Positions 1 through 39,233 of a stretch of DNA of 39,233 nt are shown one piece after another. The notes under the pieces are model-generated. The model was not told the DNA's origin. It worked only from the letters and a program-made list of their open reading frames with translations, and searched no databases. The stretch lies in IMG/VR virus record IMGVR_UViG_3300032217_001070, positions 1 through 39,233 of that record. The stretch is one strand, 5' to 3'. Both the position numbers and the translations under genes were made by a program. The DNA comes from a virus. Numbering within the stretch: position 1 is the first letter of the stretch; the number at the start of each line of letters is the position of its first letter.

Positions 1-1
1 C

Positions 2-1360
2 ATGCAGACTGTATTACGCAGAGATGGCGTTACAGAAATGCCGGCAACACCGATCTATGAGGAAAAGATTATCACTCGTAAGGCTACTATTATGCGTGGG
101 CCTGATGTGGGACTTGTTTATTTTAAGGACTTTATATGCCCACTCAATGCACCATCAGTAGATGAGGCAGACATTGTGGCTCATTTTTATGATGTTCCGG
201 TTGCAACTCTATCAGATCTATACCAACGCAAGAACCTATTGGACATGTCCACAGAGCAAAGCGTACTAGCGACAAAGAGTGCTATTGAGCTAATTCGGTC
301 GCTTGCCGGTGAATCCGGAGAACCTAAAGCCGGCATTAGTCAGGCTAAAATCGAGCGTGGTGAGACAACACAAGCTCCGAACACTGAGAACCCTTTGGTA
401 GAGGTTGCTGAAGTTTATATGACTTACGACGCAGACGGAGACGGGATCCTAGAGGAAATCATGGTTCTAGTTGATGTTAAGAACCGTCGGGCCTTGTTCT
501 ACGACTATACCGCAAACCTTACTCCTGATGGTAGGCGTCCATTTACCGTAATCAGGTGCAATCCGGTGGACGGTCGTTGGTACGGGATCGGGTCAGTTGA
601 GATGTTCGAGCCAAGCCAAAACTTTGTAGATTTGACGATTAACCGGATCTCTTTTGCACAGGGAGGATCCGGACGTGTTACGTTCTGGCAACCAGACGCC
701 ACGTTGGAGGGTAGGTCTAATCCTCACCTTGTTCTCAATAACGGTGGTACTTACACACTGGCACACGGCAAGACGCCTAAAGATGCCCTTGAGTACGTGG
801 CCCTTCCTGAAGTGAAGAGCGAATACCTATTTAAGATGGTTGAGTTCTTCCTTCAGGTTGTGCAACTCGAATCAGGGGTAGTGAATGCCGGAGATCAGCA
901 GTTCGCAGGACTTGAGCCAGCCAAGCTAGCCACTGGCATACGCAACATCGAGAAATCAGGTCAGGAAATGTTTGCCTTGTACCTATCCCACTTGGAACAA
1001 GGGGTTCAGCTAGTCCTAGACCGGTTAGTGAAATTGATTTTCAGAAATATGGACTCCAAGGAGGTGTTCACTTATCTGGAAGGAGACAAGGCTCAAATCG
1101 GATCCATCACGCCGGAGGAGGTTGCTAACTTGGATATGGATGTTCGACTGCTTCTGACACGGTATCGTGGCGAGCAGATCCTACAATCTTCTACCCAAGG
1201 GGCTAACCTAGTTCAGCAATTCTACGCATATCCACCGGTTATTCAGCAGAAGGTAGCAAGCCTTTACATTCAAATGCTAAAAGCTCTTCAAATTGCTGAT
1301 GCGGAGACGATCATAACCCCTTTAGATCCTTCTCAAGTGCAACAGAATCCGAATGGATAA
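2..1360 (+). CDS. Portal protein, N-terminus cut by window edge
   Basis: Likely the dodecameric head-tail portal through which DNA is packaged and ejected. The 452 visible residues include a central stretch (GIGSVEMFEPSQ, then a helical region with NFVDLTINRIS) and a long helical C-terminal half ending in polar residues, as in podovirus-type portals. The frame is open to the left edge and portals of this kind are usually longer (about 600-700 aa), so the true N-terminus lies outside the window. It overlaps the next gene by 8 nt. Terminase lies at the opposite end of the window, consistent with a terminase-portal order in a permuted genome. The assignment rests on recalled family character and position, not on a catalytic motif. 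Confidence 0.68.
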   Translation: MQTVLRRDGVTEMPATPIYEEKIITRKATIMRGPDVGLVYFKDFICPLNAPSVDEADIVAHFYDVPVATLSDLYQRKNLLDMSTEQSVLATKSAIELIRSLAGESGEPKAGISQAKIERGETTQAPNTENPLVEVAEVYMTYDADGDGILEEIMVLVDVKNRRALFYDYTANLTPDGRRPFTVIRCNPVDGRWYGIGSVEMFEPSQNFVDLTINRISFAQGGSGRVTFWQPDATLEGRSNPHLVLNNGGTYTLAHGKTPKDALEYVALPEVKSEYLFKMVEFFLQVVQLESGVVNAGDQQFAGLEPAKLATGIRNIEKSGQEMFALYLSHLEQGVQLVLDRLVKLIFRNMDSKEVFTYLEGDKAQIGSITPEEVANLDMDVRLLLTRYRGEQILQSSTQGANLVQQFYAYPPVIQQKVASLYIQMLKALQIADAETIITPLDPSQVQQNPNG

Positions 1361-1634
1361 GAACGAGGCACGGGATCGGTCGATAACAGTAGCGCAGGAA
1401 ACGATAGCCGACATTAAGGCACTTAGGCAAAATCAGTCGTTTCAACGTTACTGGGTAAGGAGACTAGGCGGGATTACGGCAGGACTGGCACAAGGGATTT
1501 TGGACGAGGAAAAAGACCTTAACACTGTCATGATTAACTTAGAGAAGTACCGACAATTAAAGGCATTGTCCCGAATGATGGATGAGGATGAGGCTTCTGC
1601 GATGCGAGTCCTGCAAAATGAGGTAAAGAAATGA
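1353..1634 (+). CDS. Small helical protein downstream of portal
   Basis: A 93-aa, strongly charged and almost entirely helical protein of unknown function. Its ATG lies inside the portal gene (8-nt overlap) and its stop overlaps the next start as ATGA, so it is co-translated with virion genes. Position suggests a head assembly or portal accessory factor, but no family motif is recognised. Confidence 0.7.
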   Translation: MDKNEARDRSITVAQETIADIKALRQNQSFQRYWVRRLGGITAGLAQGILDEEKDLNTVMINLEKYRQLKALSRMMDEDEASAMRVLQNEVKK

Positions 1635-2179
1635 GCGATGACATACGGAGAATCCAAGACGATCTTCAACGGCAACGTCAGGAATTAGAGAAATCGGCAA
1701 GCCTATTAAAGAATACCCAGCCTAGAGTATTTTCTGGTACGGACGGATCTTTCAAGTCTCCAAATAAGAGATTTTCGTTTGGTACAACAAACCTTAACCA
1801 AGACCCATTTTCGATAACAAGCAGAACTAACGGAATAGGCGTAACCGCTGGAACTATAAATGGAATAATTCCTACAAATCTCTTTAGTTTTGGAACAAAA
1901 CTAAGGAATTGCACTATTATAGCTAGATGTACGAGTACAAATGGAGTCGTAAAATCCGCAATACTTGAAGTAGGCCCACCGGACGGAAAGCCTCAAGAAT
2001 GGGCTAAGGGTCAGGCTCCTGAAAACCTTTATGTTGCACTTGTTAAAATAACCGAAGGAAACCCATCTCGGCTAGTATCTTCATCAGTTGGAGCATGGCC
2101 CATATGGGTAAGGAATCTTTTAACGTATCCGCCGGAGTTGTTTTATTCGTGGAACTACTTTAGCGGTCGAACAGGATAA
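1631..2179 (+). CDS. Hypothetical virion-region protein
   Basis: A 182-aa protein with a short N-terminal coiled-coil segment (about residues 4-28, rich in R, Q, E and L), then a beta-rich Gly/Thr/Ser/Asn portion with several FSFGT-like stretches. This layout, a short helical anchor followed by beta structure, is common in head- or tail-attached decoration proteins, but no specific family is recognised. Translation is coupled to the preceding gene by an ATGA overlap. Confidence 0.65.
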   Translation: MSDDIRRIQDDLQRQRQELEKSASLLKNTQPRVFSGTDGSFKSPNKRFSFGTTNLNQDPFSITSRTNGIGVTAGTINGIIPTNLFSFGTKLRNCTIIARCTSTNGVVKSAILEVGPPDGKPQEWAKGQAPENLYVALVKITEGNPSRLVSSSVGAWPIWVRNLLTYPPELFYSWNYFSGRTG

Positions 2180-2190
2180 CGTTAAACGTC

Positions 2191-4062
2191 ATGCCTTATT
2201 TCACATGGCCGGAAAGCATAAGGGTATGGGGTAATCTTTCTTTTGGAGACAGCTATTATCTCGCATATTACGACTGGTTCAGACAGCAACACGTTACCGG
2301 ACAGGAGACAGGCGCATTTGAGCAAGGTATAGATATTGTCAAAAAGGACATAAATGGCGTTGCAATAACATATAGTACAACACGAAGTTATTGTGGCACA
2401 ATAAATGGCCCTCCATTTAGTCCTCTTACAACTTTTGGTTCTGCAACAACAAAATATAAGAATATCATTGGGCAGGGACGGACACACTGGGTAACGCATG
2501 TAGAAAAAGGAAAATTCATATACCAACAACCACAAGCAGGAGGTGGGTATAGATGGAAATCAAGCTCTACATCGACAAGCGTTGTCGATGTGAACGAGTT
2601 TAGGGTTGGAAAAGAAAATTGGCCGTATGAAACATATTTCGGGAGAAATCTTTATGGCACAGTTAGTGGCAGACAGCTAGCTAACGGATATTACACAGGC
2701 ATCCCAACTTTCAGTGGAAGCAAGACGACAACAGGATACACAATTCTCGACAAGACAGAACTCAAGCAGACAACTGGCAAGGTTTATGGAATAATCGATC
2801 TTGGTGATGCTGGGCCTTATTATCGTCCAGAAACACAACCAAAAAACTTCTTATGGGTTCCAAACGGTAATGACTACTATGGGGAAATTAGATATGAGTC
2901 ACTCCTAGACAAGATTGGAGTTGGGTTTTATGGGTTCAGAGATAGATCGTATTCATTTGATCAAGATAGGCCAATCCTGTCTCTTGCTGGAATAAGCGGT
3001 GTAGCAACAGAGGATAAAGAATCTGAAACAACGACAACTATTCCTGTTTCCTTTATTCGAGCAACATTTACTCAAAATGTAAATGGAAGAACGACACAAC
3101 GAGGTGAGCCGGCAATAATGGGTTCATATCAGTATCCTGAAGGTGTGTATAAGACAACAACAGTCACCGAATTTTTTTCTTCTTATAAAAATTATAACTT
3201 ACCACCAATCGTAGATACTCGAACAAAAACATTAATATCTGTCTTGTGGTCAGTCAAAACTGGTGAAAATTATGTTGGGTTTGCAAAACTAGAATACACA
3301 AAAAACGGAACTACAATATCTAATAATGAATGGATCAAAACAACATACGTAGATCATCCATTCCCTGCGGTTGGAGGGGGAGAGTCCGCTATTGTGGATG
3401 AAAACTTCGGATTCAACACGCATTATTATTGGGGAAGGAATGAAGCCGGAAGAACGCTTGCAAAATGGCCGGTAAATATAGGTTGGCTAGCCCAAGCATA
3501 CGATACAAGTAAGGCCGGATATTACTACACCAATCCAAATTCTATGTATAAAGATCCGACAGATCTTTCAACTTACCTAAGTGTAAATTACTACAAATGC
3601 TTTGACGGGACATGCGTTGATATAGCGCATGTTGCAAACAAGGACTTCTTTCAGACAGCAAAAACAGCAAATAACACAGTAGCATTTCATACGTATAAAC
3701 AACCTAGAAATGCCGAAAAACGGAAGTTTGGAACAGATTCACTTGTAAGCAGACTTGATTATAGCGCACGGACAACAAGCAAAATGGACATATACTATCA
3801 TTCTAACGCACCATATACAGGGTATCCGTCGTATAGTAAGGGGCCGTTTGGGGATCCCATGAGTTACCAAGGATCCGCAACTTATAAAGATGAATATAGC
3901 AACATAAAATCTAAAACAGTTTATGCAAATGAAGGGAACTATCTTTTGGGGCCAGCGCAACATGGAATTGGTTCTTTCGACTATCAAGGGGCGGGTGATT
4001 CAGACAGACCCCCCCTAGCGTTTCAGCAGTCAAACCTAGTTGCGGATTATTGGAATCACTAG
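2191..4062 (+). CDS. Large tyrosine/glycine/threonine-rich virion protein (putative appendage)
   Basis: A 623-aa protein of unknown family, rich in Tyr, Gly, Thr, Asn and Ser, with no predicted membrane segment or enzyme motif. It looks like an all-beta structural or receptor-binding protein. Codon and base use are clearly more AT-rich than in the capsid and replication genes (many ACA, AAA, AAT codons), which suggests a recently exchanged or fast-evolving host-range gene. It sits directly before a glycosyltransferase and a sugar epimerase, so it is one possible substrate for decoration. It starts 11 nt after the previous stop without a clear Shine-Dalgarno motif. Confidence 0.7.
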   Translation: MPYFTWPESIRVWGNLSFGDSYYLAYYDWFRQQHVTGQETGAFEQGIDIVKKDINGVAITYSTTRSYCGTINGPPFSPLTTFGSATTKYKNIIGQGRTHWVTHVEKGKFIYQQPQAGGGYRWKSSSTSTSVVDVNEFRVGKENWPYETYFGRNLYGTVSGRQLANGYYTGIPTFSGSKTTTGYTILDKTELKQTTGKVYGIIDLGDAGPYYRPETQPKNFLWVPNGNDYYGEIRYESLLDKIGVGFYGFRDRSYSFDQDRPILSLAGISGVATEDKESETTTTIPVSFIRATFTQNVNGRTTQRGEPAIMGSYQYPEGVYKTTTVTEFFSSYKNYNLPPIVDTRTKTLISVLWSVKTGENYVGFAKLEYTKNGTTISNNEWIKTTYVDHPFPAVGGGESAIVDENFGFNTHYYWGRNEAGRTLAKWPVNIGWLAQAYDTSKAGYYYTNPNSMYKDPTDLSTYLSVNYYKCFDGTCVDIAHVANKDFFQTAKTANNTVAFHTYKQPRNAEKRKFGTDSLVSRLDYSARTTSKMDIYYHSNAPYTGYPSYSKGPFGDPMSYQGSATYKDEYSNIKSKTVYANEGNYLLGPAQHGIGSFDYQGAGDSDRPPLAFQQSNLVADYWNH

Positions 4063-4074
4063 CTATTAAGTGTT

Positions 4075-5133
4075 ATGAATAGGATCTCAATAGTTATTCC
4101 GTGTACTTTGTCTTACTCTTACGCAATCGAGGAATGCGTTGTAGCAATATCCGTGGCACTCAAGGGAAGAAGTGCTGATTTATATATTTGCACCGATAAA
4201 AGTTCTTCCGTTATGGGGAAGTTAATGACGCTTCCTAGAATGGGTAACCTAAACATAAAAGAGGTTCAAGTGGATGTATGCGATAGCGGGGCCGTGCCTT
4301 ACAAGGAGAAAGCGCAAATAATAATTGCGAGACTTCTTGGAGCAGGATTTGATAAAGCTAGGGATGGTAACTACGACTTTTGCTGGATTGTTGAATCGGA
4401 CGTAATTGTTCACCCTGACTCCCTAGACTCGCTTATATGGGCACTCAATTATCCGTCATCACCACGATACGAGGTATCTTGTTCGACGTACTTCAACGGA
4501 TCCTTCTTGTGCGGAAGGGGTACTCCTCATAATCATATTGCTGAAGATTACCTACCGAGTGAAAAGGCGGGTGGAATAGAGTTATCCAAAAAGATTAAAG
4601 CGATGTCTAAGAAGTTGAATGCCTACGCCTTAAAGAGAAAGAATCCCCCCAAGGATATGATTAAGGAGATGGAAGAATTACATAAAAAACTTAAGGCATC
4701 TCCACCAAAAGCGAACGTATTTGCCCTAAACGCAAAAAAATGGAGAAAGCGTGGTTGGTTGGATCAGGCTTACGCCGGATCTGCCGTTCAGGGTGCAGTT
4801 CTCCCTACCGATTGGTGCGGGAACGGTTGTACCCTCCTCTCCAAGAAGGCACTGACGTTGAGTAACTTTATTGGGTATGCCGGACATGGTACACAAGACC
4901 TATTCCTTTGTTGGAACAAATGGTATCCGGCAGGGATTAAGATTGGATTAGTTGTAGGTGTTCCTGCCTACCACGTTAAAAAAGATCCGCAGGGCAACTT
5001 GTTTGCTTGGGAACCGTATTTTGTGCCTGAATGCGAGGAAACTGCCGGACATCTAAGGGTACGCCAGATCCCCTTTATTAAGTATAACTCAATCCCTCAA
5101 GACAATGAGCCTGTGCCTAAAGACGCCTCTTAG
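4075..5133 (+). CDS. GT-A-like glycosyltransferase
   Basis: 352 aa. The N-terminus (RISIVIPCTLSY) is the beta-strand start typical of family-2 nucleotide-sugar glycosyltransferases. An acidic motif (WIVESDVIVHPDSL, around residues 102-115) sits where the metal-binding DxD is expected, here in the form ESD. A later GHGTQDLFLC segment resembles the catalytic region of GT-A enzymes. A lysine-rich helical insert lies near residues 165-220. It overlaps the following sugar epimerase gene by 29 nt, so the pair probably acts together on a deoxysugar. The target could be the phage's own virion proteins or the host surface. Activity is inferred from fold motifs only. Confidence 0.6.
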   Translation: MNRISIVIPCTLSYSYAIEECVVAISVALKGRSADLYICTDKSSSVMGKLMTLPRMGNLNIKEVQVDVCDSGAVPYKEKAQIIIARLLGAGFDKARDGNYDFCWIVESDVIVHPDSLDSLIWALNYPSSPRYEVSCSTYFNGSFLCGRGTPHNHIAEDYLPSEKAGGIELSKKIKAMSKKLNAYALKRKNPPKDMIKEMEELHKKLKASPPKANVFALNAKKWRKRGWLDQAYAGSAVQGAVLPTDWCGNGCTLLSKKALTLSNFIGYAGHGTQDLFLCWNKWYPAGIKIGLVVGVPAYHVKKDPQGNLFAWEPYFVPECEETAGHLRVRQIPFIKYNSIPQDNEPVPKDAS

Positions 5134-5542
5134 GGTTATCGAGGACGGTAGGGGCCGGCTGATGGAAATGCTCAGAAATGATGAGCATGGATTCACCGGT
5201 TTTGGGCAAGTGTATATGACCACATGCAATCCCAACATAGTGAAGGCGTGGCACTTTCATAAGAAGCAGACGGATCAGTTTGTATGCGTGAGTGGGACGC
5301 TAAAGGTGGGTATTTACGACGAGGAAACAGGGAAAACAGAGACATACTACATAGGTGAAAATAGCCCATACAGGATTACCATACCCCCTAACCTATGGCA
5401 TGGTTTCATGGCATGCGGGACGAAAGAAGCGGTCGTTATCAATACCGTGGATCAACCATTCGACTATGCCGATCCGGACGAGTACCGGAGGCCGTATGAC
5501 GATAAAAACATACCTTACGAGTGGGCGATAAAATCTTTTTAA
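5105..5542 (+). CDS. RmlC-like cupin, dTDP-4-keto-6-deoxysugar epimerase family
   Basis: 145 aa, the size of a single cupin domain. The start (PLRVIEDGRGRLMEMLR) matches the usual RmlC opening with its D-x-RG motif. The core has VKAWHFHKKQTDQF, supplying the conserved His that acts as base in the epimerase family, and PPNLWHGF with the second conserved His. The family converts dTDP-4-keto-6-deoxy-glucose to the L-rhamno epimer. No other dTDP-sugar pathway gene is visible here, so substrate would come from the host. The gene overlaps the glycosyltransferase by 29 nt, which argues for joint function. Family assignment is good; the precise substrate is not. Confidence 0.82.
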   Translation: MSLCLKTPLRVIEDGRGRLMEMLRNDEHGFTGFGQVYMTTCNPNIVKAWHFHKKQTDQFVCVSGTLKVGIYDEETGKTETYYIGENSPYRITIPPNLWHGFMACGTKEAVVINTVDQPFDYADPDEYRRPYDDKNIPYEWAIKSF

Positions 5543-5550
5543 GATAGGTG

Positions 5551-5578
5551 TTGACAGGACGACAACAACCTACATACT
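5551..5578 (+). promoter_or_regulatory. Sigma70-type promoter for a leaderless scaffold mRNA
   Basis: Consensus -35 TTGACA at 5551-5556, a 16-bp spacer, and -10-like CATACT at 5573-5578. Seven nucleotides follow before the ATG of the scaffold gene at 5586, too few for a ribosome binding site, so transcription should begin at or next to the start codon. The 7-nt distance matches the other promoters in this window. The spacer contains GACAACAAC, a near match to the complement of the recurring TTGTTGTCA motif. Confidence 0.6.
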
Positions 5579-5585
5579 TCGATTT

Positions 5586-6599
5586 ATGGACGAAACGGAA
5601 GTGACTCCGGCGCAAGCCGAGCAACCTAACGCCACTACAACTAATTCAGGGGAGGCTCCAAAAGAGAATCCTGCTGAATCGTCGTTAAGCGTGGATGCAC
5701 TTGATGCGGTTGGCTACGAAAAACTCCTAAAAGATTTAGACGTCTCCAAGGAGGAAAAACCACCCGCCGAGGTAAAGGCTGAAGCAGAAGAAGTAAAAGA
5801 AGAGACGGTTCCGGAGGAACCCAAAAAAGAAGAATCCACCAAGGAAGAAGAGTCTGAAGATACCGAGGATCCAAGCAACCTACCCGAACGGGTGCGAATT
5901 GGTAATTGGTCAGAGGTAGAACGAAAGGCGATTGCGCTCAGGGCGAGAAACCCTGATATGTCACTTGACGAGGCACTTGCCAGAATCAAGGGAAATGAGC
6001 CTGAAAAGGCTGAAGAAACCAAGCAGTCAATGCCTTCACTGGATGAAGTAGAGGCTCAGGTTGCAAGGGTTAAAGCGGATCGAAAACAGGCACTTAAGGA
6101 CTTGGACTTCGAAAAATTGGGGGATCTTGACGAAACTCTTGACGGACTAAGGGAGAAACAGGCTCAACTTCGGGAATCCGCTAAGGAAGCAGAAGTTGAA
6201 GCCCGTGCAAGCTACCAGAGGTCAGTCGAGGATTCGAAGCGGAAAGCAGTCTCTTTTTATCCGGACACTACCGACAGGCAAAGTCAGTTAGTGCGCCGGA
6301 TGGTGGAAATCGATAATGCTCTTAAGGAGCAGGATAACCCACTTTACTATTCCGCCGATAAGCCTTTCAAGATCGCTCAAATGGCCGGAAACGACTTGGG
6401 AATCGCTCCCAAGGATCCTAACCGGAAGGTTGAGAAGGTCGTCACCCCAGCCCCATCAAGTGCATCCCGCAAAGCGATACAAACCCCAATAGCGAGTGGA
6501 AACGCTCGCTCAAACGGGAGCAGTATCAAATCGTTGGAAACTGTACTCGACGGGATTAGTGACGAAGAAGCCTTCCGGTCTTTGATCGGCAAGATCTAA
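5586..6599 (+). CDS. Putative scaffolding protein
   Basis: 337 aa, highly acidic and helical, with long Glu/Lys/Pro-rich low-complexity stretches in the first 110 residues (EEVKEETVPEEPKKEE), a central coiled coil (about residues 150-215) and a short basic C-terminal part. It lies directly upstream of the major capsid gene. These are the usual features of internal scaffolding proteins that guide procapsid assembly and then leave. Sequence motifs alone would not prove this. The start is set by the promoter 7 nt upstream; there is no Shine-Dalgarno motif. Confidence 0.68.
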   Translation: MDETEVTPAQAEQPNATTTNSGEAPKENPAESSLSVDALDAVGYEKLLKDLDVSKEEKPPAEVKAEAEEVKEETVPEEPKKEESTKEEESEDTEDPSNLPERVRIGNWSEVERKAIALRARNPDMSLDEALARIKGNEPEKAEETKQSMPSLDEVEAQVARVKADRKQALKDLDFEKLGDLDETLDGLREKQAQLRESAKEAEVEARASYQRSVEDSKRKAVSFYPDTTDRQSQLVRRMVEIDNALKEQDNPLYYSADKPFKIAQMAGNDLGIAPKDPNRKVEKVVTPAPSSASRKAIQTPIASGNARSNGSSIKSLETVLDGISDEEAFRSLIGKI

Positions 6600-6610
6600 G
6601 TTGTTAATTC

Positions 6611-6648
6611 GGGGCGATAGCCCCAGTCAGCAGTTACCGACTACTGCT
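6611..6648 (+). promoter_or_regulatory. Paired hairpins in the capsid-gene leader
   Basis: Two adjacent perfect stem-loops lie between scaffold and major capsid genes. The first is GGGGC-GATA-GCCCC at 6611-6624. The second has a 6-bp stem AGCAGT/ACTGCT at 6629-6634 and 6643-6648 around an 8-nt loop. No U-run follows, so these look more like mRNA stabilising or processing structures before the strong capsid ribosome binding site than a terminator. Confidence 0.45.
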
Positions 6649-6677
6649 CCCTCCAAAAGAAATAGGAGGATACACTT

Positions 6678-8177
6678 ATGGCAACAGCATTTAACCTAAG
6701 CGTACCTAATGTAAATCTAACGTCCGAGCTTAATGCTCAGACGACAAACAGTGATTTTCTCCCTAAACTTTGGAAGAAAGGCGTACAGATTAGCGAGGCT
6801 CAGGAGGATTACTTCAATGATTTTGAAGGTGGTTCTCAGAACTCTCCTATTATGTCTGTCACCGATCTTGCCAAAGGCGCAGGGCAGAAAATCACCTTCC
6901 GGACAATGGCCCAGTTGTTCGGTGACGGTGTTCAGGGCGACGAGATCGTAGGATCGAACGTCGAAGAGTTTCGAGTCGGGAGCTATACGCTCTCGGTCGA
7001 TTACCTCCGGCATGCGGTCAGCTACAACATCCGGACAGAAGATCAAACCGGTTTGATGACCGAACTTAAATCTAGCATCCCCAACTTGCTAGGTAATTGG
7101 CTCGGAAAAAAGAAAACCGAACGTCTTTTGAAGATGTTCATTCACAAAGGCAACGCTGAAAACACCGTTCGCCCTAATAACAAATCCAGTACGGATGCTC
7201 TTCGTAGCTCCGACATTCTGGACATGAATAACATCACTACCTTCGGACAGCAGATGAGAACCCGTGGCGCAAAACCCGCCATCGTTGGCAAAGTCGGTAA
7301 GAATACCGTTAATGCCTTCACTTTCATCTCGACTGGCGAAGGCTTGTTGTCGTTGAAGAATTCTTCTGACTACAAGCAAGCACTTCGTGACGGTGGACTC
7401 CGTGGTGATGAAAATTACATCTTCAAAGGTGGATTTTCCAACATCAACGGCCACGTAATCCGGTCTTATGACCCGATTGATCACGACGGATGGGGGCCGG
7501 TTGGCTCTCCTCTGAATGCTAAGGCATATTTGGGTGCTGATCTAACCACTGCTCCGACTGCTTCCTTCGGTTTGAAGGGTGGCGGATCGACTTCTGCTGG
7601 TGATAAGACTGCTCCTAAATACTTCGAGTTCTTCTCGAATTACGCCTACAAATGGTCGCCGGATGATGCTCTGAGTGCTGGAAGTACCGACAAATACGTC
7701 CTCATCTATAACCTTTCGGGTACGGATGCTGGAAAGTATTGCCTCTACTCCTACACAACGAATAACGGCAACCAGTTGACCATTACTGGCGCACTCAAGA
7801 AAACCACGGACACTGCCGGAGCCTATCTGAAGGCAACTATCGGTGCGGTATCTGCTGACGCCTCAACTGGCGTTTGGGCAAATGCCAACCTGAGCCGGCA
7901 ACACCCCGTTGGTTCCCTCATTGTGGAAACCAACAGTTCCGGTGTTCCGATTGGTCGTACTGTGGTTCTCGGAGCTTCCTCGGCCCTGCGTGGCTACGGA
8001 CGCTTCACGAACGAGCGTACCGAAGAAATGTTTGACGGTGATTTCATCCGCAAGGTGTATATCACTTCGATCTTCGGTCAGACTCCGTTCCAACGTCCCG
8101 ACGGGCGTTACCCGAACTATGCAGTCGTAGAACATGCGATTGCCTACGCCGGTCTGAACCTCCCAGTGATCAGCTAA
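6678..8177 (+). CDS. Major capsid protein, N4-gp56 family
   Basis: 499 aa. The N-terminal third carries the family pattern: a SVTDLAKGAGQKITFR strand, then GDGVQGDEIVGSN and VEEFRVGSYTLSVDYLRHAV, followed by a long helix with KKKTERLL. These correspond to the HK97-fold capsid subunits of the N4-gp56 family. It has the clearest Shine-Dalgarno sequence in the window (AGGAGG at 6665-6670, 7 nt before ATG), expected for the most abundant virion protein. Two hairpins lie upstream and a strong hairpin lies downstream, so this gene is probably expressed at a different level from its neighbours. Confidence 0.87.
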   Translation: MATAFNLSVPNVNLTSELNAQTTNSDFLPKLWKKGVQISEAQEDYFNDFEGGSQNSPIMSVTDLAKGAGQKITFRTMAQLFGDGVQGDEIVGSNVEEFRVGSYTLSVDYLRHAVSYNIRTEDQTGLMTELKSSIPNLLGNWLGKKKTERLLKMFIHKGNAENTVRPNNKSSTDALRSSDILDMNNITTFGQQMRTRGAKPAIVGKVGKNTVNAFTFISTGEGLLSLKNSSDYKQALRDGGLRGDENYIFKGGFSNINGHVIRSYDPIDHDGWGPVGSPLNAKAYLGADLTTAPTASFGLKGGGSTSAGDKTAPKYFEFFSNYAYKWSPDDALSAGSTDKYVLIYNLSGTDAGKYCLYSYTTNNGNQLTITGALKKTTDTAGAYLKATIGAVSADASTGVWANANLSRQHPVGSLIVETNSSGVPIGRTVVLGASSALRGYGRFTNERTEEMFDGDFIRKVYITSIFGQTPFQRPDGRYPNYAVVEHAIAYAGLNLPVIS

Positions 8178-8202
8178 TAGACTGAAAAACTGAATCGTTG
8201 TA

Positions 8203-8232
8203 CCCCGCCTAGACCTAAAAATCTAGGCGGGG
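8203..8232 (+). terminator. Strong hairpin after the capsid gene
   Basis: An 11-bp perfect GC-rich stem (8203-8213 with 8222-8232) around an A-rich 8-nt loop, followed within 5 nt by CTTTT. It lies 25 nt past the capsid stop and 13 nt before the next gene. It is probably a partial intrinsic terminator or a 3' stabiliser that keeps capsid mRNA in excess over adaptor mRNA. Confidence 0.65.
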
Positions 8233-8245
8233 GCAACTTTTAACA

Positions 8246-8533
8246 ATGAAAGCAATTCTCTACATCTCAGGAGTTTCCCGTGCCATCAACGGGCCTATTA
8301 CGTATCTAAACGGAAAATCTCATAGAGAGTACACATTTACTTGGTCTGATTTATACCAAAAGCACATCCTAAACGGAAAAGAGATCGGGATTGAGGATAA
8401 TTCAATCATCCTAGATCTGACCACTTCAGAGGAAAACACTTATCAAAAGGCAGTTGTCATGCTCTTGGACGAACCCCAAGAAAACGTTATAGAGGCTCCT
8501 AAGCGCAAGAAAGTAGTCAAAAATGACAGTTAA
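8246..8533 (+). CDS. Hypothetical protein between capsid and adaptor
   Basis: 95 aa, mixed alpha/beta, with a lysine-rich C-terminal tail (KRKKVVKND). It starts 13 nt after the capsid terminator hairpin and overlaps the adaptor gene by 11 nt. It may be a small head protein; no family is recognised. Confidence 0.62.
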   Translation: MKAILYISGVSRAINGPITYLNGKSHREYTFTWSDLYQKHILNGKEIGIEDNSIILDLTTSEENTYQKAVVMLLDEPQENVIEAPKRKKVVKNDS

Positions 8534-9209
8534 AACCGTTTTTGACGATCTTTGGGGTAATTGGGGATTCGAAGCTGAAACAAACGTAACGGCATTCCTG
8601 AGGGATCGTACCGTAAATACCCTTAATTCGGCCATGCAACTCATTTGGTCAAACGCCAAAGAGATGTCTTATTTCGCCCGTGAAACTATTACCGTTACTG
8701 TAAATAGCTCAGGGGTTGCCTCACTAGATGATGACATCCAAACAGTCATCGGGCCGGTGAGGGTAGCTTCCACAAACCAACCGCTTTTACAGATTTCCAG
8801 TAGGGGAGCATACGAACGTTTTGGACTCCTCTTTGGGGATTCTCCTACGATTTCATCTGGAACACCACAATTCTACTTTCTTGAAGAAAACCGTCAGGCT
8901 ACGGCAGATTCGGTAAGACTGCGGATCCTGACTGTTCCGGCCCCTGCATCTACGGCAAGTATTTCAGTGGACGTTATTAAACAACCCACACGGTACTCCT
9001 ATTCTGATTATGCGTCGGAAACGGTTATCGCAGTGCCTCATAACTATGAATCAATCCTACTTCCGGTAGTCCGTAAGCTGGGTCTAGGTACTAGGTTCTT
9101 TGTAGATAAAGGGCGTGAATCGTTTGTTGAACAGGACTATCAGAATGCACTAGCAGTGCTTTCCGGAACGTCACCTAGAGTTACGCCTAAGGAGGCAAAG
9201 GCAAAATGA
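8523..9209 (+). CDS. Head-to-tail adaptor-like protein
   Basis: 228 aa. An N-terminal helical part (LWGNWGF; LRDRTVNTLNSAMQLIW) is followed by a beta domain and a C-terminal helical segment (HNYESILLPVVRKLG through ALAVL). This helix-beta-helix plan and the position after the capsid gene match the adaptor (gp4-like) proteins that bind the portal and extend the connector in podoviruses. An 11-nt overlap with the upstream gene and ATGA coupling to the next gene place it in the virion operon. Confidence 0.58.
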   Translation: MTVKTVFDDLWGNWGFEAETNVTAFLRDRTVNTLNSAMQLIWSNAKEMSYFARETITVTVNSSGVASLDDDIQTVIGPVRVASTNQPLLQISSRGAYERFGLLFGDSPTISSGTPQFYFLEENRQATADSVRLRILTVPAPASTASISVDVIKQPTRYSYSDYASETVIAVPHNYESILLPVVRKLGLGTRFFVDKGRESFVEQDYQNALAVLSGTSPRVTPKEAKAK

Positions 9210-10057
9210 ACTCAGCCCAGTTAGCCCAGCGTCTCGTTCGATTCACGCCGGCCAAGGACGTAGCTTTACTTACGGTTGAGGATGCAATCCGATTCGTTGA
9301 TATTATCAACTCAGGACTTTCCGCATATCACCAAAGGACTCCTCCAAACTATCGTCATGCTAGCGCAAGTGTGACGCTTCCGGCCCCTATGACAGCCTCA
9401 TTTGGACTAACAAACGGTAGTCAAAACTTCACGGGTTATACTGCGACAGCAAGCCAAGAGGGATCCTCGGTAGTGTTTGCAGATAAAAATGATCCCCAGC
9501 AGATCGTAGGAACAAACCAATTCCTAGCAAACTGGGGTGGGAGTACTGGGACTATAAACGGGACGATTTACGGAGATGCAATTCAGCTTCCATCCGGCGT
9601 CGCTAGGGTTGTCACGCATCCCGCAATCAACGGGAACGTTCTGAAAAGGGAGGATGCTGAAATATGGATTAGCCCAACAGCAGTCGGAAAGCCTTCGGCT
9701 TATAAACTAGAAGCAGTCGGATCTATCGGTGGTGCATTCCCTCCATTCTATCTGCGGGTTCACCCTCTTCCGGAAACCTCGTATATCGTTTCATTGACGG
9801 TTGAACTTGAGCCTAGCCAGTTAGTTATTACAGATCTTTCGGCTCAAACAACGATTCCAGTACGGAATAGTCATGTTGCGTCATTCCTTTTGCCTATTTG
9901 CGAAGGGGAGCTAGCGATGAGCGAGCTATGGAACTCCGAGTTTTCTAAAGATGGAGTCATGAAAAGATACGAAAATGCCATAATTGGACTAGGACAACTT
10001 GAGTCTAATAATATGGCTTCACCCGCCAACAGGGTGAAATCTGCGATGGGATACTAA
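9206..10057 (+). CDS. Second connector/tail-tube-like structural protein
   Basis: 283 aa, beta-rich in the middle (FGLTNGSQNFTGYTATAS and following) with a helical N-terminus (LAQRLVRFTP; AIRFVDIINSG) and a helical C-terminus ending in Ser/Asn-rich residues. It follows the adaptor with an ATGA overlap. Domain layout and context suggest a tail tubular or nozzle-associated protein, but no diagnostic motif is present. Confidence 0.55.
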   Translation: MNSAQLAQRLVRFTPAKDVALLTVEDAIRFVDIINSGLSAYHQRTPPNYRHASASVTLPAPMTASFGLTNGSQNFTGYTATASQEGSSVVFADKNDPQQIVGTNQFLANWGGSTGTINGTIYGDAIQLPSGVARVVTHPAINGNVLKREDAEIWISPTAVGKPSAYKLEAVGSIGGAFPPFYLRVHPLPETSYIVSLTVELEPSQLVITDLSAQTTIPVRNSHVASFLLPICEGELAMSELWNSEFSKDGVMKRYENAIIGLGQLESNNMASPANRVKSAMGY

Positions 10058-10058
10058 A

Positions 10059-10613
10059 ATGGAAAACATCATCCCTCTTTCAGACCTAGATAATCTAATC
10101 ACTGAAACGATTCAGCAGATTAAGGTTGGTATTGTTGGTGCAAGGCAGTACGCAATCGCTGAACTTCCTGAGAAGGTTGATTTTGAGATGAATCTAGTAC
10201 GGGGTTGGCAGGATTCTTCTTACGCACTTCAAAAAACAACGTCTAAGACTGGAACTGCCAACCAAAACCAAAGCTCTACAAATACCGGAACACAGGGTCA
10301 GGTAAGCACTGAAACTGGTGGCGTTACAAGAACTAGCGCAGGAACTAGCACCGGAACCAGTACCGGAACTAGCACGGGAACGAGTACCGGAACTAGCACG
10401 GGAACGAGTACCGGAACTAGCACGGGAACGAGTACCGGAACTAGCACGGGAACAAGTACTGGAACTAGCACAGGAACGAGTACCGGAACTAGCACAGGAA
10501 CCAGCACCGGAACTAGCACTTCGACCAGCACCGGAACCAGCACCGGAACAAAAACAGACACTCAGAACAATAGTTATTCTTATGGTCAAGCTGACGGGAT
10601 AATGGGCAACTAG
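10059..10613 (+). CDS. Ser/Thr/Gly-repeat protein with (STGT)n stalk
   Basis: 184 aa. Residues 1-55 form a plausible folded or helical head (amphipathic DLDNLITETIQQIK). From about residue 92 to 164 the protein is an almost perfect run of Ser-Thr-Gly-Thr units with one STST variation, then a short polar tail ending YGQADGIMGN. The run is encoded by a 12-bp tandem repeat. Such mucin-like segments are extended, and Ser/Thr could be glycosylated; a glycosyltransferase and sugar epimerase lie 5 kb upstream in the same operon. Likely a spacer or stalk in the virion. No family can be named. Confidence 0.65.
   Translation: MENIIPLSDLDNLITETIQQIKVGIVGARQYAIAELPEKVDFEMNLVRGWQDSSYALQKTTSKTGTANQNQSSTNTGTQGQVSTETGGVTRTSAGTSTGTSTGTSTGTSTGTSTGTSTGTSTGTSTGTSTGTSTGTSTGTSTGTSTGTSTGTSTSTSTGTSTGTKTDTQNNSYSYGQADGIMGN
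10332..10549 (+). repeat. 12-bp tandem repeat encoding STGT units
   Basis: About 18 degenerate copies of a 12-bp unit of the type ACCGGAACTAGC / ACGGGAACGAGT. Third codon positions vary among copies while Thr-Gly-Thr-Ser is kept, so the array is under protein-level constraint and not simply a recent slippage product. Confidence 0.9.
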
Positions 10614-10624
10614 AGGGCAAATAT

Positions 10625-11056
10625 ATGGATGGCAACGATTACGTACTTAAACTTGAGACTCTAAGCAGTAATTCCAATGAGAACCGGAATGAGAACCGGA
10701 ACGAGAATCGGAATGAGAATCGAAACGAAAATAAAAATGAGAATAGAAATGAAAACCGGAATGAGAACAAAAACGAAAACCGGAACGAAAACAGGAACGA
10801 AAACAGGAACGAGAACCGGAATGAGAACCGGAATGAGAACCGGAATGAGAACAAGAACGAGAACCGAAATGAGAACCGGAACGAGAATCGGAATGAGAAC
10901 GAAAACCGAAATGGGAATACGAGCGTAACTACAAATAAGAACGATAACAGTGTTCAGAATAGCAATTCAAACTCAAATGAGAATGCCACTGAGTCAGAGA
11001 AAGCTAATCTGGCTTGCGTATGCAAGTTCTCGGTAGCAATTAGAGGAGGGTTATGA
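10625..11056 (+). CDS. Asn/Glu/Arg-repeat protein (NENR)n
   Basis: 143 aa. A 17-residue N-terminus (MDGNDYVLKLETL) leads into 18 consecutive NEN(R/K) tetrapeptides (residues about 18-90) and then an Asn/Ser-rich segment and a compact C-terminus with ACVCKFSVAIRGG. Acidic and basic residues alternate every second position with Asn between, giving a charge-balanced, very hydrophilic chain that could be an extended or self-associating filament. It lies between the STGT protein and the fibre gene, overlapping the latter as ATGA, so it is probably a virion component. I recognise no family. Confidence 0.62.
   Translation: MDGNDYVLKLETLSSNSNENRNENRNENRNENRNENKNENRNENRNENKNENRNENRNENRNENRNENRNENRNENKNENRNENRNENRNENENRNGNTSVTTNKNDNSVQNSNSNSNENATESEKANLACVCKFSVAIRGGL
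10676..10918 (+). repeat. 12-bp tandem repeat encoding NENR units
   Basis: About 18 copies of a 12-bp unit of the type GAGAACCGGAAC, with synonymous variation (AAT/AAC, CGG/AGG/AGA/AAA). The unit shares the 8-mers ACCGGAAC and GGAACGAG with the STGT array 130 bp upstream, but is read one base out of register. Confidence 0.9.
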
Positions 11057-13260
11057 GCCTAAATACAACTGTACCAACGAATGTAGATGACACGTATGCA
11101 GTGCCATCTTTGCCGGTTGAAAATGTATCAAACAAAGAAGATAAGGCAAACAAGGGCATAGCAAATGGCTACGCCCCGCTAGACGCAACAAGCAAAGTTC
11201 CATCTGCAAACCTTCCAGCCATCGGCGATGCTTCTGGTCTAATCACAACACATAACTCAGCCACTACATCGGTTCACGGAATTGCGAACACGGCCAATCT
11301 CGTTCTGACCACCGATGCAAGGCTTTCCGACACAAGAGATCCCAAAGCACACACTCATGCAATTTCTGATGTAACAAACCTACAAACTACCTTGGATGGC
11401 AAACAAAATGCTGGTAGCTATGCCTCAGCAACGCATAGCCACGGAAACCTAGCAAATGATGGCAAAGTTATTGTTCCATACGGAGGCATTATTTCTGCAA
11501 CTGGCGTAGATGCTGGCTCATTCTCAGATGGCACATTCCCAATGATTCAAGGGGCCGGATCGGGTGGCGTTATCACAATAGCAAGCGGGGTAATATCTGT
11601 AATAAGTGCTGGAAGTGGCTATGTGGATGGACTTGCCACAAAAGCTGGTGGGAGCAGATATAACCTAGTAACTCAGGCTACTCAAAACGCTTCTACCAAT
11701 CTTCCCCTCATCACGACAACCGGTGGTGCGATAACTGCCGGCTCATTCGGAACTACGCCCAATAGCTTCTGCCAAGGGAATGACTCACGCCTTTCTGACC
11801 CAAGAACTCCTACTTCTCACACCCACGCACCTTCTGAAATTACTGGAACTGCCGTTGTAACATCTGACCTTTCAACTCACTCAGCGACTACTACATCAGT
11901 TCACGGAATTACTGATTCAAGCCAACTCGCATACAAAGGTGAAGCCTCAAACTTGTTTCATAGAAACATATTTGGATGGCCGTCAAACTCAATGGCATCG
12001 CAGAAAGGCACTAGGCAAAGTTTTTATACACCAACAACAAGCCCAGTCTTTTTTGATGGAACAGAGGGATGGTCATCAAACTCACGACCGATTTACTATG
12101 TGCCAGTTTTTATAAAGAACTCTGCATCTGGATCATTTACGTTAAGAGTCCCAGTTAAAAACTACTCTGGAAACATTTCGTCAGCACTTTTCTCAGCAGA
12201 TACATACGTAGGAACAGGACACATGGCCCTAGTGAAGGACTTAGGCACTGCTACCGCACTGCCTGAGGACGAATCATGCTACATAACCAGTTCTAGTGTA
12301 ACTGTATCTAGGGGATGGCACTTTGTAGCTTTATACTTTGACGCAGATCCCCTTGGCAAAATATGGAGATCTACCTATGATCCAAGCTCCATCCACTTTG
12401 CAGAGCATTTGTTTGATGCCCTTCCTAGATCGTATAACGACTTTGACTCAACTGAAAAAAGAAGGAGAATTGCAAGCGTAATTCGGAGGGTTGATGCTTC
12501 TCCTACTTGGCCTCCATCAACATCTTCCGCCCCAAAGATCATAAATAACGTCGAGTCTCCAACTGCAAGACTTGTTTATCAATTAAACAATCCTGACGGA
12601 ACCGTGGCAGTATCAAACACAAGTCAAATTAGACCGTCTTACATGGATCCAATCCTTGACTTCGCCACTAACGGAACCTCGCCTACAAGAGTAAATGATG
12701 GAGGCCCAACAAGCCCAGCAATTCTTAGCACTGCGTCACCAAGCACCCAAGGCGGGTACAACTTGCTTGCTTCGGCAAAGTCCGGAGCCATTGATCTTGC
12801 AAATAGTACGTACTTTTCATTCCCAATTACACCTCTGTCTGCTGGCCTAACAATCACTGCTGTTCAACTTTCATCCAGATCAACCTCAACAGGGCCGACA
12901 GGAGTAACGATACGGATAGAATCCAACAACAATGCGACTAGCGCATCAGCACCTTCAGTTGTGCCGATTACTTCTACATGGTCATCAGTTACCCTTTCTG
13001 GATCAATATCTCTTGTCGGTACATGCAATCTAAAGGTATATGGTTATGGAGGCACTGGGCCTACAAGTGTTGGCAACTGGAGAATCGATGCACTTGAAGC
13101 TAGAGGAACATTTAAGGTTCCTGCAACACCGGCAAATTGGACTGGACAAGACGCATCGTCACATTTCTTTGCATTCAGCGAAGTAGTTCCTTTTTTCCAT
13201 TGGGGATTCAATAGCTTAACTACGATTGGAACAGTAAATCCAAGCCTACAAGGAGTATAA
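11053..13260 (+). CDS. Tail fibre / receptor-binding protein
   Basis: 735 aa. The first 300 residues carry fibre repeats: SATTTSVHGI appears twice (near residues 74 and 275), and ARLSDTRDPKAHTHAISDVTNLQ is echoed by SRLSDPRTPTSHTHAPSEITG. DGKQNAGSYASATHSHG is a typical collagen-like/fibre shaft element. The C-terminal 400 residues look like a beta-rich receptor-binding head. It is more AT-rich than the capsid gene. It is coupled by ATGA to the NENR protein, so the repeat proteins and fibre are likely made and assembled together. It ends immediately before the tandem structured elements. Confidence 0.78.
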   Translation: MSLNTTVPTNVDDTYAVPSLPVENVSNKEDKANKGIANGYAPLDATSKVPSANLPAIGDASGLITTHNSATTSVHGIANTANLVLTTDARLSDTRDPKAHTHAISDVTNLQTTLDGKQNAGSYASATHSHGNLANDGKVIVPYGGIISATGVDAGSFSDGTFPMIQGAGSGGVITIASGVISVISAGSGYVDGLATKAGGSRYNLVTQATQNASTNLPLITTTGGAITAGSFGTTPNSFCQGNDSRLSDPRTPTSHTHAPSEITGTAVVTSDLSTHSATTTSVHGITDSSQLAYKGEASNLFHRNIFGWPSNSMASQKGTRQSFYTPTTSPVFFDGTEGWSSNSRPIYYVPVFIKNSASGSFTLRVPVKNYSGNISSALFSADTYVGTGHMALVKDLGTATALPEDESCYITSSSVTVSRGWHFVALYFDADPLGKIWRSTYDPSSIHFAEHLFDALPRSYNDFDSTEKRRRIASVIRRVDASPTWPPSTSSAPKIINNVESPTARLVYQLNNPDGTVAVSNTSQIRPSYMDPILDFATNGTSPTRVNDGGPTSPAILSTASPSTQGGYNLLASAKSGAIDLANSTYFSFPITPLSAGLTITAVQLSSRSTSTGPTGVTIRIESNNNATSASAPSVVPITSTWSSVTLSGSISLVGTCNLKVYGYGGTGPTSVGNWRIDALEARGTFKVPATPANWTGQDASSHFFAFSEVVPFFHWGFNSLTTIGTVNPSLQGV

Positions 13261-13268
13261 AAAAGAAC

Positions 13269-13391
13269 ATGAGTCATAATAACGGGCGTGACAAGATAGG
13301 TGGACAACCATCTCAGCCGGCTAACCAATGCATAGGTACTTATGCAGAGGCGATCCTGTTTTCTTGTGTGTACCCACGCCCGTTATTATGA
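13269..13391 (+). CDS. Possible 40-aa ORF inside structured element copy 1
   Basis: ATG at 13269 opens a 40-codon frame (MSHNNGRDK... to ...YPRPLL) ending in TGA at 13391. The N- and C-terminal codons lie in the two arms of the 19-bp stem. No good ribosome binding site is present, and an open frame of this length is not improbable by chance. The two copies encode identical residues across the shared part. Listed as a possibility only; the RNA structure explains the sequence better. Confidence 0.22.
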   Translation: MSHNNGRDKIGGQPSQPANQCIGTYAEAILFSCVYPRPLL

Positions 13392-13393
13392 CT
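13272..13393 (+). ncRNA. Tandem structured RNA element, copy 1
   Basis: A 122-nt element closed by a perfect 19-bp stem (13272-13290 with 13375-13393). Inside are P2 ACAAGA/TCTTGT (13291-13296 with 13362-13367), P3 AGGTGG/CCATCT with ACAA tetraloop (13298-13303 with 13308-13313, one G-U), and P4 TGCATA/TATGCA (13329-13334 with 13341-13346). The P4 loop GGTAC (13335-13339) can pair with GTACC (13370-13374) to form a pseudoknot. The G-U in P3 would be an A-C mismatch on the other strand, so plus-sense RNA is favoured. It does not match any RNA class I recognise. It lies between fibre and lysis genes in the late operon. Confidence 0.72.
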
Positions 13394-13415
13394 TTGATCT
13401 AACATAAAAAAGAAC

Positions 13416-13574
13416 ATGAGCCATAATAACGGGCGTGACAAGATAGGTGGACAACCATCTCAGCCGGCTAACCAATGCATAGGTACTTATGCAGAGGCGA
13501 TCCTGTTTTCTTGTGTGTACCCACGCCCGTTATTATGGCTTTCATCTAATATGAGTTACAACCGGCTTAAATGA
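13416..13574 (+). CDS. Possible 52-aa ORF through structured element copy 2
   Basis: Same frame as in copy 1, but the A-to-G change turns the TGA stop into TGG, so the frame runs on through LSSNMSYNRLK to a TGA at 13572-13574. That stop overlaps the ATG of the holin-region gene at 13571 as ATGA, the start arrangement used by most genes in this phage. The downstream gene has no Shine-Dalgarno motif, so it may depend on ribosomes arriving through this frame. This makes copy 2 more likely than copy 1 to be translated, though chance remains possible. Confidence 0.35.
   Translation: MSHNNGRDKIGGQPSQPANQCIGTYAEAILFSCVYPRPLLWLSSNMSYNRLK
13419..13540 (+). ncRNA. Tandem structured RNA element, copy 2
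   Basis: Same fold as copy 1: 19-bp closing stem 13419-13437 with 13522-13540, and identical interior. The closing stem keeps perfect pairing because the U-A pair of copy 1 (13274-13391) is a C-G pair here (13421-13538). The P4 loop contains the self-complementary GTAC, so copies could also contact each other by loop-loop kissing. Function unknown. Options include mRNA processing or stability signals, a packaging or assembly RNA, or a DNA cruciform. Confidence 0.72.
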
Positions 13575-13837
13575 TTGACATGAGTACTTCAGACAGAAAG
13601 AACATATCGGACGTTCGTGAGAGGCTTGCTCGCCTTGAGGAGCGAATCATCACGATTCAATCCGTTCTTGAGAAGAACACATCCGAACTGGCTGAATGGT
13701 CGGCAAAGGTATCTAGCCGGATTGAGTCCCTAGAACGTCTTAAATCCTATGCACTTGGCTTTATTGCCTTTGCTTCACTTGCGTTAAGCTACGCATACGA
13801 GTGGATAAAGATTAAGTTTTGGGGACAGCAACCATGA
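13571..13837 (+). CDS. Coiled-coil plus membrane-anchor lysis protein (XhlA-like)
   Basis: 88 aa. Residues 10-55 form a heptad coiled coil (VRERLARLEERIITIQSVLEK) followed by one transmembrane helix near residues 62-80 (YALGFIAFASLALSYAYEW) and a short basic tail. This resembles the XhlA-type proteins encoded beside holins. It begins the lysis block directly after the tandem elements, with an ATGA overlap at 13571-13574. A second in-frame ATG lies at 13580. Confidence 0.6.
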   Translation: MIDMSTSDRKNISDVRERLARLEERIITIQSVLEKNTSELAEWSAKVSSRIESLERLKSYALGFIAFASLALSYAYEWIKIKFWGQQP

Positions 13838-14436
13838 AGAGCAAAAAAAAGCAGGATCTAAACTCTCTTGTGACGTTTGTTCTTAAGGAAAATACCCTTC
13901 TCAGGTCAGTGATTATGCACCTACACAGGATGTTGAAAGACGCCGAGGCCGGTGCGTCCGATGAAGTAGGTGAAGTACACGTAAATAAACTTACGGCATC
14001 CCTCAAGCGTCTTGAGCGTTTTTATTCGGCAAGGTTTAAGTCTTTCCCTCCGTTAGCTATCCTCTTTGTGATATGTATTGTCGGTTGTTCGACAACAAGT
14101 AGCAAGAGATCCGCCGGTGACTTTAACCGTGTGGACTTTTACCTAGAGCAAGTTGGGGAAGCTAAAACAGTAGAAGATGCCAAAAAGCTGGCGGATAAGG
14201 CCAAGGCCCAGCTTGTATCGGCAAAAGAAGTATGCGCCTCGAATACCGAGGAACTGGATCGTGTTACTAAAGAGCTAAACGACGCAAATAAGAACGTCGA
14301 TTACTGGAAGGGGAAGCAGAGGAAGGCACTAAAAGAACTCTGGTTCTGGCGGGGTGCTTTGATTGTGGTCGGCTTATTTGCCATGAAGGGGCCGATCTTT
14401 TGGGTAATCCGCAAATTCGTGGGGATCCCTTGGTGA
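13834..14436 (+). CDS. Putative spanin-like membrane protein with internal lipobox
   Basis: 200 aa. Residues 1-70 are cytosolic-type and helical. A hydrophobic segment with lipobox-like IVGC follows (FPPLAILFVICIVGCSTTSS, around residues 71-90), then a coiled coil (about 105-160; KLADKAKAQL, ELNDANKN) and a second hydrophobic segment near the C-terminus (FWRGALIVVGLFA). Lipobox plus periplasmic coiled coil is what outer-membrane spanins have, but here it follows 70 extra residues, as if two lysis genes were fused or an internal start is used. It overlaps both neighbours as ATGA and GTGA. Confidence 0.5.
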   Translation: MKSKKKQDLNSLVTFVLKENTLLRSVIMHLHRMLKDAEAGASDEVGEVHVNKLTASLKRLERFYSARFKSFPPLAILFVICIVGCSTTSSKRSAGDFNRVDFYLEQVGEAKTVEDAKKLADKAKAQLVSAKEVCASNTEELDRVTKELNDANKNVDYWKGKQRKALKELWFWRGALIVVGLFAMKGPIFWVIRKFVGIPW

Positions 14437-14777
14437 GATTTCTAAGGAAGATTCAGGGGTTTTGGGCATTCGTATCGGCTTTAACCCTTTTCGTCGTTTC
14501 AAGGCCGGTTATCCAGAACCTAGATCCTAGTGCCGGATCTACGGATTTCGGGGTACTTCATGCCCTTGTTTTCGGCGTATGCGTATTTCTACTTTCCATC
14601 GCCTTAGCCTTTTTCGTCGTTAGCTCGGAGTTCCCGACGATTGACGAACACATGGACTCAGGCCGGTTTTTGCAGGATTGGAGATCAATTAACTCCCGCA
14701 CACGGGTAATTGTGACGGTTTGCGTAGTCTTAGTTCTTTTCTTTGGGGCAATTCTCTCAATCCGGAGTGGGTTATGA
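14433..14777 (+). CDS. Holin-like three-segment membrane protein
   Basis: 114 aa from the GTG at 14433, which overlaps the previous stop as GTGA. Three hydrophobic segments are visible (about residues 11-23, 42-62 and 91-110), a small size and a polar middle loop. It lies directly upstream of the endolysin, so a holin that permeabilises the inner membrane is the best reading. The endolysin starts 1 nt after its stop. Confidence 0.6.
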   Translation: MRFLRKIQGFWAFVSALTLFVVSRPVIQNLDPSAGSTDFGVLHALVFGVCVFLLSIALAFFVVSSEFPTIDEHMDSGRFLQDWRSINSRTRVIVTVCVVLVLFFGAILSIRSGL

Positions 14778-14778
14778 C

Positions 14779-15282
14779 ATGCGATTACTCCTCCGGATCA
14801 TGGTGGTCACGGCCCTCTGTGGATCGTGTTGGGCAGGAGAAAGGCAGGACGTGCTTAATTTCGCACGTTCGTTTCTTGGGGTTAAAGAAGCGACAGGAAA
14901 GAATGATGGCCCTGAGGTCGAGGCTTTCCTTGAGTCCGTTGGGCTTTCTAAGGGGGATCCTTGGTGCGCTTCATTCCTCTATTACGTTTTTTCCAAGAGC
15001 AGTACTGCGGTTGTACCGAGGTCTGGTTGGTCGCCTGATTGGGTATCCGGAGGCAAACGGCCAACTGCCGGAGTCCTTCCGGTTGCCGGAGTGTTTGGAA
15101 TCTGGTTCGAAAGCCTACGACGAGTGGCACATGTGGGCATTATCGAAAGAAATGAAGGTCAATGGGTATTCACTATCGAAGGGAATACGTCACCGGAGGG
15201 AAGCAGGGACGGGAACGGATGCTATCGGAGACGACGCCTAGTTAAGCAGATCTACAAAGTTAAGGACTACATCCATGAGTGA
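14779..15282 (+). CDS. Secreted endolysin, CHAP/NlpC-P60-like peptidoglycan hydrolase
   Basis: 167 aa. Residues 1-19 are a Sec signal peptide (MRLLLRIMVVTALCGSCWA, cut before GE). The papain-like catalytic residues are visible: Cys63 in GDPWCASF, His118 in RRVAHVG and a polar third residue in EGNTS (134-138). This matches CHAP/NlpC-P60 amidase-endopeptidases that cut peptide stems. Export by Sec means the holin would trigger or activate and not simply release it. An upstream in-frame ATG at 14743 lies inside the holin gene and lacks a signal-peptide start, so 14779 is preferred. Another frame through this gene (14720-15241) is a shadow. Confidence 0.82.
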   Translation: MRLLLRIMVVTALCGSCWAGERQDVLNFARSFLGVKEATGKNDGPEVEAFLESVGLSKGDPWCASFLYYVFSKSSTAVVPRSGWSPDWVSGGKRPTAGVLPVAGVFGIWFESLRRVAHVGIIERNEGQWVFTIEGNTSPEGSRDGNGCYRRRRLVKQIYKVKDYIHE

Positions 15283-16081
15283 TCGTCCAAGATTATTACT
15301 GGTTCTATCCGACATCCATTGTGGATCGGTCGTAGGACTCATGCCTCCGGACACTGAGACTGTCACGGGCAACAAGATAGGTTTCGGCAGGAACATTCAT
15401 CATGCTTGGTTGTGGGACAAGTGGCTAGATATGCAGAAGCGGTTTGCAAAGATCAGAGGGAAGAGTCCGTATGCGATGCTTCTAAACGGGGATCTAACCG
15501 AAGGGGTGCATCACAACTCAATCGAGAATCTGACTCAGTTAATCGAGGATCACGCAAACATGGCCGTGGAATGCCTTGAGCCATTAACAAACAAGGCTTG
15601 TCAGGTATTGGTAACGCAAGGAACAGAGTGTCACACCCACAATATTGAATCGTATATTGCCAAAAAACTAAAGGCCCGATCCGGCAAGGCGTTACCCCAG
15701 TGGCTTTTCAAGATTGCCGGCACACTTGTTTCGGCAACGCACCATATCAGTACGGCAGGACGGGCAGTAAGCGAATCGAGCGCACTAGGGGCGGAGCTAG
15801 GGAATGCCCGTTTGCAGTCGGCCCGATCCGGCCATGAGATCCCAACTGTATTCCTTAGGGGACATAGGCACGTCGGGGGATGGTATTCGGACGGGGCCGG
15901 TCTTATGGGGATCACCGGAGGATGGCAGTTTCTAACCAGATATGGGCGAAAGGTTGTTCCTTCAAGCGTACCCCGCCCATCGGCCCTTGTTCTGGATTGG
16001 CGCAACGTTCCGGACGGATCCCTGCCGGTGGTGAACGAGATCAGCTTTCCATCACCGCAAGGAGACATTGACGTTCTATGA
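15275..16081 (+). CDS. Calcineurin-like metallophosphoesterase
   Basis: 268 aa. Metal-site motifs in order: SDIHCG (D13, H15), NGDLTEGVHH (D73, H80), TECHTHN (H120) and RGHRHVGG (196-201). The normal GNHE block is replaced by QGTECH, so one asparagine ligand may be missing or shifted. Family members cleave phosphodiesters or phosphomonoesters; the phage substrate is unknown. The gene overlaps the endolysin end by 8 nt and is coupled to a small wHTH-like gene. Being between lysis and repressor genes it may be an accessory gene. Confidence 0.8.
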   Translation: MSDRPRLLLVLSDIHCGSVVGLMPPDTETVTGNKIGFGRNIHHAWLWDKWLDMQKRFAKIRGKSPYAMLLNGDLTEGVHHNSIENLTQLIEDHANMAVECLEPLTNKACQVLVTQGTECHTHNIESYIAKKLKARSGKALPQWLFKIAGTLVSATHHISTAGRAVSESSALGAELGNARLQSARSGHEIPTVFLRGHRHVGGWYSDGAGLMGITGGWQFLTRYGRKVVPSSVPRPSALVLDWRNVPDGSLPVVNEISFPSPQGDIDVL

Positions 16082-16359
16082 AAAAAACACCAACCAGAAA
16101 ACAACTAGAGGAAAGCGCAGATACCGCATGGAAAGATGCCATTCGGGATCATATCAAAGTGCGATACAAAGAGGAGATCCCAAAAGGGTGGTACACGGCA
16201 GATCAGATCTCAAAGCAAATAGGGCATAACAAGGAGTACACCTCCCGCTACTTATCCGAGCTAATCAATGCAGGGAAGGCGGAACGCAAGAAATTCGCAC
16301 AGTTGGTTGTTGCCGATCCGCCTTACTACCGAAGATTACCCATGTTCAGGCTTATATGA
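16078..16359 (+). CDS. Small winged-helix-like DNA-binding protein
   Basis: 93 aa. The middle (GWYTADQISKQIGHNKEYTSRYLSEL) reads as a helix-turn-helix with a recognition helix at about residues 50-64, followed by a basic wing-like segment (KAERKKFAQ). It is coupled to the phosphoesterase by an ATGA overlap and to the next gene by ATGA. Likely a transcription factor; target unknown. Confidence 0.55.
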   Translation: MKKTPTRKQLEESADTAWKDAIRDHIKVRYKEEIPKGWYTADQISKQIGHNKEYTSRYLSELINAGKAERKKFAQLVVADPPYYRRLPMFRLI

Positions 16360-16568
16360 TCGTAGTACTGGCATTCCTTGTTTGCTTCTCAGGCTACGCC
16401 TTTGCTTTCGTGGTATGGAAAGCCGGCAAAGTGGACGAGGAACAAAAGAAGATGTCCGAAGAAGATGAGGCTTGCTCAAAATACATGATCGCAAACCGGA
16501 TCTTTTCTAGGGATCCCGAAAACTTCAAAGACAAGGACGAGGATGGAGTCGAGGATATACTAGAATAG
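16356..16568 (+). CDS. Small membrane protein with calcium-loop-like tail
   Basis: 70 aa. One N-terminal membrane helix (residues 1-22) followed by a charged region and a C-terminal DKDEDGVEDILE, which fits the D-x-D-x-D-G pattern of EF-hand or dockerin-type loops. The orientation and role are unknown. It ends 2 nt from the convergent repressor gene. Confidence 0.55.
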   Translation: MIVVLAFLVCFSGYAFAFVVWKAGKVDEEQKKMSEEDEACSKYMIANRIFSRDPENFKDKDEDGVEDILE

Positions 16569-16570
16569 CC

Positions 16571-16918
16571 TTATTTGAGCTTATAAGCCGATTCTAGGAG
16601 GGCTTTCTTGTTGGCAAGTAGGCGACGCACCAAACGCAACTCTTCTTTATTAAGACCCTTTGGAGGCTCAAACTGATTCACCCATACCGGATCCTCGGTT
16701 CCTAGTCTTTGCTTCGCCCACAATGCCTGAAGTTCGTTTGACTCCTGCTTTGTCAGGCCCATGGCCCGAACGACCAGTCGAAGGATTTCGCCTTTGACCG
16801 GACGCCCCTTCTCAATTTTCCAGATTGTCGAACGGTGCAGACCGCATTTCTTAGCGATCTCGCCCATGGTCATTCGCTTTTCGGAACGCTTCCATGCAAA
16901 CCATTGGTTTATTTTCAT
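16571..16918 (-). CDS. XRE-family repressor (cI-like)
   Basis: 115 aa. A helix-turn-helix of the Cro/cI/XRE type spans residues 17-42 (TMGEIAKKCGLHRSTIWKIEKG), followed by a helical region that may dimerise. It has no LexA/S24 protease domain, so SOS cleavage is not expected. It is transcribed toward the lysis block. Its promoter contains TTGTTGTCA next to the -10, the same motif found in the early promoters, so autoregulation and early-gene repression are likely. Best candidate for the lysogeny repressor in this window. Confidence 0.75.
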   Translation of the reverse strand: MKINQWFAWKRSEKRMTMGEIAKKCGLHRSTIWKIEKGRPVKGEILRLVVRAMGLTKQESNELQALWAKQRLGTEDPVWVNQFEPPKGLNKEELRLVRRLLANKKALLESAYKLK

Positions 16919-16925
16919 AGTGTTA

Positions 16926-16940
16926 ATGTTATGACAACAA
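16926..16940 (-). promoter_or_regulatory. Repressor promoter with candidate operator
   Basis: Reading leftward: TTGTTGTCA (16940-16932), then -10-like TAACAT (16931-16926), then 7 nt to the ATG at 16918. No Shine-Dalgarno motif fits, so this mRNA is probably leaderless. Unlike the other sites, the motif abuts the -10 box and no -35 match lies 17 bp upstream, which suggests a binding site and not a -35 element. Confidence 0.5.
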
Positions 16941-16997
16941 GTACAGGGCGTACTAGCATTTTATTCGACTGATTGATAGTAGTTTATAGAAAAACAA

Positions 16998-17069
16998 CTA
17001 AATGAGGAAGTCGAGCCAACTCAAAATCCCCATGCCAATCAGGATGCCGAATAAGACGGATACGATCAC
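16998..17069 (-). CDS. Possible 23-aa membrane peptide
   Basis: A GTG at 17069 overlaps the stop of the 61-aa gene as GTGA and opens a frame of 23 residues that is almost wholly hydrophobic (VSVLFGILIGMGILSWL). The overlap style matches the rest of the phage. The frame also stays open upstream (to 17255), but that part has poor protein character. Tentative. Confidence 0.33.
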   Translation of the reverse strand: MIVSVLFGILIGMGILSWLDFLI

Positions 17070-17251
17070 AAGGCCAATCTTTTCACCCAAAGGGCCGGCA
17101 GGGGTTTCCCCCCTGCCTCGGCGATAAACCGATCCGCCTTTCCTTTGGTAAGCTGAAGGACGCCCAACACTCGTCGGGCATCCCCCCGTGTTGCCACGGT
17201 ATCGATTACCTTGCGCTCCTTTCCGCAGATTTGGATAATTTTGTACTTCAT
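17066..17251 (-). CDS. Small hypothetical protein, leftward operon
   Basis: 61 aa, basic, beginning MKYKIIQICGKERKV. It lies 6 nt after the DUF932 gene and has no recognisable motif. A competing frame with ATG at 17255 covers the same DNA, but its Gly/Arg-rich translation looks non-coding; this frame has normal composition. No clear ribosome binding site. Confidence 0.5.
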   Translation of the reverse strand: MKYKIIQICGKERKVIDTVATRGDARRVLGVLQLTKGKADRFIAEAGGKPLPALWVKRLAL

Positions 17252-17257
17252 TCATGT

Positions 17258-18064
17258 TTAACTGGCGAGTGCTAGCTCGTCAGCAGTCCTCCATAGGGCC
17301 GAATTGATCCGGTGATCTGCCACAAGGGAACGCACTGACCCCATCCGGCGCATTCTGTTTTTGGGAGTCACTGCATTGGCAACCCTGACAGGGGAGCCAT
17401 AATCACCTCGAATCACGTTTTCCTGTACTCGGTTCAGAACAACCCAAAGGTTGTCTCCCCGATCTTCTTCACGACGGACAATATCGACCACTCGACTAGG
17501 CTGAGTAGGCCATTTCGTCCGATCCTCACCATAACGGGCAGTCAATCCCGTTTCAGCAAGCCGGATGGCCCCGTCCATACCGCAGGGGGTTTTCATCCAG
17601 TTCTGAATGCCATTCTCAAGCAGGGGTAGGTTATCCATGATCTTAGCGATAGCCTCTTGGATTCCTTCCACTGCTTTGATTGAGTGGCGCACACGGTACG
17701 AGAACGAGGAGCCGGCAAAGGCCGGAACGCTCAATCCGTTCGTGCATATCAATCGTGTCAGGCCGAGAGAAACGAGAAAGCCACTCGTTCCATCGTGGGA
17801 ATTAAAGAGATCCACTGAAGGTGAAACCTCATTCAATATCACCGGTGCGTTATCCCGTCGAAACGTCAGCTTGTGTTTGCTAAACACGCTTGCGTTCCTC
17901 CGTCCTACTTGTTTTGCACTGGCGACTCCCCAGCCGGTTTGAGCCAAACTCGACACGATCTCACGGGTAGGGACGAATCCGTACCGGTTCGATAAGTGCG
18001 AACTCGGCGTCTCGGCGAATACTGCCGGAGCCTTGGTTGCGATTTGTTCTGTGGTTAGTAGCAT
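17258..18064 (-). CDS. DUF932 family phage protein
   Basis: 268 aa from the ATG at 18064, which has AAGGA 8 nt upstream; the frame is open further upstream but that part is unlike the family. Features typical of DUF932 proteins: RYGFVPTREIVSSLAQTGWGVASAKQ near the N-terminus, HKLTFRRD, VILNEVSPSVDLFNSHDGTS, then LICTNGLSV and a long helical C-terminus. DUF932 proteins occur on phages and plasmids; their biochemical role is not established. It is the largest gene of the leftward early operon. Confidence 0.8.
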   Translation of the reverse strand: MLLTTEQIATKAPAVFAETPSSHLSNRYGFVPTREIVSSLAQTGWGVASAKQVGRRNASVFSKHKLTFRRDNAPVILNEVSPSVDLFNSHDGTSGFLVSLGLTRLICTNGLSVPAFAGSSFSYRVRHSIKAVEGIQEAIAKIMDNLPLLENGIQNWMKTPCGMDGAIRLAETGLTARYGEDRTKWPTQPSRVVDIVRREEDRGDNLWVVLNRVQENVIRGDYGSPVRVANAVTPKNRMRRMGSVRSLVADHRINSALWRTADELALAS

Positions 18065-18083
18065 GTATGTGTCCTTTCTTGGT

Positions 18084-18311
18084 TTATGGTTTGATGTAGT
18101 AACGACTGTACGTAAAGTTTTTGGCTCCCCAGTAACTCGCCATGAAATCCAACTCGGATGGTTTGACCGGCACGGCATCGACCTCATCCTTGGCCCCGAA
18201 AATGCGCCCATCCCACCAAAGGCCGGTCTTTGCGCTACGCACGATCCAAGTAGGAGTTGCAAAGAACAACTCAATAGACTCGGATTTTTGGGTTAGTAGG
18301 AGGTTTCGCAT
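18084..18311 (-). CDS. Hypothetical protein, leftward operon
   Basis: 75 aa, rich in aromatic residues (LWWDGRIFGAKDEVD; MASYWGAKNFTYSRYY). It overlaps the preceding gene by 19 nt. No known domain. Spacing within a tight operon supports it being real. Confidence 0.58.
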   Translation of the reverse strand: MRNLLLTQKSESIELFFATPTWIVRSAKTGLWWDGRIFGAKDEVDAVPVKPSELDFMASYWGAKNFTYSRYYIKP

Positions 18312-18592
18312 TGAATGTATCCGTTTTCGTCGATCAAATATCCCTCGGCCCGTAGGAACTCGTAGGCTAAGTTCTCCTTTTGTTTTCTTTCCAAGTACTT
18401 CAAGCGATCGTTGTAGCCTAAGTAGCTAACCGCAACTCGTTTCCCGCTTCCCTCTCTTCGAACCCAGTATCCATCAATGGAGGGGCCGGTGATTCGACTC
18501 CATTCCTTGTAAATCGTGAATCCGGCTTTCTTTAACTTGCGACTCACGACTCTTGCCGTGGAGCATACAGAATAGACAGAGGGGGATTTCAT
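18293..18592 (-). CDS. Hypothetical protein, leftward operon
   Basis: 99 aa, basic, with an N-terminal helix (ARVVSRKLKKAGFTIYKEW), a central beta stretch and a C-terminal YLIDENGYIQ segment. It overlaps the upstream gene as ATGA (18589-18592). Composition suggests a small nucleic-acid-binding or protein-inhibitor early protein, without direct evidence. Confidence 0.62.
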   Translation of the reverse strand: MKSPSVYSVCSTARVVSRKLKKAGFTIYKEWSRITGPSIDGYWVRREGSGKRVAVSYLGYNDRLKYLERKQKENLAYEFLRAEGYLIDENGYIQCETSY

Positions 18593-18828
18593 GCCTCCTC
18601 CACGACGATGAGGGTTTTCAGGAACTCAATGGCCCGTCGGCGATTCATGATCTCTGCGCCGTTGGCGTAGGTGCTATCGGCATAGAGATTAGTGCCGTAC
18701 TTCTTGTCGTAACTCCGGATTCTCCTTGCCTGTTCTCGGTAGTACTTGATCTCGCTTTCCAGCTTGTCGATCATGGTGAGAACCGATAAGGCCCGTCCCT
18801 TCTGAGTGGTGAAGCTAACGATTTTCAC
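18589..18828 (-). CDS. Hypothetical protein, leftward operon
   Basis: 79 aa, helical, with a coiled-coil-like stretch (LTMIDKLESEIKYYREQARRI). Coupled by ATGA overlaps on both sides. A related pattern (a helix with repeated E/K followed by aliphatics) also occurs in the next gene upstream, so the two may be diverged duplicates. No function assigned. Confidence 0.6.
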   Translation of the reverse strand: MKIVSFTTQKGRALSVLTMIDKLESEIKYYREQARRIRSYDKKYGTNLYADSTYANGAEIMNRRRAIEFLKTLIVVEEA

Positions 18829-19139
18829 GATTCCTCCTCTTGAGCGACATTCGCCCAGTTCAGTGCCTCGTAAGCCCGATTTCCGATTGAAGAGCGAACC
18901 ATCATTGATCCGCTTAATTGCTTCTCATAAATGCTGACCCGACCGAACAAGGCCAATTCCCTGATGTCACCCAACGCCTCCCGATAGAGGGCAATCTCAG
19001 CCTTGAGTTCCTCGATTCGCTCAATCTTTCGAGCGCATTCAACTCGAACCCTGCTTTCCGCCATCTTGTACGGGTCGTCAGTTAGATAGCTGGCGATAAT
19101 TCTGGATTTGATTCGGTTGGTCGTGCTTCTGGTTTTCAT
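18825..19139 (-). CDS. Hypothetical protein, leftward operon
   Basis: 104 aa, helical and basic at the N-terminus (TRSTTNRIKSRIIASYL), with ARKIERIEELKAEIALYREAL forming a coiled coil around residues 34-55, then SGSMMVRSSIGNRAYEALNW. It overlaps both neighbours by 4 nt (ATGA). Unknown function. Confidence 0.6.
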   Translation of the reverse strand: MKTRSTTNRIKSRIIASYLTDDPYKMAESRVRVECARKIERIEELKAEIALYREALGDIRELALFGRVSIYEKQLSGSMMVRSSIGNRAYEALNWANVAQEEES

Positions 19140-19369
19140 GAAGTGGCCCCCTCGAACTGAAAGGCGTCCTTGATCTTCTGCATGGAGGACAAGAAGAGAT
19201 CAGGACTCATGAAGCTCTTCTCCATCTTCTTTCGGACTAACTCCGGATCCGCCAGAGTCCAGTCGGCGACTGCCAGAATCCTCTCACGAAGTACCACCAG
19301 AGACATTTCATCAGTCTCCTTGGCAAACTTCATGAATACTTGCCGGTTTGTCATTCTATTTGCTCTCAT
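19136..19369 (-). CDS. Hypothetical protein, leftward operon
   Basis: 77 aa, helical and Met-rich, no recognised domain. Its ATG overlaps the stop of a newly noted 49-aa membrane ORF (19366-19515), and GGAGG lies about 10 nt upstream. It probably acts early in infection, by position. Confidence 0.6.
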   Translation of the reverse strand: MRANRMTNRQVFMKFAKETDEMSLVVLRERILAVADWTLADPELVRKKMEKSFMSPDLFLSSMQKIKDAFQFEGATS

Positions 19370-19515
19370 GTTCGTGCCTCCTTGGTTTGGGTTTTTGGTG
19401 CAGGGAAGAGCAGTGGGATGGCGATTGAAGCGATGGAGGCCAGAACCCAGCAGAAGGCGAAAACCAGCAACCGTGTTTTTCCCGCCGGCGAGAGAGGGGG
19501 GAGGAAGATTTTCAT
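19366..19515 (-). CDS. 49-aa small membrane protein
   Basis: Begins MKIFLPPLSPAGK, then one hydrophobic helix of about 20 residues (LVFAFCWVLASIASIAIPLL) and a polar tail ending KEART. Its stop overlaps the next start as ATGA. A promoter-like module ends exactly 7 nt before its ATG, as in the other leaderless genes of this phage, so it is probably the first gene of the operon that runs leftward to the DUF932 gene. Confidence 0.55.
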   Translation of the reverse strand: MKIFLPPLSPAGKTRLLVFAFCWVLASIASIAIPLLFPAPKTQTKEART

Positions 19516-19522
19516 GACAACT

Positions 19523-19555
19523 TCATTACCCCAGTTGTTGCCGTTTTGACAACAA
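19523..19555 (-). promoter_or_regulatory. Leftward operon promoter with TTGTTGTCA
   Basis: TTGTTGTCA at 19555-19547, with TTGTCA usable as a -35, an 18-bp spacer, and TAATGA (19528-19523) as the -10, then 7 nt to the ATG at 19515. The spacer also contains CAACAAC, so the site has inverted GTTGTTG-type half sites. Alternative -10 frames are possible. Confidence 0.45.
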
Positions 19556-19588
19556 GTAAATCACGTTGAATGACAGTAGTTAAGGATT

Positions 19589-19876
19589 TCAACGCAATTT
19601 ACCTCCTGCCTCATCCCACAATGTTTCCGCTATTTCCGATTTCATTTTGAATGTAAGCCCAATCTTTTCATCGGTGGTGGAGCATGTTGATTGGAAGTAC
19701 CACATTTTTCCTTCCGGAGTGTATGCCGTTTCAACGAAAAACAATGAGCCGAATCTATTCTTTATGAGGGCAAACCAAGGATTCTTTTTTTGGTCGTAAA
19801 ACTGAACCTTGTTTTTGTATTTCCTCCATTCTCCATTACCGAATGTCACGTTTCCAACGGTTAGTGTTTTGTTCAT
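19589..19876 (-). CDS. Hypothetical beta-rich protein
   Basis: 95 aa from the ATG at 19876, which overlaps the metalloprotease stop as ATGA; an in-frame ATG 12 nt upstream is less likely. It is rich in aromatic and Lys residues and looks like a small beta-sheet fold (FGNGEWRKYKNKVQFYDQ). Unknown function; probably co-expressed with the HExxH protein. Confidence 0.62.
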   Translation of the reverse strand: MNKTLTVGNVTFGNGEWRKYKNKVQFYDQKKNPWFALIKNRFGSLFFVETAYTPEGKMWYFQSTCSTTDEKIGLTFKMKSEIAETLWDEAGGKLR

Positions 19877-20328
19877 CGCTTCCTCCATGCTCTGAGCCGG
19901 TTGATGGCGTAAGCCTCGGTGTCCACCTCAGAGGAGCGTCCACGGGATCCCCAGCAGTAGCCTCGTTTGTTCTTTTGTTTGTACTGCCAAAGGTGGCGCA
20001 ATTCGTGGGCCATGATGACAACCAGTTTTTCAACTCGGTTGTACAACCAGTATTTTCTCCCTTTGTGCTGGCCCAACTGGTAAGGCTCGTAGTAGCTGGG
20101 TTCTTCGAGCTTATCGATCCGGCAGACGACGAACGGACAACTCCGGTCGTGGTATCCACTCCGAGAATAGGCACGTCCGGCGACTCCTGCGCTTTTTGTA
20201 TTGTCCCCGTAGTGCCTTCCAAGGTTGGAAACCCGCACGTCAAAGTTTTTCACTCCGGAGGGAACTGTGTGCCTGATTATCTCTCGCACCATCTCATCCG
20301 GAATTGTCGTGAAGTTTTTCAGTCTCAC
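19873..20328 (-). CDS. HExxH metalloprotease-like protein (SprT-type)
   Basis: 151 aa from a GTG start. The zinc motif HELRHLWQYKQK (about residues 110-121) is preceded by a hydrophobic strand (VEKLVVIMA) and followed by SEVDTEAYAINR, whose Glu could be the third ligand, as in SprT-like and gluzincin-type phage proteases. Length fits a single minimal domain. The GTG overlaps the stop of a 10-codon leaderless leader frame, so initiation is probably coupled to it. It is the first gene of the leftward transcript from the divergent control region. Confidence 0.68.
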   Translation of the reverse strand: MRLKNFTTIPDEMVREIIRHTVPSGVKNFDVRVSNLGRHYGDNTKSAGVAGRAYSRSGYHDRSCPFVVCRIDKLEEPSYYEPYQLGQHKGRKYWLYNRVEKLVVIMAHELRHLWQYKQKNKRGYCWGSRGRSSEVDTEAYAINRLRAWRKR

Positions 20329-20357
20329 TTTTTTTCCTTTCTTATTTTCTCATTCAC
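20325..20357 (-). CDS. Possible 10-codon leaderless leader peptide
   Basis: GTG at 20357, 7 nt after the -10, reads MNEKIRKEKK and stops in TGA overlapping the protease GTG (GTGA). The first residues, MNEK, match those encoded at the start modules at 21591 and 22938. It may serve only to bring ribosomes to the protease gene. Too short to prove from sequence alone. Confidence 0.42.
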   Translation of the reverse strand: MNEKIRKEKK

Positions 20358-20364
20358 ACATTCC

Positions 20365-20394
20365 ATAGTCCAAACCAATTATTTTTGACAACAA
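20365..20394 (-). promoter_or_regulatory. Leftward early promoter, divergent region
   Basis: TTGTTGTCA (20394-20386), 18 bp after TTGTTG, then GACTAT (20370-20365), GGAATGT and GTG. It shares spacing and sequence with the rightward site at 20437 and with the modules at 21554 and 22901. The ATG formed at 20366 lies inside the -10 box, so the leaderless start should be the GTG at 20357. Confidence 0.62.
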
Positions 20395-20436
20395 AAACAT
20401 TTCACTGACTATCAACGAAATAAAACATTAAAAAAG

Positions 20437-20466
20437 TTGTTGTCACTTTGCATTAGGGCCGGCTAT
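20437..20466 (+). promoter_or_regulatory. Rightward early promoter, divergent region
   Basis: TTGTTGTCA at 20437-20445, then GGCTAT (20461-20466) 18 bp after TTGTTG, GGAATGC, and GTG at 20474. It is the mirror partner of the leftward site; the two motifs lie 42 bp apart in inverted orientation within an AT-rich spacer. Confidence 0.62.
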
Positions 20467-20473
20467 GGAATGC

Positions 20474-20686
20474 GTGAACTTTCCCATCGGCAAAAGAAAC
20501 TTCAGGAACCGGCGGGAGGCCGTGACTGCCCTCCGGTTTGCGTTCCGCCCAGTGGCGGATGTAGGAGAAGTGCCTGATCTTCCTGAGATCGAATACACGA
20601 CCGAAGTATCCGGCACTACTCTCTACGCCCTCCTCTCCGGAACGAGCGTTTTCTTCGGGACAATTAAACTAGAAGGAGGATCATGA
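20474..20686 (+). CDS. First rightward early gene, hypothetical
   Basis: 70 aa from the GTG at 20474. An in-frame ATG at 20465 would add MEC but lies inside the predicted -10 box. The N-terminus is basic (GKRNFRNRREAVTALRF); the C-terminal half is beta-rich with LYALLSGTSVFFGTIKLEGG. Coupled to the next gene by ATGA. Possibly a regulator; no domain recognised. Confidence 0.6.
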   Translation: MNFPIGKRNFRNRREAVTALRFAFRPVADVGEVPDLPEIEYTTEVSGTTLYALLSGTSVFFGTIKLEGGS

Positions 20687-21540
20687 GAACCATGCTTTTT
20701 CCCCAGTACCGGAAACCCAATGGCGACGCTAACACCTACCGAGAACTAAAGCACCTGAGCGAATCGGAAGTACGGGCCATCGTTGATGAACTTACCGTGG
20801 CTTACAGGAAAACTAGGGGCATGAGCGATGCGAACTGGGATATTGGTCGAACACTGGATCCCTACCGAAGTGCGCTTGAGAGGTTCGAAAAAGCGAGCAG
20901 GGCCAAGGCCCGTGAGGAAAAGAAAAACTCCAAGCTGGCCGAGGAGCAGAGGATCAAAGAGTTAGCCTCCTCGCTACGGGAAAACCTGATACCGGTCGAA
21001 AAAGCCCTAGCCAAGTCGATCATCAAGCGGAAAAACGAGGATCTAAAATACGGGATTGAGTTCTTCAAGAAACTCAAAAACAAGATCCGGATTGTTAGCC
21101 ATTTTGATAAAAGCAACACGGATAAAGGCATTTTCAGTTACAGGGAGTTTCAAGAGGGATACGGTGATTATTTCGACCGGACGTATGATGAACCTTACGG
21201 CAACAGGGGAGTGGCAACAGTCTCCAAAAAGGAGGGGATTGAAAAGAAGATTGAGACAGACTCGAAAGACTATGCCAAGTCAGCTTGTGACGCCTTCGCT
21301 TGCAAAATCGTTCGCCGGACTGAGGAAGTAATCGAAGCCGGACGACTTGGGACAACCGAGAAAATCACCGAGACTGCCTACGTCGGAGCAGTCGATCCTT
21401 GGGCCGGCGGGAAGGTGATCGTGACGACGACTAACGGAAAATACGTTTGGAACACGAAAGTCATCCTGAACTTCTCCAAGCTGGGCAACCCCTTCAACCA
21501 ATGGCCCACCCGCCTAGAGGGGAGCAACGAGGAATTATGA
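20683..21540 (+). CDS. Hypothetical early protein with long coiled coil
   Basis: 285 aa. Residues 60-135 are a charged coiled coil (ERFEKASRAKAREEKKNSKLA). The C-terminal half is mixed and includes GIFSYREFQEGYGDYFDR and a beta-rich end (GGKVIVTTTNGKYVWNTKV). Largest gene of the small-gene early cluster; no enzymatic motif recognised. A GGAGG motif lies 6 nt upstream and the start overlaps the previous stop. Confidence 0.62.
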   Translation: MRTMLFPQYRKPNGDANTYRELKHLSESEVRAIVDELTVAYRKTRGMSDANWDIGRTLDPYRSALERFEKASRAKAREEKKNSKLAEEQRIKELASSLRENLIPVEKALAKSIIKRKNEDLKYGIEFFKKLKNKIRIVSHFDKSNTDKGIFSYREFQEGYGDYFDRTYDEPYGNRGVATVSKKEGIEKKIETDSKDYAKSACDAFACKIVRRTEEVIEAGRLGTTEKITETAYVGAVDPWAGGKVIVTTTNGKYVWNTKVILNFSKLGNPFNQWPTRLEGSNEEL

Positions 21541-21902
21541 GTACTAAAAATAGTTGTTGTCAGAATCCGGACGCCGGTACTATTGAAACTGTGAACGAAA
21601 AAAACCTCCCCGCCGGCCCCACCGAGAATGACGTCATGAGCAGACTCTTGGCCCTTGAAAAAAAGACTTCGCAACTCATCCCTAAAACTTGGCAGGAACG
21701 GGTGGACGAACTGGAAAGCATGGGAATGACGACGAGCGATGCCCAAGGTGCGATAGATGTCGAAATCATGGAAGGATGGAGGCCCAGCGACTTTCAGCCT
21801 TGGATGCTGGTTCCCATGATGACAACGAAAAGCTATGATCCCTACGAACCCCGTGAATACAATGACGCCGAGGGCGTCACAACCATGGGAGATCTAGGAT
21901 GA
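21537..21902 (+). CDS. Hypothetical early protein with internal leaderless start
   Basis: 121 aa from the ATG at 21537 (ATGA overlap). An internal promoter-like module (21554-21583) places a leaderless GTG at 21591 in the same frame, so a shorter form starting MNEKNLPAGP is likely. Residues after this match the start of the gene at 22938 (NEKNLPA). The C-terminal REYNDAE matches the C-terminus of the next gene. The protein therefore looks assembled from exchangeable end modules. Function unknown. Confidence 0.6.
   Translation: MSTKNSCCQNPDAGTIETVNEKNLPAGPTENDVMSRLLALEKKTSQLIPKTWQERVDELESMGMTTSDAQGAIDVEIMEGWRPSDFQPWMLVPMMTTKSYDPYEPREYNDAEGVTTMGDLG
21554..21583 (+). promoter_or_regulatory. Internal early promoter module
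   Basis: TTGTTGTCA at 21554-21562, TACTAT at 21578-21583, TGAAACT, then GTG at 21591. It lies inside the coding frame of the 121-aa gene, so a second transcript and a shorter protein are predicted. Confidence 0.55.
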
Positions 21903-22123
21903 GCGCAAAAAACCTCTTGCCCCCCATCAAGTACCACGCCGTAAACAAAGACACGGGCCAATACGGGGTTTATGAGACGCTTGAGGAGGCCCGATTGAAC
22001 TGCGACGACGACAACTGGGAGGTTCGATTTGTCCCTACTATCCCCATGAGTCAAAAAGAACTTGAGGAACTTAGAGAATACAACGACGCCGAAAACGCCA
22101 AAACCAAGGAGGTAGGCGAATGA
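21899..22123 (+). CDS. Hypothetical early protein
   Basis: 74 aa. The centre resembles a small beta-alpha unit (HAVNKDTGQYGVYETLEEARLNC), as seen in short phage proteins that present a 'response to query' fold. The C-terminal LREYNDAENAK repeats that of the upstream gene. ATGA coupling on both sides. Confidence 0.58.
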   Translation: MSAKNLLPPIKYHAVNKDTGQYGVYETLEEARLNCDDDNWEVRFVPTIPMSQKELEELREYNDAENAKTKEVGE

Positions 22124-22347
22124 AATACACCCTTCAGGTTGAAAATAGAGACGGGATTTTCATTATATGGGAGGGCAAAAAGTCTCCTACCATTGGCAAC
22201 GCCTACCTTTCCTTGTTCAAGGCCGAGGGCAACGGATATTGCTTCCCAGTGGCGAAGGCTTACCGAGGAAAGAAGTTTCTGCGGGATTTCACGGCAACCG
22301 AGATCAATGAACTGGTGCGGTCAAAAACTAGGATCGTGATGAAATGA
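22120..22347 (+). CDS. Hypothetical early protein
   Basis: 75 aa, beginning MKYTLQVENRDGIFIIWEG. A beta-sheet-rich first half is followed by a short helix (TATEINELVRSK). ATGA overlaps join it to both neighbours. No domain recognised. Confidence 0.58.
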   Translation: MKYTLQVENRDGIFIIWEGKKSPTIGNAYLSLFKAEGNGYCFPVAKAYRGKKFLRDFTATEINELVRSKTRIVMK

Positions 22348-22529
22348 GCGACAACGCCCCATTCCAAGTCGATGAAATTGTGATCATGCACAGTCCATTT
22401 ACCGAGGAGGACGTGCTTGTGAATTATCGGGGCCGGAATGGTGCGAAGGCAGTTGTTATCCCCACTCCAAAGGGACTTCAAATGTCCGTGCCTGTGGAGT
22501 GGCTACGGAAGCAGGAGGAGGCGACATGA
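22344..22529 (+). CDS. Hypothetical early protein
   Basis: 61 aa, beta-rich (FQVDEIVIMHSP; GAKAVVIPTPKG), possibly a small SH3-like or OB-like barrel. It overlaps the DUF3846 gene start by 4 nt. No function assigned. Confidence 0.56.
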   Translation: MSDNAPFQVDEIVIMHSPFTEEDVLVNYRGRNGAKAVVIPTPKGLQMSVPVEWLRKQEEAT

Positions 22530-22858
22530 AAGCCATTTTAATTAACCCATCAGCTACGCCGGCCATACAAGAGGTCGAGATCGGCGGGGAACTGGCAGAG
22601 GCTCAAAAGCTAGTCGGGGGCTACATCGAAATGATCCGGCTAGGGGCCAAGGACGCTATTTTCATAGACGAGGATTGGAACAATAAGGATCCCAAAAAAC
22701 GGTTCTCCGGATCCTTTGAAATAGGTGCAGAAAAATACGGCAAGTTCACAATCGGAGGCAGAGGATTGATCGTCGGAATCAAGGGATCCGGCAACACTGA
22801 CACGTCGCTAAACCTACTAAAAGCCTCCCAGTTGGTGACAGTACTCTCCAAAGTTTAA
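22526..22858 (+). CDS. DUF3846-like protein
   Basis: 110 aa. The opening MKAILINPSATPAIQEVEIGGELAEAQKLVGGYIE is the family hallmark: a beta strand, a valine-rich EVEIGG turn, a helix and the GGYIE motif. The family is common in phages and plasmids and its function is unknown. Here it closes the first early block; the stop is followed by a 79-bp gap containing the next promoter module. Confidence 0.75.
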   Translation: MKAILINPSATPAIQEVEIGGELAEAQKLVGGYIEMIRLGAKDAIFIDEDWNNKDPKKRFSGSFEIGAEKYGKFTIGGRGLIVGIKGSGNTDTSLNLLKASQLVTVLSKV

Positions 22859-22900
22859 TTTCATTATTTACATAAAACGCTCATAACGAGCGAAATACTT

Positions 22901-22930
22901 TTGTTGTCAGTTTCGTTGCGTCACGACTAT
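22901..22930 (+). promoter_or_regulatory. Early promoter module before 185-aa gene
   Basis: TTGTTGTCA at 22901-22909, GACTAT at 22925-22930, TGGAATC, then GTG at 22938. The DNA from the motif into the coding region is clearly related to the module at 21554; both run into GTGAACGAAAAAAACC. Confidence 0.62.
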
Positions 22931-22937
22931 TGGAATC

Positions 22938-23495
22938 GTGAACGAAAAAAACCTCCCCGCCACCGGCCCCGCCCCCACCACTGAGCAACTTGCCGAGGCC
23001 CAACGCCTCCGCCAGTCTGCTCTCCAAAACGAACGGGAGGCCGAGGCGTCCTTCGAACGGTGTGACACGGATGGGTTCCTGAGCCAGTGGGCCAGCCGGA
23101 TTTCCGCCGAGGTGGACGAGAAAAACGCCATGATCCTTGAGAATGGCGGGATGATGGAGTTTCCTGCGGTTTTCACTCTGGACGGAAAGTTCCAGCCGGC
23201 AGTCCGGTGTGTGACTCGGTACGGCACGGCATGGAGTCTGACCGATGCCTCCGGAACGTTCCTTCAGCCTCCGGTGTTCTTGCCCTTCTCTCCCCAGCGG
23301 GAATCCACCATCAAAAACAAGGGATACACGATTGGGGCCGTCATGCGCCCAGCGGTTGCCAAAATCGTGACGGAAGGGAAGAGGGCCGTGGTCGCCATTC
23401 GGCCCCTTGGCCGGTACTCCGACGCCCCTGCCAGTGTGATCTCCACGGACATCTTCAAGGAAGAAACAAAAAACCAAAAAGGAGGACAGACATGA
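22938..23495 (+). CDS. Hypothetical early protein, leaderless GTG start
   Basis: 185 aa, starting MNEKNLPATG, which matches the internal start of the 121-aa gene. An N-terminal helical, Glu/Ala/Arg-rich part (LAEAQRLRQSALQNEREAEA) is followed by a beta-rich domain (FPAVFTLDGKFQPAVRC; AVVAIRPLGRY). GC content is higher than in neighbours. The start is set by the promoter module 7 nt upstream. No known family. Confidence 0.64.
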   Translation: MNEKNLPATGPAPTTEQLAEAQRLRQSALQNEREAEASFERCDTDGFLSQWASRISAEVDEKNAMILENGGMMEFPAVFTLDGKFQPAVRCVTRYGTAWSLTDASGTFLQPPVFLPFSPQRESTIKNKGYTIGAVMRPAVAKIVTEGKRAVVAIRPLGRYSDAPASVISTDIFKEETKNQKGGQT

Positions 23496-23737
23496 AAACA
23501 CGGAAACTGAAACTGCCGGCACTCAACAAGTACGGCAACCTCAAGGGCGATGACAGGGAGAACGTCGCAAAACTTCTCCTCGGTTCGCCACGGGGACGAT
23601 ACGTGATGGGTCAGGCTCTCGCCATCGGATACGAAACCCTGAAGAACACGGAACCCAGCAACGCCGAGGACATCGCCTTGATCGGCGACACGTTCTTCAA
23701 GCCCTTCTACCAGTTGAAGGTGAGTGGGGTTTTGTGA
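23492..23737 (+). CDS. Hypothetical early protein
   Basis: 81 aa, beginning MKTRKLKLPALNKYGNLKGDDR; basic N-terminus and helical remainder. GGAGG lies 8 nt before the ATG, which overlaps the previous stop. Unknown function. Confidence 0.6.
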   Translation: MKTRKLKLPALNKYGNLKGDDRENVAKLLLGSPRGRYVMGQALAIGYETLKNTEPSNAEDIALIGDTFFKPFYQLKVSGVL

Positions 23738-23931
23738 AACAACGAACTAAACCGGCTCAGGCTTCAATTTCGGCGATGATCGCCAGCCTGAATGCCAAAA
23801 ACGGAGTACCGGACGATGTAGTTTCGATCCAGAAGGGGCCGACGCCACAAGTCGAGCCTACTTGGGCTTACGGTTTCTACACCGGACGGGCAGTTGTAAC
23901 ACGGAAAACAGGAAAGGAGGTAACACAATGA
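23734..23931 (+). CDS. Hypothetical early protein, GTG start
   Basis: 65 aa from a GTG overlapping the previous stop as GTGA. Short, polar, with one predicted helix (ISAMIASLNAK). No recognised motif. Confidence 0.52.
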   Translation: MKQRTKPAQASISAMIASLNAKNGVPDDVVSIQKGPTPQVEPTWAYGFYTGRAVVTRKTGKEVTQ

Positions 23932-24164
23932 GCAATCCAAGATACGTCAGTGGTGATGTTCTTGAGCTATCAAACACTGTCACTCTTACGGTGACGAAAG
24001 TTGATGGCTTCGGGGGCGTCCCTCACTACGGAGTAATCAACATGATCAAATCAACAGACTTGCCGGACGAAGCAAAGATCAGTCACGGGTGGATCCCCGT
24101 GGATGTTCTCGACGGAAGTTATGCGGTTAATCTCAGCAAATACTACAAAGGAGGTCAGAAATGA
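23928..24164 (+). CDS. Hypothetical early protein
   Basis: 78 aa from the ATG at 23928 (GGAGG 9 nt upstream). Beta-rich, starting SNPRYVSGDVLELSNTVTLTVTKV, which suggests a small beta-barrel. ATGA overlaps on both sides. Confidence 0.58.
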   Translation: MSNPRYVSGDVLELSNTVTLTVTKVDGFGGVPHYGVINMIKSTDLPDEAKISHGWIPVDVLDGSYAVNLSKYYKGGQK

Positions 24165-24349
24165 ACTACATATTGTACGCAGACGACATCGTGGTTTGGA
24201 AAGGATCAGTCTATCCAAGCCAAGATATAATTAACGTGATTTACTACAAAGCAAGTCAGCGAGGATGGAACGGTGTTGAAATGAGTTTGTACAACAAAAA
24301 GCGTTTCTTGTGTTTCGTCACGGCAACCGAAGAGGAGGTAAAACCATGA
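24161..24349 (+). CDS. Hypothetical early protein
   Basis: 62 aa, with the start MNYILYADDIVVW and a central helix (DIINVIYYKASQ). GGAGG lies 8 nt upstream. No known domain. Confidence 0.56.
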   Translation: MNYILYADDIVVWKGSVYPSQDIINVIYYKASQRGWNGVEMSLYNKKRFLCFVTATEEEVKP

Positions 24350-24690
24350 ACACCAAAACCCTGATTCTACTGCTCCTGACTGCCACCGGAGTCTTCGCCG
24401 ACGGATACGAGGCATACAAGCGGGATTTCATGCTCAAGCAACTGCCTCAGGTCATGTCGGGCAAGATGCCGGAGGAAGAGCGAAACGTGCGGATAGCGAC
24501 GATGGAGTACCGGTGCTACCGGTACTACACCGAGCTAACAGATGAACGGAAGTTCTACTGGGAGTGGATGGACAAGTACGGGCTGAACGCAACAGAGTAC
24601 GAGCGTGAGAAACTTCGACGCTACATCGATACTCACTTCAGCTTGGGCCGACGTACTTCCGGCCAGAGCTATGAGAACTTTGCTTTTTGA
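24346..24690 (+). CDS. Exported small protein with signal peptide
   Basis: 114 aa. Residues 1-18 (MNTKTLILLLLTATGVFA) are a clear Sec signal peptide with an AxA-like cleavage site. The mature part is helical and rich in Tyr, Arg and Glu. A periplasmic role such as superinfection exclusion or envelope modification fits but is not shown. Its 3' end overlaps the convergent regulator gene by 156 nt. Confidence 0.6.
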   Translation: MNTKTLILLLLTATGVFADGYEAYKRDFMLKQLPQVMSGKMPEEERNVRIATMEYRCYRYYTELTDERKFYWEWMDKYGLNATEYEREKLRRYIDTHFSLGRRTSGQSYENFAF

Positions 24691-24834
24691 TTTCAGATTC
24701 GAGGCAACGAGCTTCGACAAGTAGGCAGACACACTAAGTTTTTCGAGACGGGCAAGACGCTGAAGGCTCAGTTTATTAGTTTGCGAAATCCATAATCCAA
24801 CAAAAGTTCGTGTTGGATGTCTCTTATTGGGCAT
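24535..24834 (-). CDS. Ribbon-helix-helix type regulator
   Basis: 99 aa from the ATG at 24834 (a GTG at 24891 would add 19 residues but lies inside a palindromic operator-like site). Residues 8-50 fit an RHH fold: strand RTFVGLWIS, helix QTNKLSLQRLARLEKL, turn, helix VSAYLSKLVASNL. The remaining half overlaps the opposite-strand gene 24346-24690 and has weaker protein character. It faces the excisionase-like gene across two palindromes, so it probably controls that promoter and its own. Confidence 0.55.
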   Translation of the reverse strand: MPNKRHPTRTFVGLWISQTNKLSLQRLARLEKLSVSAYLSKLVASNLKSKSKVLIALAGSTSAQAEVSIDVASKFLTLVLCCVQPVLVHPLPVELPFIC

Positions 24835-24879
24835 ACGGATACCTACCCGCTTCACGGTAGAATCCAAGTAATTTAAGAC

Positions 24880-24915
24880 GGTGTAAAACACCGCATCTTT
24901 TTGGTGTTTAACACC
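24880..24915. promoter_or_regulatory. Pair of 13-bp palindromes, candidate operator
   Basis: GGTGTAAAACACC (24880-24892) and GGTGTTTAACACC (24903-24915), each GGTGT-N3-ACACC, with centres 23 bp apart (about two helical turns). They lie between the divergent RHH regulator and excisionase-like genes and overlap a TATAAA box at about 24917. A good candidate for the RHH protein's binding sites. Confidence 0.6.
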
Positions 24916-24962
24916 TTATAAATAGCATTTACAATGAATTGCGACGTTAGTAATTAGCTTTA

Positions 24963-25247
24963 ATGGATTTCACTGCCAGAAGCGGAAAAGGACGAATTTC
25001 TGCTCACGAAAAGAGAGGATTAGATCTAGCCCTGAGCCTCAGGGAACTTTCGATTGCCTACGGATTAACTTACGCCCGTATCTGCAAACTCAGGGAATGC
25101 GCCGGCTTTCCGATTTTGGAAGGAGTAGTTGTGCCGTCTGATTTTGACCGTTGGCGGGAGGAGTATTACCGGCGTCCACGTACTTCCTTAGATCTCCCAT
25201 CTCAAACCGATCATACATTCGGTGAACTATTTCAGAACTATGATTGA
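24963..25247 (+). CDS. Excisionase/recombination-directionality-like HTH protein
   Basis: 94 aa. An MerR/excisionase-like helix-turn-helix is visible (SLRELSIAYGLTYARICKLRE, around residues 26-46) followed by FPILEGVVVPSDFDRWREEYY, a wing plus helix as in small adaptor HTH proteins. It is adjacent to and convergent with the integrase, overlapping its 3' end by 158 nt. The position and size fit a directionality factor or Cro-like protein. A TTTACA -35-like box at about 24928 may drive it; the -10 is poor. Confidence 0.52.
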   Translation: MDFTARSGKGRISAHEKRGLDLALSLRELSIAYGLTYARICKLRECAGFPILEGVVVPSDFDRWREEYYRRPRTSLDLPSQTDHTFGELFQNYD

Positions 25248-26169
25248 CGAGCCTCATGGCAGATGCCCTTGGTACTTCGGCCCTACGCATTCGGGAGACA
25301 CGGGTGATACGCAAAGAATGGAAGCAGTGATTTGGCATGCCCAGCTTGTCAAACATCCGGCGGAACCGGTACGACGCCTTACGGGGCATAATGCAAGTAA
25401 CCTTTGCCCCGCTTTCTACGATATGGGTCAGAAGGGGGAGGATCGATGCGGGGATGGGGATAAGGAAGGCTTTTGTTTCCCCGCCCTTGGGGTTGGGGAA
25501 GGTGACTGTTCGCCTTTCCAGATCAATACAGGAGGTGGGAATGCAACACTCTCTTAGCCGGCATCCCGTCGCCAAGGAGATCTCAAAGGCGACACCCATC
25601 CATGAAGGCTTTTTCATAAGTGCCATTCGGCACTTTTGGATCTCCTCATCGGTTAGCTCCGGACGGATCTTCTTTGCCGATTGTTGGCATTTATAGTCGT
25701 CCATGGGGCGACCTTCCATTTTTCCTAAAAGGCGTCCTTGCTTTTGGATAATCTTCAGGATTTTCAACTCCTGAATCATGGTATTCCTAGAAAGTTTTTT
25801 TCTCGAAAGATTTTTCTTTACGTCATGTCTCCAAAGTATAAACAAGTTTGCGTGAATCGGCCCGAACTCATCCAGCCTAATTTTCTTCAGAGTCATAAAT
25901 TGATTAAGGGATCGCCACGCCGAAAGGTAACGCTCACAAGTTCCATGCGTAATCGGCATGTTCTCAATCATCGGAACAACCCAGTCGGTGCTTTTATTTT
26001 GAGGAACGCTAACCTCGCCAACGGAAAGGGTGGACGCATAAACTTTGGCACGGGCCGTTGCCAGTGGATCGGCAACAAGGTAGCGGGTAGCTTTGGCAAC
26101 CCAGCGGTTGCCCTGCTTAATTCTCACGTACCAGAACCTCGAACGCTTTCTCTTATAGATACTCGCCAT
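25090..26169 (-). CDS. int: Tyrosine recombinase integrase
   Basis: 359 aa from the ATG at 26169 (a TTG at 26199 is a less likely start). An N-terminal arm-binding segment (MASIYKRKRSRFWYVRIKQG), a SAM-like core-binding domain (residues 60-150) and a catalytic domain with R204 (ATGCRLRE), H284 and R287 (FHSLRITR), H310 (LVNHSS) and nucleophile Y319 (HRMYDRF). All catalytic residues are present, so it should be active. The attP core lies 92 bp upstream of its start. It makes the phage temperate. Confidence 0.9.
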   Translation of the reverse strand: MASIYKRKRSRFWYVRIKQGNRWVAKATRYLVADPLATARAKVYASTLSVGEVSVPQNKSTDWVVPMIENMPITHGTCERYLSAWRSLNQFMTLKKIRLDEFGPIHANLFILWRHDVKKNLSRKKLSRNTMIQELKILKIIQKQGRLLGKMEGRPMDDYKCQQSAKKIRPELTDEEIQKCRMALMKKPSWMGVAFEISLATGCRLRECCIPTSCIDLERRTVTFPNPKGGETKAFLIPIPASILPLLTHIVESGAKVTCIMPRKASYRFRRMFDKLGMPNHCFHSLRITRVSRMRRAEVPRASAMRLVNHSSEIVHRMYDRFEMGDLRKYVDAGNTPPANGQNQTAQLLLPKSESRRIP

Positions 26170-26185
26170 GTAACAAGTGTCACAC

Positions 26186-26252
26186 GCAAATCTAATCAAA
26201 TCAAATCGATAAGTGATGGATTAAATCACAATCTTACAAATCTTACCCTTGT
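26186..26252. promoter_or_regulatory. Repeated AAATC/AATC motifs, candidate integrase arm sites
   Basis: Short direct repeats of the type (A)AATC occur about eight times between the integrase start and the tRNA-like core. Clustered direct repeats beside a core site are typical of integrase arm-binding or excisionase sites, but these are short and AT-rich. Confidence 0.35.
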
Positions 26253-26260
26253 ACCCTACC

Positions 26261-26285
26261 GTGGGTTCAAATCCCACCCCGTCCG
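26261..26285 (+). other. attP core: 3' end of a tRNA gene (probably Ser)
   Basis: GTGGG-TTCAAAT-CCCAC forms a perfect T arm (26261-26277), followed by CCCGTCC (26278-26284), the 3' acceptor strand, and a G discriminator. No matching 5' half of a tRNA lies upstream, so this is an attachment core that would restore a host tRNA on integration. G73 and a preceding variable-arm-like stretch point to tRNA-Ser. The next gene starts 130 bp away. Confidence 0.72.
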
Positions 26286-26414
26286 AGTGCTTTCAGTCAG
26301 TTACTTACAGTGCGTCGATTGTGGCAGTGTCCCTTTGGCGCAACTATTCACACTAAAAACAAATAATTACCACGGGGGGCTTGTGCGCCTATTCCGTGCG
26401 TTGAAAGGCATAAA

Positions 26415-26540
26415 ATGAATCAAATAAACTACGCCCTATTCGAAATGTTTCTCTTTGTGAAAGACGTTCTCGAATGGGGTGCAAGGAAAGCAGATGACTT
26501 GGCGATCAAGTTCTACGAAAGGACGAACCAGCATGACTAA
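26415..26540 (+). CDS. 41-aa protein opening the recombination operon
   Basis: Short amphipathic protein (MNQINYALFEMFLFVKDVLE...). Its stop overlaps the next start within ATGACTAA (8 nt). The region 26286-26414 upstream contains no gene and probably the operon promoter, though I cannot mark clear boxes. Confidence 0.45.
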   Translation: MNQINYALFEMFLFVKDVLEWGARKADDLAIKFYERTNQHD

Positions 26541-26682
26541 TCCTAAACAGGATAGTAACGAGTCGAGTTGCGACCATGAACTAGACGTCAAAAAAGACAT
26601 GAGCTTCATCAACGTCCCTACCAGCACGAAGTCCCAATTACGGGAGGACGGCATGGGATGGGAATACCTACACAACCAATAA
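26533..26682 (+). CDS. 49-aa hypothetical protein
   Basis: Acidic, Ser-rich (MTNPKQDSNESSCDHELDVK) with a C-terminal GMGWEYLHNQ. It lies between the 41-aa frame and RecT; AAGGAG of the RecT ribosome site begins just after its stop. Small, tentative gene. Confidence 0.45.
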   Translation: MTNPKQDSNESSCDHELDVKKDMSFINVPTSTKSQLREDGMGWEYLHNQ

Positions 26683-26692
26683 GGAGACAACC

Positions 26693-27415
26693 ATGAGCGA
26701 CAAAGAAATTGCAGTAAAGAGTGAGAACACGATTCGGGAACTGATCGGATCCGACGAGTTCAAAAAGAAGATTTCCGATGCCCTGCCAAAGCACCTGACG
26801 CCGGAACGGTTCGCACGGGTGGCGTTGATGGCGATTAACAAGACGCCGGCCCTGCTGAATTGCACCAAGCCGAGCCTCTTTCAATGCTTGGTAGATCTTG
26901 GGGCCATGGGCCTAGAACCGGATGGGCGACGGGCGCACCTGATTCCCTACGGCAACGTGGCTACTCTGGTGGTGGACTATAAGGGGATCCTTGACCTGAT
27001 CATGCGGTCAGGCCACGTCTTATCGATCCATGCCGACGTCGTTTGCGAGGGCGACGTTTTCGAATACGACCTTGGCGAAATCAAACAGCACAAGATCGAC
27101 TTCCGGAAGGATCGTGGGGCCGTTATTGCGGTCTATTGCATGATCCGTATGAAGGACGGATCGAACAAGTGTGAAGTCATGACAAAGGCCGACGTCGAAT
27201 CGATCCGGTCACGTTCCAAGGCCGGTAAGTCTGGCCCTTGGGTTACGGACTGGAACGAGATGGCGAAAAAGACGGTATTCCGACGTGCATCCAAGTGGGT
27301 TCCGCTTTCTCCGGAAGTGCGGGATCAGATCGAACGTGAGGACGTCCACCAGTTTGCCGGTAAAGCGTCGAGCATACCGGTTGTTGCAACACCCATCTTT
27401 GAGGAAGCAAAATGA
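26693..27415 (+). CDS. recT: RecT-family single-strand annealing recombinase
   Basis: 240 aa, the usual length. Family signatures: ERFARVALMAINKTPALLNCTKPSLFQCLVDLGAMGLEPDGRRAHLIPYG and VVDYKGILDLIMRSG, then YDLGEIKQHK, the central pattern of RecT/Bet-type annealers. It coats single-stranded DNA and promotes annealing during phage recombination and replication. AAGGAG lies 8 nt before the ATG. It is coupled by ATGA to a PD-(D/E)XK nuclease that may supply the exonuclease partner. Confidence 0.9.
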   Translation: MSDKEIAVKSENTIRELIGSDEFKKKISDALPKHLTPERFARVALMAINKTPALLNCTKPSLFQCLVDLGAMGLEPDGRRAHLIPYGNVATLVVDYKGILDLIMRSGHVLSIHADVVCEGDVFEYDLGEIKQHKIDFRKDRGAVIAVYCMIRMKDGSNKCEVMTKADVESIRSRSKAGKSGPWVTDWNEMAKKTVFRRASKWVPLSPEVRDQIEREDVHQFAGKASSIPVVATPIFEEAK

Positions 27416-28467
27416 GCGACGAGCGCAAAGGATTACCCAGCGCAAGCAACGCCAAACGCTTCCTGAACTGTGCCGGATCCTTTCGGGCAGAGTCCGGCTT
27501 TCCGGACACGTCCAATCCGGCGTCTGAGGCCGGTACTAGGATCCACGACGTGCTTGCCGGCGAAGCACCTTGGACAACCCTTAACGACGCCGAGCGTGAC
27601 ATGGCCGAGACGCTGAACACTGAAAGCGATTTGGTTTTGGCTAACTGGGAATCTGAGAAGCCTTTGGTAACTAGGGAAAAGCGGTTGTTCCTTGTGGAAC
27701 AAGGCAAAGAACTAGCCTCCGGCAAGGGGGATTTGATGGCAATCTCCGCATGCGGTAAGCGGGGATTGATTATCGATTACAAGACTGGCAGGGGCGAAGT
27801 CGATAAAGCCGGTAAGAATCTTCAACTCCGATTCTTGGCCGTACTCATGGCTCAGGAACATCCCAACCTTGAGGAAATTACGGTAGGCATCATCCAGATT
27901 GGATCACCTACGACCCTTTGCGCTTATTCCAAAAGTGATATACGCCTATCCCGTGAGAACATTCTTACCGGACTAAAGGCACTGGATCAGGACAATGCCC
28001 CCCGCAAGAGTGGGACATGGTGCAAGTACTGTAAGGCAATCGGAGTATGCGAAACGGCCATGGGCGAAAGCATGCAAATTGTTCCTGCGGAGGCGAAGTT
28101 TGAGTTGGGCATGCCTTTAGAAGAATTGCTCATTAGGGCCGAAATTGCGGAGCAGATCATAGATTCTATCAAGGAGAAGGCTAAGACGCTTTTAAGGGCC
28201 AATCCTGACGCACTAAAGGGCTATAAGCTGAGTTCTCCGGTTCAACGTCGGGCGATTAAGAGTCCTGAGACTGCCTTTACCAAGCTATCGACCATCCTTA
28301 ACGGATCCGAGTTTGCCTCTTGTTGTTCCGTAAAGGTGGGAGATTTGCAGAAGTTGTTGGCAAAAAAACAACAACTCGGTGTGAAAGACTCAAAAGAGGC
28401 ATTGTCGAATCTGTTAGGTGACGAACTAGAGGTGATTGAAAGCGAACCGAGGTTGATGAAGCGATGA
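27412..28467 (+). CDS. PD-(D/E)XK nuclease (DUF2800/Cas4-like), RecT partner
   Basis: 351 aa. The N-terminus LPSASNAKRFLNCAGS is the usual start of the family. Catalytic motifs: GTRIHDVL, ASGKGDLMA (D) and LIIDYKTGRGEVD (D-x-K), then NLQLRFLAVLM. WCKYCKAIGVCE contains clustered Cys that could bind an Fe-S or zinc centre, as in Cas4/AddB-type nucleases. The likely role is 5'-end resection to feed RecT. It has the longest coding region of the recombination block. Confidence 0.78.
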   Translation: MSDERKGLPSASNAKRFLNCAGSFRAESGFPDTSNPASEAGTRIHDVLAGEAPWTTLNDAERDMAETLNTESDLVLANWESEKPLVTREKRLFLVEQGKELASGKGDLMAISACGKRGLIIDYKTGRGEVDKAGKNLQLRFLAVLMAQEHPNLEEITVGIIQIGSPTTLCAYSKSDIRLSRENILTGLKALDQDNAPRKSGTWCKYCKAIGVCETAMGESMQIVPAEAKFELGMPLEELLIRAEIAEQIIDSIKEKAKTLLRANPDALKGYKLSSPVQRRAIKSPETAFTKLSTILNGSEFASCCSVKVGDLQKLLAKKQQLGVKDSKEALSNLLGDELEVIESEPRLMKR

Positions 28468-28649
28468 AGATTAACAAAATGAAAACTCAGGCGATCAAGG
28501 AAATGATTGCCCGACTGGAAACCATGATCTCCGGCAACTACACCAAGGAGCAGGACAAGAAGAATTGGACGCAGTTGCCAAAGGGTAGGGAAACCGAAAG
28601 CCAGTATTTCAAGCATCTTAAGGAAGAGCTTGGCCGGAGAACTGCTTGA
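28464..28649 (+). CDS. Hypothetical 61-aa basic protein
   Basis: Basic, helical, with MKINKMKTQAIKEMIARLE and a C-terminal FKHLKEELGRRTA. ATGA overlap with the nuclease gene and TTGA overlap with the methyltransferase. Unknown role; possibly nucleic-acid-binding. Confidence 0.55.
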   Translation: MKINKMKTQAIKEMIARLETMISGNYTKEQDKKNWTQLPKGRETESQYFKHLKEELGRRTA

Positions 28650-29200
28650 GCATTTACCGAGATCCACTCAAGGAGTCCGGTGACGAATGCCGTCCGGATA
28701 ACCAGAGGCTAGAGCAGATCATAGCAGGATCCTTGCTATGCCTCCTGCCACTGCCTAACCGGTCATGGCTAGACGTGGGGGCCGGCCAAGCAAAAGCCGA
28801 GCAACGCATCACTGGGTTTGGCTTTACTTACATGAGCCAAGATCCGGCCCCGAATCAACCGGTGGACGTCACGATACCTTTTCACACGATCCGGACGCAC
28901 AAGTTCGGAGTGGTAAGCGCATTCCATGTAATCGAACACGTCCCTTGTTACGTCAATTTCTTGGGTGACATGAGGAGACTCGTTGAGGCCGGCGGGTATG
29001 CGGTTGTTTCGACGCCACTCAGAGTTCAAACGGAATACCATTATAGGGCATTTGCCAAGGGATCCCACGTACTCAATAGCCTAATTGCCTTGGGCAACCT
29101 GATTGCCTCGTTTGACATCCATGAAGATCGGTTTGTGAGAACAGATGCCATGGCCGGCATCACCGATCCGAAATCAATTCTAAGTATATGGAAACCATAA
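28646..29200 (+). CDS. Class I SAM-dependent methyltransferase
   Basis: 184 aa from a TTG start (TTGA overlap). The glycine-rich SAM site LDVGAGQAKAEQRI (around residues 42-55) is followed by VVSAFHVIEHVPCYVNFLGDMRRLVEAGGYAVVSTP, which matches the motif-4/5 pattern of small methyltransferases. No target recognition domain is present, so DNA, sugar or small-molecule substrates are equally possible. It is embedded in the recombination/replication operon. Confidence 0.78.
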   Translation: MSIYRDPLKESGDECRPDNQRLEQIIAGSLLCLLPLPNRSWLDVGAGQAKAEQRITGFGFTYMSQDPAPNQPVDVTIPFHTIRTHKFGVVSAFHVIEHVPCYVNFLGDMRRLVEAGGYAVVSTPLRVQTEYHYRAFAKGSHVLNSLIALGNLIASFDIHEDRFVRTDAMAGITDPKSILSIWKP

Positions 29201-29364
29201 CCCCTTTCGCATACGAGGTCTTGAAGGTCGTCGTATCCATGGCCGAGCTAACTGCCTTCTGGTTAGGCGTAGGGATCCTATGGGGAATGTTAATCGTTGG
29301 TATAGCAAGCGGAGGCGCAGTTGCCTTCTGGTTCATTCGCAAACTATGGAGGGAGTTCTTATGA
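29188..29364 (+). CDS. 58-aa two-segment membrane protein
   Basis: Two hydrophobic stretches (around residues 8-34 and 37-50: LTAFWLGVGILWGMLIVGIA; GGAVAFWFI) and a basic C-terminus (RKLWREFL). Its ATG lies inside the methyltransferase end and its stop overlaps the next gene as ATGA, supporting translation. Possibly an inner-membrane exclusion or anti-holin-type protein. Confidence 0.58.
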   Translation: METITPFAYEVLKVVVSMAELTAFWLGVGILWGMLIVGIASGGAVAFWFIRKLWREFL

Positions 29365-29702
29365 GTAAAATGATGGAAACCTTAAACGCAAAGATCGCAA
29401 CGGAACGCAGGAGATCCGGAATGCTTGGTCTGGCCCTGAGTGCCTTAGCCAAGCAGAACGGGGGCCGGCTTACTATCCCAAGGAATGTACTGGGGATGGT
29501 GGCATTCGACGGGAAGATTGCCCCTCAGGTCGATGCAAGCGGGAACATGATAATCAAAGTGGTGGAGGACAACTTCAACGAGGATTACTTCTTTTGGAAG
29601 AGGTGTTGTCGTTTTGGCATCAGCTACTTTGACGTGGCAAACGTCAAGACGTCCGGCAACTGGAAGCATCTATTTTGGCGGATCTATTGGAGGACGGCAT
29701 GA
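29361..29702 (+). CDS. Hypothetical protein
   Basis: 113 aa from the ATG at 29361 (GGAG motif upstream, ATGA overlap). N-terminal basic helix (LNAKIATERRRSG), then a hydrophobic strand and NEDYFFWKRCCRFGISYF. The overlapping start of the VRR-NUC gene suggests a linked role. No domain recognised. Confidence 0.58.
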   Translation: MSKMMETLNAKIATERRRSGMLGLALSALAKQNGGRLTIPRNVLGMVAFDGKIAPQVDASGNMIIKVVEDNFNEDYFFWKRCCRFGISYFDVANVKTSGNWKHLFWRIYWRTA

Positions 29703-30049
29703 GACACCTCGAAAGCCAACTCCAACAGTCACTCGTTACCCTGCTTCGAATGGATCACCGGTGCAGGAATCTGTTTGCGATCCCCAATGGTGGGCTACGC
29801 AACATCCGGACTGCCGTTCGATTAAAGAAAGAGGGAGTTCTGGCCGGCGTACCGGATCTATTCCTGCCGGTGGCACGGGGGAAGTTCCACGGGCTATTTA
29901 TAGAACTTAAGACGGACAAGGGAGTGCTTTCGCCTTCTCAGAAGGTCATGGGCGAAAACCTAATAGAGAGTGGTTATGCGGTCGTTGTGATCCGCAACAT
30001 CGACGAGGGCCGGCTCAAGGTTGCCGAGTACTTGGGGAGTAAATCGTGA
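29699..30049 (+). CDS. VRR-NUC domain nuclease
   Basis: 116 aa from the ATG at 29699. Motifs: FAIPNGG, AVRLKKEGVLAGVPDLFLPVARG and GLFIELKTDKGVLSPSQKVM, the G-V-P-D and E-x-K arrangement of the virus-type replication-repair nuclease fold. Single-domain phage proteins of this kind are structure-specific nucleases involved in recombination intermediates. An upstream in-frame ATG at 29675 is less favoured. Confidence 0.85.
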   Translation: MRHLESQLQQSLVTLLRMDHRCRNLFAIPNGGLRNIRTAVRLKKEGVLAGVPDLFLPVARGKFHGLFIELKTDKGVLSPSQKVMGENLIESGYAVVVIRNIDEGRLKVAEYLGSKS

Positions 30050-30243
30050 AGAAAACCCACAAGGTAATCACCCTAGAGAAGCTGAAACGGGCAGTGGACA
30101 AGGCTTACGTCCACTCCTGCAAGAAGGGCATCGATCCTGCCAAGGTAAAGATTCTCGTTGCGAACGAAGCACCACCGGAAAAGCCCAAGGTGATGATTCA
30201 CTACATCATAAACACTCAAGGCTTACAGGCGGGGAGGAACTGA
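30046..30243 (+). CDS. Hypothetical 65-aa protein, GTG start
   Basis: Basic N-terminal helix (KVITLEKLKRAVDKAYVHS) and a beta-rich C-terminus (KPKVMIHYIINTQG). GTGA overlap with the VRR-NUC gene. Unknown. Confidence 0.5.
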   Translation: MKKTHKVITLEKLKRAVDKAYVHSCKKGIDPAKVKILVANEAPPEKPKVMIHYIINTQGLQAGRN

Positions 30244-30244
30244 T

Positions 30245-30538
30245 ATGAGCGAAGTCAAACCGGCCCCGACAATCGAGGATCTAGCCGAGCTAGCCGGACA
30301 CGTAGTTCGGAAGGTCATGATTACCGGATCCACCAAGTCAGGACTGAACGAATGGTGGACGAAGAACAACTGCGATTATCACGGTCTTAGGGCCATTAAA
30401 CATGCCTCCATCTGCCTAATGCAGAAGGACGGTAATGCCCCCAAGGACGTTGACGGAGAAAACAAACTAGACCATGCGGAAAGGGCCATCGTCAGGGCCG
30501 TTTTCCTATTGGCAAAACTGAAAGGACAAATGAAATGA
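30245..30538 (+). CDS. Hypothetical 97-aa protein
   Basis: Helical, with SGLNEWWTKNNCDYHGLRAIKHASIC and a C-terminal NKLDHAERAIVRAVFLLAKL. The final HAERAIVRA helix faintly resembles phage nucleotide-diphosphohydrolase tails but no metal motif is present. Follows the previous stop by 1 nt and is ATGA-coupled downstream. Confidence 0.55.
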   Translation: MSEVKPAPTIEDLAELAGHVVRKVMITGSTKSGLNEWWTKNNCDYHGLRAIKHASICLMQKDGNAPKDVDGENKLDHAERAIVRAVFLLAKLKGQMK

Positions 30539-30744
30539 GCGACACACAAACAACTGGAAATGCAACTAATCAACCTATCACGCAATATCCGCCAGCAGTA
30601 AGCACCGGTGGAGGAATGGGAATGGGCGGATTTACCCCATATAACCCCATGAATCAAATCGTCGATACCCTAAATAAGCTACGGGACAAAGTGATTGAGT
30701 TGGAAGGCAAAGTCACGGTTCTTACATCCCTCATTAAGAAATAG
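30535..30744 (+). CDS. Hypothetical 69-aa protein
   Basis: The first 45 residues are Pro/Gly/Thr/Asn-rich and disordered (GGGMGMGGFTPYNPMNQ); the last 25 form a coiled coil (LNKLRDKVIELEGKVTVL). It may be a small oligomeric scaffold or regulator. TAGTGA overlap with the next gene. Confidence 0.5.
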   Translation: MSDTQTTGNATNQPITQYPPAVSTGGGMGMGGFTPYNPMNQIVDTLNKLRDKVIELEGKVTVLTSLIKK

Positions 30745-30950
30745 TGAGGCCGAGTAGCGAAAAACTGGGATGGATCATCGATATTCTCAAAAGGAATACG
30801 GAATCCTTGGCAAACCTCCATGCAACCGCACCAAGCACTATGCAAGCGAGCGTTAAGGAGATTAAGCAAGGAGTCGATGGTTCAATCCTGATGTTGAAAG
30901 AAATCATAGAACAAAAGAAACGCAGAAGAGAAAAGGAGTTAGAAAAATGA
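30744..30950 (+). CDS. Hypothetical 68-aa protein, GTG start
   Basis: Helical, with a long coiled coil and a very basic C-terminus (EQKKRRREKELEK). A 1-nt overlap with the previous stop (TAGTG) sets the GTG start. Unknown. Confidence 0.48.
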   Translation: MRPSSEKLGWIIDILKRNTESLANLHATAPSTMQASVKEIKQGVDGSILMLKEIIEQKKRRREKELEK

Positions 30951-31411
30951 AATATCAGTTCATGGATAGGAAAAGCGGGAACACCTTGCTACCGGAGGGC
31001 GACTACAAACTTCGCTTTGTCGGTGGCGAGTTCATGGTGTCCAGAGCAGGGAACGAAATGCTCAAGATCACGATGGAGGACGTGGATAGCGGGGCGCAGA
31101 TCACCGATTTCCTGTTCTTCACTGAGAAGAGCGCATGGAAAACGGACGCATTCCTCAAGTGTTTCGGGGTAGCACCGAAACGTGGAGAAGAGTTCGACTT
31201 GGACGAGGCATTCTTGACCAAGATTACGGGCAAGGAAGGCGAGGCACTGATTGGCGTTGAGGAATACAATGGTGTGAAGCGTAATCGCATCGGTGAGTTC
31301 CTGATCAAGACAGTGGCAAAGGTTGAGAAGGATCCTGAGCCGGCCAAGCCCAAGGCAAAGGCCCAACCCAAGGCGGAACCCAAGCCGGACAACGACGAAA
31401 TACCGTTCTAA
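30947..31411 (+). CDS. Phage SSB-like protein (DUF669 type)
   Basis: 154 aa. The beta-rich domain begins LLPEGDYKLRFVGGEFMVSRAGNEMLKITMEDV and continues DFLFFTEKSAWKTDAFLKCFG, the pattern of phage DUF669/SSB-like proteins found next to RecT. A Lys/Ala/Pro linker leads to an acidic tip DNDEIPF, the form used by single-strand-binding proteins to recruit replication partners. Likely binds single-stranded DNA for the recombination and replication enzymes. Confidence 0.75.
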   Translation: MKYQFMDRKSGNTLLPEGDYKLRFVGGEFMVSRAGNEMLKITMEDVDSGAQITDFLFFTEKSAWKTDAFLKCFGVAPKRGEEFDLDEAFLTKITGKEGEALIGVEEYNGVKRNRIGEFLIKTVAKVEKDPEPAKPKAKAQPKAEPKPDNDEIPF

Positions 31412-32097
31412 TGCGTATTAGAACCATCAAACCGTACTTCTGGAAGCACCCCCTAACGGGGAGGCTTTCAGGGGATGCGAAGTGGCTAGCGGTCGCACTG
31501 CTCAACGTGGCAGACGACGAAGGCTACTTCCATGCCGACGAGTACTACCTACGGGGTGAGGTGGATCCTTTCGCAAAGGACACCAAAACCATATCAAAAA
31601 GTTTAGAGGAATTGGCTAATATAGAGTTTATTAAAATAGTAACTCACCCCAAAATGGGGAAGATCGGTCGCATCTGCAAGTTCAAGGAACATCAGGTAAT
31701 CAACCGGCCAACTGGCAGTACTATAAAAGGTTACTACTTAGCGAGTAATACACAAACTCACGGAGCGTTCAGTGAGGACTCAGTGACGACTCACACACAA
31801 CTCACTGACGACTCACTGCCGGAAGGGAAGGGAATGGAAGGGAAAGGAATGGAAAGGAATAGGATCCCATCGCTTGAAGAATGGTTGTCTTATTCAAAAG
31901 AAATCGGATTCGACGAAAGCAACGCTGAACAGACTTACAACTGGTATCAGTCAAACGGATGGAAAGTTGGCAAGAACCCCATGAAAGATTGGAAAGCGTG
32001 TGTACGCACTTGTCACCTACGCAACAAACCAAAGCAAGTGAAGTCGCTCACAGCAATCAAACCACAAACCAAAACAATTCAGTACGAGGAGGCATAA
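31411..32097 (+). CDS. Replication initiator / replisome organiser-like protein
   Basis: 228 aa. The N-terminal domain MRIRTIKPYFWKHPLTGRLSGDAKWLAVALLNVADDEG matches the winged-helix opening of phage replisome organisers. The linker (about residues 118-150) is polar and low-complexity, with GKGMEGKGMERN. The C-terminus is DnaD-like (LEEWLSYSKEIGF; WKVGKNPMKDWKACVRTC). It lies directly before the helicase loader, the usual order. The TAATG overlap sets the start. Confidence 0.72.
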   Translation: MRIRTIKPYFWKHPLTGRLSGDAKWLAVALLNVADDEGYFHADEYYLRGEVDPFAKDTKTISKSLEELANIEFIKIVTHPKMGKIGRICKFKEHQVINRPTGSTIKGYYLASNTQTHGAFSEDSVTTHTQLTDDSLPEGKGMEGKGMERNRIPSLEEWLSYSKEIGFDESNAEQTYNWYQSNGWKVGKNPMKDWKACVRTCHLRNKPKQVKSLTAIKPQTKTIQYEEA

Positions 32098-32101
32098 AAC
32101 T

Positions 32102-32923
32102 ATGGGACGCATTCTAAACGCACCATCAAAGTACTCGGCTCAAATCAAACATAAGCCTATGCGAGTCGAGAAGCTGATCACTGTCATGACCGGTGAGCCA
32201 CACACAGGCAAGACCCACAGGGCAATCGACGCCGGCTACGCATGGATTTCAGAAAGACCGAAAGCAACGGCATTGTTCCTGAACATGGAAAACTGGCTCA
32301 AAGACATCTCAGTGGCTTACCATGACAACAAACCAATCCAGTCCGTGCTAGACCTACCCACAAAGGTAGATTTGCTTATCATGGACGATCTATGGGCCAA
32401 TGATCGACACCTGAAGGATCACAACGGAGGCCGGATCTCAGATATGATCCGCAATCGAATGGATGCCGGCAAGACTACGATCATCACAACCAACTGCACA
32501 TTCGAGGATCTAACCAACCTGAACGTCGATCAAAGGCTACTCTCACGACTCGATCCATCCAACGAGCATGCCAAGTGGATCATGTACAAATCAGTCGATT
32601 CAACAAAGAAGGCACTCGAAGGGAACTGGGAAATCAAACAACCACTCTGGTACTACGATGCAGTCGCAGTCGTGTCAGACGTTAAGAAAGGTCACTCCGG
32701 ATGGTCGATAAGCCTACTTTGCCATAAAATGCCTGAGGATGGGTGGATATGGCTTCAATCGATGCTTACCCCTAGCGAACTACAAACCGCACGGGAATCG
32801 GCATTGTTGCTCGATTGCGTGGCATCTAATGAGAAAGATGTTGCCAACCTGACAACAACTGACATAGTGGATGAACTGGTAGCAGTCAAAGCACCAGCAA
32901 AGGAAGCAGAGGTAGTCTGGTGA
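32102..32923 (+). CDS. DnaC-like AAA+ helicase loader
   Basis: 273 aa. Walker A GEPHTGKT (31-38), Walker B LLIMDDLW (91-98), sensor-1 Asn in TTIITTNC (about 131), and RLLSRL with a candidate arginine finger near residues 145-150, all in DnaC/DnaI order. The C-terminal third is not typical AAA+ and may bind the helicase. No replicative helicase is visible in the window, so it would load the host's DnaB. Confidence 0.82.
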   Translation: MGRILNAPSKYSAQIKHKPMRVEKLITVMTGEPHTGKTHRAIDAGYAWISERPKATALFLNMENWLKDISVAYHDNKPIQSVLDLPTKVDLLIMDDLWANDRHLKDHNGGRISDMIRNRMDAGKTTIITTNCTFEDLTNLNVDQRLLSRLDPSNEHAKWIMYKSVDSTKKALEGNWEIKQPLWYYDAVAVVSDVKKGHSGWSISLLCHKMPEDGWIWLQSMLTPSELQTARESALLLDCVASNEKDVANLTTTDIVDELVAVKAPAKEAEVVW

Positions 32924-33378
32924 GCGAACCCACGACGTTAGCTGAGAAGATTGCGAGCAAGGGCCGAGAGAAGGGTTTGACCCGTTTTGGCCCACACCGA
33001 GCGCATGTGCGTGAGGGGGTAATGAACCTTAGTCAAGCCGAGCTACAAGATCCGGAGATTCTTAGGAAGTGCTATAACGCTATCAATGAAGCACTTGAGG
33101 CTAAAGAATACTTGTGGAATAACAAGACACACACGTATGACGAAAGGCCCGATCATAAAACTCGTTTAAGATCTGCGGAACTATATCTAGGTTATGCAGT
33201 TGGGAAACCAGTCGAGAGAATCCTCACGACTACTAAGCACATCAAGACTGAGGATGATCGTCTCAAGGATTTGACCCCTGAAGCATTGGAGCTTTTGGCC
33301 GATAAGCTACGTAAGCATGGGCAAGCGCAAGCAGTTATAGAGAATGTTCCACGGGCCGAGGTCGAAAGTCCTAAGTAG
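32920..33378 (+). CDS. Hypothetical protein; small-terminase-like helical core
   Basis: 152 aa from a GTG (GTGA overlap). Helical, with LRKCYNAINEALEAKEYLWNNK, then DHKTRLRSAELYLGYAVGKPVER, a pattern seen in some small terminase-type and DUF5681-like proteins. It sits 3.6 kb before the large terminase. The assignment is uncertain; it may instead complete the replication operon. Confidence 0.45.
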   Translation: MSEPTTLAEKIASKGREKGLTRFGPHRAHVREGVMNLSQAELQDPEILRKCYNAINEALEAKEYLWNNKTHTYDERPDHKTRLRSAELYLGYAVGKPVERILTTTKHIKTEDDRLKDLTPEALELLADKLRKHGQAQAVIENVPRAEVESPK

Positions 33379-33406
33379 TCTGATAATCAAGGAGTTCTGC
33401 AAGCGT

Positions 33407-33967
33407 ATGATACACTGTACATTGTGCGACAAATCACCGGCCTACCCCCCTCCGTTCCCCATTTTTGGCCGGCCTTTTTCCCCAATACATACGAATAAAA
33501 AAAGGTCGGGTTCCCGTACCCCCCCCCTTCGCTTTAATTCAACATCTCGTTTCCTACGGCTAATTCCAGTTTTATTTTTTCTCAGCTTTTCATTCTCAAG
33601 TTCTACGTGCCGTTCCGCTTTTGTATTGCCCAAGCCTAAGGTTCTCAAAAAGGTTTATGTGACTGCGTACTGGCGTGGCGAGGATCCTGATACGTCGAGG
33701 CTACGTAGCTCTTCAGGCCGGCGTCTGGTTAGCGGTCGTAGCATGGCGTCGGATCCACGGGTGTTTGATTATGGTACAAGGTTGGTGGTAGGGAACAGGG
33801 AGTGGGTAGTCGTCGATACCGGTACGGATGTAATCGCTAGGAAGGCATCTAGGGTGAATGGGCATCGGGGGGTTCCCGTTGTGGATTGTTTCTTTAATAC
33901 GGAACGGGAGGCTATGCGTTTTCTGCATGAGCTTCCATCGAAGTGTTTATATGCGGAGGTCAAATGA
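33407..33967 (+). CDS. 3D-domain (RlpA/MltA-like) exported wall protein, start uncertain
   Basis: The C-terminal domain is a double-psi beta-barrel '3D' domain: KVYVTAYW, SGRSMASDPRVFDYGTRLVV and VVVDTG, with the three conserved Asp residues, then VDCFF. It is preceded by a hydrophobic signal-like segment (LIPVLFFLSFSFSSSTC). The family includes lytic-transglycosylase barrels. The first 45 residues from this ATG look poor, and a 9-C run (33519-33527) and a 7-A run (33497-33503) lie between the ATG and the signal segment, so a start nearer 33540 or slippage is possible. It is separate from the main lysis cassette. Confidence 0.6.
   Translation: MIHCTLCDKSPAYPPPFPIFGRPFSPIHTNKKRSGSRTPPLRFNSTSRFLRLIPVLFFLSFSFSSSTCRSAFVLPKPKVLKKVYVTAYWRGEDPDTSRLRSSSGRRLVSGRSMASDPRVFDYGTRLVVGNREWVVVDTGTDVIARKASRVNGHRGVPVVDCFFNTEREAMRFLHELPSKCLYAEVK
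33437..33479 (+). terminator. Possible terminator after the replication operon
   Basis: CCGGCC (33437-33442) pairs with GGCCGG (33467-33472) across a C/T-rich loop, followed by CCTTTTT. It lies 60 nt past the last replication gene. The loop is long (24 nt), so this is a modest candidate. Confidence 0.38.
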
Positions 33968-34254
33968 GGGAGGGTTCTAAAGTGGTATGCGTCGATGACA
34001 GTTTTGAGACGAGGATTATCAACTTATACAAAATGCTTCCCATAAAAGATAAAGTCTATACCGTCCGTGGGATGAGCGTCGGCGTTTCGACAACAAGTGA
34101 GGCGGGGGAGATTGCCGTTTATTTAGTCGGCCTAGAAAATCCGTGTTCGAATGTCCCTCCGTTTCCGGAACGTGGATTTAGGATTGAAAGGTTTCGTGAG
34201 ATTGAGGAGCCGGTTGAGGAAGCGGTTGAATACGCCGAGGAGATGTCAAAATGA
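33964..34254 (+). CDS. Hypothetical protein
   Basis: 96 aa from the ATG at 33964 (ATGA overlap). Beta-rich opening (SKVVCVDDSF; KVYTVRGMSVGVS) and an acidic C-terminus (EEPVEEAVEYAEEM). The acidic tail may mediate protein contacts. Unknown family. Confidence 0.58.
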   Translation: MREGSKVVCVDDSFETRIINLYKMLPIKDKVYTVRGMSVGVSTTSEAGEIAVYLVGLENPCSNVPPFPERGFRIERFREIEEPVEEAVEYAEEMSK

Positions 34255-34463
34255 AGGTACTACTTTCTAGGATCTTTTTCTGGATGGGGGATTCCGCTTA
34301 CCGGCTATTCGGATCCTTTGGATTTGGGGGGTGGGCTTACCAGAAGCTAATGAAAATATCGGTGGATCTGGATAAGCAGGGGGATGTGTGGGCGTTTCGT
34401 CCGTCGAAACGGAAGTTTGGGAAATGGAAAACTACTCCTTTTGGGGCCAAGAAAAAGAAATGA
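34251..34463 (+). CDS. Hypothetical basic protein
   Basis: 70 aa. An N-terminal hydrophobic stretch (LLSRIFFWMGDSAYRLFG) and a very basic C-terminus (KRKFGKWKTTPFGAKKKK). ATGA overlaps on both sides. Possibly a membrane-associated or nucleic-acid-binding protein. Confidence 0.52.
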   Translation: MKVLLSRIFFWMGDSAYRLFGSFGFGGWAYQKLMKISVDLDKQGDVWAFRPSKRKFGKWKTTPFGAKKKK

Positions 34464-34663
34464 AAAAGAGCAAGGACTTGGGAAACATCACGTTTGGCAA
34501 ATCGAGGAAAGTGAAAATGGTCGAGGTGGATATTACTTTTAATAAGAAGTGCGGGGATAACCTTTATAGGCACGGGCTAAAGGAACTTAAGAAAGATAGG
34601 GAAGCAGTGATCTCGTACATGGTGCGAGTTGCGATTGAACGGATGGTTAGGGGCAAGAAATGA
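34460..34663 (+). CDS. Small protein with possible ribbon-helix-helix fold
   Basis: 67 aa from the ATG at 34460. VKMVEVDITFNKKCGDNLYR followed by two helices (GLKELKKDREAVISYMVRVAIERMV) is compatible with an RHH DNA-binding protein. ATGA coupled. It could regulate packaging or late genes. Confidence 0.5.
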   Translation: MKKSKDLGNITFGKSRKVKMVEVDITFNKKCGDNLYRHGLKELKKDREAVISYMVRVAIERMVRGKK

Positions 34664-34887
34664 TTACCTATTTGCCGGCCCCCCGCTGGGTTCTGACTCC
34701 GTTCGGGGAAGCGTTATGGGTGGCAACGATTGACTACGGGATTTCCCATAACCCGATCTATCTAGTGGAAGTTGCGTCGAGTGGCGAACACCGGTGCATT
34801 GACATGAGGGAGATTCGGGGATTGGAAAACAAAACATTCAACATAGATCGTCCGATCATGAGTAGTGGTCGGGATCCAAAATTATAA
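34660..34887 (+). CDS. Hypothetical protein
   Basis: 75 aa, beta-rich, of the type seen in small phage proteins (RWVLTPFGEALWVATIDYG; IYLVEVASSGEHRCIDM). ATGA overlap upstream. Unknown function. Confidence 0.55.
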   Translation: MITYLPAPRWVLTPFGEALWVATIDYGISHNPIYLVEVASSGEHRCIDMREIRGLENKTFNIDRPIMSSGRDPKL

Positions 34888-34905
34888 AAGAAAGGTAGGT
34901 TAGTA

Positions 34906-35418
34906 ATGAGCTTGTATCAGGCATTCAATCGTAGCGTGGAGCAGGGCAGGACAGTGGAACGCAGTAACGTTATCAATATGGAGATTGCAAGGGATGAAGC
35001 AATTATGGCACGGATCAAGTTGGTTGAACGGGGGCTAGAGGCTATTACCGTTTTGTCGCATAGGATCGCCGGCCTAGAGGCTAGGCTAATCAGTGCGGAG
35101 AAAAGCATGGCCGGTAGCTGGGGCGATGACTACATGAAGGGTTTGAGTGCCGGACTGAATGCGGATCCGGTTGAAAAGGTGGAAGCACCCAAGTTTGATA
35201 TACCTGAGGATCTTGCCTACAACCGGACTAACTACGCAAAGAAGCCTTCGAATAAAACGCCCGATAAGGTTGCCCGTCGGTGGGCTATTTGGAAGGCACA
35301 GTACGAGTCCGGAATGCGGATCCTTCAGATTGCAAAAATGTGGGGTTGCGATCATGGCTCAGTCGCCTATGCCCGTTCAAAGAATTGGAAGGCTAGTACC
35401 GGATGGCATTCAAGATGA
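34906..35418 (+). CDS. Coiled-coil protein with C-terminal HTH
   Basis: 170 aa. Residues 20-70 are a coiled coil (IARDEAIMARIKLVERGLEA; IAGLEARLISAEKSM). The C-terminus reads as a helix-turn-helix (YESGMRILQIAKMWGCDHGSVAYARS). A coiled coil for oligomerisation plus DNA binding is how small terminase subunits are built, and it lies 1.6 kb before the large subunit. That is one option; a transcription factor is another. AGGTAGG lies 8-14 nt upstream. Confidence 0.5.
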   Translation: MSLYQAFNRSVEQGRTVERSNVINMEIARDEAIMARIKLVERGLEAITVLSHRIAGLEARLISAEKSMAGSWGDDYMKGLSAGLNADPVEKVEAPKFDIPEDLAYNRTNYAKKPSNKTPDKVARRWAIWKAQYESGMRILQIAKMWGCDHGSVAYARSKNWKASTGWHSR

Positions 35419-35876
35419 GGCCATTATATGAAACGAAAGAGGATCTTTCACGGGAAAGGGAAGTCGGAGAAGCGATTGCCGAGAAGTGGAAGGTCGGTAT
35501 CGAAAAGTTGCCGATCAAGTACATCGTCGATTACGGGCTTACCCGTAACGAAAAGGTTGTTGCGTGGGCCGAGATTCGTTGCCGTTCGAAAGTATGGGAA
35601 TGTCCTTTTATCTCAGCGCAAAAGTACTGGTCAGGGATCGAGCTTTCAAAAAAATCAGGACTCCCGTTCTTCCTCATATTCTCTTTTCCAAAACTTGTCT
35701 GCTACCGAAAAATCGAGGAAGGGGAGTTTCCGGACATTGTGTTTGGGGGAAGAGGTCAGATTCGGGACTGGCAGGATCGTGAGCCAATGGTGGTCATGGA
35801 CATTCAGAGCTTTACTAAGGTGGATGTTGTTGTTAATCTGACAACATCATGGGGCGAACAATTACATCAAGTCTAA
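35415..35876 (+). CDS. PD-(D/E)XK-like nuclease
   Basis: 153 aa from the ATG at 35415 (ATGA overlap). The N-terminus LYETKEDLSREREVGEAIAEKW and the core PIKYIVDYGLTRNEKVVAWAEIRCR match a small phage nuclease-like family in which the conserved D and E-x-K positions are DYG and EIR; the catalytic Lys is Arg here, so activity may be reduced or lost. FISAQKYWSGIEL and PFFLIFSF follow as expected for the fold. Confidence 0.6.
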   Translation: MRPLYETKEDLSREREVGEAIAEKWKVGIEKLPIKYIVDYGLTRNEKVVAWAEIRCRSKVWECPFISAQKYWSGIELSKKSGLPFFLIFSFPKLVCYRKIEEGEFPDIVFGGRGQIRDWQDREPMVVMDIQSFTKVDVVVNLTTSWGEQLHQV

Positions 35877-35891
35877 AAGGAATTATCCAAG

Positions 35892-36287
35892 GTGAAACGT
35901 CCGTCCTCTATCTCTGGCCGAAAGACAAAACGAAAACGCACAAAAAAAAGCTACATCGCCGAAAATTGCGTAAAGCTGATCGAAGCGGTCGTCGCCGAGG
36001 CAATTCACGACTATCGCCATCTACGGGCCGGAGGAATCGTCGATAAACTTAAGAAGGTTGGATCTCTAAGAAAATACGGGTTCAGTAAAGACAGCAAAGT
36101 AACGACGATGCGCCACGACGGGGAGGTGGTGGATCTCTTGAACTTCCTAAAATCTCCTGACCTAGATCTACTGCTCAGGATGTGCCATTCGCCTATTGAC
36201 GGATCCACACTACGCAAAAGGTTGGATAAGCCTTACAATTCAGCATCCGCAAGGAACAGGGGGGCAGACGGGGCTTTCTATATATGA
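35892..36287 (+). CDS. Hypothetical basic protein
   Basis: 131 aa from a GTG at 35892 (AGG 11 nt upstream). A highly basic N-terminus (GRKTKRKRTKKSYIAEN) and a helical core (KLIEAVVAEAIHDYRHL; VVDLLNFLKSPDLDLLLRM). ATGA coupling with the next gene. Possibly nucleic-acid-binding. Unknown family. Confidence 0.52.
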   Translation: MKRPSSISGRKTKRKRTKKSYIAENCVKLIEAVVAEAIHDYRHLRAGGIVDKLKKVGSLRKYGFSKDSKVTTMRHDGEVVDLLNFLKSPDLDLLLRMCHSPIDGSTLRKRLDKPYNSASARNRGADGAFYI

Positions 36288-37018
36288 TCTTTTCCCCAAG
36301 GATCCGGTTTCTTTGCGAGGAACGTTTCAAAGGGGTTATCCCTGAGCCTTACCCAGCAAGTCAGTTTCTTCCGGATTGGTACAAGAAACTTCCCCACCGT
36401 ACCGGCAATCAGGGGTTAAGCAAAGGGACAGTCAAGAGATGCGCCCCATTCCTAGATTCTCTTTCCGCCGGCTTCATCATTCCTCTTGCCGGTGACGTCG
36501 AACTTGTCTCAACCGAGAAAGGTTCGATAGTTGCAACGGACAGTGCCTTCCCATCGAAGATCATAGGGATGCACCAACCTTGGCAGTTAGGTGGCGAGGC
36601 TCATCCATCGCATCCGGCGCAACCCCTTAAGTTCTCAAACTTCTGGCATATCCATGTTCCCGCCGGTTGGTCGGTGTTGTTCGTGCCTCCCCTAAATAGG
36701 GCAGATCCTAGATTCGAGTGTTTTTCGGCAATCGTTGAATGCGACAAGTTCAAGAATCAGATTAACTTCCCGTTCGTACTTAAGGATCCCAAGTTTTCCG
36801 GAATCATTGAGCAGGGAACACCGTTGGTTCAGGCTATTCCATTCAAGCGGTCGGAAATGGGCGGGAGACATGTTTGCGGGACGCTAGGCAAGAAGGATCT
36901 TGCAGAGATCCAGAAAACAAAACTTAAAATGGATGCCCATGAGTCTTATTACAGGGATCAGGTTTGGAAGAAGGAAGAGAAGAGTCGATGCCCGTTTCAC
37001 AGGATCCTTGGTTTATGA
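36284..37018 (+). CDS. Conserved phage protein of unknown function
   Basis: 244 aa. The sequence SQFLPDWYKKLP followed by TVKRCAPFLDSLSAGFIIPL is a strong motif I associate with uncharacterised proteins of marine and freshwater phages (a beta-barrel-like family, similar to DUF6065). A His cluster (GEAHPSHP; FWHIHVP) could bind metal. It directly precedes the large terminase with an ATGA overlap, unlike the usual small-terminase position. The enzyme role is unproven. Confidence 0.55.
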   Translation: MIFSPRIRFLCEERFKGVIPEPYPASQFLPDWYKKLPHRTGNQGLSKGTVKRCAPFLDSLSAGFIIPLAGDVELVSTEKGSIVATDSAFPSKIIGMHQPWQLGGEAHPSHPAQPLKFSNFWHIHVPAGWSVLFVPPLNRADPRFECFSAIVECDKFKNQINFPFVLKDPKFSGIIEQGTPLVQAIPFKRSEMGGRHVCGTLGKKDLAEIQKTKLKMDAHESYYRDQVWKKEEKSRCPFHRILGL

Positions 37019-38748
37019 GTTTGGATTCAGTAATCGAAACGAGTCCGGCACTCTGGATGGCAACGTCTGGAATCATTAAGAACAAGGCCGGCAATCTAGT
37101 TAGGCCCAAGCCGAATGATTTCCAAAAGTTTGTTTCGGAAGTGATTGAGTGGTGTATCGAAAACAACGAGCGTCCTAGAATTGTAATCCTTAAGCCTCGT
37201 CAAAAGGGATCCTCAACGGTTTCTTGCGCTTGCGTCTATACGTTCTTGCGTCGCTTCTCCGGAGCTAGGTGCGCTTTGATTGGGGATGAGTTGGATACGT
37301 CAAACAATCTTGCGGAAATCTTCAGCCGGTATGCAGACATGGACGATCACGTATGGGGCAACGAATGGCATAAGACTAAGTTGGCATTCTCAAACGATTC
37401 AAGTTGTCACAAGGAAACGGCAAACGATCCACGGGCCGGCATGTCATCCACCTTTCAAGTCGTCTTGGCGTCCGAGGTGGCACACTGGAAGAAGCGGGGA
37501 GAACGGAATGCCGAAAGCGTACTTCTTTCGATCCTGAATTGCGTACCCGATGAGCCTAAAACCTTGGTTATTGTCGAATCCACCCCAAACGGGGCATCCG
37601 GCGCATTCTATGAGAGATGGCAAAAGGCAGTATGGTTTGAAGATTTCAAAAAAGGAAAGAAGGGGAACGGTTTTATCCGTGTGTTTTGGCCTTGGTATTC
37701 ATTTGCGGATTCGGTCGAGACGTTACCGGCTCAGAAAGAAGAGGAAATTAAGGAATCCCTCACGGATTCTGAGAGGAATCTGATGGGTTTGGGTGCGACG
37801 ATACCGAATCTTGCATGGCGTCGCCGGATCGTGGGTGAGAAATGCGGTGGAGATGCCGAGCTTTTTAATCAGGAATACCCCACCGACGACGTTTCATGCT
37901 TCTTAACGTCTGGCCGGCCAAGGTTTGACCGGTCAGGGGTTGAAAGGATCGAGGTTCTTACCAGAAAGAAGCAGAGAACAGAGGGTGTTCTGGATCCTTC
38001 CGGTAATTCGGTTGTGTTCCGGCCTACCGGATCCGCCGAAGCGTGGCTATGGCTATGGGAAAAGCCTGAGTACGGTCGCCGGTATTTGATTGGTGTCGAT
38101 ACCATGACAGGGGCGAGTCAGGTAGCAGGATCCACAAGGGAGCCGGACTGTCATTCAGTGATAGTTTTGGCATCCGGAGCTTTCGTATCAGGCAAATGGA
38201 TCCCGCCTTCCGTAGTTGGGAGGTTAAAACCACCTTGCAGGGTGGATATTGACGTTCTGGCCCTATTTGTGGACAGGCTTTCAAGGTTCTTTGGTGGTTG
38301 CATGGTCGTTCCAGAGGTAAATAACTCCGGATTGGCCCTAATCGAACTACTTAAGGATGCTCAAACGCCGATTTACCAACGTGAAATCTTCAATTTACGT
38401 GAATCCAAGAAGGCGAAGGCACTTGGATGGCAAACAACCGAAAAGACAAGGACGCTAGCAATAGAAACACTAGCCACGGCAATCAGAGACGGGGATATGG
38501 ATGGTGGCGGAATCAATATCTATTGCCCAAACATCCTTTCCGAACTTAAGACATTCGTAATTACGGACTCCGGCAAGGCCGAGGCGATGAGTGGGAATCA
38601 CGACGACGATGTTTTGGCTTTATCAATCGCAATAGCGACAATCGATGGCGCAACTCCCTATCTTGCACCGTCATCAACGAGAGGACTACCAAGGGATCTG
38701 CTCAACGCAGAGAAATCCATACAGGCAAACCGCAGAAGCTATGCTTGA
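37015..38748 (+). CDS. terL: Terminase large subunit
   Basis: 577 aa from the ATG at 37015, chosen for its ATGA overlap; in-frame ATGs at 36988 and 36964 are possible. ATPase: Walker A-like KPRQKGSST (60-68), Walker B with catalytic Glu in LASEVAHW (about 141-148), coupling motif ESTPNG (178-183). RNase H-fold nuclease: D352 (YLIGVDTMTG), E424 (VVPEVNNSG) and HDDDVLAL (519-526), all intact. It pumps DNA into the procapsid through the portal and cuts it. The GWQTTEKTR segment before the last motif is typical. Confidence 0.93.
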   Translation: MSLDSVIETSPALWMATSGIIKNKAGNLVRPKPNDFQKFVSEVIEWCIENNERPRIVILKPRQKGSSTVSCACVYTFLRRFSGARCALIGDELDTSNNLAEIFSRYADMDDHVWGNEWHKTKLAFSNDSSCHKETANDPRAGMSSTFQVVLASEVAHWKKRGERNAESVLLSILNCVPDEPKTLVIVESTPNGASGAFYERWQKAVWFEDFKKGKKGNGFIRVFWPWYSFADSVETLPAQKEEEIKESLTDSERNLMGLGATIPNLAWRRRIVGEKCGGDAELFNQEYPTDDVSCFLTSGRPRFDRSGVERIEVLTRKKQRTEGVLDPSGNSVVFRPTGSAEAWLWLWEKPEYGRRYLIGVDTMTGASQVAGSTREPDCHSVIVLASGAFVSGKWIPPSVVGRLKPPCRVDIDVLALFVDRLSRFFGGCMVVPEVNNSGLALIELLKDAQTPIYQREIFNLRESKKAKALGWQTTEKTRTLAIETLATAIRDGDMDGGGINIYCPNILSELKTFVITDSGKAEAMSGNHDDDVLALSIAIATIDGATPYLAPSSTRGLPRDLLNAEKSIQANRRSYA

Positions 38749-38781
38749 CGCACTAACGCACAAACCTAATTCATAGACAAA

Positions 38782-39233
38782 ATGGCCGATTTTCCCCCAG
38801 CCCAGTATATTGACGGTTACACTGCAACGGGTGATACAATATCTTTCACGATTGCGGGATACACCGGAAAGAAAGTTGCAAGCGTAACGGTTACTAATGG
38901 TGGATCCTATACAACTCCAACTGCTTCAGTTGCATTTTCAGGCGGATCCGGTAGTGGAGCAGTAGGGGAATGCTTGCTTGAGTTAAAGAGCTTAGATTTT
39001 GGTTCGACTGGTGCAACGTCACTGATTTCAACATCACAACCAAACGCAGTACAAATAAGTATGAGTGGCAATAGCAGTGCTTCACCTTTGTATGGGTTAC
39101 AATCTTTATCTGCTACCGGCGATCACTATTACAATATAAATACTCCTCCAACAATATCAGTTTCGGGAGAAAATGGCACAAGCACAGATGCGGTAATATC
39201 ATTTGATTCAACATCCTCGCTTCATGTCGCCAG
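38782..39233 (+). CDS. Beta-repeat virion appendage protein, 3' end missing
   Basis: The open frame runs off the right edge (150 residues visible). It is Ser/Thr/Gly-rich with VTVTNGGSYTTPT followed by VAFSGGSGSGA, a beta-repeat often found in phage fibre, stalk and baseplate-attached proteins. It starts 33 nt after the terminase stop. No Shine-Dalgarno motif is clear. It lies where portal is expected in many phages, so an appendage gene appears inserted between terminase and portal. Confidence 0.6.
   Translation, partial: MADFPPAQYIDGYTATGDTISFTIAGYTGKKVASVTVTNGGSYTTPTASVAFSGGSGSGAVGECLLELKSLDFGSTGATSLISTSQPNAVQISMSGNSSASPLYGLQSLSATGDHYYNINTPPTISVSGENGTSTDAVISFDSTSSLHVA

Follow-up and report, generated by a model that had tools for sequence, protein, structure and literature searches.

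A tandem pair of perfectly closed hairpin elements at the fibre-lysis junction of a temperate tailed phage, a possible transcript-processing site

The phage record IMGVR_UViG_3300032217_001070 of IMG/VR, whose full 39,233 nucleotides were analysed and are called the window here, carries two nearly identical 122-nt elements between its fibre gene and its lysis genes. What are these elements, and does the single compensatory difference between them mean that an RNA structure is under selection? Judged from its gene content, the record is a temperate tailed phage, with genes for a portal-like protein (2–1360), a capsid protein (6678–8177), a phage integrase (25090–26199), RecT (26693–27415) and a terminase (36964–38748). 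A search for relatives of the terminase as a guide to the host gave distant terminases only, and this route was dropped. The elements follow a tail/fibre-like gene (11053–13260), of which the N-terminal part is common to relatives and the distal part is unique. They precede a small gene (13571–13837), whose relatives begin at the equivalent of position 13580 (ATGAGTAC), and, further downstream, an endolysin-like gene (14743–15282), as an initial sequence-only reading had placed them. Both flanking genes are on the + strand. Just upstream of the fibre gene, two adjacent genes (10282–10931) contain 12-bp repeats in long arrays, seen as NENR and similar repeats in the proteins, and these repeat parts align poorly between relatives. 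Elsewhere in the window, a 61-bp near-repeat (21554–21614 and 22901–22961; 79% identical) ends in AACGAAAAAAACCTCCCCGCC.

The two copies, both read on the + strand, extend from 13272 to 13393 and from 13419 to 13540, with an offset of exactly 147 bp. Each is closed by 19-nt arms of perfect complementarity, which are located at 13272–13290 and 13375–13393 in copy 1 and at 13419–13437 and 13522–13540 in copy 2. The 84-nt interiors between the arms (13291–13374 and 13438–13521) are identical. When coordinates and complementarity were recomputed, the copies, their offset and their closing stems all agreed with the sequence-only reading. The inverted pairs in this stretch are all made by the same stem arms. 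The true repeat unit is 147 bp and larger than the element, as it spans the fibre stop codon through the 25-nt spacer; the first unit (13257–13403) is 97% identical to its direct repeat (13404–13550). Together the two units, 13257–13550, amount to a simple tandem duplication. No third copy was found elsewhere in the 39-kb record, where the element occurs as the tandem pair only.

Alignment of the copies also confirmed that the 122 nt hold just two differences, T13274/C13421 and A13391/G13538. These positions are stem partners, so that a T/A pair in one copy is a C/G pair in the other. Two further differences (G13395/C13542 and C13400/T13547) are in the 25-nt spacer. Thus, the 147-bp units differ at four positions, of which two are mutual partners in the stem, two are in the spacer and none is in the interior. 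For two differences placed at random over the 122 nt, the probability of meeting in a pair is 0.0026, even before a match of letters is required, which makes an independent accident unlikely. However, template switching between inverted arms can introduce a matched change in a single event and, with no selection acting on RNA, can preserve perfect stems (PMC8794818). Because one such DNA repair event yields the same result, the compensatory pair is not direct evidence for selection, and calling it so overstated what one pair in two sister copies can tell. Such a pair does not distinguish selection from template switching.

The long stem far exceeds what chance would give. The RNA folds of the two copies have z-scores of -6.6 and -5.8, with none of 200 shuffles as stable. 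On both strands, dinucleotide shuffling of either copy yields much weaker folds, and folding as DNA likewise gives a strong result (z -7.9). A survey of 2.3 Mb of further viral and bacterial DNA for perfect inverted repeats of 19 bp or longer, separated by 40–150 nt, turned up a single case, in the viral contig L086. The interior is different. Further helices, which had been proposed for it, do appear in the minimum free energy (MFE) fold, where a 6-bp helix extends the stem, two hairpins form, and a loop may pair with a bulge over 5 bp (GGUAC/GUACC). They are, however, no better than those of shuffled sequences and lack comparative support: the interior folded alone is ordinary (z -0.79), and when the real arms were kept and the interior was shuffled, 336 of 1000 shuffles reached an equal or better energy. 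The GGUAC/GUACC pseudoknot is at most faintly suggested by the modelled fold, as a loop match of at least 5 arises in 42 of 1000 shuffled interiors. The interiors carry no covariation information, since they are the same in both copies. Finally, the joint fold of both copies has an MFE of -120.5 kcal/mol, compared with -114.7 kcal/mol for the separate folds. The copies could therefore pair with each other, and even the local fold is a prediction.

By sequence and model searches, the element is without proven relatives in phages, plasmids, the records of its relatives and the bacterial genomes sampled. BLAST against phages and plasmids gave chance-level matches only, and sequence searches of the relatives' records did not find the element. 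The exact stem-arm pattern occurred at 14 loci in viral contigs, none with the second arm at the right distance, and the two-arm pattern had no match in bacterial genome contigs. Patterns of the interior hairpins gave no match in one search and 8 loci in another, none of which was scored by the element's covariance model. This model recovered the window's own copies as a positive control and detected nothing beyond the window in the relatives, the candidate loci and 644 genomes sampled from two bacterial phyla. All these searches speak for records other than those near-identical to the window.

Comparisons with known classes agreed with the earlier statement that the element matches no recognised RNA class. 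No Rfam family scored above its gathering threshold in the window, and a permissive search gave only microRNA-precursor noise far below the cut-off. ARAGORN found no tRNA or tmRNA gene in the window. An intrinsic terminator was rejected, as the 19-bp stem is followed by TTGATCTAAC/TTCATCTAAT and not by a U tract; the hairpins that a terminator scan detected inside the element were all short and weak. MITEs and bacterial palindromic repeats, such as ERIC and Correia, are about 120 bp long, have terminal inverted repeats and lie between genes. Similar to them, the element is of this length, intergenic and bounded by inverted repeats. Different from them, it has no target-site duplication beside either copy and no dispersed copies in the window, the relatives or the 644 genomes. 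These findings also speak against a transposon end, which the sequence-only reading had named as an observation that would count against its proposal. An integron attC site was rejected because the RYYYAAC and GTTRRRY core sites are both absent from the element.

The other long repeat, at 12633–12761 of L086 (- strand), raised the possibility that the element belongs to an unrecognised class of structured RNA in which the closing stem varies and the interior, with GGCGATCCTGTTTTC after a hairpin, is conserved. In L086 a 26-bp perfect inverted repeat encloses this 15-nt motif, and its interior of 77 nt is similar in length to that of the window copies. As in the window, the motif is located just after a hairpin and a few bases before the 3' arm. 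Such repeats are rare, with a chance of roughly 1% that one encloses the motif among the about 230 motif sites listed, and by the hairpin directly before the motif L086 ranks 4th and the window 7th of 216 distinct sites, roughly a 3% event. Against this class, none of the other motif sites listed has such a repeat, and no closing stem was found among the motif matches listed from genome contigs. The similarity between L086 and the window is confined to the motif, outside of which they are not alignable (p 0.99), and the match extends exactly as far as the query, whose ends were chosen arbitrarily. With filters off, the covariance model built from the window only gave L086 27.8 bits, most of which comes from the inverted repeat alone because the other strand also scored 21.9. 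Moreover, a box within the arms of L086 recurs in the sequence flanking them in that contig, suggesting a local origin. The arms and genomic context of L086 also differ from those of the window, and homology is unproven. We regard membership of a common RNA class as improbable, and a new mobile class of phage RNA with a conserved core and a freely varying long stem, first represented by the window pair and L086, is more doubtful still. A terminase search for relatives of L086 returned only L086 itself. Within 12520–12870 of L086 (- strand), each arm of the 26-bp repeat contains the box (TGCCACTAG/CTAGTGGCA) once, and three more boxes flank the repeat on either side, spaced by 20 bp on one side and by 10 bp on the other. 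This array is upstream of the terminase genes and is possibly an origin or an operator array.

Three related contigs, L118, L119 and L120, share with the window, at high identity, the tail genes upstream of the element and the genes on its lysis side, where protein identities are 84–100%. Their distal fibre sequences differ from that of the window, their fibre stop codons abut or overlap the start of the next gene, and the element is absent. The window's distal fibre had no relative in either phage collection searched. The element sits exactly at the boundary where the fibre modules differ between relatives. Given that the relatives without it carry other distal fibres and that the window's distal fibre is without relatives, exchange of the fibre 3' module probably brought the element in. 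Encoding a RecT-type annealing protein and an integrase makes module exchange and repeat duplication plausible in this phage. The CTAATATGAGT just past the element matches the fibre-lysis junction of L120, which would fit a leftover of the donor junction. At 13546–13570, CTAATATGAGTTACAACCG resembles the same junction of L120 (CTAATATGAGTACGACCG), as if a decayed second start of the downstream gene had remained.

What the element does is most readily, although tentatively, explained by its position. As the genes on both sides are on the same strand, it is probably transcribed as part of the fibre-lysis mRNA, which would fold into two stems of 19–20 bp, each with a loosely folded loop of 84 nt at its end. 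These stems may act in cis as a double-stranded site for RNase III-type processing or for stability, parting the fibre message from the lysis message, or may uncouple the two genes by breaking the tight stop-start junction that the relatives have. The element would have come with the exchanged fibre 3' module and been duplicated later, its arms staying perfect through template-switch copying, selection or both. The long stem is perfect in both copies without a terminator-type U tract behind it, its two differences preserve pairing, and the predicted 19–20 bp with the 6-bp helix provide the about two helical turns of double-stranded RNA that RNase III requires. Phage intercistronic RNase III processing hairpins of the T7 type have a long paired stem between same-strand late genes. 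The element resembles them in its paired stem, in its same-strand late genes and in its predicted transcription; it differs in the 84-nt loop that its stem closes and in its tandem duplication, and both transcript and cleavage are predictions here. RNase III cleavage at this stem is proposed by this analogy. Against a cis-acting hairpin, no homologue shows conservation, the interior is no more stable than shuffles, one template switch explains the compensatory pair equally well, and the copies may pair mutually.

Nearly tied with the cis-acting hairpin is a palindromic insertion without function that the fibre module brought in and slippage duplicated, its arms being kept identical by template switching (quasi-palindrome correction). 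This is a serious possibility that nevertheless falls short of being probable. In its perfect arms the element is similar to hairpins generated or maintained in this way, and one mutation followed by one template switch turns T/A into C/G in a single correction (PMC8794818). That study inferred the process from trees in rRNA and other RNA genes, whereas no tree is possible for the element. The absence of the element from all three relatives covering the junction, the lack of homologues and the ordinary interior fold are also as expected of such an insertion. The unchanged interior beside two spacer changes argues weakly against it (about 0.03–0.08 by chance), and a useless insert of nearly 300 bp between compact late genes would be unusual for a phage. 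A site acting in DNA, where a cruciform or single-strand hairpin would serve recombination, for instance as an exchange point for fibre modules, would suit the strong DNA fold and the exact position at the module boundary. It is an unlikely explanation, as the relatives differ at the same boundary without the element, attC core sites and target duplication are both absent, and no protein partner was identified. Least credible is a small gene, for which the frame is open in both copies (40 codons at 13269–13391; 52 codons at 13416–13574, overlapping the next ATG as ATGA), starts with ATGAGY like many genes of the window and has AAGGAG upstream in copy 1. Its codon score of -0.10 is lower than in any in-frame stretch of 40 codons from the other genes, and the peptide was rejected on this codon usage. 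A protein search of the phage collection gave no significant relative, and perfect palindromic arms are unexpected in coding sequence.

The locus provides a clean worked example that a lone compensatory pair in sister repeats is not enough to separate selection on RNA from template-switch repair. If the element is functional, this phage would separate the expression of its fibre and lysis genes by duplicated processing hairpins that were gained together with a new fibre end.
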